Shown: positions 1 to 64,000 of the stretch, one piece after another
Position numbering within the stretch: position 1 is the first letter of the stretch
Layout of the letters: each line of letters opens with the position of its first letter
Assembly (NCBI GenBank): GCA_964035015.1
Contig: OZ036010.1
Coordinates: 10,682,730-10,746,729 of the forward strand
Length of the DNA: 64,000 nt
Direction of reading: 5' to 3'
Source of the DNA: Corallium rubrum
Lineage: Eukaryota; Cnidaria; Anthozoa; Scleralcyonacea; Coralliidae
Position numbers and translations under genes: made by a program
The notes under the pieces: generated by a model
Seen by the model: only the letters and a program-made list of their open reading frames with translations
Database searches by the model: none
Told to the model about the DNA's origin: nothing

Positions 1-355
1 CACGTCAAAAGTGTGTTCAACACACTTTCAGCGTGTCAACTGAGAGGACAAAACGGCGTGTTGTTTCGACACATTTGCAACACGTCAGGTTTTCTAGTGT
101 AGGTAAACATGAAGCTGTGTAATATAAAGGCGAAGAGACTTGACATATTGACCGCAGAACATGTGTGGAAATAATACTTTCTTTTTTTGCTTTCCTAATG
201 TCTGATCAGCTAGTCTTTCGCGTAGACATAGTTATTGGTCAGTAATGTCGCTGGCAAGTATCTTGATATTATATACACTTACAGTTACAATCGCACACAC
301 CGTTAATAGTTGTGTTACTTGATATTTAATACCCGAAGAGACTTGACATACAATA
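1..355. other. Non-coding stretch at window edge
   Basis: I see no supported gene here. The first ~110 bases contain repeated CACGTC/CACACTTT/CAACACGTCAG words in both orientations and look like the end of a repeat running in from outside. The word GAAGAGACTTGACATA occurs twice (about 133 and 334), suggesting a short duplicated segment. Confidence 0.4.
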
Positions 356-1586
356 GGGGAGTTCAAGGCTTTTCCCGCCATATTGAAAGGGGTGCAAAAC
401 CATTGGGGCGAGCGCACGGCCATGCCTATTTATTCTTGTTAAAATCATGGCGAAACTCGCGAAGCAAGAAGGATATCGCTTCGGTTTTTATCGAATTCGT
501 CTTTAATCGTCGTTTGGATCGCTTTTCTGTGGGCTGGTATGTTCGTTCTTTGATTTTAGACCATTATCGCTGATAACCAACGCGTGGAAACGCTATAATA
601 CGAAAGTTTCCTCAACTGAGGGGTGGCTCCGCTGTTATGACGGGCACGACTGAGTGACAATTTCAGCAACGCAATGTAAAACTTTAGCTCCCAACTCTCT
701 TGTAAATCACTCGAACTGCAAGCGTATAGTAACATATACAGTAAGTAACCAGAGGGTCATCTTCGTCATCTGAAGTCTGAAATATCCTCTTTCTCGTTAT
801 TAAACGAAGTGTGACTGTGTATTATGTATATCTCCTTCTCGCAAGAAAGGGATATGTTTGGTTTATACGCGTGTTTACTTCTAATATCTACACGTTATTA
901 ACTGGCATATACCAGGCAAAATATAGTTAAATACATTATTACTATTAAATACTATTAAGTTAAAGATATAGAATCGTACATATTGATTGTATTTTTGTCG
1001 AATTAAACGTGTAATTATTTTTAAGAACGAAGCAAGTTTATTTGGGAAATTTGATACCATTGGTATTGAGGTATTGACGGCGATAAACAAGCGTAAAATA
1101 CGGATATTCTAGACAAATGTTTGCTTATGCCAAATTTCTGCCGAAATCTGGTTATTTGGCCGCTTATTAAGAACCAAAATCTTAAGATAATACCTCTTCA
1201 CCCAACATTCTGGACTGCGTTTGTTGTTATCGCAGTATCCCACTATACAGCGAGGCGTTTGGTCTCTGCTAAAATCGACAACCAGCCGCGTCCCGTATCT
1301 GCCACAATGGCGCAGCCACTCCTCAGTTGAGAAAACTTTCGTATTATAGCTTTTCTACGCGTTGGTTATCAGCGATAATGGTCTAAAATCAGAGAACGGA
1401 CATACCAGCTTACAGGAAAGTAATCCAAACAACGATTAAAGACGAATTCGACAAAAACCGAAGCGATATCCTTCTTGCTTCGCGAGTTTCGCCATGATTT
1501 TAACAAGGATAAATAGGTATGGCCGCGCGCTCGCCCCAATGGTTTTGCACCCCTTGCAATATGGCGAAAAAAAACTTGAACTCCCC
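356..1586. mobile_element. Foldback element with ~300-bp terminal inverted repeats
   Basis: The left arm (356 to about 640) and right arm (about 1290 to 1586) are inverted copies of each other over roughly 300 bp with scattered differences. Both ends read GGGGAGTTCAAG and are flanked by TA at 354-355 and 1587-1588, compatible with a TA target duplication as in Tc1/mariner-type elements. The ~650-bp interior holds no convincing ORF, so this is a non-autonomous element. Each arm carries ATTGGGGCGAGCGC followed by CGGCCAT-like sequence. That motif also occurs just inside the terminal arrays of the transposon at 3520-9638. Short ORFs in the arms are mirror images produced by the inverted repeat and are not genes. 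Confidence 0.8.
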
Positions 1587-1588
1587 TA

Positions 1589-3290
1589 TTCTCGCGTTAC
1601 ATGAACCACTGACTTTTTTCTCGAGCTTTACAACTATTTACTGTGGTTGGTATGATTAGGGTTTTCTGCGTATTCGTATCTATAGAATAAAGCTACAGTT
1701 TGGAAGATCATTAAAATTGTATTCCTGATATGCCAATAAATATTACAATTTATCAATGGCAAAAGTGTTGTACCTGTCAGACCGCAAATTAGCTAAAACA
1801 TAAACAAACTCTAGAAATTACAGAAACGGAGATAAATACAGAGTTGCCTACGGATGAGGCTAGAGATGAATATGTTATAAAGGGCTATTAAGGCCCAATT
1901 ATCCTCAGCTGTAACAGATTTACGTAAAAGCTGTAAAGAGAAAAATATCAGCGAGGACCTTGTCAGCTGCATGTCTCTTCGCAGGGTGCTTGACAGGACG
2001 ATATCGGACTGCTTGTTTTGTTTTCATTAAATATTCAAGAGTAGATGTAGTTAGGGTATGGAAGATTGGGATTTTTCAGTGGTATTTGACTCTTCTTCGT
2101 ACTTCCTAAATATCTAAAAAGTTATACCAAAGGTCCATATTTGTGGGGGGAAATGCATTAAATTACAATATACAATGGGTTTGTTGATTTCTCACTGCGT
2201 GACTCGGATCTGCGTAACTCGGATCGCTCGCCCTGAAAGCGCTTCTTGGTCACTTGGTGGTCGTGTGGAGCAGATGCGGCGGGTAGAACGTTACTATAGT
2301 ACCATCCATTTCTATACACGAGATATAGAGCTTATCTTGTACTGGAAAACTACTCTTCCAGCGAAACCGACGTTGGGAATCGACTGGCTTACACTTTGTG
2401 TGCGTTTGCGCTTAACAAGTTAACAACCCAAAGTTGGCGTCTTTCTCTTGCCTCCAATCTTAAACTTTAGTGTAAGCCTTCCTGTGAAGTGTTATACCAT
2501 TCTCTGAGTTTTTGCCATTATCTGGTTTGTTGAAACACTCGAATAAAACACACCGCGAAGGTATTTTGTCCGCAATTCCGTACTCAGACTCTTTTCTCCC
2601 GGCCATGTTTTAAAAAACTCGTGTTTGGAACCAAATATCTCGGGCAGTTTTCATCCGTTGAAGGAGTGTTATATATCGTTAGAATCGTCTCAACACGGCC
2701 GATTTTTAGAGAAAAAAAATGAAAATTCTCGTATATGCACTTTAAGGTATTTTGCGAGTTGATTGGATAATTTAATTACCACGCGAGAGTGCGTAACTCC
2801 GTTGTCATAGCAACGTTCAGCCATGCTTTAATTTCATTAACGTTCTAATTTTTAATGAACAGCTTTGAAAAACTACCATTTCTTATGTAACTTATTAATA
2901 GTTTAGCTATTTTAATACGAATGCATGAACTTGAGATTTGTTTATTTAAGCGAGAAAACTAAACAGGGACGCTTTTTGAATGTTGCCGTATTTCCACTCA
3001 TTTTGGAATCCTAAAATTCATATCCACTGTACTCAAATTGAATGTTAAATGTAAGAGTTAACCAATAACGAAGGAGAAATTAAACACTGCTCGAGGCGAA
3101 ATGAACTTTCAAAGTTGCCACTGAATCATATAGCCTGAGAATACCCTAAATTATTGTTCGCCTTCTTTTTTAGTTTTTTATATTTATTGAATTCACCAAT
3201 ACGCTTGTAAATCTTTCATCGGTTATTTTCCATGTGTGTTTAATGATTTTGGACGAAGCTTTGTTGATTTAACATAATCTTTTTGTAAAG
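1589..3290. other. Stretch without a supported gene
   Basis: No ORF has recognisable protein character plus splice sites. One open stretch at about 1875-2028 on + looks protein-like but lacks usable flanking splice sites. Upstream exons of the coiled-coil gene may lie here or left of the window; I could not identify any. Confidence 0.4.
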
Positions 3291-6200
3291 GAATCCAAGT
3301 CCAAGAGTAAGAAAAATTTATCAGAAGCTTTGGACAATAAGCAAAGTTCAAGAAAAGACTTGCTCATGAAGTAAGAGTCAGTATTTTTTTAAATTATCGC
3401 TTCTATCAATAAGTCATGGTCAATGATTACATTTTGATTCTTGAATCTAATTGTTTCATGATTTTAAGAACTAATGTTTAGGAAATAGAAAATGGTCGCC
3501 CGTGTTTATATAGCCTGATTATGCCTGCCCAATTGTAGCAATATTTAATCCGTAAATATAAAGATGTATTTGCATATTTTTTGTTAAAATTTACGGTAAA
3601 ATTCATTTGATTTGAACTTTTTTATTTGTGAATTTAAACTTTTCAAAAATTCATTTAAACGTTTTCAAAAATTCATTTAAACTTATTCAAAAATTCATTT
3701 AAACTTTTTCAAAAATTCTTTTAAACGTTTTCAAAAATTCATTTAAACGTTTTCAAAAATTCATTTAAACTTTCTCAAAAATTCATTTAAACTTTTTCAA
3801 AAATTCATTTAAACTTTTTCAAAAATTCATTTAAACTTTTTCAAAAATTCATTTAAACTTTTTCAAAAATTCATTTAAACTTTTTCAAAAATTCATTTAA
3901 ACTTTTTCAAAAATTCATTTAAACTTTTTTCAAAAATTCATTTAAACTTTCTCAAAAATTCATTTAAACTTTTTCAAAAATTCATTTAAACTTTTTTCAA
4001 AAATTCATTTAAACTTTTTCAAAAATTCATTTATTAAACTTTTTTAAAAATTCATTTAAATTTCCTGGGGCGAGCGCGGCCAGTATGTCCCATTTCCCGC
4101 GCAATGCAAATTAGTCGCCATGTTTTGTTTGCGGTCTCGCCGAACGTAAACCACTTTCAATAATTAAATATGGATAAAAAAGTTAAAGAAAAAGTTGCTA
4201 ATCTGCTCGAAGAAGCGTCAAAGCTTTTGCTAGCTGATTCACCCAATACATCTGCAACAGTTCCTTCCTGTGGCGGTGATTCAAGTCATTCAACTCGAAG
4301 TGGAACAACTACTGGTGGAACTCCTAGTTGCTCAACATTGGGAGAAACACTCCAGAGAGCCCAAGGTATGCTACGTGAGAGCTCTTCGTCTGGACTATAT
4401 AGACGTTTAAATAGAAATGAAAGATTACGAGCAGCGTCCCCTTATCAGCAGAGTAAACAAACAAGTGCCAAGCCGCCCAAGGAAAAAGCTAAAAAAGAAA
4501 AGAAAGCGATAGAGTTTGCGTTGCTGAAATGTTGGGAGGATGATGAAGAAGAACCGCATCATCTCAAATGGGATTCAGTCATTGCAAGTGGCATGCTAAT
4601 GCTACATGACAATGACAATGACAATGAGAAGACCATAAGAAATGCTTTAAAGGAATCTCTAGCTGCCAAAATACCATCACTTGGTGATAATGATTTCGAT
4701 TTCGTCAAAGTAAGGCACAAGACAATCACAATGCTGGAGTTGGGACCAGGGACTGAATTTAACTATGCTGTGGTGAAAAAGATGGCTGGTCAAGGGTTGC
4801 TTTATGTAAAAGTGAAGCAAGGTTATGAATTTCTGTATGATCAAGATAATGACAGTGATGCAATTTTACTGAAGTCCTATATGGATCAAGAAATCCAAAT
4901 TGTTAGTGAAACCAAACCTGCAGAAGCATGTTCATCACTTGTTCCACCTGACAAAACAGCACTGTCAGCAGGGAAGAAAGATCAACTTGAACTGAACAAC
5001 CATCAAGAGTCTTCAGTCCATGCTGATGATGCCCTGGTAAATGAAATAAGGAGCCAAGAGATGAGTGATCCAGTGGAAATTTTACGGTTCTTACAGAAGA
5101 ACATAATTGAAGGAAGAGAGTTGGATGTTGGAAATACATCAGACACTCCAGAAGGAGAAACCAACTATATTTGTGTCAATAGACATGACATTCTGACATC
5201 CACTTTCTCAGAGCTAGAGGCCATACAAAACTTTCATGTTACCTTTGAAGTTGACTTTATCGGTGAGATGGCAAGAGATCTAGGGGGACCAAGAAAGGAG
5301 TGGATCCGTCTAATGAATGCAGCGATGAAGGAAAAGTATTTTGACAGGGGTGTCCGTGAATACCTGGCAGATGACTACTACTATGTAGGCATTATGATGG
5401 GTATTGCCTTACTGCAGAATGGCCAGCTTCCAGCCTTTATGCCTGCTGATGTGATTGACAATCTGGTGTCATCACCAACTGGAAATCCCTGCATTGCTAA
5501 TTTACAGCGAGGTTTAAATGTTTTTGGCCTTGCTAGAATCATGCAAAAGATTCCCATCCTGCTTTATTTGCTGAGGCCCAACAATGTAAAGCTGGCAGCA
5601 AAGATGGTTCTGAAACTTCTAGCCCCTACATTCTCAGAAGAGGGATCCACAGCCTATTTGAAGGAAAAGGAATTTTATGCTTTGTTTGTGAAGTATGTCA
5701 GGCAGGTTGCAAGTGGACGGAGAGAACCAATCACTTTGAGTTCTCTTCTCATTTTTGTAACTGGTGCTGCAGAAGAGCCAGTACTAGGATTTACTATTCA
5801 TCCTTCTATTACATTTTTATGTGAAGATGAAAATTCTGTTGAGGTACAGTACTATATGTGTTAATATGTCCTGTATTTAGTTGTACACTAGTACCTGTGT
5901 TGTTATTCTGTCAGTAATTCTGTCAGGTCTCTCCTTCATGAGTTAAATTATCTGACATGAGCTAGAGTAAAGTCTGCTATGGACCTGAAAACTGACTAAA
6001 CAAATTCATATTAAAAGATGGAAAATTATCTAAGACACAAACCTTGTTTGGTAGTGTACTGTCTGGTATGAATTTAAGATGAAACTCATCTGACCACAAA
6101 GACACATTTCTTGTCTGAGACAAGTTTCTCATCAAAAATTTTCACTTTCGAACAACAGAAATATGAATAGATAAATAAAATTAAAGATGGGAAACTCATC

Positions 6201-9200
6201 ATTCGTAGAATATTACCTGAAAAGTAACCCAAAATTGTTGTCTTAGATGAATTACCATCTTCTAATATGAATTTGATTATACAGTATGTATTTAATTACT
6301 AAAAAAGTAACTAAATCAATACAGCACTTATTATCACCACTTTGAATTATAATCAGGATAGTCACAAGCTTTGGAACAGTGGTGAACTAGATGATGACAT
6401 CATATTTTTGATAATGACATACATTTGATGTCATAGAGCAGTTTTAAGGAAGAAAATGGTCAGTGCTGCTGCACAGTGTACTGACTACTGAGTGGGAAAG
6501 TCGAAAATCAAAGAGGATATTGTCATAACCTTTGTAAAATGTTTGACCAGTTTGATGGGAGCTTTTGGTGTTTTACTTACTTCTCCCCCAGTAGTTTCTC
6601 ATTTGGGGTGTGGATGCTGGTATTCCCTCTGTTCTGTAATTGCATTTTCTTACCTGTTAATCTGAACTTAAATTGCTTTCTTTAACAGTCTGCAGAATCA
6701 CCAGAACCAAATATGTACAAGTTTCTACCAACAGCCCACACATGTTCCAACAACATGGTTTTACCAATAGGATCTCTGACATCCAAGTTACCCAAAGAGG
6801 ATCGTCTGTTTGAAATTTATGGTTGTGCCTTTGGAAATTCTTACTTTGGAACAATCTGACTGACTACATATTTTTGTATGTAGGCAATAACTTGAAAAAC
6901 ATTTCATGTTACTTTGATATTGTCTTATGTTTGCACAGTCCCCTACTCAAGATAGTAAATATTGATGATGGTAGATTTCACTGACTGAATGGTTTTCATT
7001 ATTAAAGTTGATGTTTCTTATGGTGTGTTGTGTCAATGTTCCGTTTAGTGTATGGCAAGTCAATACATAAATAATTGCATAAATTGTAAACTAAATTAAA
7101 GTTTAAAAATACTATGGAAAACATGTAAAATCCTTAACGTTTTTTATGTTTCTGCAATTGTTTGATCTCACTAGATGGATCCATAAATCCCACTAGATGG
7201 ATCCATAAAAGAGAGATAGAGGTGCTCCAATTGACAGAGCCAAGTAAAGGGACTTGGAGTGATTATTTCTCTTTTCATTTTGTCTTCAGTAACAAAAATG
7301 TTAATTGTAATTTCTGCTTTTAATTTTTACATCTTTAATTAAAGATTTCATGAAATCACCATAGAGATCACAAATAAACATAAAGAACAATTGTATGTAC
7401 AAATACCCTTACTATCACATGCATTTCACTAAAATAGAATTTTATATTCAAACACCTGCCTTGAATAACATCAATAAACTCTACTGCTGTAACAGTATGA
7501 GTTATAAAAATTAATATGAATTGTGGTACTGTAGAAAATATTGTGCACTCACAAATATTCTTCAAGTTTTTGTACAACTAGTGCTAAAACCTCAGCATAA
7601 ATGTCCATACCAGCTTGATTTGATGGTCTGCTAACATTGACCTGCTGGAAAACAAAATCAGATATTTCTTTGCCTTGTACAATTTGCACTGGTTCAACAA
7701 TAACACCTTCAGCATCTGACAGAGGACGTGGGCCATCAGGATCAACACCATAATGTTGATCAACAACAGATTCATCCAAGCCACTATTAAAGCGTAATGG
7801 ATTGTCTTCATTGAGCATTCCATTTAGCCATATTTGATTAGGAGTCCAACCATTTTCAGTTGAAAGATGATGATTATTGAACATTGCAACAAATTCATCT
7901 AGAGCAGTATTTATTCTTCCAGTAAACACTAAATGTAATGCAAAAATATGGATTGGATTTTCAACATCCAGAATTGCTGTTTGTTCCATCGCATAGAAAG
8001 TATAATAGAAGAACTGACAAACGCATCTAAAGACGTCTCTCCAAAGTCTCTCTATCCGTTGATTGCCTGTGGATGCACCAGCAATGAAACTACCCCGTCC
8101 TTCACCCCGGTGAGCAACCATTTCATCACAGACCAACACGTTCTCAACACCATAATCTACACGGATACGTGACGGCCATAAGCCATGATTGTCATTGATA
8201 GCACTGTTGAAGAGATTCAGGACTGTTTCTGCTAAGTTGTTCGTACTGCACTTAAGAAACATGATTTTTCTAGATTTGCCATCACAACAACCATGAATAA
8301 CAAATTTCCACCTGATTAGGGAATGGTGTCCATCTATATGCCAAAGAGAATTTGGCCAACGTACAAAGTATTTTCTTCTTGATACTAGAGCACCCCAACG
8401 TAAAGCAGTATGCTGGGGATCCACCCTGTTTAGAGAAACTCTTCTTCTTCTTCTTCTCTGTATATGTAGGCCCAATGATCTGAAGTAGCCTGACATAAAT
8501 GGCTCACCTGTTGTTGAACCATGACGTGAAATGTAATCCCTTATAATATTGTCAATTCTTTCGTCTGAAATGATGGAAAACCGTTGCAAATTCGAAAGAC
8601 CATACTCTTGGACACGACGCATAATAGTCCATCTCGATACGCCAAACATTTGTGAGATCTTGCACCATGAGAAATTAAGTCCTCTTAATTCTACCAAACT
8701 CTCTTTTGGGATGTAGTAACCAGGTCTGCCAGGACGTTTTCTGTCCTCAATCAACAACGGCAGCTGACACGTTACGGTAATTCTGGCAGTTTCGTTATTG
8801 TAGAGGCAAATAAATTCGTTTTCAATTTCACAATAAACGCTTACTAGCTCTTCCCATTTCTTCGAATCATCAGCATCCAAAACAATAGCTCTAATTTCTT
8901 GCAACAGTTGCACTGTCTTACCCAGCAAATCCACGTGTTTCAACAGTTGAGAAAGGTAATTCTCAGAGATATCTCCGTCTCCACGATGCAAGCCTATTTC
9001 TTCGGACCTTTTCAATACAAAATTCAAAAACTTTTCAATATCGTCGGCCATTTTAACCCGTGTTTTTACCGCGCGGCCATTCTTGTCGTACCCAGACCCA
9101 AGCAAGCCCAAGCGCTTCAAAATAACCGCGCTCGCCCCAGGAAGTTCAAATGAATTTTTGAGAAAGTTTAAATGAATTTTTGAAAAAGTTTAAATGAATT

Positions 9201-11892
9201 TTTGAAAAAAGTTTAAATGAATTTTTGAAAAAAGTTTAAATGAATTTTTGAAAAAGTTTAAATAAATTTTTGAAAAAGTTTAAATGAATTTTTGAAAAAG
9301 TTTAAATGAATTTTTGAAAAAGTTTAAATAAATTTTTGAAAAAGTTTAAATGAATTTTTGAAAAAGTTTAAATGAATTTTTGAAAAAGTTTAAATGAATT
9401 TTTGAAAAAGTTTAAATGAATTTTTGAAAAAGTTTAAATGAATTTTTGAAAAAGTTTAAATGAATTTTTGAAAAAGTTTAAATGAATTTTTGAAAAAGTT
9501 TAAATGAATTTTTGAAAAGTTTAAATTCACAAATAAAAAAGTTCAAATCAAATGAATTTTACCGTAAATTTTAACAAAAAATATGCAAATACATCTTTAT
9601 ATTTACGGATTAAATATTGCTACAATTGGGCAGGCATACCTGATGCAAACACGTGAGCAAGTTGAGAGAATTCGAAAGTCTATGTAAACCTAAGCCGTAC
9701 AGGCAAGAATGTGGGGTGACGTCACAACCGTTTTTGTATTAGTCTGATATAAATATGGTAACTGACCAATCACATCGTGCAAAAGACGCAACCTATTTTA
9801 TGGAAAACGTTTGTTTAACACATAGCCATAGCAAGCTGTTTTTGGCGTGAGTTAACATAGTCCAGGGCCAAACCGAAGCCTTTCTCGAGTGTAAGGAATT
9901 GCTCGCCTGGAAACTCTAATCGTCGGATCCATAGGCATAATTCCGATAACACTAAGAAACTTGTTGTAGTTTTTATATATATGATTGGATGAAGCCAAAA
10001 ATCTTTAAATGCTAGTTTTTCTGAGTTTTGAGCTGAAATACTTAACGCCGAACGTTGGGCTCATGTATATGAAACTGAAGCTATTGAAAAATACTATTTG
10101 GTATAGAAACTTCAAGAGCTTAGCTAAAAGGGAAATAATTTAAAAATATAAAAACAACTGCCATTTTGTAACGTTCTGCAAACAAAATGGCAGTTGTTTT
10201 TCTCTTTTAAATATTAACCTTTTAGCTAAAGTCTTGAAGTTTCTATACCAAATAGCATTTTTCAATAGCTTCAGTTTCATATACAGCCCAACGTTCAGCG
10301 TTAAGTATTTAAGCTCAAAACTCAGAAAAACTAGCATTTAAAGATTTTTGGCTTCATCCAATCATATATATAGGGCCTGTTTATGGAGTTAGCGTTCCAG
10401 TCTTCCTATAGAGTTACCTGGGTGTGACACACCTTGTTGAAGTTCTGTTTTTTTGTTTTGTTTGACTCTAAATAGAAACGATCTAGAATACCAATACGAA
10501 AAGACGGCACAAGAGCTAGACTTAAAACGGAACGAGGTAGTAAGATTAACTAAGGAATATGAACAGAAGATCAGATTAAAAGAGGTGAGTTCGTTTTCCA
10601 GGTCTGAACATTTTTACTTTTTATAGTTAGAGTTAGATTTGCGAATACCCTACATCATATTCTAAGTTTTTGGCCTATTGACTCAGAACTCAGGTTCTTT
10701 TAATCAGAACCAAAACTAGCCGGCCCATAAGTAAAAGTGTTGAGAGCCAATCATTCGGCACACTTCTCGTTTTCCAACAAACATTCAGTACTTTTCGACT
10801 CCCAAAACTGGGATTTGTTGTTTGCACTTGCCACATAAGATTATACACGTCATATTGCTCTGATGAAGGTCTGAGTCGGCACCTAATAAATTAATTCACT
10901 AACCTCTAACAATTTTTCTCACGAGAGCCATTGATCATGCACTAGCTTGTACATTCTGTTCACTTGTTTATTATATATTAGTTATTAGATATATAAGTTA
11001 GCGCTTGAAAACTTTATGTTTTTGTTGACGTTTAGTTAGAAGAATATAGTCTGACAAAAAGATTGGCTGAACTGGCAATTGCAACAACGATGGAAGATCA
11101 TAAGCGTAGGACTATGGATACAGGCTATGAAATGTAAGTTCATAGAATGGCGATGATCGATAACTATCCGTTATTTGACGATGACGACTGCATGATGACA
11201 AGATATATATATACAGTTAAGTTGCATGGTCGACCGCGGTCGGGGGCAACCACAAGGCTCCTCTTTCGATGACTATACTACTCTAAGGTAAGGGTGGACG
11301 CCACTCCTATCCCTGATCAGTTTATGGTATTGATTTTGCCGAGGGAGTAAAACCGGAGAACAGCTCGGTAAAAAAGCCTCGAGACATGCAGAAGAGAATC
11401 AACGTTAGTAAATTAGGCTGTTTTCATTACGTCCGCTTTGCTCGCGCGGCGCGCGGAGCGGGCTTTGAAAGTTGGAAATTTTCAACTTCCAAAGCGAACT
11501 GAACAATGCACGCTCCGTCCGCGCGGGCAATGCGGACGTAATGGAAAATAGCACCCTGATCGATATAGATATATAGCCTTAATGAGAGGCAGCGCGCTAA
11601 CGGCTTGCGCCCCCTATATACTTCCCACAGTATTAACTAAATATGCACACAATTTATTGTGTTACTATAGCATTAGATGTTTATGTATTTTTAGGCTGGT
11701 AAAGGATTCTAATGTAATAACAAGCCAGGTACTGTATATTGTAATGGTAAATTAAAAACCCCCTTAACTCCTTGCTCTTCTTCAGTAGTTTAACCTATAT
11801 CCTCATTTATTTATTTTTTCTTATTTGAGTTTCAAGATTAATTTCATTATTTGTTTTTGGTGAAAGTTCCGTAGTTATAATAGCAGTACAGT

Positions 11893-11969
<77 letters not shown>

Positions 11970-14900
11970 AACTACAAACTAGATATTTTGTCGAACAGGC
12001 GTGCGATTGTCTCGAATTAGTGTTATTTCTTATACCAATCAACTCCATGTTTGATTGAACAAAGTTGATTTTAACAGCTTTTTGTTAAATTCTTTACATT
12101 TTAGGAAGCTTTGTCAAGACAAAAATTGCTAGAGACAAGATTAGAGTAAGTTTAAGTGCAGGCGTTTATAACTTTGGTTTTCCCGAGTTCTACACTTGAC
12201 AGAAGTTTTTCTGACAATGTCCCTAATCTTTATAATTAGAATAAATGAATTCAGATTCATAAATTTAGAGGCGAACACTATAAGGGAGCCTACAGTGCGC
12301 CATCCACAATTATTTTTAATGCAAGAATCTTGGCTTATATTATTTCATGCTAATGTTTTCTGTAACAAAGCTTAATATGTGCATCAATCATTTTTTTCAC
12401 AAACTCTGCAGTCGTCGCTTATATGCATGCCAGTCGATGTTTGTAGCTATATAAGCGGATTTTGCATATAAACGAATTAAAAAATCAGATTTTCCTATAA
12501 TTCGGGGTTTCAAATTTTTTTTGCGTATAACTATAAGGCCAAAGGTTCAAACGTCGAACTTCTCATGAGCCGAAGCTATAATTATTAACAATCGAAATAT
12601 GATATAGTAGGTTAATACTGCCGAAACAGAGAACGTAAGTGGTCTAACGTTTCGAGCGAAGGAAATGACGAAGGGCCTTCGCTCGAAACGTTAGACCACT
12701 TACGTTCTCTGTTTCGGCAGTATTAACCTACTAACTATACCATATTTCGATTGTTGTTTCAACACTGCCTACGCAGCACACTACTTTTATTACACTATAA
12801 TTATTAAGTTCGCCCGTGGGACGACAAAATCCGAGTGTTGATTCTACGTCGAACTTAATTAAGAATATTAAACCAGCCAATTATGGGAACGCGAAAATAC
12901 GTTAAAATAATTTACGCATTAGGTTTGGTTCATGAGAAGTTTGACGTCTGAATCAGTTGTCGATCCTAATCCAAACTGAGTCGAAATTCCCGACTTCTTG
13001 AGTTGATATGTGTGCCGCTTTTAATTAAACGTGTCGCACTTAATTGATTCAGACGTCGAACTTATCATGAACTTAATTGGTTGAGTTAGGTTCGGCTCAT
13101 GAGAAGTTCGATGTTTGAACTGGTCCTGTATATAGTTAGATTCGAAATGCTGCAGTCCGTCTTTTCAATTAACGTCTATCCAGGTCTAGCCTACAAAATT
13201 ATTTCTAAATACACTAACATGTTCCCTCCATTATTTTTGGGTTTTCCGCTTTAGTTTAGGTAGAGCTCACGAACGAAAGTTCGAAGGCAACAAAAGAAGA
13301 CTCAGTCAAGATAGGGATGAAACTAATGATAAAATGTCTTTGAAAATAAGAGAAGGTAAGATCTATTCTAAAGGTTGTAGAATTGAATAATTAGTAAACC
13401 TATTGTGTTTCATGTCATATGGGTGTTTAGGTTTGTTTATTAGTTTGTCTATTGAATGAAACTTAAGTTAATTGCTTCCTCTCCAAGATTTCCTGAAAAT
13501 GATAAAGAATTTCTTTTACTACTGTTCCATATCTCACTTCGTTCTCAAGTTACTTAGATTCTGTTTCATGTGTAAATGAGATATACTACATGCAATGACG
13601 TAAAGTTATGTATAGATCATTGTAAGTTGTGTACAAATATTGTAAATTATGTACAGATTATTGTAAGTTATGTTCAGATAATTGTAAATTATGTACAAGA
13701 TTTTTGTAAGCTATATGTATACAGATCATTGTAAGATATGTACAAATCATTGTAAGATATGTACATGCCATTGTAAATTATGTACAGATTATTATGTACA
13801 GATAAATTATGTACAGATCACTGTGAGCTGTGTATACAGATCATTGTAAGTTATTTACGGATCACTGTCAGTTATGTACATTGTATGTTACTTACAGACC
13901 ATTGCCAGTTATTTACAGATCACTGTGAGTTATGTACAGATCATTGTAAGAAATGAACAGATTATTGTAAGTTATGCACAGATCATTGTAAGTTATGTAC
14001 AGATCATTGTAAGAAATGAACAGATTATTGTAAGTTATGCACAGATCATTGTACGTTATGTACGGATCATTGTAAGCTATGTACAGATCATTGTAAGTTA
14101 TGTAGTACAGCTCATTATTATGTATACATATTATATTACTGTAAGATATACATATTGTAACTTGTAAGTTATAGATTATTGTAAGTTATGTACAGATCAT
14201 TGTAAATTATGTACATCATTGTATGTTCTGTGCTGATCGATCATTGTAAGATATGTACAGGCCATTTTAAGTTATGCACAGATCATTGTAAGTTATGTAC
14301 AGACCATTGTAAGTTATGTACAGATCATTGTAAGTTATGTACTGATCATTGTAAGTTATGTACAGATCATTGTAAGTTATGTACAGGTCATTGTAAGTTA
14401 TGTAGTGCAGCTCATTATAATTCAGAATCATCCTCAGAGACATGAGGAAATTTTTCATGATGTCTTACACTGCTAAAGTCAACCGAAAATTTTTTCGGCT
14501 GACTCGAGCGGGATTTGAACTCGCACCTTTGGGATTCCGGTCCGCCGCTCTACCTGTTGAGCTATCGAAAAAATTTTCGGTTGACTTTAGCAGTGTAAGA
14601 CATCATGAAAAACAGCTCATTATTATGTATACATATTACTGTAAGATACATATCATTGTAAGTTATGTACAGATTATTGTAAGTTATGTACAGATCATTG
14701 CAAGTTATGTAGTACACCTCATTATTATGCACACATATTACTGTAAGATATGTCTGCATATTGTAAGTTATGTACGGATTATTGTAAGTTATGTACAGCT
14801 TATTTTGAGTTATGCACAAATCATTGTAAGTTATGTGTGTACAGATTTAATTCAATTTTTTTATCAAGATTGCATTATGATATTTTCTATTTTTGTCTTT

Positions 14901-17900
14901 TTACTTCAAACTTAACTTAGAGGGACGAAAGATGACAGATATCAGCCATTCTCTTCAAAATAATTCAACAGCCCAAAAGAATACGCAGATTTTTGCCGAC
15001 TACCTCGATCGCCAGGAAAAAGGAAAGACCATTGATTTAAGGCAAAAGGTATGACCACAGATCCTTTCTTAGACCATTAAGCTACTTGAAATCAGATAAG
15101 AAGGTTTTCTGTCCATGGACTAAATTATGGAGTAAAACGTGTTTTTTTTAAATAAACAGCTTAAACGCACATGCAATTCGGTGTTTAAATATCTATATTT
15201 TGTAGTAACCTGACAAAAATAATTGAACTTTGGTAATTTGCAGATGGCTGAAGCAAAGAGAACTACAATGTTAGAACAGTTATCAAAGGAAAGGAAAAGC
15301 CGCCATGCGGAGAGAATGGCACGAACTCAAGATCGGTTTGTGGAAATTGGAAACGATTTTCTTAAAATATCGTACAGTGATAGTATTAAACACCTACAGG
15401 TGAGTTCCAAAGTGGTATTTCTTCGAAGAAAATATTCGTTTATTTTATGCCACCTGTTTACTTTATGTGTACTGTTCGTTGTATATTTACTGTTCTGTGT
15501 TATTTTTATAATTTAATTTTTTTTATACTCCTTTGCAACCTCCAAATTCTATTAATTGTACAGTTTTCTATATTTTTTTTTATCTCCTCTTCTTTTTAGC
15601 TTCCCCATTCTTCGTTCCCTTCCGCCATTTTTACATCTTCCACCTCTTTCTAATTGTCGTCCTCTTTTTTTTCTTCTCTTCGTCGTCCACCACAACCACC
15701 TTCTCCTTTCCGTTCACCTCTTCTTTCTCCTTCTCTTTCTCGTCCTCTTTTTTGGTCCTCTTCCTCCACCATCACCTTCCCCCCCTGTATTTCTTTCTTC
15801 TCTTCCTCTCCTATGTCGGTTTTCGTTCTTCTTGTTACCTTCTCTACATCATCCATTTAAATGTTCTTTTAGCTATCATGCTCTTCCTTTGCTTTTCTCG
15901 TCCTCTCCTTTTTCTTCAACGCTTGCTTTAGCTTTACCGTTCAGAACGACTTTATCCAATGAATTTAATTCCCTAATGATTTCGTTCATTGAACTCTACT
16001 CTACAGAAAAGCCTGTCCAAACAAGAGGAGATGGAACACGCGCTATACAATCAAGTAAGGTCATCCGAATCCAGCTACAGGAAGCAAGAACAACAGTGTC
16101 AACGTCTTCAAGAAGACCTCAAAGAACTTCAGCGAGACAACGCTAAACGGTTAAAGGTACGGCTACATGAAGCATTACAATCGTAATTACAAAATCGGAA
16201 ATGCATAGGCGACTTTATTTAGCCAGGCGTTAGGGGGAGGGTAGGGGAGGACTTGTGATAATCCATTGGTCAGTGCCCCATTCCTTGATTTATGATTGAT
16301 GGAACTAATTAATTGGGGGAAACTATGCATGGCGTTGACTCTGTAGAGGGAGGAAAACTGTAAAGCTCCGGCGGCGAAAAACCTTCCTCAACACGAGGCT
16401 AATAAAAAAGAAGCTTATTAGGATGCACATCAATTAAGAACACTCAAGTTAATGGCCATTATGAAAGTGGTATATTGCCATCTTCTTGGAAGCAATTAGA
16501 AATCGTCTTGTAACCGCGTGAATATGAATATTTCTGTTGAAAACCCCGTTTCGTTGCCACTACATGGTGCCAGTTTTCTCCCGGTCTAAAGTTGTAGTCA
16601 AATGTTTAAGCTTCCTAATGTTTATTCTTTTTCTATCTGATTCTCCGCCGTATTTTTGTTATTGGTTCACGTTTCATTTAGGAGTTCGAAATGGAGTGTA
16701 AAGCGAAAGAAAACAATTTTAAGCAATTACTACTTCGCGAAGGAGCTGAATTACAGAAGGTAAATAGAGAATAATACATGGTTGTGCGGAAATATGAATT
16801 TTATTTTGAGTGTTGACCATGCAGGATATCTCACAAGCGTATAGCATTAAAGCAAGCAAGTGAGATATCCTGTTCAACATGTATATTGTTCTGTTTATTA
16901 TATAAGGAAACTAGTCCTATTTCTCCACAAAAATAGAGCAGTATACTCTAATGCGTTTGATGATAATCGACACATGAGACTATCATGAATAATTACACGT
17001 TTGAGATCATCGATTTTATTAGTGGCGGAAAGAATAGTAAACCACTCTATTTTATATAATAAGGTGAAACTAATATGAAAAAGAATATTACGTTTATGAA
17101 ATAACCAGACTAGTTGTCTATTATGTATTGCGAAATTATGCATGTTGATTGGTTTTCAAGTGCCGGTTTTCTCACTATACTTGCTACGTACACTTCAGTC
17201 TACAGATCAGTTTGTTTTGGTAGAATCCTTGTTCTGATTTGAAAGCAAAGAAAAAAGATTGGGATTTATTAAACTTGGAAACCAAGCTTTGATATTAAAC
17301 TATCAAAACTGTAGAAAAGAATTATTTTTAGCTACTTTTCCTCCATCCTTGCTTAATTTATTGCTGTTGTCGTCTCCCTTTCTCCACTAAGGTTATTAGA
17401 AATGCTTTGACATATATGTTATACAGCTATTTCAATAAACGTTGTCGGTATGATCGGCGTAAAGCCTACGCGACCAGACCGAAAGGGAGTATGGGTAGAA
17501 ACCACTGAAACAATAAAATTATTGAATTTCTACAAATAAACTATTGAATTTCCATTTCTACCCACAGTCCCTTTCGGTCTGGTCGCGTAGGCTTGACGCC
17601 GATGTTAACGACGTTTATTGAAATAGCTGTATACAGTATCTTCTCCACTAACGTTGGGTTTTCTTCCTTTTTTGTACCATATTCTCAAAAAGGCTCGCAT
17701 CAACAGAGAAGAAGGTATTCAGAGCTTGGTGAAACTACGAGATTTGCTGCGAGAAGATAAACATCGTTTGAACGAAGACGAGAAAGTAAGAGAGGCCTTG
17801 ATGTAACCTATAATCCTGGCTAAAATTGTTGGGACACTTTGCTATTTTGAGGATTTGCTGTTCAAATGACTTTTGGCCCAGGCCCCACGGTTGTTATATA

Positions 17901-20243
17901 CTATTTAAGAAATGGAAAATGGCCACCTGTGTTTTTATAGCCTGATATGCAACACGAGTTAGTTTGGAGATTTTGAAAATTTATGTTAACTCGGGCCGTA
18001 GGCGAGGCATATTGACTGGTCACGTGGTGTAAATCTAGCTTTCTGATTGAATAATTTACAGTTGAGGTATATATTACGATAAGTGATTGGTCACGTGGTG
18101 CAAATCTAGCTTTCTGATTGAGCAATTTGCAGTTTGCAGAGGTATAATACCACGACTAGCTTTTTGTGTCTATATACGTAGTTTGATTTCACTATATAAT
18201 TCTATAAAACAATCAATACAGCACTGACTTCAATAGGTTCACAATTCAAAGTGTTAGTCTCTCTCGGTTAAACTCGAGTGTTGATTATAACGGTTATTAA
18301 AGAAAACGTTATATCCGCTTAAGAGGTGTCCGTTCCCACTTAAGAGGGGTGTTTGCTTAAGAGGGAAACAGTTAGTTTTGTTTTTCCGAGAGTCTTGATA
18401 TTTCCCGAGACGAAGTCGAGGGAAACATCGAGACTCGAGGGAAAACAAAACTAACTGTTTCCCGAGGGATCAGATATTAAGTGTTTTGTTATATAGCTAG
18501 AGTTTCACTGAATAATTTCGACGTTTATCAAGGGAAAGTACACAAAAGACAAACTGAAAGACTTACCAAAACATTTGCCTGGCTCCGTAATTTCACTTCA
18601 ACCAAACAAATATGAGTCTCAGAACAAAAGAACAGCAATACATTTCTCCAGTTGATCTTCACACACGCTTTGAAGACGTATAAATATTCTTTTTTTGGTA
18701 CCAAACAAGCTTTTGTTTAGAGGATGCCGTGAAAAGTTCACAGTTCTAGCGGGCAAGCGCATGGGCAACAATTGAAGACTTATTGACCGAGCAGGCAATA
18801 AGTTCTCAATTATTGCCCGCTCGGTAGACACTGAAATTTAGCTAAGGTCATGTGACCACAAACCAACCAATGACAGTCATCGTTGTATCCAGTGAAACTC
18901 TAGCTATATAACAATATACACTTAATGTCTGCTCCCGAGGGAAACAGTTAGTTTTGTTTTCCCGAGTCTTGTTATTTCCCGAGACGAAGTCGAGGGAAAC
19001 ATCGAGACTCGAGGGAAAACAAAACTAAGTGTTTCCCGGGAGAGCAGACATTAAGTGTTTTGTTATATAGCTTGAGTTTCGCTGAATGATTTCGATGTTT
19101 ATCAAGGGAAAGTACACAAAAGCGAAACGCTATTAAACTTACCAAAACATTTCGCCTGGCTCCGTAATTTCACTTCAACCAAACAAATATAAGTCTCAGA
19201 ACAAAAGAACAGCAATACATTTCTCCAGTTAATCTTCACACACGCTTTGAAGACGTATAAATATTCTTTTTTTCGTACCAAACAAGCTTTTGTTTAGAGG
19301 ATGCCGTGAAAAGTTCACAGTTCTAGCGGGCAAGCGCTTGGGCAACAATTGAAGATTTATTGACCGAGCAGGCAATAAGTTCTCAGTTATTGCCCGCTTG
19401 GTAGACGTTGAAATTTAGCTAAGGTCATGTGACCACAAACTAACCAATGACAGTCATCGTTGTATCCAGTGAAACTCTAGCTATATAACAATATACACTT
19501 AATGTCTGCTCCCGAGGGAAACAGTTAGTTTTGTTTTCCCGAGTCTTGTTATTTCCCGAGACGAAGTCGAGGGAAACATCGAGACTCGAGGGAAAACAAA
19601 ACTAAGTGTTTCCCGGGAGAGCAGACATTAAGTGTTTTGTTATATAGCTTGAGTTTCGCTGAATGATTTCGATGTTTATCAAGGGAAAGTACACAAAAGA
19701 GAAACGCTATTAGACTTACCAAAACATTTCGCCTGGCTCCTTAATTTCACTTCAACCAAACAAATATAAGTCTCAGAACAAAAGAACAGCAATACATTTC
19801 TCCAGTTAATCTTCACACGTGCTTTGAAGACCTATAATTATTCCTTTTTTCGTACCAAACAAGCTTTTGTTTATAGGATGCCATGAAGAGTTCAAAGTTC
19901 TAGCGGGCAAGTGGGCAACAATTGAAAACTTATTGACCGAGCAGGCAATAAGTTCTCAATTATTGCCCGCTCGGTAGACATTGAAATTTAGCTAAGGTCA
20001 TGTGACCACAAACTAACCAATGACAGTCGTCGTTGCACTAGTGAAACTCTAGCTATATAACAAAGTGTTTTATTACGTAAATGGCTGGGACCTCGCCTTT
20101 AAGAGAGGTGTTCGCTTAAAAGGGGGTGTCCGTTAATAGGGGTTTAACTATTAGTAAACATTGATTTTTTGTTTCTAATTTAAAAGGAACATCATCGTCT
20201 GGCAAGATTAGAACATTCATCCAGGTTACAAGAAATTTCTTAA
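3291..20243 (+). CDS. Multi-exon coiled-coil protein gene, 5' end missing
   Basis: I assemble twelve exons: 3291-3370, 10476-10584, 11036-11133, 11695-11728, 12105-12145, 13255-13355, 14921-15048, 15244-15399, 16007-16156, 16682-16759, 17693-17785 and 20187-20243. Every intron begins GT and ends AG, phases match at every junction, and the joined frame is open for 374 codons to a TAA. No start codon is assigned; the first exon begins in phase 0 with GAATCCAAGTCC, so coding sequence precedes it. The product is almost entirely charged, heptad-like helix rich in E, K, R, Q and L, with segments such as KEYEQKIRLKELEEYSL and EEMEHALYNQVRSSE, and no visible enzymatic motif or membrane segment. It resembles ciliary or centrosomal coiled-coil proteins in style, but I do not recognise the family. 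The first visible intron hosts a 6.1-kb transposon. An in-frame open stretch follows the TAA (next entries), so the true C terminus is uncertain. Confidence 0.75.
3514..3519. repeat. Left 6-bp target site duplication CCTGAT
   Basis: CCTGAT immediately precedes the left terminus TATGCCTGCC and matches the six bases after the right terminus exactly. Flanking sequence on both sides matches an uninterrupted relative at 17910-17960, confirming where host DNA ends. Confidence 0.85.
3636..4060. repeat. Left terminal array of 22-bp repeats
   Basis: About 19-20 copies of a 22-bp unit (AAACTTTTTCAAAAATTC plus ATTT) lie head to tail, with single-base variants such as ACGTTTTC and ACTTTCTC and one-base length changes. 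It forms the inner part of the left terminal repeat of the transposon. Repeated subterminal sites of this kind often bind the transposase; that role here is inferred. Confidence 0.9.
4062..4169 (+). promoter_or_regulatory. Putative promoter of the HECT gene
   Basis: Between the left array and the start codon lies a GC-richer block. It contains GGGGCGAGCGCGG, an E2F-type TTTCCCGC followed by GC, an octamer ATGCAAAT and a YY1-like GCCATGTT. GGGGCGAGCGCGG recurs at the mirror position next to the right array (about 9128) and, slightly altered, in the foldback element at 356-1586. Promoter function is inferred from position and motifs; there is no TATA box. Confidence 0.4.
4170..6859 (+). CDS. 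Transposon-encoded HECT-type E3 ubiquitin ligase
   Basis: Two exons, 4170-5843 and 6689-6859, join in phase 0 (donor GAG|GTACAG, acceptor TTTAACAG|TCT) to give 614 residues. Residues 1-130 are Ser/Thr- and Lys-rich and look disordered, with an acidic patch (CWEDDEEEPHH) at 121-131. About 134-218 forms a small folded-looking region of unknown type. Residues about 333-614 match a HECT domain: IGEMARDLGGPRKEW at 364-378 corresponds to the conserved F-x-GE...D-x-GGP-R-E-F/W motif, FVTGAAEEPVLGF at 529-541 to the C-lobe entry, and exon 2 carries LPTAHTCSNNMVLP, placing the catalytic cysteine at 577. HECT proteins take ubiquitin from an E2 onto this cysteine and pass it to substrates. The domain is slightly short (about 280 versus 350). 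Similar proteins are often annotated G2/M-phase-specific E3 ligase-like in animal genomes. If the intron were retained the protein would end at YYMC and lack the active site. Confidence 0.85.
6860..7548. other. Intergenic 3' region of the transposon
   Basis: AT-rich sequence between the convergent stop codons, holding both 3' UTRs. A short direct repeat (CACTAGATGGATCCATAAA) occurs twice around 7170-7210. No further gene seen. Confidence 0.6.
7549..9051 (-). CDS. DDE integrase-like transposase
   Basis: The frame is open on - from 9120; I choose the second Met at 9051 (MADDIEKF, context AAAATGG) as the likelier start, giving 500 residues; the upstream ATG at 9120 would give 523. Numbered from 9120: residues 150-172 form a helix-turn-helix (WCKISQMFGVSRWTIMRRV) that probably binds element ends, and a basic run QRRRRRR (221-227) could be a nuclear signal. 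The catalytic core has WHIDGHH with D263, RVDYGVEN with D322 and NQRIERLWRD with E357, a D-D(34)E arrangement of the retroviral-integrase fold. This matches a widespread metazoan family annotated as integrase core domain proteins. The frame ends GAATATTT|GTGAGT, where the stop overlaps a perfect splice donor, so a short 3' exon cannot be excluded. It is convergent with the HECT gene, with about 690 bp between the stop codons. Confidence 0.88.
   Translation of the reverse strand: MADDIEKFLNFVLKRSEEIGLHRGDGDISENYLSQLLKHVDLLGKTVQLLQEIRAIVLDADDSKKWEELVSVYCEIENEFICLYNNETARITVTCQLPLLIEDRKRPGRPGYYIPKESLVELRGLNFSWCKISQMFGVSRWTIMRRVQEYGLSNLQRFSIISDERIDNIIRDYISRHGSTTGEPFMSGYFRSLGLHIQRRRRRRVSLNRVDPQHTALRWGALVSRRKYFVRWPNSLWHIDGHHSLIRWKFVIHGCCDGKSRKIMFLKCSTNNLAETVLNLFNSAINDNHGLWPSRIRVDYGVENVLVCDEMVAHRGEGRGSFIAGASTGNQRIERLWRDVFRCVCQFFYYTFYAMEQTAILDVENPIHIFALHLVFTGRINTALDEFVAMFNNHHLSTENGWTPNQIWLNGMLNEDNPLRFNSGLDESVVDQHYGVDPDGPRPLSDAEGVIVEPVQIVQGKEISDFVFQQVNVSRPSNQAGMDIYAEVLALVVQKLEEYL
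9149..9530. repeat. Right terminal array of 22-bp repeats, inverted
   Basis: About 17 copies of the reverse complement of the left unit (TGAATTTTTGAAAAAGTTTAAA read in pieces). With the left array it forms a long inverted repeat flanking the two genes. Copy number differs slightly between the two ends, as expected for slippage within arrays. Confidence 0.9.
9639..9644. repeat. Right 6-bp target site duplication CCTGAT
   Basis: CCTGAT follows the right terminus (...GGGCAGGCATA) and repeats the left flank. Host sequence resumes with GCAAACACGTGAGC, comparable to GCAACACGAGTT after CCTGATAT at 17941 in the related empty site. Confidence 0.85.
9976..10373. mobile_element. Palindromic foldback element, ~400 bp
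   Basis: Left ATGATTGGATGAAGCC and right GGCTTCATCCAATCAT begin arms of about 180 bp that are inverted copies. A shorter hairpin (AACAACTGCCATTTTG / CAAAATGGCAGTTGTT) sits at the centre near 10150-10200. It ends in TATATA on both sides and carries no coding sequence. It sits in the same intron of the coiled-coil gene as the transposon. Confidence 0.8.
11415..11557. mobile_element. Short MITE-like inverted repeat
   Basis: AGGCTGTTTTCATTACGTCCGC at the left corresponds to the reverse complement of GCGGACGTAATGGAAAATAGCACCCT at the right. Only about 100 bp of GC-rich partly self-complementary sequence lies between. No gene content; intronic. Confidence 0.65.
11901..11960. repeat. (TA)n microsatellite
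   Basis: Sixty bases of uninterrupted AT dinucleotides in an intron of the coiled-coil gene, bounded by CATAC and ACACAC. Confidence 0.95.
12544..13120. mobile_element. MITE with ~31-bp inverted ends, interrupted by a nested insertion
   Basis: Left GGTTCAAACGTCGAACTTCT... and right ...AGAAGTTCGATGTTTGAAC are inverted relatives built around CTCATGAGCCGAA. Diverged internal copies of the same word occur at about 12927 and 13050. The element is split by a 206-bp insertion at 12589-12794. Confidence 0.6.
12589..12794. mobile_element. Nested hairpin insertion with 13-bp target duplication
   Basis: CTATAATTATTAA (12576-12588 and 12795-12807) flanks the insert exactly. Inside, TAGTAGGTTAATACTGCC...CGAAGG and its inverted copy form a hairpin of 57-bp near-perfect arms (about 12606-12734). 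The tail reads CAACACTGCCTACGCAGC. The long, odd-sized duplication fits insertion by a retroelement mechanism. Words like TGACGAAGG...CGAAACG recall the ends of Penelope-like elements with hammerhead-type motifs, but the match is partial. Confidence 0.55.
13598..14850. repeat. Minisatellite, ~21-bp unit
   Basis: Dozens of imperfect copies of GTAAGTTATGTACAGATCATT run head to tail, with variants ACAGGCCATT and GTAGTACAGCTCATTATTA. Open frames across it (YVQIIVS and KLCTDHC repeats) are by-products of the 21-bp periodicity, not proteins. The array is interrupted at 14451-14612 by a tRNA-like foldback. All is intronic to the coiled-coil gene. Confidence 0.93.
14451..14612 (-). mobile_element. 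tRNA-like sequence inside a perfect 47-bp inverted repeat
   Basis: Arms 14451-14497 and 14566-14612 are exact inverted copies of 47 bp. The 68-bp loop, read on -, contains an A box (TAGCTCAACAGGTAGAGC) and a B box (GAGTTCAAATCCCGC) at tRNA-like spacing. The inner ends of the arms (TTTTTCG / CGAAAAA) stand where an acceptor stem would. The anticodon arm pairs poorly and extra bases separate the T arm from the acceptor, so it is not a normal tRNA gene. It is best read as a tRNA-derived short interspersed or foldback element with an internal pol III promoter. Confidence 0.6.
15590..15930. repeat. Long polypyrimidine tract
   Basis: About 340 bases of almost pure C/T on + (TTCTTC/CTCCT/TTTCC mixtures) just upstream of the exon at 16007. 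The strand asymmetry creates long spurious ORFs on both strands (F/S/L-rich on +, E/K/R-rich on -). It could form triplex DNA, and it is unusually long for a branch-site tract. Confidence 0.8.
17421..17632. mobile_element. Foldback element, 212 bp
   Basis: ATACAGCTATTTCAATAAACG at the left is mirrored by CGTTTATTGAAATAGCTGTAT at the right. A second inverted block (GCCTACGCGACCAGACCGAAAGGGA) extends the arms to about 85 bp. Intronic, non-coding. Confidence 0.8.
17905..18180. repeat. Dispersed repeat related to the transposon's insertion site
   Basis: AAATGGAAAATGGCCACCTGTGTTTTTATAGCCTGAT is continuous with ATGCAACACGAGTT here. The same sequence at 3483-3519 is interrupted after CCTGAT by the 6.1-kb transposon and resumes at 9639. 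The block from about 17995 to 18135 contains a tandem duplication around GGTCACGTGGTG(T/C)AAATC. Confidence 0.6.
18362..20060. repeat. Three tandem copies of a ~575-bp MITE plus palindromic linker
   Basis: Units start at about 18362, 18934 and 19513 with GAGGGAAACAGTTAGTTTTG. Each has a ~430-bp body bounded by inverted ends (TTGTTATATAGCTAGAGTTT and its complement) and a ~110-bp linker that is itself a palindrome built from CCCGAGGGAAACAGTTAG and CGAGGGAAAACAAAACTAA. Copies are near-identical apart from small indels. The array lies in the last intron of the coiled-coil gene; ORFs within it are not conserved. Confidence 0.8.
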
Positions 20244-20381
20244 TGTAAACGGTCACTGGAAGAAGCGAGGAAAGTGATGAAGAAATACCTGAAGGACACA
20301 ATGAAAGAAGTTGAGTGTTTCTCCTTTGCTAGGCCACATGCCACCTTGGAAAGGTTAACTGCTCACCCACTGAACCTTTAA
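20244..20381 (+). pseudogene. In-frame coding-like continuation behind the coiled-coil stop
   Basis: Directly after the TAA at 20241-20243 the same frame stays open for 45 codons to TAA at 20379-20381. The residues look like the same protein: it reads SLEEARKVMKKYLKDTMKE, a strongly helical, charged run, and ends ...HPLNL. This suggests that the TAA is a recent nonsense change, a sequence error or polymorphism, or a readthrough stop, and that the ancestral C terminus lay at 20381. Chance openness of 45 codons is possible, but the composition argues against it. Confidence 0.5.
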
Positions 20382-21866
20382 GTGCACGTCCAAGAGGATT
20401 AATACTGACATTGGTACAAAATTGGAGCCTTGAACCCTATTCAGCAAAGGTTGTCCCCAAATCTCAGTCCACTGCATGATCAATATAACTGGATTGCTCG
20501 TCTCTTATGGTCAGCAGTAAACATTTTAAACCCACTGGCGACCATATTAGAGTCCAGCATACATTGCAGGTTTAACATCTGTACATCCGCAGTTTAAAAA
20601 TAGAAAACTGATCTATGTAAACGGAAGCACTTCGCGGTACACAGAACATAGGAAAAAAGTTATGTTTATTTGAAATGTAGATGAGTAGGCCTACACAGGC
20701 CAGTTTTACCTATGAGGGTATACGACAAAATACTGCCAACGATGTCACAGGAATAAATCCCCTCTGACTGAGCAGCGACGCAGATGGTTAACAGTGCCAG
20801 TCTTTCTATAAGAACAATAGGGACATCTCAAGCAAACTCTTTGATTTGTTGCCTAAGCCAGTGCAACACCAATACAATTTTAGAAATGCCCGAAAAATCG
20901 CACTTTTCAAATCGCGCATGCACCAAGCGTTTTAGCGATAGTTGTTTGCCGTATTGTGTGCGGAAGTGGGACACCTGTTAAGATAAGATATTTTACTCTC
21001 AAATTTTAAACTCTCTAATATAGGATTTTTAATTTATTTGTTATTTTAGCTATATAATTTATGAAATTTTGTAACTAGCCACATATGTAAATTAATGGGT
21101 TTTTTTTTCTCTTTTTAATCTTATTGAAACTTGAGTTTTTCAGTTTGACTATTGTTAAATTGCCATTCAAGTAATTTTAATAAATCTAACAGAGACTGTT
21201 AGGGTTTGGATTATAACTTTAAGTTGTATAATATTAGAATTTGGATTACGTTTTAATTTGACAAAATAATAAATGGATTACAAAAACAAAGAAAATCATC
21301 TCGCCACAACTGCAACTCCTCCCCTGGAGATACTGCAAAGTTTCACAGAAACTTTGAATAGATAATAGCATGGTTTCGAGTGCAATTTAGGAAAAACGTA
21401 TGTACGAGTGAGTTTTTCAAAGACGAAGTGTTTGAAAAAACACACGAGTTCGTGTTTTTTTTTCAAATTGCATGATAAACCATGGTATTACTAATAAATA
21501 AATATATACAGTCATGCATGAAAAAATGTTCGACTGTACGACTATACTTACAAAATTACAGTGCCCTTTCGTCCACTCCTCGTATATTTGGTTGCCTTAA
21601 AAACGCTTTGCATCTCCTACAAAGTTTACTCTCAAAGTACTAAGAAATCTTCTAGTACTTTTGCCGATAATTTACTTGACAATATTAAAAATATTAATAT
21701 ATTCTTTAAATTTGAACGAATTTCCCTCCACTATTTCAAATCTTGGCCGCCATCTTTGTTTATTTTGTGCAGGAAGACCCTGGGTACGAGTTGGGAAATA
21801 CCATCTGTCAAAATCCGCTGTAGAACGAGCATCGCTGTCAAATGTTTCGCGCCTGTGAGACGTCTG
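20382..21866. other. Stretch without a supported gene
   Basis: Probably the 3' UTR of the coiled-coil gene, then AT-rich sequence. At about 21359-21490 a small inverted repeat (ATAGCATGGTTT.../...AAACCATGGTAT) looks MITE-like. A short open frame at 20784-20981 has no recognisable domain and I do not call it a gene. Confidence 0.4.
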
Positions 21867-22541
21867 CAGGGGCGGATACAGGGGGGGGGGGGTGACTGGG
21901 TGACTAGTCACCCCCCTTCCCTGCCCCAACCAATACAGGATTATACAGCGATACACTAGCAGCTGTTTATACAAATCACAACAGTTACTCGTGTGTAAAA
22001 CGTGCATAAATTATATTGTATAACAATGCGTATTGATACAGGCCGTGGCTATGGCCTCTCCTTTGCAGTAAGATTGGACATCATGATACGCTAATATCTT
22101 GTAAATTTGAAACCCCAATTTTAAAACAGTAAGAATCACGATTATATAGACGTATTGTGTACAATCTCAATCTGACATCTGAATATACATAGTAATTTTG
22201 GAACTTAAACGTATAAAACATATCCCCATGAGTCCACGACAATGACGACATATGGTGTATTCATATATTTGGGTATTTTGTTTGGTAATTTATATCCTTC
22301 AAAACTCTTTCAAATCCCCCTCAAAATGCAGGAAATGCTATTTCGGAGACTCTAAAATTCAAAATTTTTCCGGGGGAGCATGCCCCCGGACCCCCCTGGA
22401 AGTTTGTCGCATCTTCGGCGCCACCCTGCCCCCACGTAGTAAGTATTGCCTGTTTTGCCCGCGCCCTTGTTAAATATTCTGAAAGAAACAACTGAGCACC
22501 TTATAGTCACCCCCCTTGCAAAAATCCTGTATCCGCCACTG
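21867..22541. mobile_element. Non-autonomous hAT-like element, 675 bp
   Basis: Ends CAGGGGCGGATACAGG and CCTGTATCCGCCACTG are inverted repeats of the CAGNGGCGGAT type common in hAT transposons. GTCTG flanks both sides (21862-21866, 22542-22546), giving a 5-bp target duplication; hAT elements usually make 8 bp, though 5-6 bp subgroups exist. The interior has G- and C-rich runs next to each end and no transposase. Confidence 0.75.
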
Positions 22542-22546
22542 GTCTG

Positions 22547-23767
22547 AGCTTGTACCTCAAAAAAGAGCGGGGGGAAATCACTGAAACAATTATAGACTCG
22601 TCCAAGAGACCCACACAAACGTTAAACCACTAAAACGTTAAGGTAGGTAATTTGTGCATGGCTTCTTTCAGTCATTATTGTAACATATTCTGAAGCCCCA
22701 TATTCGTTATTTTCATGCCCCTTTTTTCAAAACGCAAATGAATAGTCGAGTCTTACGTCCGAGGGGCAAATCACTCCAAAAACCTCGTACACACTTTGAC
22801 GAAAAGTCCGCAAAAAGTCCAAAAAGTCCAGCGGAATTTAGAAAATCCTTAAAAATCCGCAAATCCGCAAAAAGTCCTGAAAATCCATGAAAGTCCATAA
22901 AAATCCTTTCGAAATCTATTAAAATTCACAAAATCTTACTGAATTGATGCACTTTCTCCTACAAATTTGTTATGTACTTCCTGTAATTTCATCCTGAAGT
23001 ATTTTATATACATGACAACGAGGTTGCTTGGTCTTGACCATGCGGAAATATGGATTCTCGCGTTTTCGCGCCATTCTATATCCACCATCTTTGGGCCTTC
23101 CTTCGCGGCCCTCTTCTTTTTATTATATGCGGGCACGTCGTTCCAGGACCTGCTAGCGGGTTAGAAACGTGCCTTCCCGGCTATGCTTGGAACCTGACGA
23201 TAACATGGCTCCTTGTTTTTTTTCAAAACTCGGATATTTTTTTCAGAACAGGGACTCGGTCGAGATAGCGGACTTAGGCATTTATCTCGTCCGTGGCATT
23301 TCTCTTTCTGCACCCGGGTTATGCAATTGCTCCCCCAAATTTTCTCCCTTTGATACGGAAACTCTCACAAATCTTTACGAATCACTCAACAAACTCATAT
23401 CATTGGAGCTCCCCTCATCGCCACCGGTGCTAAATTCTACTAGACATCAGCGTCGATCTACGTACTCCAATCTCAAGGAAACACAAGTCAGAGCATCTCC
23501 AATTCTGGACTCTTTACTACAACAGAAACAGAATTCACCTCTTCAGAAGAGATTTACTTTAGAAATTAAAAATAAATTATAATTAAAATTAAAAATAAAT
23601 TATAACACTAACCCCTCACTCCCCACCCCAATACTTAAAACCACTTCATAAAATCAAACCCTAACCCATGACATTAATCACAATCACCAGCACAAGTCAG
23701 TGGATTCCCATATTTGGACTCCCTACCACAACAAAAACATATTTGACTTCTCCAGAAGGATTCATTT
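22547..23767. other. Repeat-rich stretch with weak open frames
   Basis: Around 22756-22900 is a degenerate repeat of AAAAGTCC words that starts with GAGGGGCAAATCACTCC, an end shared with repeats near 28560 and 60745. An open frame at 23169-23582 (+) follows a TTTTTTTCAG acceptor-like site and has Ser/Leu-rich residues. Another at 22936-23136 (-) starts MPAYNKKKRAAKEG. Neither has recognisable homology from sight, so neither is called a gene. C-rich degenerate CCCTAA repeats occupy about 23590-23700. Confidence 0.35.
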
Positions 23768-26700
23768 TATAAAATTACTAGAAATACATAAACGCAACCC
23801 CCTCGCCCGCTTTTAACATATTAAATATACATAATCCCCCCCCCCCCCCCCCCGATTAAAATAAGCACCTGATCTGGGTTTTTTTCTACAAATATAAACA
23901 CCCTTGCCCTCCTGGCCTCCTTTACATCCTGTTTTATCACTTTTATGAATGTAATTTTTCTATTATTGACCAATTTCCAAAGCAATGTTTTATTCCAAAA
24001 TAATAAAGCAGTGGCTGAGGAAAAACTTGTGTCACGACCTAACTTAATAGCACCAGAAACTGAAAGCAAAAACAAACAATAATTACAGACGCTTATATCA
24101 AGGTGCCTATTAAACTGTTTTAATAATATGATTCCTCATGTTCCAAATATAATGTTGAACCTCAAAGAAAAACATCAAAACAGAAAAAAAACGTGGGTAA
24201 CAACAGCCTGAAAACTATAGGTATAAGAGAGGAAAAACTAACCAGGGAAGAACTATAACTTAATGCAAGGTTTTACTCGAAACATGGAAAAAAACGCCTG
24301 GGAAAATGTGTATTATTTGACAAGATTTTTGCTGTTTTAACTGAGTTTATTTAATACTGAAAAGGTTTCGGATATATACCGACTCTAATCAGCTAAGGAA
24401 ACGGCTGGAAAGTTAAATACGAATCACTGCTTACCGTTAAATTTTCTTTTGGCTCTTCTCAGATGCTGCAAATACTGCCATACGGGCTACGGCGTTTGGT
24501 TTCCGTGTTTTTTTCGTTCGGTTCTTAGCAAAAAGCAATCAATTCTCTTCAAAATGTGAAAAGCTGTTTGTGATGATGTTCCTTTCAATTCAATGTTCTC
24601 TCTCGAGCCAAGATATACCAGTCTTTTGCTGGCTTTGAACAGGCACACGAAGAAACATCTTTTTGTTTTTTTCAGTCACATTTGGCGGCATCTTTTCCGA
24701 TCTTTATCGCAATTTTTCATGCTTTTTCAATGGTTTCTAGTCGTGTTTAACATTATTTGGTTCATCCCACTGCAACATCTCTTCTTGGCTTTCCTTTTTC
24801 GGTCATTTGTAAACCAATTTTTCTGACAAAGATTTTGTTTCGCTTGAGCCGCGAAAGTTGGCGATTTGATGGATATATATATACATATAAACATCTCGCA
24901 GAATTTCTTTCCCACTCGCGTGTAATTTCGCATGTAAGTGGACTCCACGCGTGTCGAGATTAGCACCCTCACCGTGCTCCGGGCCTTCGGCCCGTCGCCC
25001 GGCCCGGGGAAAATGAATTATAATTACTAGAAATACATAAACGCAACCCCCTCACTCGCTTTTAACACATTAAATATACATAATCCCCCCCCCCCCCCCC
25101 CCCCCGATTAAAATAAGTACCTGATCTGTTTTTATATACAAATATAAACACCCTTGCCCTCCTGGCCTCCTTTACATCCTGTTTTATCACTTTTATGAAT
25201 GTAGTTTTTCTATTATTGACCAGTATTCCAAAGCAATGTTTTATTCCAAAACAAGACGCCCGCTAGGCGTGAACTCGGGCTACTGTGGGCTGGCACCTTG
25301 CAATTGACTGTAGTAGTGGAATATTCATCATAGAGAAAATCATGGTGGGTATACTGGTGTACCAAAACATTGATTTGGCAGCCATACTGGTCTGCCAAAA
25401 CATTGAAATGGTGTCCATTACTGGTGTACCAAAACAATGAAATAGTGGCCATACTGGTGTAACCAAAACAATGAAATAGTGGCCAATCGGCCATATTGGT
25501 GTACCAAAACAATGAAATAGTGGCCATACTGCATGGTGTACCAAAACAATGAAATGGCAGCCATACTGGTGTACCAAAACAATGAAATAGTGGCCATACT
25601 GGTGTACCAAAACAATGAAATAGTGGCCAATCAGCCATATTGGTGTACCAAAACAATGAAATAGTGGCAATACTGGTGTACCAAAAGAATGAAATAGTGG
25701 CCAATCGGTCATATTGGTGTACCAAAACAATGAAATAGTGGCCATACTGGTGTACCAAAACAATGAAATGGCAGCCATATTGGTGTACCAAAACAATGAA
25801 ATAGTGGCCATATTGGTGTACAAAACAATGAAATAGTGGCCATATTGGTGTAACTAAACATTGAAATGGTGGCCATATTGGTGTATCCAAACAATAATAC
25901 ACACTTGATGAAAGTAATGTATAACTGTTGAATAGCATCGACTTTTATTTGCAAGACATCAGTACAATAAATCAATAATAAACAATACAAGCAAAAATGA
26001 AGCAAACTACAAATATTAATACAGTTTAAACCTCAATACATTTACATACAGCATTCACAGACACAAGTCAGTTCGGTGTAAGACATATGATGTAAAGAAG
26101 ATGTAAAACACAGCATGTTTACCTTTCACTTGCAAGTTGGCTTTATCAACTTTCTTTGATCTTTGATTTACAGCACTTGAGCAACATTTTTCAGTACAAT
26201 TTAATTAATAACACATGTATAAAATTGATCGAGAACACATTGATCGAGAGTTGATCGAGTACTACACATTTTCAGCGTACGGTTATCGAGATCGCGGACC
26301 AACCCAGGTCTACTATAGTATAAAAGCATTGCGAGCGTGTTTATCATTAAAACACAAATTCACAAGTTTCGAACAACACAACCAAAGGCGTCAGGAGACT
26401 CAGGAGAAGAAAAAACTCGCCATTCCTGCATAAAAATCCGCCATGAAACAGCATTTGAGCTGTGACGTCAGAAGTGTCACATGCCTCAGTTTCGCAAAGC
26501 CTGTCGGGGCAATATCGCGACCCCAAAAAACACTACTAACAAAACCGAAATAATAGAGCAGTGGCTGAGGAAAAACTTGTGTCACGACCTAACTTAATAG
26601 CACCAGAAACTGATAGCAAAAACAAACAATAATTACAGACGCTTATATCAAGGTGCCTATTAAACTGTTTTAATAATATGATTCCTCATGTTTCAAATAT

Positions 26701-27439
26701 GTTGAACCTCAAAGAAAAACATCAGAACAGAAAAAAACGTGGGTAACAGCCTGAAAACTATAGGTATAAGAGAGGAAAAACTAACCAGGGAAGAACTATA
26801 ACTTAATGCAAAGTTTTACTCGAAACATGGAAAAAAAACGCCTGGGAAAATGTATATTATTTGACAAAATTTTTGCTGTTTTCTGAGTTTAATTAATACT
26901 GAAAAGGTTTCGGATATATTCCGACTCTAATCAGCTACAGAAACGGCTGGTAAGTTAAATACGAATCACTGCTTACCGTTAAATTTTCTTTTGGCTCTTC
27001 TCAGATGCTGCAAACACTGCCATACGGGCTACGGCGTTTGGTTTCCGTGGTTTTCTCGTTCGGTTCTTAGCAAAAAGCAATCAATTCTCTTCAAAATGTG
27101 AAAAGCTGTTTGTGATAATGTTCCTTTCATTTCACTGTTCTCTCTCGAGCCAAGATATACCAGTGCATAAGTCTTTTGCTGGCTTTGAACAGACACACGA
27201 AGAAACATCTTTTTCTTTTTTTCAGTCACATTTGGCGGCATCTTTTCCGATCTTTATCGCAATTTTTCATGCTTTTTCAATGGTTTCTAGTCGTGTTTAA
27301 TATTGTTTGGTTCATCCCACTGCAAGATCTCTTCTTGGCTTTCCTCTTTCGGTCATTTGTAAACAAATATTTCTGACAAAGATTTTGTTTCGCTTGAGCC
27401 GGGAAAGTTGGCGATTTGATGGATATATATATACATACA

Positions 27440-27471
<32 letters not shown>

Positions 27472-27565
27472 AACATCTCGCAGAATTTCTTTCCCGCTCG
27501 CGTGTAATTTCGCATGTAAGTGGACTCCACGCGTGTCGAGATTAGCACCCTTTTCGGGGAAAATA
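23768..27565. repeat. Tandem duplication of a ~1.25-kb segment; second copy carries a 1.3-kb insertion
   Basis: Copy A runs from about 23768 to 25020 and copy B from about 25021 to 27565. Both share, in order, CTAGAAATACATAAACGCAACCCCCT, a poly-C tract, the CTCCTGGCCTCC block, GCAGTGGCTGAGGAAAAACT, GGCTCTTCTCAGATGCTGC and an end at GTGTCGAGATTAGCACCC. Copy B is broken between TTTATTCCAAAA and TAATAGAGCAGTGG by about 1.3 kb (25256-26547). ORFs in both copies (for example 24593, 27176) are parallel but end differently and have no domain, so they are not called. Confidence 0.75.
25365..25890. repeat. Minisatellite, ~33-bp unit
   Basis: About 15 imperfect copies of a unit beginning ACCAAAACAATGAAAT and continuing AGTGGCCATACTGGTGT. 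Some units carry an extra AATCGGCC. It lies inside the insertion that splits copy B of the duplication. The long minus-strand frames (FHCFGTP, ISLFWYT repeats) follow from a period divisible by three and are not taken as proteins. Confidence 0.92.
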
Positions 27566-28600
27566 AAAATAAATTATAATACTACCCCTCCCCCCCCCCC
27601 CCCCCCCCCCCATAAAGTTTAAAACTTAAAATCCACTTCATAAAACCTAACCCTAACCCTAACCCTAACCCTGACCTTATTCACAATTATCAGCCCAAGT
27701 TTATTTCACAAATTAAAATAAGTTATAATTAAATTTAAAAATAAAAATAAATTATAATACTAACACCCCACCCCCAAACCATTAACTTAAAATCCACTTC
27801 TAAACAGAACCCTCTTAACCCCAACCCTAACCTCCATAATCTCAATCCCTAACACCTTAAACCTCAAACTATTAACCATTTTGCACCACTATTAATCAAC
27901 AACACAATACACCAAGGATGGTAAGTCACAGCCAGGATCCAAATACCTGAACCTTATGATTTACTTTTACTTTTATTTTACATTTTACAAAACACAAGTC
28001 ATATATAATTTACAAAATACAATTTATCACAATGGAGCATTCTCAGCTACTACATTTTGCCCAGCATCTTGTCAAAAACAGCTTGACAGAGTTGTTTACT
28101 CGGCCGTGGCCCAATGCATATGAACTGCAGTTGCTTAAATTTACTAAAATAACCGTCATGCTTTGCGGTCGCAGTGCAACCACCTGGATGAAATGTAAAT
28201 ATAATTAATCAAGTAGGCGTAGAATATTAATTTTGAGTTAAAGGCGACAGGCTGCAAAGCTATTTAAATTTTGGATTGGGGTATTACCAACTTTTATTAT
28301 CGGGATTTTGCATGTTTTTTTACTGTTGACTGTTGTTATCCTATCCTAAATATGTAATGGCCCAATTTCTAGTTCTCCCATTCGCCTCCTGGACTTATAT
28401 TCATTCCCAGTTTCACTTATAGCCCGACCAGAACATGAAAAACAATGGGAAAATATCGTTAACAATTTTCACAAAAAGTCCGCAAAAGTCCGCAAAAAAA
28501 TCACAAAAGTCCGAAAGTCCAACGAGAAAATACCCGGACTTTTGAAAGTCCGAAAGTCTCGTACACTTTTTAGCGAGTGATTTGCCTCTCGCTTACGTCT
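27566..28600. repeat. Poly-C tract, telomere-like and degenerate repeats
   Basis: A run of 25 C ends at about 27611. Around 27645-27680 CCCTAA is repeated about four times in a row and then decays into CCTAAC/CCCAAC words to about 27860. This is an interstitial stretch of the TTAGGG type found at animal telomeres. From 28470 to 28590 there are AAAGTCCG repeats ending CTCGTACACTTTTTAGCGAG. No gene seen. Confidence 0.6.
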
Positions 28601-29113
28601 GGATTCTAAAATCCCACGCACACTCAATGAGTGGCCCCTCGCACTCATTTAGTGCAACTCAACACTCAATGAGTCTCCACTCATCCTTACTGAGTATGAG
28701 ACTAGGGTGAGTGGAGACAAGGGCCGTCGGGAGCCGGGATGGGCCCTGGGTCAAACGTTAGAGCCGGGCCCCCATGCACCGAAATCAATGTTTTAATACC
28801 ATCAATACATCGAATATTCTAAGAGTATTCTTACGTCAGAAGCGTCAGTCAAGCTAAAATATTTACAATCTCATACCGCCTTTAGAAACATTAAAAGGAC
28901 AAAAACAGATGAATTTTCAATCTGTAGTTTAACCATGTTTTGATGCTAAATTTAATAATAAATTTCTTGGACTAAAATGTTATAAAATGTTACAGGCCCC
29001 TATTTGCTCCCCTTCTCGACGCTACTGGTGGAGACTCATATATTGTGTGTTGAGTTGCACTTATTGAGTGTGAGGGACCACTCATTGAGTGCGAGTGAGC
29101 TTTTAGAATACAG
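28601..29113. mobile_element. Foldback element built on CACTCAATGAGT words
   Basis: Left arm GGATTCTAAAATCCC...GAGTCTCCAC and right arm GTGGAGACTC...CTTTTAGAATAC are inverted copies of about 80 bp rich in ACTCAATGAGTG. The centre is occupied by a separate nested element. Confidence 0.7.
28719..29027. mobile_element. Nested hAT-like MITE with 8-bp target duplication
   Basis: GTGGAGAC occurs at 28711-28718 and 29028-29035, directly flanking a 309-bp insert. Its ends (AAGGGCCGTCGGGAG and the complement of CTTCTCGACGCTACTG) are imperfect inverted repeats. An 8-bp duplication is the hAT signature. It lies inside the foldback element and is therefore younger than it. Confidence 0.55.
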
Positions 29114-29122
29114 GCGTTATTA

Positions 29123-29674
29123 CGGGCCGTTTACATGAACCGGATTGAAAAGCGAAGTCAGTCCGTGTTTACATGGGAATTGAGTTTCTGGATTGAAATC
29201 CGCCTGTTGCCTGAAATCCGTAAATATTAGAAAACACGCATGCATTGTTTGTTCTAGTCCTCTCTGTGCGAGTTTCATTCCGGAATGAAAAACGTGAGAA
29301 TCATACAGAATCATTCAGAATCATACAGAATCATTCAGAATCATTCAGAATCATACAGAATCATACAGAATCATACAGAATCATTCAGAATCATTCAGAA
29401 TCGTACAGAATCATACAGAATCATTCAGAATCATACAGAATCATTCAGAATCATACAGAATCATTCAGAATCCTTCAGAATGCGTTTACATGATTCCGGG
29501 AACGAAATTTCAATCCGGAATGAGATTTCAACCCGGAATGAGAAACGGATTGAACTCAATCCGGAATGAGCTAATCTCAATCCGGATTCATGTAAACAGA
29601 TAAAAGGGTTTGATCAGAAGAGGAATGAGTTCAATCCGGATTGAAACTCAATCCGGATTCATGTAAACGGCCCC
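29123..29674. mobile_element. Harbinger-like MITE with internal 10-bp array
   Basis: Termini CGGGCCGTTTACATGAA and the complement of TTCATGTAAACGGCCCC are inverted repeats flanked by TTA at 29120-29122 and 29675-29677. A TTA duplication with GGGCC-starting ends fits PIF/Harbinger. Inside, about 29297-29480, AATCATACAG and AATCATTCAG alternate in about 18 copies. Words of AATCCGGATTGA repeat near both ends. ORFs reading SFRIIQNH are satellite artefacts. Confidence 0.75.
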
Positions 29675-29677
29675 TTA

Positions 29678-31254
29678 GTCTGCACTGTCTCGGGTTGTTG
29701 CCGCGGCTATTTCCCACATTTCTCGCAATGTTTACAATTGCAAATTCACGCATGCGCAAACGTTTGGCAGCGGTGTTTGTAAAGCGTGATTGGCTAATTT
29801 TCAGCTTTTGTTTTTTATTTGCTCATTGGCATGAAAAAATTGCAGTGTATTTCCTTTTTCCTGCACTGTATTTCGCTTTGAATATTGTTAACATAAAAAA
29901 ACGCCATATGGCTGGTTCACACAATCGAGACAAGTGCCATGCATACGAGATGCCAGCCTGCATATATTTACAAAAGTATCTCCAATCTATGTAAAAAATA
30001 TTTATCTTAAATATCTAAAGAAATGAGATAACTTTTTTAAAAAAAAAATCTTTATTAAGATCCTTGATACTGGCTTAAAATTTAATAATTATATGGACGT
30101 TTCGGCTAATATACTATATAGGCCTATATAGCCTTTATATCAGCAAATGCAATATTTTTAAAGATAGTTTAGATTTTAATATAATTATATGGCTTGGCTT
30201 GCGGAGCGGTTTTTATACATGTAGCTTTTCTGTCGGATTAGATTGGTTTCCGACTAGTGGTTTTTACAAACTGGTACGCGGTCATTACAATACAAAACAA
30301 CCAGAATAGTTTTAAAAAGTTGCGAAGACGATATAGATATATGCGAAATTTAACGACGGAAATGAGTTCCCCGAGGAAAAATGTATTTAAATGAGCGTTA
30401 ATTGCGCAGATGGCATCCACAAGTTTTAAGTTTCGGCCTTGACTCATTTCTGTCCAAGGACAAAGATATAAATAAAATCTTCAGGCGTTAACCAGAATAC
30501 AATACTAAGTTTTCTTCCTATATATGCGGACAGGACACGAAAAAGGTTGTTAATGAGTCTATTTAATTCTAACAGTCTCTTGTTAATTCTTTAAAGTTTC
30601 CATGAAAACACCAACGTTTAAGATTTATTTGCTAAGGTTTCGGTCTGTTGACTCAATTCTCTTCGGTTAGTTGTTTACAAACTCAGAACTCAGACCTCAG
30701 TCACTTCTCGCCCACAGTCTTACTCTCGCTGAGCCATGTAATAAAAAATACATTTAACCCAGCTTTTGATTTTCTCGCACAGACTTCTTTTTTCGCAGAG
30801 GGAAGTACGCGTGGCGGATGATGTGTGCTGTTTTAAAACGAGCTACCTCTACTAACAAAGACCTAACGTATAACACATGTTGAACAGTTCAGTAACAATA
30901 ACAAACCACCCTTTCCCTAATATGTGGACTTCAAATGGGAGTTATGGGACTGTTCAAGAGCTTCGGCCAAAAGGTGTGTTTATCATATTACCAAATTTCA
31001 TGGAAGGGTGATAAGGGGGCATTATGATGATTTTCCAACAGTGGATATTCTGAACTATCCATTTGAAAATTTATAGTGTACGTTAATGCTAAAAAGTTGC
31101 CTGCCTGTTGGTTCTATAGCTCTTCGGCTGTGCTTCCGCGGAGGGTTTTTCCAGGTTCTAGCAGTTTTTCCCCTACGCAAAGCAAACTTCACTCATGAGC
31201 TCAATTTTCCGCGCATTGTTGTGGGACAACTTGTCCTGTAAACGCGCTACCTCC
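29678..31254. other. Stretch without a supported gene
   Basis: AT-rich sequence with short frames lacking domain character (for example 29641-29994). Around 30480 a diverged copy of the ATAAAATCNTCNGGCGTTA repeat described at 32597 occurs. Nothing else recognisable. Confidence 0.35.
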
Positions 31255-31575
31255 CACCAAAAGTTAAGCCCGGTTAGACGGGGTTAGTATTTGGATGGGA
31301 ATGGCCCCGTTGTCGAGCTGGAACTCATGTGCACGAGTAGAGTTGTAGTTGATCTCTCCTGCGACGGTTTTGCGCTGGGTTCTCCAGTTTTCCTCCCTCC
31401 GTAAAATCAAAAAATCAACACCTATGTACCTCTTAGCTATGATCCGTGGTCTGAACTGTGTCATATGGCAGCTGCTTGGAGCGCCTTTGATATGCCTAGA
31501 CACGGCCACGTTAATGATCTGCGTCCTTTGTCTGATTCAGCCTCAATTCAAGGAGCGACGTCTTGCGGCGATTCG
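31255..31575 (+). mobile_element. 5S rRNA-derived SINE
   Basis: AAAGTTAAGCCCGG (5S box A) followed by GGGTTAGTATTTGGATGGG (intermediate element and box C) mark a 5S rRNA-derived head with an internal pol III promoter. The body continues with GGGTTCTCCAGTTTTCCTCC and a tail region around GAGCGCCTTTGATATG. The tail is shared with the minus-strand copy at 33500-33770. An ORF across it is incidental. Confidence 0.7.
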
Positions 31576-32596
31576 TGTAGGAAACCGGGTTATTTAATCT
31601 AATTGGCTATTCAGTTAGTAAATTAAAGTCTCATGCACAGTAATTGGTGCTATACCTGTTAGTGTAGTATAATAGGTGTACCCGTCAAATAGGGTAAGCC
31701 AAATAAACAAATAGGTCTTGAGCTTTGACTACCATAATTATAATTTGCTCTTGCCATCTCTGCATGTTTGCGCAAGAAAGTCGCGTAGCCGTCGCCTTGT
31801 TAAGTATGAGTTTTTTGGAAAATCTGGTAGTCGAGACAACGACCTCAATAAAGTTAAGGAAAGCTCATTTTTTCTCGTATTTAACGAAAATATGCTAATT
31901 TGTCTTGGAATTTATTTGGAAGTGGAAGTGAGTTTTTTCCCGTCTCCAAGTAGCAGTCGATTATCTTTCACTGTGGAGTTTGAACTGCTCGATATGGTGA
32001 AGGATTCGAGCCACTAAGTAAGGCTTATTACAAATTTAACATTTAATAGTGTGATGCCTTTCTTGTTTTCTATAGTGTTTTTTTTAAATCGCTAGATATC
32101 AAATAAATTGGGTGTTTTATTTAATCGGTGCATTTATATGCATGTGAACGGCACGGGTACGCAAAAAGTTTGAGAGCTATGCACAACCGTCCATTCCAGT
32201 AGCTATATACTGTTCTATTAGGACAAGTAAATTTTTCGGGGATCCTCAGCGCTTCAGCTAGCACAGGTAGCTCGGATAAACCAAGTCTTAATTCTGCCTT
32301 AGACGCGTCATCGATCATTTATAGAAATTGCCAAACTTTCTGGATTTTTTCAGGTACCCCCCAAGCAAAGTTCAAAAATTTGGTATCCCCCCTGTTTTTA
32401 TTTGACATAATTTCAGTGCCCCCCCCCCCCACCCCCACCCCCCAACCCCCAACCCTTCAAATCCTGACACTAATCTTAAAACTAACCCGACCCACCCCAC
32501 CTATAAAACCTCCAAATTCAACCCCATTAACCCTAAACCTGACTTTAAATATAACCCTCTTAACCCCCACCTTAATTCCCACCCGACCCACACATT
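31576..32596. other. Stretch without a supported gene
   Basis: AT-rich sequence followed by a C-rich degenerate block (about 32400-32590) of CCCCAACCC and CTTAACCC words resembling decayed telomere-like repeats. Open frames at 31718-32017 and 32380-32598 have no domain character. Confidence 0.35.
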
Positions 32597-32808
32597 AACT
32601 CATTCCTGTCCGGGGGCTTCCCCAGAGGTGAATAAAATCGTCTGGCGTTAGCCAGAATAAAATACTAAAGACCGATTCGGACAAGAAAGAGTTAAAGAGT
32701 TAGTTTATAACTCATTCCTGTCCGGGGGCTTCCCCAGAGGTGAATAAAATCGTCTGGCGTTAGCCAGAATAAAATACTAAAGACCGATTCGGACAAGAAA
32801 GAGTTAAA
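32597..32808. mobile_element. Two tandem ~100-bp elements with TTAACTC ends
   Basis: Two virtually identical copies (about 32597-32698 and 32707-32808) each start TTAACTCATTCCTGTCCG or its shifted form and end CGGACAAGAAAGAGTTAA. This makes short inverted ends on a tiny element. They are separated by GAGTTAGTTTATA. The internal word ATAAAATCGTCTGGCGTTA recurs at about 30475 and at the right edge of the third receptor unit (53126). Confidence 0.65.
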
Positions 32809-33499
32809 CCAATTGTCACCTAACCTTCTCCTTAATCTCAACCGTAATTATTAAAACCTTAAAACACCTTAAAACTCAAATTATAGACCATTCTCCACTA
32901 CTATTCGCCAACACAATACACCAAAGATGGTAAGTCACAACCAGGATCTAAATACCTGAGCCTTATGGTTTACTTTTACTTTTATTTTACATTTTACAAA
33001 ACAACACAAAATAATTCCAATTACAGTAAAGGCTTTTCTGAATGATTTTTCCCAATAACTAATGTTTGTTTGTATAATAATGTTGATCATCAAAGACTCT
33101 TTTCCTTGTTTAATACAAAAACATCATGCCCCCCTTAAGAACTTTTAAATTATTTCAGGGTCCCCCCAAAAGAAGTAGCAAAAATTTCAGGTCCCCCCAT
33201 TTTCTCACCCACCCCCCCCCCCCCCCCCCCCCCCCCCCCGATAAATAATGAACGGCCCTAAGCAGGCGATTTCCTGCTTGTATTTTCATAAACAGCAAAG
33301 AAGTCGTGTTCGTCGATAACGTCGTTGACGAAGAGCACTGTTGCTGCATCAAGAACAGAATTATTTCTGAGCATTCTCTCAGGACGACTGTCAAATAAAT
33401 ACTTTCTCGCAGTCGTACCGAAAAAGATGGTGGTGGTACATCAGTTTAACCACAATGCTGCTTTGCGACCTCAAATCACCTCAAATAACAACTAAATTA
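32809..33499. other. Low-complexity stretch with poly-C
   Basis: Contains decayed CCCTAA-like sequence and a run of more than 25 C at about 33208-33239. The run reads as poly-Gly on -. A TTTTACTTTTATTTTACATTTTACAAAA block at about 32970 repeats one near 27965. No gene seen. Confidence 0.4.
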
Positions 33500-33770
33500 A
33501 AATGCACTGTTTATCCTAGTACCAGACCATTTGCGACGCAAACTTGTCTTGTACTCGTACTCGTAGTCAAAGCTAAAGGGTAAAGGATAAAGGGATAAAG
33601 GACTGGGGGGCTAATCATCCTTACTTGCAGCCAGCGGCTGAATTGCGAAGGACGCAGATCAACGTGGCCGTGTCGAAGCATATCAAAGGCGCTCCAGGCA
33701 GCCGCCATACGACACAGTTTAGATCACGGATCACAGCTGAGATGTTCAGGTGTTGATTTTATAGCTACCT
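33500..33770 (-). mobile_element. 5'-truncated copy of the 5S-derived SINE
   Basis: The reverse complement of 33640-33770 (CTGTGATCCG...GAGCGCCTTTGATATGC...GACACGGCCACGTT) matches the body and tail of the SINE at 31255-31575 with few changes. The 5S-like head is missing. A short repeat of TAAAGGGATAAAGG words lies at its 3' side. Confidence 0.6.
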
Positions 33771-34270
33771 ACTAAGTCAAAGACAGCGGGCAAGACACTA
33801 TTTTATAAAATAACATGTATACTACGCGAGCCCCGTTTGGATCATTGAAAATTTTCTCCAGTCTCGCAATTTCTCGCGTGTTTGGATCAGAGTTTCCAAG
33901 CAAGGAAAACCATTTGGTATTTCTTTAATGATGGATAAAAACCTCTCTCTTAGTCAATGAGTAAGTAGTCAATGACTTCATTTGAGAGTGACATATAACG
34001 GTAAACATTGAAAATGTTTTAGCCTCGACTATACTATGAATATCCTTGACCTTGTAGAAAAAATATACCTGTCACGTGTGTGCGTTGTAGTACATCACAG
34101 CCATCGGCTGCCAATCTGAATGGGCCCCACCGAGCTATAATATACGTGATTGAAAGATAAGTTTATATGCATGATAAAGCTTCAGGTATCATTTACTTTA
34201 TCTAACATGAACAATGAAATAAGATCATTCGGATTAGTCAGTAGTCACGGAACATCAAATTCAGCTGTAA

Positions 34271-34312
<42 letters not shown>

Positions 34313-34483
34313 CTTGTACGCCATAGTCCATACACATCAATTGAATCTTAATTTGAATTTGAAGGCCTCAAATTAATGTTCATGTTTGTCTGAAAGAGTT
34401 CAGGTAGACATGTAGGCTTACATATAAAGCACTTAAGTCTTAAATGCGTGCTTTCGAAATTGTGACCCAGTGTGACCCAACTG
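33771..34483. other. Stretch without a gene, with (AAT)n
   Basis: AT-rich sequence leading into the triplication. An uninterrupted (AAT/TAA)n run of about 40 bp lies at 34270-34310. No coding signal. Confidence 0.5.
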
Positions 34484-34604
34484 AGACGATTGAACCAATC
34501 GTTTTCGACTAACCTGAGGGATCAGACGTTTGGTGGACGTTCGTCAACTCAGAACTTATGAGACCCAGGCACTCACAGGGTTCGAACCTGCAACCGTCTA
34601 ATGA

Positions 34605-34932
34605 AGCCCTAATAAGATGAGAACGCAAGACTTGCGATGCCACCAGATACCAGTCAAACGTCGGCGCAAGTCGTCGTAAGTTCTGCACTTCCGCTAGATC
34701 CCACGCCTTTTCGCTAGTTCTCGTATGGTAGTTTCTATGGCGACGGAGAACGAAAGACTTGCATCGACTTGTGTTTTGTTCAAACGTTTCGCAAGCTCTC
34801 GCAAGTTGAAGAAAACTTGCGATGAAATTTGAACAAGATGAAATTAGTCGCAAGCTGGCAGTCAAACGAGACACAAGCAAGCAAGCACAAGCTAAGACTT
34901 GCGATGACTTGCGTTCTCGTTTGATTAGGGCT
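34605..34932. mobile_element. MITE in triplicated unit (also 40966-41302, 47347-47680)
   Basis: AGCCCTAATAAGATGAGAAC at the left and the complement of GTTCTCGTTTGATTAGGGCT at the right are inverted ends. The interior is full of ACTTGCGATG/CTCGCAAG words. All three units carry it at the same place, so it predates the triplication. The minus-strand frames of about 157 residues crossing it are not conserved and are not called. Confidence 0.65.
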
Positions 34933-35324
34933 TTAATAAGCCACTGAGGCTCAAGTGGTAGCGTTTGCATATGACATGACACGTAGTTAAAGTGATATGA
35001 GAAGTAGTATGCGTGTAGTGCGTATGGTACGTTTGCGAGCTTGGTATGTAATGCAACAGACGTTTGTTAGACGTTCGTCAAGCTCAATTACTCAGAAAAG
35101 ATTTCTGAGCCCAGACAGGGATCGAAAACAACCTGCCTACCGGCATTTGCGTTCAAGCGTGTAGCGAATAACTAGTTGTTTTTGGGTTTTCTAACCGAAG
35201 GTCGTCCAATGACAATTATACGTTTGACAGATCAAATCAATGACGAGTGATTAAGAGGTGTATAACTTTTCGTTATTATCAGTGCTTGCGTTTCAAGTTT
35301 CCGACGTTGTGTTGTTTTCACAGG

Positions 35325-35384
35325 CCACGGCAAACATGGAATACAAACTTAACGCATTTATTTTGTATTCCATGTTTGCCGTGG
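35325..35384. repeat. 60-bp hairpin (also at unit 2 and 3 equivalents)
   Basis: CCACGGCAAACATGGAATAC and its exact inverted copy, separated by about 13 bases (AACTTAACGCATT), form a 23-bp stem. The same hairpin occurs at about 41691-41750 and 48067-48126 in the other units, with at most one base changed. Confidence 0.8.
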
Positions 35385-36997
35385 GTATACCCTTTATCAG
35401 ACGACCTGCGTTCGCTGATTATTCCGATACTCATAATTAAGCCAAAGACAAGTCATTATGTCAAGCTTGCACGTTCCCGTGTGAAAAGAACAATGTCAAG
35501 TATTGACAACGAAAAGTTACACGCCTTACACGTAATTGTTTGATACGGCTTGACGATAACGCTTGACAAATGGTAGTATATAGCTTTAAAAATTACTCGT
35601 CTTTTCAACTCCCTGTTCATTGAATTCTCTGATAGATATAGCTTTGAAATTCCTTGGAATTTTACTTCTCGATCTCTTACTCCATATACGGACCTTGTAT
35701 AGACCTTTAAAGCACTGAATACGTAATTTGCTGCCATTGACGTCTGTGACGACTGACGTCTTACGTGACTGTGGCATTAAACAAAATTATATAGAATTCA
35801 AAAGGAAAATTAAGAAAGATTTGACGCGTCAGTTTCGAAAAATTGCGTATTCAGTACTTATTGAAAGGTCTACAGATTTTATCATTGAAACTCCTCAGGA
35901 CATGAACGTTCCAATCATGCAATTCAAGGTGTTCCTAATCTTACAAACAATATTAAGTGCGAACAATCACGTATTATATAGCCAGTGTACGTGCTGACGT
36001 TTCTTGTACAATCCTAACAATCCCCGTTAAATAATCTCGCATTAATTTTGATCATTCGTGTTTTTTCACGACCTGGAAGACAATTGATGGAAATTTTGCG
36101 GAACCAAAGCCTAGCCATATAATTTCAAGGCTGCCTAATGTGAAACAAAAGCCAGTCCAAGTTTAGCCTAGGTGGAGAGGGGCCGAACACTGGACACGGC
36201 TGCGACGGAAGGAGGTTATGTCGACGAGATTGAACTGTATCTTATTTCTATGATCCCGTCGCTAATAATTGTACATGTCTCATTTGGTTGTCACTGACAT
36301 TTCGGTGCCCGCTAGGACACCGGCGCATGCAATCGCAATTGGCCAATTTCCAAGAGTTGATGAACACTGGTAAAAAGCATTGCGCGCTTGTGTTCTTGGG
36401 ATCGTTTGGACGGACAATTTCATTGTGCTTACGCTATCAAGCTTGAAATATATATGTTCTTCCAAACCGGATCACAAATACCCTAGCGTTCCTAACTCGT
36501 CACCAGTTTTCAACTCTGTTGGGAAATGGCCAATGCGACCAAATGGAAATAAGTGTGAATACGTGTAGTAGTGTTTCATTTCTACTCATGATTTTTTCCC
36601 TTTTTCTGACACTTGGAATCCATTGCGCCCCCTATCCCCCACTGTCCTAAAAATATGTATGTGTTATTTTGACCGAGTGAATAAACACATATCCCCGAGG
36701 GGCTTAACGTACTTATTTTTCACATGGCGAGGTTGACAGGATTTCATAAGATAAAGAGTGATGCGGGGGATATCAGACGAGAAGATTAGAGGAGAATATT
36801 ATAGCGAGGAATGGTAGAGGGGAATATTAGAGGGGAATATTAATCTATTGTTTTGCCAGGGGCTATATATTTAATATATTCCCCTAAAATAACAAAGGAA
36901 ACCGAGGCATGTGAAAAATAAGAAACCTGACGTCTATTCATGTACGATGCATTATGTGACCGCATCATTTTTAAAGGCGAAGACTGAAATAATTAAT

Positions 36998-37290
36998 ACG
37001 AGCAACAAACTGCTGCAACTGCATTGTTGCGTTGCAAGTTGAAAAGCGTTGTTGCACGTATTACCACCCACCTCAAACGTTGTCACGCAACAAAAGTTCG
37101 TTGTTGCAAGTTGAAACAGCATGTTGCAGCAAGTAGAACTGGAGTCTACTTTTTTCAACAAAATTTTTTCAACTTGCAACAAAATCATTTTTGCGTCACA
37201 ATGTTTATTAAAGTGGGTGGTAATACGTGCACGCTTTTCAACTTACAACGCATTGAAGAAAATGTTTTCCGTATTACCTCACCTTAAACT
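36998..37290. mobile_element. TTGCAAC-rich inverted-repeat element in units 1-3
   Basis: Left GCAACAAACTGCTGC...GCGTTGTTGCACGTATTACC and right GGTAATACGTGCACGC are inverted relatives, with more TTGCAAGTTGAAA words between. Equivalent copies lie at about 43433-43716 and 49811-50098, and an inverted fourth copy at about 61140-61420 in a GGCX intron. It is a non-autonomous dispersed element; frames inside it (for example 37024-37287) are by-products. Confidence 0.7.
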
Positions 37291-38072
37291 CGGGACGCGA
37301 TGAGAATTTTAATTAAAACGCTCCGGCTCTCGCATCATGCATAACTCTTTATTTTGTTTGCGTTGCCGGAACAAATGAATGGTACGTATACACCCAAGAC
37401 TCGTCCGAAGCGCGGGTGAGCATCCACCCATAGCTTACAGTCATTTGTAACTCACTTTCCACCCAAATCTTTGGAAGTTCGTTGGAAAGTTCAAAGTTCG
37501 TTTTGAATTACGCATTTGATTGGCTGCTAGGAACAAAGCAAGCAATCAAATACGTAGTTCAAAACGAAATACGAACTTCCCAAAGAACTTGCCGGAACTT
37601 TGGAACGAACTTCCAAAGATTTGGGTGAAAAGTGATTTGCACATGTCTGTCATATATGAAACCTGACGACGCTTTAGGTATTGAGCGAAAGCAATAGCGG
37701 CGACCTTGAAGATTATGCGTTGATGTTTTATGTATGTCTTGATTTTATTGTTGGTTGTTTGTTTTTTTCTTTTATTTCAACAAGAAGGACAGGTGTAAGC
37801 ATGTAGATTATAAGTATTGTTTTCTTATCTATCTTATTTATGAGAACAGCTGTACTTTTCTCCGTATTTCTCAACGCCAAATCCATTTTCTTTGTGTCTA
37901 ATTCATTGATGGGAAATTTTAAATTTTATGACGTCCGTTACTAATACTACCGTTATTGATTCTAATATTTTATCATGTTGAAGGTTGTTAAAAACCGGAC
38001 GATATATCGCACTGTCTTCAAACGAAGAGTGACAGTCCCCAGAGCTGGGAGCGCAATCCACAACAGTCCGCA

Positions 38073-38981
38073 ATGGGAGAACAATCTGTCGAACTTATTA
38101 TAATTGCTGTATGTTTGACAGAAGGGATACTCTCAATCATTTTCAACGCGTTGCTATTACTTATATTTTATAAGAATCCTTTAAAAAACATGTGGCAATG
38201 TTCTTCGATTCTTATATTCAGTGTCACGTTAAGCGATTTCGCAGCTGGGGTAGTTTTTGTTTTCTGGAATGCATCCCACTGGCACGATTACTGGCATCAA
38301 GAGTGGCTAGGACAAGCTTCTCTCGTATTGATATGGATCTTTACGTTAACGTCAACCTTGACGCTTCTCGTTCTTTCGTTGCAGAGGTACCTTGTTGTCA
38401 AATGGCCCTGGGAGGCGCCACATATGATTACAAAACGAAGGACGGTCTTGACGTGCGCTATGGTGTGGATCGTCTCTATCATCTCGTGCGCATGCTCGCT
38501 ACCTGATCCTGCGAAGTACATATCTTCTCTGGTTTTGAGCAGCATCATCGAAGCATCTGCACTCACGCAGATTCTTCTCTACTTACTTTTGTGGCGGCAA
38601 ATTAAGCGCACGGAATCATTGCCTGGCGCTAATTACGAAGCCGAACAGCGGCAGCTTAACAGTGTAGTTTTCCTGCTGGCCATGGTGTTAATAGTGACGA
38701 TGTTCCCCATTCTCATCTGCTACCAAATCGAAGGCGTTCTCGTCCTGACTGGGAAATCACCAGAGACACAGGACCGATTACGTTGGGTGTTGTTTTACCT
38801 TCTTCCACTGTACATCGTGAATTTTTGCCTCAATCCGCTGATCTACGCTTGGCGGTTAGAGAAATATCGCAGTTCGTTGGTCGCAATTTTCCGCAAGACC
38901 AATCAGCAAACGTTAACCAATGCTGAAGAAAACGCTCTTAATCGTTCTGAAGCAGTGAGTATCGGCATACAGTTGATTTAA
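38073..38981 (+). CDS. Class A (rhodopsin-like) GPCR, copy 1
   Basis: A single-exon gene of 302 residues with seven hydrophobic segments. Family marks: N25 in TM1, LSDFAAG with D55 in TM2, Q104-R105-Y106 at the TM3 cytoplasmic end, W132 in TM4, P212 in TM6 and NPLIY at 254-258 in TM7. A sequon N66-A-S lies in the first outer loop. There is no TM3/loop-2 cysteine pair and loop 2 is very short (SLPDPAKYIS), as in melanocortin/lipid-type receptors. The ligand is unknown. It differs from copies 2 and 3 by Q instead of E in the E-R-Y motif, one extra codon (Ala147), and a one-base deletion after codon 290. The deletion replaces the SF end by RSEAVSIGIQLI. The ATG is the only sensible start, since upstream sequence is closed in frame. 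Surface receptor signalling through G proteins is expected from the family. Confidence 0.9.
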   Translation: MGEQSVELIIIAVCLTEGILSIIFNALLLLIFYKNPLKNMWQCSSILIFSVTLSDFAAGVVFVFWNASHWHDYWHQEWLGQASLVLIWIFTLTSTLTLLVLSLQRYLVVKWPWEAPHMITKRRTVLTCAMVWIVSIISCACSLPDPAKYISSLVLSSIIEASALTQILLYLLLWRQIKRTESLPGANYEAEQRQLNSVVFLLAMVLIVTMFPILICYQIEGVLVLTGKSPETQDRLRWVLFYLLPLYIVNFCLNPLIYAWRLEKYRSSLVAIFRKTNQQTLTNAEENALNRSEAVSIGIQLI

Positions 38982-40196
38982 TCACAAAAAAAGTGCAGCC
39001 GCATAAACAAGTTAGAGTAGGGTTAAACTATGTCGGATTATTCTTAGACTTGAACTGATAAAATAGAAATCAAAGACTAACAAATTGTAAACCTTTCCAA
39101 ATAACCTTATACTTTAACGCAATCGGGATTAAAATCATTAAATGAACTACATAAAAATGTAAAGCCAAATAAAAGAGTTTCGCTCAATTGTCATAAAATT
39201 CCTGTTTTCAAAGTCTCTTTTGTCCGCGGAACTGCCCGAGTTTGATTGACGAGACCCTCAGTGATAATTCTTGAAAAATATAACAAACTTAATTGTTTTA
39301 TCGTAAAAAGTAGATGAAAAGAGGGAAAAACCAAAGACACTCCGCCAGAACACAAATTTGGACTCGCATCCCAAATGATCCAACTCCAACCGTTATAGCC
39401 CTTTTAAAACTTCCAGTGATAGTATATATCTGTGGTTATGTAATAAAAGGTTAATAGTTTGGTAACCACGCGTAACGCAGGGCCTTTTTTAACATACAAG
39501 CTAGGGGTGCCTTGGCCCCGCAGTCCCACTTGAGGCTCCCCACCAACTGATACCCCAGGAAAAGTCCCTTTTGCTGTAATACAAACAAATGAACAAAGAT
39601 TAGAGCGATGAGTTAGCTTTGAACTAGAAGGGATTGCTGTATAATTAACCCACCCCCACTTTTTGTTTCAAACATTTGAAATTTAAATGCTTAAATAAGT
39701 AACAGCATTTTTATTAAAGATATTAACTGCTCTTTCAATTTTGTATCTGATAAATGTTTTCATGGGATAGTCCTAACTCAGCGGGCAGTACTGTAACAAC
39801 AGCATTAATAATGTTTGGCATGCTGTATTTTAACTGTTTTTTATGACACTTTCGTAACCTTCAGTTTTCCTAAGGATACGAATATTTATTTAATGTTGGT
39901 GTCATAGGGAGTTACGCTTATGTTAAAAATGCTCGACAATAATTAATTAAGAATTACAACAATTAATATATTAAATTACTATTTTACAACAAAATTATTA
40001 AAAGGTATGGTTATCTATTATAACACAACTATAAAACTCAAGCTGGGCGCATGCACTTACAATTAACCAAGATTAATTTTATTGGTAAAATCCCAATTAC
40101 ACTACTTAAAAATGTACTAGGGAATGGCATTTCCGAGACTCTAAATTTCAATTTATTTTCTGGGGTGTTCACTTGTGCTCTGACTCGTGCGGACTT

Positions 40197-40397
40197 TTAG
40201 ACTAGATCTCCCGCAAAACTTATGTCATCTTCAGTACAGATATTTCTCATTATAAACTCCTTTACTACCAAGGGCTTTCCACTTGACAAGTAAAATCGTC
40301 TGTCCAAATAGAATGCAACATCTTTCGTCCAATAATCACCTGGCTTCTTTAACATTGGTCTTGCAAACTGTCTCCGCTTTTTTAAATCGTTTCTCGA
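40197..40397 (-). pseudogene. Transposase fragment, probably Tc1/mariner-like (unit 1)
   Basis: On - the frame reads about 67 codons, including KKPGDYWTKDVAFYLDRRFY and KEFIMRNICTEDDI, and ends at TAA. An in-frame stop lies just upstream (GAGTAGGAC). The KDVAFYLD stretch resembles the catalytic neighbourhood of Tc1/mariner-type transposases in invertebrates. It is only a fragment with no start or ends. Identification is from memory of the family, moderately sure. Confidence 0.45.
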
Positions 40398-43027
40398 TAC
40401 GTCCTACTCAAAACGTGCTATCAGAGAGCAACATTGCTTAGGGCGAGAGGGGGGAAATTCGTTCACCCAACGACTTTTTTATTTACAAGCATTAGTTTTA
40501 ATAGATTTTTTCAGAGTGCCCGAAGAGGTTTTGTCACTGATTACTTGTAGTATTTTAAAACTCCCAGTCTGCACCCACATACCAAAACACATTACACCAC
40601 AGCAATTTTAACCAACAATTAGTATACATGCAAGCTAATGAGGAAACAAGCCAACCACGTAGGAAACGACAAAGGAACATCATTTGGTTTAACCCACCAT
40701 ACAGCAGGAATGTTAGAACACACATGTAACGATGTTAGAATGGACAGTTAGGGCTCCCTGTGCAATATAGCTCGCGTGACTTGGGGCATGGCGATCAAGC
40801 GAGTTCGGTTTTAAAACAATTGAACCAATTGAACCAATTGAACCAGACGATTGAACCAATCGTTTTCGACTAACCTGAGGGAACAGACGTTTGGTGGACG
40901 TTCGTCAACTCAGAACTTATGAGACCCAGACACTCACAGGGTTCGAACCTGCAACCGTCTAATGAAGCCCTAATAAAATGAGAACGCAAGACTTGCGATG
41001 CCACCAGATACCAGTCAAATGTCGGCAAAGTCGTCGTAAGTTCTGCACTTCCGCTAGTTCCCACGCCTTTTCGCTAGTTCTCGTATGGTAGTTTCTATGG
41101 CGACGGAGAACGAAAGACTTGCATCGACTTGTGTTTTGTTCAAACGTTTCGCATGCAAGCTCTCGCAAGTTGAAGAAAACTTGCGATGAAATTTGAACAA
41201 GATGAAATTAGTCCCAAGCTAACGCAAGCTGGCAGTCAAATGAGACACAAGCAAGCACAAGCTAAAATTTGCGATGACTTGCGTTCTCGTTTGATTAGGG
41301 CTTTATAAGCCACTGAGGCTCAAGTGGTAGCGTTTGCATATGACATGACACGTAGTTAAAGTGATATGAGAAGTAGTATGCGTGTAGTGCGTGTGGTACG
41401 TTTGCGAGCTTGGTATGTAATGCAACAGACGTTTGTTAGACGTTCGTCAAGCTCAATTACTCAGAAAAGATTTCTGAGCCCAGACAGGGATCGAAAACAA
41501 CCTGCCTACCGGCATTTGCGTTCAAGCGTGTAGCGAATAACTAGTTGTTTTGGGGTTTTCTAACCGAAGGTTGTCCAATGACAATTATACGTTTGACAGA
41601 TCAAATCAATGACGAGTGATTAAGAGGTGTATAACTTTTCGTTATTATTGCTTACGTTTCAAGTTTCCGACGTTGTGTTGTTTTCACATGCCACGGCAAA
41701 CATGGAATACAAACTTAACGCATTTATTTTGTATTCCATGTTTGCCGTGGGTATACCCTTTATCAGACGACCTGCGTTCGCTGATTATTCCGATACTCAT
41801 AATTAAGCCAAAGACAAGTCATTATGTCAAGCTTGCACGTTCCCGTGTGAAAAGAAAGATGACAAGTATTGACAACGAAAAGTTACACGCCCTACACGTA
41901 ATTGATTTGATACGGCTTGACGATAACGCTTGACAAATGGTAGTATATAGCTTTAAAAATTACTCGTCTTTTCAACTCCCTCCCTATTCATTGAATTCTC
42001 TGAGAGATATAGCTTTGAAATTCCTTGGAATTTCACTTCTCTTACTCCGTATACGGACCTTGTATAGACCTTTAATAACACTGAATACGTAATTTGCTGT
42101 CACTGACGTCTGTGACGACTGACGTCTTACGTGACTGTGGCATTAAACAAAATTGTATAGAATTCAAAAGGAAAATTAAAAAAGATTTGACGCGTCAGTT
42201 TCGAAAAATTGCGTATTCAGTACTTATTGAAAGGTCTACAGATTTTATCATTGAAACTCCTCAGGACATGAACGTTCCAATCATGCGATTCAAGGTGTTC
42301 CTAATCTTACAAGCAATACTAAGTGCGAACAATGACGTATTTATAGCAAGTGTACGTGCTGACGTTTCTTGTACAATCCTAACAATCCCCGTTAAATAAT
42401 CTCGCATTAATTTTGATCATTCGTGTTTTTTCACGAGCTGGAAGACAATTGATGGAAATTTTGCGGAACCAAAGCCTAGCCATATAATTTCAAGTCTGCC
42501 TAATGTGAAACAAAGGCCATTCCAAGTTTAGCCTAGGTGGAGAGGGGCCGAAAACTGGACACGGCTGCGACGGAAGGAGGTTATGTCGACGAGATTGAAC
42601 TGTATCTTATTTCTATGATCCGGTCACTAATAATTGTACATGTCTCATTTGGTTGTCACTGACATTTCGGTGCCCGCTAGGACACCGGCGCATGCAATCG
42701 CAATTGGCCAATTTCCAAGAGTTGATGAACACTGGTAAAAAGCATTGCGCGCTTGTGTTCTTGGGATCGTTTGGACGTACAATTTCATTGTGCTTACGCT
42801 ATCAAGCTTGAAATATATATGTTCTTCCAAACCGGATTACAAATACCCTAGCGTTCCTAACTCGTCACCAGTTTTCAACTCTGTTGGGAAATGGCCAGTG
42901 CGACCAAATGGAAATAAGTGTGAATACGTGTAGTAGTGTTTCATTTCTACTCATGATTTTTTCCCTTTTTCTGACACTTGGAATCCATTGCGCCCCCTAT
43001 CCCCCACTGTCCTAAAAATATGTATAT

Positions 43028-43120
43028 GTTATTTTGAGGCCACGAGGGGATATGTGATTTATTCACCGAAGCCGAAGCCCGAAGTGAATAAACACATATC
43101 CCCGAGGGGCTTCAAAATAA
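43028..43120. repeat. Palindromic element, intact in units 2 and 3
   Basis: GTTATTTTGAGGCCACGAGG...ACATATCCCCGAGGGGCTTC forms a ~38-bp stem. The unit 3 equivalent is 49410-49503. In unit 1 (36662-36708) most of the left arm is gone, and short edges of the stem next to GTTATTTTGA and TTAACG are lost. Confidence 0.75.
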
Positions 43121-44448
43121 CGTACTTATTTTTCACATGGCGAGGTTGACAGGATTTCATAAGATAAAGAGTGATGCGGGGGGTATTAGACGAGAAGATT
43201 AGAGGAGAATATTATAGCGAGGAATGGTAGAGGGGAAGATTAGAGCCTTAGAGGGGAATATTAGAGGGGAATATTAATCTATTGTTTTGCCAGGGGCTAT
43301 TGAATATATTCCCCCAAAATAACAAAGGAAACCGAGGCATGTGAAAAATAAGAAACCTGACGTCTATTCATGTACGATGCATTATGTGACCGCATCATTT
43401 TTAAAGGCGAAGACTGAAATAATTAATACGAGCAACAAATTGCTGCAACTGCATTGTTGCGTTGCAAGTTGAAAAGCGTTGTTGCACGTATTACCACCCA
43501 CCTCTAATACTGTCACGCAACAAAAGTTCGTTGTTGCAAGTTGAAACAGCATGTTGCAGTAGAACTGGAGTCTACTTTTTTCAAGAAAATTTTTTCAACT
43601 TGCAACAAAATCATTTTTGCGTCACAATGTTTATTAAAGTGGGTGGTAATACGTGCACGCTTTTCAACTTACAACGCATTGAAGAAAATGTTGTCCGTAT
43701 TACCTTACCTTAAACTCGGGACGCGATGAGAATTTTAATTAAAACGCTCCGGCTCTCGCATCATGCATAACTCTTTATTTTGTTTGCGTTGCCGGAACAA
43801 ATGGTACATATACACCCGAGACTCGTCCGAAGCGCGGGTGAGCATCCACCCATAGCTTACAATCATTTGTAACTCACTTTCCACCCAAATCTTTGGAAGT
43901 TTGTTGGAAAGTTCAAAGTTCGTTTTAAATTAAGCATTTGATTGGCTGCTAGGAACGAACTAGCCGGAACTTTGGAACGAACTTCCGAAGATTTGGGTGA
44001 AAAGTGATTTGCAAATGTCTGGCATATATGAAACCTGACGACGCTTTAGGTATTGAGCGAAAGCAATAGCGGCGACCTTGAAGATTATGCGTTGATGTTT
44101 TATGTATATCTTGATTTTATTGTTGGTTGATTGTTTTTTCCCCCTTTTATTTCAACAAGAAGGACAGGTGTAAGCATGTAGATTATAAGTATTGTTTTCT
44201 TATCTATCTTAATTAGGAGAACAGCTGTACTTTTCTCCGTATTTCTCAACGCCAAATCCATTTTGGGTCTTTGTGTGCTTCATTGATGGGAAATTTTAAG
44301 TTTTATGACGTCCGTTACTAATACTACCGTTATTGATTCTAATATTTTATCATGTTGAAGGTTGTTAAAAACCGGACGATATATCGCACTGTCTTCAAAC
44401 GAAGAGTGACAGTCCCCAGAGCTGGGAGCGCAACCACAACGGTCCGCA

Positions 44449-45324
44449 ATGGGAAAACATTCTGTCGAACTTATTATAATTGCTGTATGTTTGACAGAAG
44501 GGATACTCTCAATCATTTTCAACGCGTTGCTATTACTTATATTTTATAAGAATCCTTTAAAAAACGTGTCGCAATGTTCTTCGATTCTTATATTCAGTGT
44601 CACGTTAAGCGATTTCGCAGCTGGGGTAGTTTTTGTTTTCTGGAATGCATCTCACTGGCACGATTACTGGCATCACGAATGGCTAGGACAAGCTTCTCTG
44701 GTATTGATATGGATCTTTACGTTAACGTCAAACTTGACGCTTCTCGTTCTTTCGTTGGAGAGGTACCTTGTCGTCAAATGGCCCTGGGACGCGCCACATA
44801 TGATTACAAAACGAAGGACGGTCTTGATGTGCGCAATGGTGTGGATCGTCTCTATCATCTCGTGCGCATGCTCGCTACCCGATCCGAAGTACATATCTCT
44901 TCTGGTTTTGAGCAGCTTCATCGAAGCATCTGCATTCGCGCAGATTCTTCTCTACTTACTTTTGTGGCGGCAAATTAAGCGCACGGAATCATTGCCTGGC
45001 GCTAATTACGAAGCCGAACAGCGTCAGCTTAGCAGTGTAGTTTTCCTGCTGTCCATGGTGTTAATAGTGACGGTGTTCCCCATTCTCCTCTGCTACCAAA
45101 TCGAAGGCGTTCTCGTCCTGACTGGGAAATCACCAGAGACACAGGACCGATTACGTTTGGTGTTGTTTTACCTTCTTCCACTGTACATCGTGAATTGTTA
45201 CCTCAATCCGCTGATCTACGCTTGGCGGTTAGAGAAATATCGCAGTTCGTTGGTCGCAATTTTCCGCAAGACCAATCAGCAAACGTTAACCAATGCTGAA
45301 GAAAACGCTCTTAATTCGTTCTGA
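44449..45324 (+). CDS. Class A (rhodopsin-like) GPCR, copy 2
   Basis: Intronless, 291 residues, in the same position of unit 2 as copy 1 in unit 1. The TM3 motif is the regular E-R-Y (LSLERYLVV) and the TM7 motif NPLIY is intact. It ends ...EENALNSF. About 20 residues differ from copy 3, clustered in TM4-TM6 and TM7 (for example VTVFPILLC against VTMFPILIC, NCYLN against NFCLN), and WHHEW against WHQEW in loop 1. All frames are intact, so it is probably functional. The 5' flank is nearly identical to the other copies for more than 400 bp, so expression may be shared. Ligand unknown. Confidence 0.9.
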   Translation: MGKHSVELIIIAVCLTEGILSIIFNALLLLIFYKNPLKNVSQCSSILIFSVTLSDFAAGVVFVFWNASHWHDYWHHEWLGQASLVLIWIFTLTSNLTLLVLSLERYLVVKWPWDAPHMITKRRTVLMCAMVWIVSIISCACSLPDPKYISLLVLSSFIEASAFAQILLYLLLWRQIKRTESLPGANYEAEQRQLSSVVFLLSMVLIVTVFPILLCYQIEGVLVLTGKSPETQDRLRLVLFYLLPLYIVNCYLNPLIYAWRLEKYRSSLVAIFRKTNQQTLTNAEENALNSF

Positions 45325-46581
45325 AGCAGTGAGCGCCGGCATACAGCTGATTTAATCACAAAAAAAGTGCAGCCGCATTAACAAGTTAGAGTAGCGTTAA
45401 ACTATGTCGGATTATTCTTAGACTTGAACTGATAAAATAGAAATCAAAGACTAACAAATTGTAAACCTTTCCAAATAACCTTATACTTTAACGCAATCGA
45501 GATTAAAATCATTAAATGAACTACATAAAAATGTAAAGCCAAATAAAAGAGTTTCGCTCAATTGTCATAAAATTCCTACTGTTTTCAAAGTCTGTTTTGT
45601 CCGCGGAACTGTCCGAGTTTGATTGACGAGACCCTCAGTGATAATTCTTGAAAAATATAACAAACTTAATTGTTTTATCGTAAAAAGTAGATGAAAAGAG
45701 GGAAAAACCAAAGACACTCCGCCAGAACACAAATTTGGACTCGCATCCCAAATGATCCAAGTGGCAACTCCAAACGTTATAGCCCTTTTAAAACTTCCAG
45801 TTATAGTATATATCTGTGGTTATGTAATAAAAGGTTAATAGTTTGGTAACCACGCGTAACGCAAGGCCTTTTTTAGCATACAAGGTAGGGGTGCCTTGGC
45901 CCCGCAGTCTCACTTGAGGCTCCCCACCAATTGATACCCCCAGGAAAAGTCCCTTTTGCTGTAGTACAAACAAATGAACAAAGATTAGAGCGATGAGTTA
46001 GCTTTGAACTAGAAGGGATTGCTGTATAATTAACCCACCCCCACTTTTTGTTTCAAACATTTGAAATTTAAATGCTTAAATAAGTAACAGCATTTTTATT
46101 AAAGATATTAACTGCTCTTTCAATTATGTATCTGATAAATGTTTTCATGGGATAGTCCTAACTCAGCGGGCAGTACTGTAACAACAGCATTAATAATGTT
46201 TGGCATGCTGTATTTTAACTGTTTTTTATGACACTTTCGTAACCTTCAGTTTTCCTAAGGATACGAATATTTATTTAATGTTGGTGCCATAGGGAGTTAC
46301 GCTTATGTTAAAAATGCTCGACAATAATTAATTAAGAATTACAACAATTAATATATTAAATTACTATTTTACAATAAAATTATCAAAAGGTATGGTTATC
46401 TATTACAACACAACTATAAAACTCAAGCTGGGCGCATGCACTTACAATTAACCAAGATTAATTTTATTGGTAAAATCCCAATTACACTACTTAAAAATGT
46501 ACTAGGGAATGGCATTTCCGAGACTCTAAATTTCAATTTATTTTCCGGGGTGTTCACTTGTGTTCTGACTCGTGCGGACTT

Positions 46582-46782
46582 TTAGACTAGATCTCCCGCA
46601 AAACTTATGTCATCTTCAGTACAGATATTTCTCATTATAAACTCCTTTACTACCAAGGGCTTTCCACTTGACAAGTAAAATCGTCTGTCCAAATAGAATG
46701 CAACATCTTTCGTCCAATAATCACCTGGCTTCTTTAACATTGGTCTTGCAAACTTTCTCCGCTTTTTTAAATCGTTTCTCGA
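46582..46782 (-). pseudogene. Transposase fragment (unit 2 copy)
   Basis: Same fragment as in unit 1, still open over the 67 codons with few substitutions (for example GTC>GTT upstream, one Q>K change). The upstream stop is present as TAA instead of TAG. It arrived with the segmental duplication, not by separate insertion. Confidence 0.45.
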
Positions 46783-49700
46783 TACGTCTTACTCAAAACC
46801 TGCTATCAGAGAGCAACATTGCTTAGGGGGAAAGGGGGGAAATTCGTTCACTCAACGACTTTTTTATTTACAAGCATTAGTTTTAATAGATTTTTTCAGA
46901 CTGCCCGAAGAGGTTTTGTCACTGATTGTAGTATTTTAAAACACCCAGTCTGCACCCACATACCAAAACACATTACACCACAGCAATTTTAACCAACAAT
47001 TAGTATACATGCAAGCTAATGAGGAAACAAGCCAACCACGTAGGAAGCGACATAGGAACATCATTTGGTTTAACCCACCATACAGCAGGAATGTTAGAAC
47101 ACACATGTAACGATGTTAGAATGGACAGTTATGGCTCCCTGCGCAATATAGCTTACGTGACTTCGGAGCATGGCGATCAAGCGAGTTCGGTTTTAAAACA
47201 ATTGAACCAATTGAACCAATTGAACCAGACGATTGAACCAATCGTTTTCGACTAACCTGGGGAACAGACGTTTGGTGGACGTTCGTCAACTCAGAACTTA
47301 TGAGACCCAGACACTCACAGGGTTCGAATCTGCAACCGTCTAATGAAGCCCTAATAAAATGAGAACGCAAGACTTGCGATGCCACCAGATACCAGTCAAA
47401 CGTCGGCACAAGTCGTCGTAAGTTCTGCACTTCCGCTAGTTCCCACGCCTTTTCGCTAGTTCTCGTATGATAGTTTCTATGGCGACGGAGAACGAAAGAC
47501 TTGCATCGACTTGTGTTTTGTTCAATCGTTTCGCAAGCTCTCGCAAGTTGAAGAAAATTTGCGATGAAATTTGAACAAGATGAAATTAGTCGCAAGCTAA
47601 CGCAAGCTGGCAGTCAAATGAGACACAAGCAAGCACAAGCTAAAATTTGCGATGACTTGCGTTCTCGTTTGATTAGGGCTTTAATAAGCCACTGAGGCTC
47701 AAGTGGTAGCGTTTGCATATGACATGACACGTAGTTAAATTGATATGAGAAGTAGTATGCGTGTAATGTGTGTCGTACGTTTGCGAGCTTGGTATGTAAT
47801 GCAACAGACGTTTGTTAGCGTTCGTCAAGCTCAATTACTCAGAAAAGATTTCTGAGCCCAGACAGGGATCGAAAACAACCTGCCTACCGGCATTTGCGTT
47901 CAAGCGTGTAGCGAATAACTAGTTGTTTTGGGGTTTTCTAACCGAAGGTTGTCCAATGACAATTATACGTTTGACAGATCAAATCAATGACGAGTGATTA
48001 AGAGGTGTATAAGTTTTCGTTATTATTGCTTACGTTTCAAGTTTCCGACGTTGTGTTGTTTTCACAGGCCACGGCAAACATGGAATACAAACTTAACGCA
48101 TTTATTTTGTATTCCATGTTCGCCGTGGGTATACCCTTTATCAGACGACCTGCGTTCGCTGATTATTCCGATACTCATAATTAAGCCAAAGACAAGTCAT
48201 TATGTCAAGCTTGCACGTTCCCGTGTGAAAAGAAAGATGACAAGTATTGACAACGAAAAGTTACACGCCCTACTCGTAATTGATTTGATACGGCTTGACG
48301 ATAACGCTTGACAAATGGTAGTATATAGCTTTAAAAATTACTCGTCTTTTCAACTCCCTGTTCATTGAATTCTCTGATAGATATAGCTTTGAAATTCCTT
48401 GGAATTTTACTTCTCTTACTCCATATACGGACCTTGTATAGACCTTTAAAGCACTGAATACGTAATTTGCTGTCATTGACGTCTGTGACGACTGACGTCT
48501 TACGTGACTGTGGCATTAAACAAAATTATATAGATCAGAATTCAAAAGGAAAATTAAGAAAGATTTGACGCGTCAGTTTCGAAAAATTGCGTATTCAGTA
48601 CTTATTGAAAGGTCTACAGATTTTATCATTGAAACTCCTCAGGACATGAACGTTCCAATCATGCAATTCAAGGTTGTTCCTAATCTTACAAGCAATATTA
48701 AGTGCGAACAATCACGTATTATATAGCCAGTGTACGTGCTGACGTTTCTTGTACAATCCTAACAATCCCCGTTGAATAATCTCACATTAATTTTGATCAT
48801 TCGTGTTTTTTCACGAGCTGGAAGACAATTGATGGAAATTTTGCGGAACCAAAGCCTAGCCATATAATTTCAAGGCTGCCTAATGTGAAACAAAAGCCAG
48901 TCCAAGTTTAGCCTAGGTGGAGAGGGGACGAACACTGGACACGGCTGCGACGGAAGGAGGTTATGTCGACGAGATTGAACTGTATCTTATTTCTATGATC
49001 CCGTCGCTAATAATTGTACATGTCTCATTTGGTTGTCACTGACATTTCGGCGCCGGCTAGGACACCGGCGCATGCAATCACAATTGGCCAATTTCCAAAA
49101 GAGTTGATGAACACTGGTAAAAAGCATTGCGCGCTTGTGTTCTTGGGATCGTTTGGACGGACAATTTCATTGTGCTTACGCTATCAAGCTTGAAATATAT
49201 ATGTTCTTCCAAACCGGATCACAAATATCCTAGCGTTCCTAACTCGTCACCAGTTTTCAACTCTGTTGGGAAATGGCCAATGCGACCAAATGGACATAAG
49301 TGTGAATACATGTAGTAGTGTTTCATTTCTTCTCATGATTTTTTCCCTTTTTCTGACACTTGGAATCCATTGCGCCCCCTATCCCCCACTGTCCTAAAAA
49401 TATGTATATGTTATTTTGAGGCCACGAGGGGATATGTGATTTATTCACCGAAGGCGAAGCCCGAAGTGAATAAACACATATCCCCGAGGGGCTTCAAAAT
49501 AACGTACTTATTTTTCACATGACGAGGTTGACAGGATTGCATAAGATAAAGAGTGATGCGGGGGATATTAGACGAGAAGATTAGAGGAGAATATTATAGC
49601 GAGGAATGGTAGAGGGGAATATTAGAGCCTTAGAGGGGAATATTAGAGGGGAATATTAATCTATTGTTTTGCCAGGGGCTATTGAATATATTCCCCTAAA

Positions 49701-50463
49701 ATAACAAAGGAAACCGAGGCATGTGAAAAATAAGAAACCTGACGTCTATTCATGTACGATGCATTATGTGACCGCATCATTTTTAAAGGCGAAGACTGAA
49801 ATAGTTAATACGAGCAACAAATTGCTGCAACTGCATTGTTGCGTTGCAAGTTGAAAAGCGTTGTGGCACGTATTACCACCCACCTCAAACGTTGTCACGC
49901 AACAAAAGTTCGTTGTTGCAAGTTGAAACAGCATGTTGCAGCAAGTAGAACTGGAGTCTACTTTTTTCAACAAAATTTTTCCAACTTGCAACAAAATCAT
50001 TTTTGCGTCACAATGTTTATTAAAGTGGGTGGTAATACGCGCACGCCTTTAAACTTACAACGCATTGAAGAAAATGTTGTCCGTATTACCTCACCTTAAA
50101 CTCGGGACGCGATGAGAATTTTAATTAAAACGCTCCGGTTCTCGCATCATGCATAAATCTTTATTTTGTTTGCGTTGCCGGAACAAATGGTAGCCTACGT
50201 ATACACCCGAGACTCGTCCGAAGCGCGGGTGAGCATCCACCCATAGCTTACAGTCATTTGTAACTCACTTTTCACCCAAATCTTCGGAAGTTCGTTGGAA
50301 AGTTCAAAGTTCGTTTTGAATTACGCATTTGATTGGCTGCTAGGAACAAAGCAAGCAATCAAATACGTAGTTCAAAACGAAATACGAACTTCCCAAAGAA
50401 CTTGCCGGAACTTTGGAACGAACTTCCGAAGATTTGGGTGAAAAGTGATTTGCAAATGTCTGT

Positions 50464-50625
50464 CATCAAGATATACATAAAACATCAACGCATAATCGCT
50501 TTGCTCCTCAATACTAAAGCGTCGTCAGGTTTCATATATGAAACCTGACGACGCTTTAGGTATTGAGCGAAAGCAATAGCGGCGACCTTGAAGATTATGC
50601 GTTGATGTTTTATGTATATCTTGAT
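50464..50625. repeat. Unit-3-specific long palindrome
   Basis: ATCAAGATATACATAAAACATC...CGTCAGGTTTCATAT is mirrored by ATATGAAACCTGACG...GATGTTTTATGTATATCTTGAT, with the centre at about 50534. Units 1 and 2 hold only the right arm (about 37652-37744, 44025-44115). The missing arm is bounded by TCAT in both places. Confidence 0.8.
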
Positions 50626-50954
50626 TTTATTGTTGGTTGATTGTTTTTTTCTTTTATTTCAACAAGAAGGACAGGTGTAAGCACGTAGATTATAAGTATT
50701 GTTTTCTTATCTATCTTAATTATGAGAACAGCTGTACTTTTCTCCGTATTTCTCAACGCCAAATCCATTTTCTTTGTGTGTAATTCATTGATGGGAAATT
50801 TTAAATTTTATGACGTCCGTTACTAATACTACCGTTATTGATTCTAATATTTTATCATGTTGAAGGTGGTTAAAAACCGGACGATATATCGCACTGTCTT
50901 CAAACGAAGAGTGACAGTCCCCAGAGCTAGGAGCGCAATCCACAACAGTCCGCA

Positions 50955-51830
50955 ATGGGAAAACAATCTGTCGAACTTATTATAATTGCTGTATGTTTGA
51001 CAGAAGGGATACTCTCAATCATTTTCAACGCGTTGCTATTACTTATATTTTATAAGAATCCTTTAAAAAACATGTGGCAATGTTCTTCGATTCTTATATT
51101 CAGTGTCACGTTAAGCGATTTCGCAGCTGGGGTAGTTTTTGTTTTCTGGAATGCATCTCACTGGCACGATTACTGGCATCAAGAATGGCTAGGACAAGCT
51201 TCTCTCGTATTGATATGGATCTTTACGTTAACGTCAACCTTGACGCTTCTCGTTCTTTCGTTGGAGAGGTACCTTGTTGTCAAATGGCCCTGGGACGCGC
51301 CACATATGATTACAAAACGAAGGACGGTCTTGATGTGCGCAATGGTGTGGATCGTCTCTATTATCTCGTGCGCATGCTCGCTACCCGATCCGAAGAACAT
51401 ATCTTTTCTGGTTTTGAGCAGCATCGTCGAAGCATCTGCACTCACGCAGATTCTTCTCTACTTACTTTTGTGGCGGCAAATTAAGCGCACGGAATCATTG
51501 CCTGGCGCTAATTACGAAGCCGAACAGCGTCAGCTTAACAGTGTAGTTTTCCTGCTGGCCATGGTGTTAATAGTGACGATGTTCCCCATTCTCATCTGCT
51601 ACCAAATCGAAGGCGTTCTCGTCCTGACTGGGAAATCACCAGAGACACAGGACCGACTACGTTCGGTGTTGTTTTACCTTCTTCCACTGTACACCGTGAA
51701 TTTTTGCCTCAATCCGCTGATCTACGCTTGGCGGTTAGAGAAATATCGCAGTTCGTTGGTCGCACTTTTCCGCAAGACCAATCAGCAAACGTTAACCAAT
51801 GCTGAACAAAACGCTCTTAATTCGTTCTGA
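50955..51830 (+). CDS. Class A (rhodopsin-like) GPCR, copy 3
   Basis: Intronless, 291 residues, with E-R-Y at TM3 and NPLIY at TM7, ending ...EQNALNSF. In TM1-TM3 it is closer to copy 1 (NMWQCSS, WHQEW, STLTL); in the C-tail it shares the SF end with copy 2. This mixed pattern could reflect gene conversion. It lies about 430 bp downstream of the unit-3-specific palindrome (50464-50625), which may affect its promoter. Function as for the other copies: plasma-membrane receptor of unknown ligand. Confidence 0.9.
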   Translation: MGKQSVELIIIAVCLTEGILSIIFNALLLLIFYKNPLKNMWQCSSILIFSVTLSDFAAGVVFVFWNASHWHDYWHQEWLGQASLVLIWIFTLTSTLTLLVLSLERYLVVKWPWDAPHMITKRRTVLMCAMVWIVSIISCACSLPDPKNISFLVLSSIVEASALTQILLYLLLWRQIKRTESLPGANYEAEQRQLNSVVFLLAMVLIVTMFPILICYQIEGVLVLTGKSPETQDRLRSVLFYLLPLYTVNFCLNPLIYAWRLEKYRSSLVALFRKTNQQTLTNAEQNALNSF

Positions 51831-53026
51831 AGCAGTGAGCGCCGGCATACAGTTGATTTAATCACAAAAAAAGTGCAGCCGCATAAACAAGTTAGAGTAG
51901 CGTTAAACTATGTCGGATTATTCTTAGACTTGGACTAATAAAATAGAAATCAAAGACTAACAAACTGTAAACCTTTCCAAATAACCTTATACTTTAACGC
52001 AATCGGGATTAAAATCATTAAGTGAAGTACATAAAAATGTTAAGCCAAATCAGAGAGTTTCGCTCAATTGTCATAAAATTCCTACTGTTTTCAAAGTCTG
52101 TTTTGTCCGCGGAACTGTCCGAGTTTGATTGACGAGACCCTCAGTGATAATTCTTGAAAAATATAACAAACTTAATTGTTTTATCGTAAAAAGTAGATGA
52201 AAAGAGGGAAAACCCAAAGACACTCCGCCAGAACACAAATTCGGACTCGCATCCCAAATTCTCCAACTCCAACCGTTAGCCCTTTTAAAACGTCCAGTGA
52301 TAGTATATATCTGTGGTTATGTAATAAAAGGTTAATATAGTTTGGTAACCACGCACAACGCAGGGCCTTTCTTAATACAAGCTAGGGGTGCCTTGGCCCC
52401 GCAGTCCCACTTGAGGCTCCCCACCAATTGATACCCCCAGGAAAAGTCCCTTTTGCTGTAGTACAAACAAATGAACAAAGAATAGAGCGATGAGTTAGCT
52501 TTGAACTAGAAGGGATAGCTGTATAATTAACCCACCCCCACTTTTTGTGTTAAACATATGAAATTTAAATGCTTAAATAAGTAACAGCATTTTTATTAAA
52601 TATATTAACTGCTCTTTCAATTATGTATCTGATAAATGTTTTCATGGGATAGTCCTAACTCAGCGGGCAGTACTGTAACAGCAGCATTAATAATGTTCGG
52701 CATGCTGTATTTTAACTGTTTTTTATGACACTTTAGTAACCTTCAGTTTTCCTAAGGATACGAATATTTATTTAATGTAGGGAGTTACGCTTATGTTAAA
52801 AATGCTCGACAATAATTAATTAAGAATTATAACAATTAATATATTAAATTACTATTTTACAATAAAATTATTAAAAGGTATAGTTATCTATTATAACACA
52901 ACTATAAAACTCAAGCTGAGCGCATGCACTTACAATTAACCAAGATTAATTTTATTGGTAAAATCCCACTCCAAATTTCAATTTATTTTCCGGGGTGTTC
53001 ACTCGTGTTCTGACTCGTGCGGACTT

Positions 53027-53132
53027 TTAGACTAGATCTCCCGCAAAACTTATGTCATCTTCAGTACACATATTTCTCATTATAAACTCCTTTACTACCA
53101 AGGGTTTTCCACTTGACAAGTAAAATCGACTG
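53027..53132 (-). pseudogene. Transposase fragment, truncated (unit 3 copy)
   Basis: Only the C-terminal ~35 codons (RRFYLSSGKPLVVKEFIM... to the stop) remain. The unit-3 breakpoint cuts the fragment at the codon for the RRF arginine. Confidence 0.4.
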
Positions 53133-53160
53133 GCGTTAGAGTAAAATAGTAAGGCGACGT

Positions 53161-53275
53161 GCACGGTAACGTTTCCGAGCGTTTTTGTATTGTTTCAAGT
53201 AATGAGCTGATTGTTTTCGATTCCCTTGAGTATATACAGTAAACAATAAGAAAACGGTCGGAAACGTTACCGTGC
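53161..53275. mobile_element. Short foldback next to the triplication edge
   Basis: GCACGGTAACGTTTCCGAGC at the left and the complement of GGAAACGTTACCGTGC at the right form inverted ends about 75 bp apart. Non-coding. Confidence 0.6.
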
Positions 53276-54072
53276 CTAACTGCTTCGTTCGAAAACGAAC
53301 GTCGAACGATACGGTAGGCAGAGTTAATGGATAATTTACTAAATAATTTAGTAAAGATGTACTTAATATATTATATAGTTACATTATATATAAAATTCAA
53401 ATTCAAATTCAAAATATATACAAGGGACAAAATTATTAAAATGCCTAAATTATTTAGTTCGTTACAAGTCACAAACGTATCTACATAGACAAACAATTTA
53501 CTCGTCAAGGGGAGATATCTTGGAAAGTCATGCATGAAAGGGTTAACGATCAAACCCACAAACACTTAACTGAACACGACGCCTTTTAATTTGCATTTTC
53601 TTAATCACTTGTTAAACAACACCTGCCTATTGTCAAACGTTAATACCTTGGGGGAGGAATCATGGATGAAAAGGATGTTGATCCGCTAAGAAGCGACCAT
53701 AATATCGATTCATTGTGATTGACAAAACCACTTTTGTAGTACAGGCTCATAATCTGTCGCCAAGATGACGAATGATTTTAAAGCAGCTGCAATGTCAAGT
53801 TACTAACTAATAAAAAGCGATCGTTCTGACAATATCTTGTAAATTTCATTCGCCAGACTCACAAATTGAATTTGGACACGTGTGATGGGGGATTCTTAAT
53901 AAAAGAACGTTGATTGTCATTGGTCAGGATCTCGTGTATCAGCTATCTACTGAAGTTCTAAAGTTAGTTTCAAAGACCTATTAGATCACAGTGACTAGAT
54001 TAAACTCAACACTTGGTCAAAGACTCTGAGTATTGTTGATATTGTGGCATACTCGTGAAGGTTTGTCCAAGC
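53276..54072. other. Presumed GGCX upstream region
   Basis: AT-rich sequence without a coding frame, directly before the tentative first GGCX exon. If that exon is right, the promoter and 5' UTR lie here. No TATA box at a convincing distance was recognised. Confidence 0.3.
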
Positions 54073-55363
54073 ATGAACAATGAGGGTAAGTTGTATTTCC
54101 CAGTTTGTTGTATATCAAGTTTACATTGACTTGACTTACATGGGGGTGTCGTACGACGTTTGTTTTGAAAAGATGGCGCCAAAATACTAGGAGAGTATAG
54201 CTGTATTAAGTATAGTTATATTAAATAACTTTTAGACCTTTCATTACTAAAATTCTTCCCCTGGTGGCTTAAATAAGGAGTTAATCATTAATGAATACAG
54301 CCTAATGCTGTTAAATTTAAAGACAGTGGTTTCTTGATTTGTATTCAATTTTGCAATTTGTTCGGGCCAATAGAGTGTATGCACAGTATACAGTATATGC
54401 TTGATTTTGCCGAAACTTTAGTAATTTAATACCTTACGTACCTTACATTACCTTAGCTTAACCTGTAAATATAAATTAACAATTCTTGGCAGTACTGAAC
54501 AGATGCAAAAAAGCAGAGACAAATAACTTGTCCGTGATGCACAATAAATTATAAATATATTTGCCGTAATTGAGTTCAATAAATTTTGTTTCATTATTAT
54601 AATAATGAAATGATTGGGGGACCTGAGTCATTAATAATGGGGAGGAGGGTGAGAAATGGGGGTGGTCTCACTATTTTCTAGCCTCAACCCTAAAAATATG
54701 CCAGGGGGCTATTTGAAGTCTCTTGTGTACAACATGTTGAAACCATGCATCAAAAAATTGACTACTGTATACATATGCAATGATGGCTACAAAAAAGTTT
54801 CTTAACATTAAGTATTAAAGATATTGTACACAGTCCATAATTCTTGTGGGTGTGACAGTTCCTGTGTATTACCCAATCATACTATATTACAGTGGTTACA
54901 TTTACGTTTAATACAGTTTAGGAATACTGTATATACACTAAGAACACCTTGTGACAGAAAGCAACAACTTTATTATATATATAGTTAGCCATACAATTTT
55001 TTTTAAATATAATTGTAATAATTTATGTATATATATTTGTGAAATTCATTACTAATTCATGAGTTTTGCAGCCAATCCAATTTCAGAAATTACATCACAT
55101 GTATACCCTGTAAACCCCATACAAACTAAAACCAATGATGCTAATTAGTTACAACCACTAGTGGATGTATACTCTTCTGATACAACCAATAGTGCTTGTA
55201 ACTAATTAGCATCTCAATATCCCAAAGGGATTTTTACTATTCATTCATTTCACAAGTTGTTTACAACACTCGCGTCCTTGTTGTATTGAATATACATGCA
55301 ATCACTCGCCTTCGGCTCGTTATTGTATATTCAATACAACACGGCCGCTCGTGTTGTAAACAT

Positions 55364-55429
<66 letters not shown>

Positions 55430-55657
55430 GGGGGAGTATCAATGTGCCATTTTTATACTTCCAAGTCTTTTACTTTATATGCAAGAATGTTTACCTTCTT
55501 CAGACATCTTTTGGTCTAATTTAATATTTTTAGTGAAATTAAATTGAAACCTGTGTAGAGAATGAAATACAGTAGGGGTAGGTTGAAATATTGGATATGG
55601 AATTAGGGAGTGTCTTGAAAATACAATTTTTGCTGTTTGAGGCAGTCTCAAGAAAAA

Positions 55658-55736
<79 letters not shown>

Positions 55737-58700
55737 TGAAGCTTTGCTTGGCAAAAAAGCTATTTGGCATGATGTCTGAAATAGTTAAAAGCTTAGAAAT
55801 TAATAAAAGAAATTCATAACATGGTGTAAGACTACAAACTTTCTTATATAAAAAGTGATATATTTGGAATTTCTCAATATTATTTTGTCTTACAAAGTAC
55901 AATTAGTAATATAAGTGCATAATCGATAACTATGCATGATTATGATATATACTATATATTGGCAACACTAGATCTTACCTGTTTCTAAAACAGACTAGCT
56001 TGGCATGTAATAAACAAATTTGCAATAAACAAATTTGGCATGATGTCTGAAATAATTATACCATAATTTGAAATTAGTGCTGTGTCCCAGCTAACACATA
56101 ACGTTGTCACAACGTTGCTAGAAAGTTGTAGTTTGGTTAGGTCCGACCTAACGTTTAGATAACCTTTCCACAACGTTTGGTGAATAATCGGCAATGTCGT
56201 AACGTTTTAGCGACGTTGTGGCGACGTTGAAATACAACGTTATATTGCGACATTGACACAACGTTGTGGCAACGTTAAACCAACGTAACAATACAACGTT
56301 ATATCATGACGTTCGTGCAACGTTGTGGCAACGTTCTACTGACATTGTAATACAACGTTATATCCTGACGTTCATACGACGTTGGTGCAACGTTATACCA
56401 ACACTGAAATACAACGTTATATCCTGACGTTCGTACAACGTTGTGGAAACGTTCTATCAGTGTAGCAATACAACGTTATATTCTGACGTTTGTTTAACGT
56501 TGTGGCAACGTAGTTTAAACATCGATGGGAATGATGTAATCGTATTCAGACTTATCAAAACAACACAGCGATATAGCAATGCTGTGTTAGTCACTCGAGA
56601 TCTCGCCATGTTACGTTCCATTTCACATAAACGTTTAATTTGAGGAGGATAAGTTACGATATCTGATATTCTACGATATCTGAACTTCGCAATAATACGG
56701 TATATTATTAATCTTTTGAATTAAACTCTGTGCTGACCGCTGTTCGTATATGAGGTATATCCTATTTTCGTTTATTGATTGTTCTTCAGTTTTTGTTTCG
56801 TGTGTGTTTGGAGTGCAGGGTAAACTCGTTTTCGCAAACACATGGTTTGATATAAGTGCTGTACGTACGTATTTCCTGTATTTTGCAAATATTTTTTCTT
56901 CCTTCACGATCGAGTCGTGAACGAACAGGCAAAATCAATAATATGGCGTGTTCAGTTGTTAAAGGTTAATGACTAAAACTAAGCAAATTAATTAATCATA
57001 CAATTAGGTATATATGCTAAATGTAATATGAAAACGGTCTAAATTAAGAACGCAAATTCAATCAATATAAAAGCATTTGTGAAAACGTTGTCGAAAGGTC
57101 ACTGTTTAACGTTGTCACAACGTTGCTGATAAAACGTCGTCAGAACGTTGTCAAAACGTTGCTGTTTCGTAATTTATAACGTTGTCACAACGTTGCCTGC
57201 TGTCTACAAGTTTTCGTTGCCACAACGTTAACACGCAACGTTGTCACAACGAAAGTCTAACGTTGTTACAACGTTGTCACAACGTAAATTTGTTAGCTGG
57301 GGTGTTGGAGTGCCGGAGGCAACATTGGTCGCTTAGCTTTTATTAAATTCAATTATAAAAAGTTTTAAAAACCTTGGCAGTTTATACTTTGTATTTTGTT
57401 TATTTGCTATTTGTAGTAGCTATAATTAGCATAACTTATTTTAATAAGTTAAAGTTGAGCCGAATAACCAATGAGACCAGAGCCAGAGCCGGATATCAGA
57501 GCTGTAAAACAGCTGGAGCCAAAGCTGAAAAACTGGAGTTTGCACACCTCTATTTGAAATACATGTACAGTATTCTTTGAATGCATTGTCTGTCAGAGTA
57601 TAAAATTATTATTTAAACGACTTGTAAAGTTGCAAGAAAAGAATGTTTGTCATAAAACAGCTGAATGATTAAAATTTTAATGAATTGAACTACAGTACAC
57701 ATAATAAATTTAAAGATAAATTTTACCAGAAATTGCAATGCCTGCCCTAATAAATGGTAAACATCTATATTATATTGTGTATCTAAATTGGCATGATGTT
57801 AGAGAAGACTATAAAATTCATTTTTTAACTTGAGAATTAGTGTAATATGCAATCATGGTTTTTCTTATAAAGTTCTTGTGCAGTGTACGTATAGTACTCA
57901 TACATATAAATAATGGCACTAATTGCTTTGGTGGTTTGGATGCATATACTTCTCCAAAACCTGCTGAACCCTAATACTTGTGCAATCATGCAGTACTGCC
58001 ACATGCCTTCATACTGTGCAGTGTCCAATAATTGGTTGGATCCATAATGAGACCCCATGCATATACTCAGTGGGTCATGATACTCGTGCCGAGGTCCATA
58101 ATGATGGCCTAGGGTATTTAATAGTCATGCACTGCCTCCCACCACTGCAGTGCAAAGTTAAGCCCAGTTGCTGCAGGACAGGGTTAGTACTTGGATGGGT
58201 GACCATGCATCTGGGAATAACCATGTTCTCAAGCTTGGAACTTGATCATGTGAGTAGAGTTTAGTTGGTCAGTCACCTGTGTTTCAAGGGTTTTTCACTG
58301 GGTTATCTGGTTTTCCTCACTCCGTAGATTGCTCTTGAAAACCCCTTGTGGTCAAGAAGTATAAATTAAGACAAATACAGTAAGGCATGTAATGCATGTA
58401 TAAATGTTTATACCTGGAGGAAGTCATTCTGACTGAGGACCCCATTTTTGAGGAATCCTGTAGTTATCAGTCAATCTATTATAAATTTGTGTCTATGTGA
58501 ACACTAGAAAGGGACCATATAATTATGACATTAGGGGCCTAATGACCCGGTGTTTTTCAGTTTAATATCACAGTGGATCAGTTTACTAGTTTACTTACTA
58601 ACAGTATGACATTGTACAGTGTATTTCTGTTTTCCATGCATGCAACAAGTGATGTATCAAATCCAATACATGTGGGGACAGATACATGATCCTAAATATA

Positions 58701-61700
58701 AATACCATTTGGCAGCAAAGAGCAGCCAGGGGCCTGTAGGGCCTGTAGAGACTCTGGAAAAGGATTGAATTCATGCTCACAATGGCTATGTATATATCCA
58801 AGCCTGTCATGTCTGTCATTATGCACCTTCCTTGACAAGCTTGAGGGATGGGATTTTTGACACATAAAATGATCTTAATACATGTACTATATTTTAGCAC
58901 TTAGGGAGGGGTATTTTGACCAACAACACTATTCTAATGAGGGGAATTTGACAATTTCCCCCCCAAAAAAGTCAATTTCCCTGTGGGTCCCCCCTGGGGC
59001 TTAACATTGATAGGTGTGCACATTATGCATGGCTCAATTCTTCCTATAACCACCCCCCTGGCAATACCCCGGGGATTTGTAATTTTTTATGAGGCTCATC
59101 GCAAATCCCCCCCCCCCAAAAAAAAAAATCTAATACAAGCACATTATAACATGAAATGTAAATTAACTTAAACAGTGGCTCCAACCAGACACCAACAAAC
59201 CACAACAAACTCGCAAGGTTTACCTGAGAATCTTCAATGAATTCGTCGCCATTTTGAATACGAATACTTTAGTTACCAGACTCCCACCTCTTGCATCCCC
59301 GCCTTTTACCCCCGGGGACAAATGGACAATGATGAAAATCAAACCCCGGGGTTGCCCGGGGGGGATGGTTACAAGATTCATGCATAATGCATTACACACA
59401 TCTGTAAGTGTGTGTCAGAGTTTTAATGTCAAAACAAATGAATAAAATGGTTATAATTCATCATCATGCTGATACCCTTTGATTTCGCTTCACCACCTTG
59501 ATGACAGTGACATTGTTGTTGACTTCAGAGACTCACTTCAATATTAAACACGTCAGTTCGAGTTTATACTCCAGAATTGATAGCTTTGGAGGCCGAACAC
59601 CGAACGTAGTCAACGTACCGTCGTACCCGATACGAAGTTTATAGTAGACATATAGCCGGTACAATAAAAAATGTCGGGCTTGACGAGTTGACGACTTGAC
59701 GCTTACAGCTTTACACCTGACTTTGGTACTTCAGTTCATAAATTATCAACAACGGTAACATGCTTTCGATTCTCTGTGAGAACCATAGATTGTTTACAAT
59801 ATAAACATCTTTCTTACCATTTAGTTCTTGCTGAGACTATATTCACAATGAAGTTCTTGTCCATTATATTTCCCTTGTCTCGTTCCGTTGAAAGCTGCTG
59901 TTGACAAGGGAAGGTTACGTTTCGGCGGGAAAATTGTGAACCAATCAGATCTGGAAGCCCAATAGGGACTGGGGCAAAGGCTTCTTGCTGGTAGATGAAA
60001 CATCTAAACTTGTAAACTTTTAAATGTTGAAAAACAACAATTTGGCCAAGTATTAAAAATGAAATAATTATAGGCGACCATTTGATGTTAAAAATATTGT
60101 AATATATTCCAATATTTTTAACATCAAATGGTCGCCTCCCCTCTCATCCCTTCCCCTCCCCTCCCCAATCATTTTCAGAACCACATCATATCATCATCGT
60201 TCTTGAAGGACTTGAAGGAGATGCAAAATTAAGTACATAATATATTTATATAATGCGCCTTTGCAATTGTGATTAGAGCAAGCAACATGTCTTGCCCCCT
60301 CCTCTTATGGCCTAGTCACATGAGGCGAGTTATATCTCGGTAGGGTTATCCCTATCCCCCAATATATCTTGATGTTAGTTCATTTTCATGTTAAAAATTT
60401 TAAACCGTTCACATGAGGCCGAGATAACTCGGGGGATAAGGGCCAGAGTTAATCCTATCTCCATGTGCAGCATTATAAAACTGGGAAATTAAATCCCAAC
60501 CCACACCCGACCCCCACCTCTAAACCTAACCACAACCCCCCGGCAACCCTAAGTCTAACCACAACCCCCTGTGGCCCTAAACCTAAAAAATCTCGTAGAC
60601 CATTAAGAATCCAAAAATTCCGAAAAAATCTCAAAAATCCGCAAGAGTCTCAAAAATATGCAAAAATTCAAAAAAATCCGAAAAAATCTCAAAAAAATAC
60701 CAAAAACTATTCCAAAAATCCCAGTGGACCTTGAAAACCGATCCCAAAATCTCGTACGCTTTTTCGGGAGTGATTCGCCCCTTGCCAGCTGCAGCGCTAT
60801 AGTGCCAAAAAGTTGCAATAGTCTGAATATAAAGCGGCACTGCGTTGAATCGAGCATATACGGTATACAACTATGTCGAAAGAATTTAACGTTTCTTTTC
60901 TTTCTTTTCTTTTCTGATGCGTGCACTAGGCATTCGACATCGATCATATGGAGGAAATCAAAGCACTGAAGAAAATGTGGAAGATTTACACAAATCTGGA
61001 ATCGAATATCCCGGTTCCTGGAAAGGTTTTATTTCATTCCTTACCAAGCCAGAAGATCCAGCTAATTTAGGAATATTCCGAATATTCTTTGGTAAGAATA
61101 TTCTGGTAACAATTTTATTTTATTAAAGTGCCGATCTACTCTTTGATTTTTTACTTTGTTGCGTTGAAAGTTGAAAAGCGTTGTTGCACGTATTACCAGC
61201 CACCTAAAACATTGTCACGCAACAATGATTTCGTTGCGAGTTGAAAAAATTCGTTGAAAAAAGTAGACTCCAGTTCCACTTGCTGCAACATGCTGTTTCA
61301 CTTGCAACAAAATCATTGTTGCGTGACAATGTTTGAGGTGGGTGGTAATACGTGCAACAACGCTTTTCAACTTGCAACGCAACAATGTTGCAGCAATTTG
61401 TTGCTCGTATATACTTCACCTTAAAATACTGTTGCAATTCATTTTATCGTCCTGACCAATTAATTATTCATTTGCTTGAAGATCGTTGGTCAACTTCCTG
61501 GTTCGAATTTGATTGCATGCTTTTGGGTAGATGATCCCGATTCTTATTGGCTGGTCAAAAAATAAAACCCAATCAAATTCAAAACAGAAAACCTCATAGA
61601 AAGCAAACCTGGACGACTGAGTACAAGTCAGGACTTTTAACCCAACAATTCCGGGAAAAAAAAAAACTCAAATTTTATAATTTAACGAAATCACGGTTAA

Positions 61701-63275
61701 AGGCATGACTTATATTTGACATTTGAAAATAGTCCAAAAGTAATCTAAAACGTGTCAGTACGCTAAAATTATTGTGGCCGTCCGTATTGAAGTCAATGTT
61801 CTCATCTTTTGGCCGTTGACGTCATCCTGAAGACGTGAAAATGCTCTAAGCAGCGTTGTCATAAAGAACGAGGACGGTGTTCAGATTACTCTGGAGACTA
61901 AAAATTATTCATTCGCTTCGTTTGGCAAAAATAATTCTTTTATTTAAAAAACGTCGTCGTTGGGGTTGACGTCGTACATCTTAAAGTTCCTAATTACTTT
62001 TGACATGTGCGTACAGTTCAACTCTTTCCCAGCTATAACTCTAACGTTTAAACCATATTATCCCCGAGCCGGGCGACGGGCCGAAGGCCCGGAGCCCGGT
62101 GAGGGTGCTAATCTCGACACGCGTGGAGTTCATTTTACACGCGTGTAGAAAAAGCGAGGCAGACGAAAATCTGGAAGCTGTTTATATATATATATACGTC
62201 GTAGGGTGTCGTGCGGTAAGAATTGTTGTACTGGTGACTGACAATGAAGCACCACAAAATTATAAACTAAATCTATGGCTATATTTTGCGAAACGAAAGA
62301 AACGAAATGGAGCCCGCTCTACTAAAACAACAAACGGCGGTTTAATATATCTTGAAGAGAAACCAGAAAACCTGAAGATACTAAAGACACTAAACGCTTT
62401 TAATGGTAAATAAAAAGTCGATCTGAATTGGCAGTGTCTGTGGTAACTCAGGTAGGGGATTTGTATATTTATTTTGCTGATTGGATTCATTGTATTAAGT
62501 TCCAAGACCGGCAATACGTTTAAATAAAAGCCCTTTTATAGTCACTCGTCCGTTAAACTTAATCTAGCATCTATTATATAAAGTTTAATACATTGTGTTC
62601 AATGTGTTGTTTTCATGTTTTCGCTTAAACCTAAATGATATACAGCTCCACTTATATTCGTGCTTACCTTTTTAAAAACTTGTAAAACTTATGTGGACGT
62701 GGTGTTTTTCATTGACTGTGTATATGCACTTCTTATTATTTATAATACTCATGGGCCGACTTTGCCGATTTTCTAGGCAGTATACCAAATTTTCGCCAGA
62801 AACGTTGTCTGTTTAATATTTCTTTCTGGAATCCGATTCTACTGAATTGTTTTTATCTCAGACTTTATATTATTAATGTAGTTTTGGAGCTGTTAACTTT
62901 TAATTCTGCCTTTGCAAAACATGTATGCAGAACAGCAGAGGGAAGCCATTTAAAGACTTGCTAAAAATAATTCCCTTGGAAACCTATAAACAATGAATAT
63001 ATGTTTTACAGCTATAGTTCAATTAATGAAACCTAAGTTTTGCTTTCAAATGTTCAATTTTCAAATCAGAAATCTGAAAGTAAACAGTTAGTCACCCTAT
63101 AAATGCATATCAGGAGGGCTTTAATATTTTAATCAGGGGGTGTGTGTTTCAAAAATACATATAAAATTTAAAGATGATCTGTGTGTCATTAATACAACAA
63201 AAACAGAAATTAGGGGGGAGGGGGGTTAAAAATGCATATAAAGCAGGCGAGGGGTTGTTGCATTCATGTATTTCT

Positions 63276-63315
<40 letters not shown>

Positions 63316-63664
63316 ATATACTTTGTTTTAAAAAACACATAGGTATTCTTATGATGCTAGACATTCCGCAGGAGAGAGGAATGTCATTGGTTGGTAACCG
63401 CTGGCAAGATCCATCCATGTGTTACTTCCCATTGTTTGACTGGTTAAGGCCCCTCTCTGTCGACTGGATGTATGTCGTGTATCTTGTGATGTTTCTTGGT
63501 GCTTTGGGGATCACTTTGGGTTGCTGTTACAGGGCCAGCTGCCTAATGTTTGTTTCGACCTATTGGTATATATTTTTCTTGGACAAGACTGTGTGGAACA
63601 ACCACTCGTATCTGTATGGTTTGATATCATTCCTGTTGCTGTTAACGGACGCCAACAGATACTG
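54073..63664 (+). CDS. GGCX: Vitamin K-dependent gamma-carboxylase, 5' part
   Basis: Secure exons are 60930-61091 and 63343-63664. They join as [17 protein letters not shown] through codon G|GT and continue [37 protein letters not shown] and DANRYW, a collinear match to the N-terminal membrane region of animal GGCX. The last exon stops at donor TG|GTAAGT and the gene runs off the window, so the catalytic lysine region is not included. A tentative first exon, 54073-54085 (ATGAACAATGAG plus G, donor GGTAAGT), has the phase needed by the acceptor TGCACTAG at 60929. Otherwise translation could begin at ATG 60917. GGCX is a multi-pass ER membrane enzyme. It converts glutamate to gamma-carboxyglutamate in secreted proteins using reduced vitamin K, O2 and CO2. 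Introns of 6.8 and 2.25 kb are repeat-filled. The gene identity is near certain; exon 1 is about 40 percent. Confidence 0.88.
55140..55362. repeat. Two small hairpins
   Basis: GCTAATTAGTTACAA (about 55140) and TTGTAACTAATTAGC (about 55196) form one inverted repeat. Nearby, TTACAACACTCGCG and GTATTGAATATAC are mirrored by GTATATTCAATACAAC...TGTTGTAA between about 55260 and 55360. Both look like small foldback elements in the first GGCX intron. Confidence 0.65.
55371..55424. repeat. (TA)n microsatellite
   Basis: Fifty-four bases of alternating AT following a CATACAT lead-in, in the first GGCX intron. Confidence 0.95.
55661..55730. repeat. (TA)n microsatellite
   Basis: Seventy bases of alternating AT. 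The reading frames of YIYIYI across it on both strands are artefacts. Confidence 0.95.
56086..57301. mobile_element. Non-autonomous element with AACGTTGT arrays
   Basis: Ends CCCAGCTAACA and TGTTAGCTGGG are exact inverted repeats, flanked by GTGT on both sides (56082-56085, 57302-57305), a possible 4-bp target duplication. Subterminal regions are packed with palindromic AACGTT words. On the left, about five copies of a ~60-bp unit run ATACAACGTTATATCCTGAC then GTTCGTACAACGTTGTGGCA; on the right are AACGTTGTCACAACGTTG words. The 600-bp centre has no ORF of note. It lies in the first GGCX intron. Superfamily not assigned. Confidence 0.75.
57306..58127. other. Intronic stretch without recognisable features
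   Basis: AT-rich sequence of the first GGCX intron. An open frame at 57374-57580 has no recognisable domain. Confidence 0.4.
58128..58380 (+). mobile_element. 5S rRNA-derived SINE
   Basis: GCAAAGTTAAGCCCAG then GGTTAGTACTTGGATGGGTG and CTGGGAATA follow the order of 5S rRNA box A, intermediate element and box C. The body GTTATCTGGTTTTCCTCAC(T)CCGTAGA matches the body of the SINE at 31255. It is too diverged at both 5S ends to be a functional 5S gene. Confidence 0.7.
58381..60071. other. Intronic stretch without recognisable genes
   Basis: First GGCX intron. It contains several CCCCGGGG-containing C-rich patches near 58980-59110 and 59290-59370 but no conserved coding frame. The minus-strand frame at 58598-58900 has no domain. 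Confidence 0.4.
60072..60137. repeat. 66-bp perfect hairpin
   Basis: AGGCGACCATTTGATGTTAA and its inverted copy form a 27-bp perfect stem, with loop GTAATATATTCC. Intronic to GGCX. Confidence 0.85.
60480..60785. repeat. Degenerate repeat with CTCGTACGCTTTTT end
   Basis: A C-rich CCTAACC/CAACCCC block (60490-60580) is followed by AAAATCC/AAAATCTC words and then CTCGTACGCTTTTTCGGGAG, TGATTCGCCCCTTG. The same end, allowing changes, closes the AAAGTCC repeats at about 28550-28592 and, inverted, opens the one at about 22756. Confidence 0.55.
61140..61420. mobile_element. TTGCAAC-rich inverted-repeat element, fourth copy
   Basis: GAAAAGCGTTGTTGCACGTA at the left and TACGTGCAACAACGCTTTTC at the right are inverted ends. 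The core matches, in reverse orientation, the element in each receptor unit (GTAGACTCCAGTTCCACTTG against its complement). It lies in the second GGCX intron. Confidence 0.75.
62050..62150. repeat. Inverted match to the end of the 24-kb duplicated segment
   Basis: CGACGGGCCGAAGGCCCG and GGTGCTAATCTCGACACGCG here are the reverse complement of 24940-25015. A dispersed repeat with this GC-rich terminus is implied. It lies in a GGCX intron; the frame starting at 62099 runs into it and is not called. Confidence 0.6.
63279..63320. repeat. (TA)n microsatellite next to an exon
   Basis: About 42 bases of AT dinucleotides with one interruption, ending 22 bp before the GGCX exon at 63343, inside the acceptor region. 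The polypyrimidine tract left is short (CTTTGTTTTA). Confidence 0.85.
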
Positions 63665-64000
63665 GTAAGTGAGTTGTGGTTTTTCACCCTTTACCGGCAA
63701 CTTATTAGCTTTGCTCGAACGCCAGATAATTGTAATTATACATAAACTTACTTCAAGTCTGCCATGCAGTTACATAAAAAAGTGGAGCAGCTCACAAGTT
63801 TCACCCCTGTATGTCATAGGGTGAGATTTAATAAATAGTGATAACAATGATTTATTGAGGGTAAACACTTTACAGTCGAATTGACAAACATGTGGCCGTG
63901 TAACATCGTCTTAACACTTGTCTTACACCGTACAACAGTACCTTATACTGCTTCCTTTTCATAAGAGCATATATGCATGGTACATGCATGCATTACATTG
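63665..64000. other. GGCX intron running off the window
   Basis: Starts with the donor GTAAGTGAG. No further exon is recognised before the end of the window. Confidence 0.6.

What the first reader, a model, noticed from the sequence alone, without database searches (positions are those of the whole stretch)
3520..9638. A DNA transposon that pairs a HECT ubiquitin ligase with an integrase-like DDE transposase
Seen: exact 6-bp duplication, ~500-bp inverted ends, a HECT protein and a D-D-E protein in convergent orientation, both open. Known: HECT ligases need a catalytic Cys near the C terminus; DDE transposases need D, D, E in an RNase-H fold; both patterns are visible. Inference: the element brings its own ubiquitin ligase, perhaps to remove a host inhibitor, regulate transposase level or time transposition. 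Assignment to IS3EU rests on recalled features (6-bp duplication, TAY ends).
Basis: partly seen in the sequence, partly recalled or inferred. Interest (0 to 1): 0.9.

Follow-up and report, generated by a model that had tools for sequence, protein, structure and literature searches.

The report
Jumping gene carrying a ubiquitin ligase
This is an apparently recently active cut-and-paste DNA transposon of an animal (probably a cnidarian) that carries, besides its own integrase-like transposase, a gene for a HECT ubiquitin ligase, and the same two-gene layout recurs in diverged relatives, so the ligase looks like a working part of the transposon rather than a stowaway.

Summary
The element is real: window 3520-9638, 6119 bp, exact 6-bp duplication (CCTGAT), TATGCC..GGCATA ends, ~500-bp inverted repeats. 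It holds a D-D-E transposase (7549-9051, -) and a convergent HECT gene (+). Correction: the HECT catalytic Cys lies in a second exon behind an 845-bp intron; splicing lifts the Pfam score from 16.2 to 35.0 bits (cut-off 23.9). A second intact copy elsewhere has its own duplication (AGCGTT). Of 20 HECT loci that I picked, 18 have a convergent transposase; of 5 loci picked by transposase alone, 5 have the HECT. Fifteen elements show exact, all-different 6-bp duplications. Ends and duplication fit IS3EU/GingerRoot, but no tree with reference transposases was possible. My searches of the held papers found no description of the pairing; Repbase and Dfam could not be searched. Verdict: new variant of a known kind, an IS3EU-like lineage with a resident HECT ligase that probably acts on a host or element protein to favour or tune transposition. 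That function is untested.

The parts
3514..3519 (.). left target-site duplication CCTGAT
3520..4016 (+). left terminal inverted repeat, 497 nt, starts TATGCCTGCC; inner part is a 22-bp tandem array
3632..4060 (+). 22-bp tandem array (about 19 copies by TRF) in and just inside the left TIR
   Evidence: TRF element positions 113-541
4170..5843 (+). HECT ligase gene, exon 1 (558 aa, N-terminal region and most of the HECT domain)
5844..6688 (+). predicted intron, GT..AG, 845 bp
   Evidence: junction conserved in the second copy; splicing raises the Pfam HECT score
6689..6859 (+). HECT gene, exon 2, with the catalytic Cys loop LPTAHTCSNNMVLP (Cys codon 6743-6745) and stop TGA
7549..9051 (-). DDE transposase, 500 aa from ATG (Pfam PF24764 rva_4); D240, D299, E334 codons at 8332-8334, 8155-8157, 8050-8052
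   Evidence: fold
9142..9638 (-). right terminal inverted repeat with its 22-bp array, ends GGCAGGCATA
9639..9644 (.). right target-site duplication CCTGAT

Best explanation
A complete, apparently recently active autonomous cut-and-paste transposon of the IS3EU/GingerRoot kind whose standing gene set is a DDE transposase plus a HECT-type ubiquitin ligase, transcribed towards each other. Shown by sequence: termini, 6-bp duplications, intact copies at different sites, recurrent linkage of the two genes in diverged families, catalytic motifs in both proteins, low dN/dS in both between families. Inferred from the integrase family: the transposase binds the long repeated TIRs and joins the ends to target DNA with a 6-bp stagger. 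Inferred and not shown: the ligase takes ubiquitin from an E2 onto its Cys and marks a protein whose removal or change helps or times transposition; I think a host restraint (chromatin, silencing or repair protein) somewhat likelier than the transposase itself. Rough odds: host target 0.5, transposase or element complex 0.35, other 0.15.
Against: No expression, ubiquitination or transposition data. 2 of 20 HECT loci lack the transposase in the 10 kb read, and the 20 were picked, not random. Only 19 of 83 listed transposase hits have a listed Pfam-HECT hit within 8 kb; both lists are truncated and Pfam misses this HECT type (the window's own HECT is not listed), so the true fraction is unknown. 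Nearest neighbours in the two distance matrices agree for only 11 of 24 elements, so gene exchange between families is possible. Recent pairs have too few changes for a firm dN/dS, and one (L015/L016 HECT) gives 2.5 on 10 changes. Both models are of middling confidence (pLDDT 68 and 76), and the C-lobe with the Cys is poorly modelled. Contigs of equal length were not read, so their identity is presumed.
Confidence: 0.75

Rival explanations
1. Self-regulation: the ligase ubiquitinates the element's own transposase or synaptic complex, limiting its level or timing disassembly after strand transfer.
For: Conserved pairing and co-divergence of the two proteins would suit a direct partner. Recalled, no call: the MuA transpososome is taken apart by ClpX.
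Against: No direct evidence; nearest neighbours agree in only 11 of 24 elements.
Confidence: 0.3
2. Passenger gene: a host HECT gene was captured once and is merely carried.
For: 2 of 20 HECT loci have no transposase in the stretch read; transposons do carry host fragments (general knowledge).
Against: The gene recurs in diverged families with the same layout, co-diverges with the transposase, keeps its catalytic Cys in 20 of 20 and shows low dN/dS between families.
Confidence: 0.04
3. The HECT gene belongs to another element nested in, or abutting, the transposon.
For: Two genes in opposite orientation with about 0.7 kb without a long ORF between them.
Against: Both genes lie between the same termini in 15 elements with exact duplications at 15 different sites.
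Confidence: 0.02
4. The element is a member of another or a new integrase-like superfamily rather than IS3EU/GingerRoot.
For: No IS3EU reference protein could be compared; the solved integrases matched by fold share only 9-16% identity.
Against: TA..TA ends, 6-bp TSD and no HHCC motif all fit the published description.
Confidence: 0.15

Closest known systems
IS3EU/GingerRoot superfamily (Kojima & Bao 2023, PMC10045372; part 1 of 5 of the text and 12 passages seen)
   Same: TA..TA ends, usually 6-bp TSD, integrase-like DDE transposase without HHCC domain, first D 100-300 residues from the N-terminus.
   Different: That paper's main text holds no 'HECT' or 'ubiquitin'; here a HECT ligase is a standing second gene.
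Fungal IS3EU with TET/JBP and alpha-kinase genes (Kojima 2025, PMC12730594; passages seen)
   Same: IS3EU elements with TAYGG..CCRTA ends, 6-bp TSD and an alpha-kinase gene in the orientation opposite to the transposase.
   Different: The accessory enzymes are a kinase and a TET/JBP dioxygenase, in fungi; here a ubiquitin ligase, in an animal. No 'HECT' or 'ubiquitin' in its main text.
Plant MULE and CACTA transposons with ULP1 SUMO-protease genes (recalled, no call)
   Same: A transposon carrying an enzyme of a ubiquitin-like pathway.
   Different: A deconjugating protease rather than a conjugating ligase; other transposase superfamilies.
HECT ligases AREL1, SMURF1/2, NEDD4, WWP2 (PDB)
   Same: HECT fold; GGPRKEW in the N-lobe and HTC in the catalytic loop (likeness to the canonical motifs recalled).
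   Different: About 10-22% identity in structural alignments; different N-terminal region; encoded inside a transposon.

Membership tests
IS3EU/GingerRoot | TA..TA termini | tested here: met
   TATGCC..GGCATA observed in the window and L009; in the other 13 elements TA was a search condition. Definition read
IS3EU/GingerRoot | usually 6-bp target-site duplication | tested here: met
   CCTGAT and AGCGTT exact; 13 further exact cases, where a 6-bp match was a search condition
IS3EU/GingerRoot | integrase-like DDE transposase core without an upstream HHCC motif, first D 100-300 residues in | tested here: met
   0 of 57 sequences match one loose HHCC pattern before the first D, which lies at 206-275; in 1 of 58 the first D was not located; DDE invariant
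IS3EU/GingerRoot | transposase groups with IS3EU/GingerRoot references in a tree | not testable with these tools
   Repbase and the GingerRoot data set are not held (GingerRoot paper not held)
IS481EU | TG..CA ends and TSDs of about 4, 15 or 25 bp | tested here: not met
   TA..TA ends and 6-bp TSDs; definition read
Ginger1 | HHCC domain upstream of the DDE core | tested here: not met
   definition from passages
HECT E3 ligase | catalytic Cys loop near the C-terminus | tested here: met
   LPTAHTCSNNMVLP at Cys 577 of 614 after splicing; Cys at the matching place, read by eye, in 20 of 20 sampled relatives
HECT E3 ligase | HECT fold and profile | tested here: met
HECT E3 ligase | ubiquitin transfer activity | not testable with these tools
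   needs an in vitro assay

The most novel reading that the evidence does not exclude
Ubiquitin transfer by an element-encoded HECT ligase is a normal, selected step or counter-defence in the life cycle of an old lineage of animal DNA transposons, which would also make such transposons the source of many of the extra HECT genes in cnidarian and perhaps other animal genomes.
Probability: 0.4. Interest if true: 0.88.

Novelty: new variant of a known kind. Interest (0 to 1): 0.74.

Why it matters
Few transposons are known (from general knowledge) to bring enzymes that act on the host's protein-modification system. A ubiquitin ligase kept with a transposase across many families suggests that transposition in these animals meets a ubiquitin-dependent control. 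Here is an intact two-gene element, with a 99% identical second copy, in which that could be tested by a single Cys mutation. It also warns annotators that many HECT genes in such genomes are probably transposon genes: 18 of the 20 long-frame HECT loci that I picked sit beside a transposase.

Tried and rejected
Viral contigs: a scan with the transposase found no relative. PDB by sequence: no match for the transposase alone or as a profile. A Ubl-like N-terminal domain in the HECT protein (strand-helix order at residues 107-209 of the P0121 model, Foldseek match to USP7 Ubl domains at E 0.017) is only a hint, since the aligned range was not shown. Literature searches in the held library: HECT + transposon + IS3EU, none; HECT domain + transposase + terminal inverted repeat, none; HECT + DNA transposon + ubiquitin ligase + domesticated, 3 papers, 2 listed; four of five terms around HECT, transposable element and Repbase, 68 papers, 20 listed; phase-specific E3 + transposase, 1; IS3EU + ubiquitin, 2; HECT-in-transposon phrases, none; HECT + transposase + integrase core domain, 3. 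The listed papers were judged by title and start of abstract; one, on coelacanths (PMC4255032), was opened by passages and holds no HECT in its main text. Of 35 papers with IS3EU (30 listed) four were opened by passages, and none of their main texts holds HECT. Repbase and Dfam could not be searched, so a prior listing there is open. The origin of the transposon HECT among host HECT genes was not tested. The genome-wide searches with the window's HECT protein and with PF24764 did not complete.

Limits of my own counts: my first patterns for the Cys motif missed most families; the ORF ends were then read by eye and a corrected pattern was used. In one search I entered 115 of 116 HECT contig lengths (one missed), and only the listed best 120 of 1560 transposase hits; with short contigs included 10 of 110 lengths agree, 0.86 expected. 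In one search the 20 HECT loci were picked by me from 131 matches as those with long in-frame matches, leaving out the strongest, host-like ones and some further frames of 340-500 aa. L022 also holds a second transposase fragment in the other orientation. In one search, L019 gave two pairs of 25 of 25, of which I took the outer (the inner one, TTCGAA, is a palindrome inside the TIR); L009 gave three such pairs for the same kind of reason. L027, L028 and L030 have repeated ends at a microsatellite and were not counted; for L026 no pair could be tested.
Full report
What is there. The window holds one complete element at 3520-9638 (6119 bp) flanked by the exact repeat CCTGAT. Its ends read TATGCCTGCC..GGCAGGCATA. 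The inverted arms are 497 nt and 94% complementary, with the outermost 141 bp identical; the inner part of each arm is an array of a 22-bp unit, about 19 copies on the left by TRF. The number of units differs between copies (17 and 16 in the window arms, 7 and 16 in L009), which accounts for most of the length difference. Tandem units of other lengths (21-25 bp, or 47) also occur near the left end of relatives such as L032, L033, L036 and L017, but not of L012 or L013, and hardly of L015 (left 1500 bp only). That such units are binding sites for the transposase is my inference.

The transposase. The minus-strand ORF is 523 aa from a TTG; the homologue P0007 begins MAD.., so the start is probably the ATG at 9051 (500 aa). 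Pfam gives rva_4 (PF24764, integrase core) at 4e-72 and rve at 3e-4, the latter below its cut-off. D240, D299 and E334, with spacings of 58 and 34, are invariant in 58 aligned homologues. The model (mean pLDDT 75.6) matches retroviral intasomes, Mu and TnsB (best E 1.2e-4); sequence search against the PDB found nothing.

Copies. The genome (474 Mb, 312 contigs) was searched with the outer 121 bp: 7 matches, namely both ends of the window copy, both ends of a copy on C250 and three pieces on C12. The C250 copy (L009 2025-7880) has its own exact duplication AGCGTT, unrelated flanks, both genes open and 42 mismatches over the inner 5 kb. The C12 copy is decayed (stretches of 87-90% identity, broken frames).

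Is the pairing general? The Pfam HECT search of the genome listed 131 matches, with 129 of 515 candidates scored. I fetched 20 with long frames (picked, not random): 18 of 20 have a PF24764-type transposase in the 10-kb stretch and in all 18 it converges with the HECT frame (HECT strands; L022 holds a further fragment in the other orientation). By the identities the 20 fall into about 10 groups, and each group has at least one paired locus. In reverse, I took five of the six best transposase hits outside the window's own and C250 copies (53-59% identical); the sixth could not be fetched. All 5 (L032-L036, of which L032 and L034 are near-copies) have a convergent HECT gene, in pieces in L035. 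By coordinates alone, 19 of 83 listed transposase hits have a listed Pfam-HECT hit within 8 kb, 18 convergent, against a mean of 0.98 and a maximum of 4 after shifting; both lists are truncated (82 of 1300 transposase candidates were scored) and Pfam misses the window's own HECT type. Exact 6-bp duplications next to TA..TA inverted ends (24-25 of 25 bases; other pairs in those loci mostly scored 14-17) enclose both genes in 10 of the 20 loci (L012-L017, L019, L021, L022, L031) and in 3 of the 5 (L032, L033, L036). With the window and L009 that makes 15 elements with 15 different duplications and no evident target consensus. L018 has both ends but flanks that fit only with one base of slippage, and L034 runs out of the stretch. 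L020 and L025, the loci without transposase, are rearranged relatives of L023 and L024.

Beyond this genome. Homologues of the transposase (1560 at E <= 1e-3, 120 listed) and of the HECT protein (116) that carry a species name in the listings come from cnidarians (Dendronephthya, Paramuricea, Montipora, Porites, Oculina, Actinia, Desmophyllum, Hydra); most rows have no name. That the window's host is a cnidarian is inferred from this. Nine of 72 distinct HECT contig lengths above 4 kb equal a transposase contig length, 0.05 expected by an offset control, so the pair probably also travels together elsewhere; those contigs themselves could not be read.

Selection. Between two diverged families (L013, L015) dN/dS is 0.11 for HECT and 0.09 for the transposase, with dS near saturation; between the window and L009, 0.23 and 0.43 on 9 and 13 changes; L026/L027, 0.08 and 0.05; L015/L022 HECT 0.64 and L015/L016 HECT 2.5, the latter on 10 changes. 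The catalytic Cys is present, read by eye, in 20 of 20 HECT ORFs. Pairwise distances of the two proteins over 24 elements or presumed pairs correlate (r 0.85, 0 of 9999 permutations), though nearest neighbours agree in only 11 of 24: shared descent with possible exchange.

How it most likely works. Shown: a mobile two-gene unit. Inferred from the integrase family: end binding, cleavage and joining with a 6-bp stagger. Inferred, untested: a HECT ligase that changes the fate of a host restraint or of the transposase. The fungal IS3EU elements with alpha-kinase and TET genes (PMC12730594; passages) show that this superfamily takes up enzymes beside the transposase, there too with one in the opposite orientation; the abstract suggests that the TET enzymes help transposons escape methylation-based silencing. 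By analogy a counter-defence role is plausible, but self-regulation is nearly as likely.

Membership and novelty. The three published IS3EU marks that I could test are met; for most relatives TA ends and a 6-bp repeat were search conditions, so the window and L009 are the unbiased cases. The tree test was out of reach. None of eight literature searches aimed at the pairing turned up a description of HECT ligases in transposons in the held library; listed papers were judged by title and start of abstract, not all were listed, and Repbase/Dfam were not available. Hence: new variant of a known kind, with the caveat that database curators may have seen it.

Noticed in passing
window 9974-10372: Near-perfect palindrome of about 400 bp (nested inverted pairs 98% and 89% complementary), 335 bp beyond the element's right end: possibly a hairpin MITE.
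   Followed up: partly
window 38073-38981, 44449-45324, 50955-51830: Three tandem rhodopsin-class GPCR ORFs, spaced about 6.4-6.5 kb, with very similar sequences: probably a recent tandem duplication.
   Followed up: partly
window 63174-63668: ORF with an HTTM domain (Pfam 3e-47); likeness to vitamin-K-dependent carboxylase recalled.
   Followed up: no
window 25213-25938: ORF made of a short repeated peptide, a coding-looking minisatellite on the minus strand.
   Followed up: no
L012-L036 and window: At least five groups of HECT-transposase elements with different ends (TATGGAGT, TACGGTGG, TATGGAACG, TATGAAGG, TATGCCTG); some HECT genes are a single frame including the Cys, others have the Cys in a separate exon.
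   Followed up: partly
L017 4563-6668 (-): HECT protein with a possible N-terminal zinc ribbon (Pfam 9e-4, below cut-off), not seen in the window's protein.
   Followed up: no
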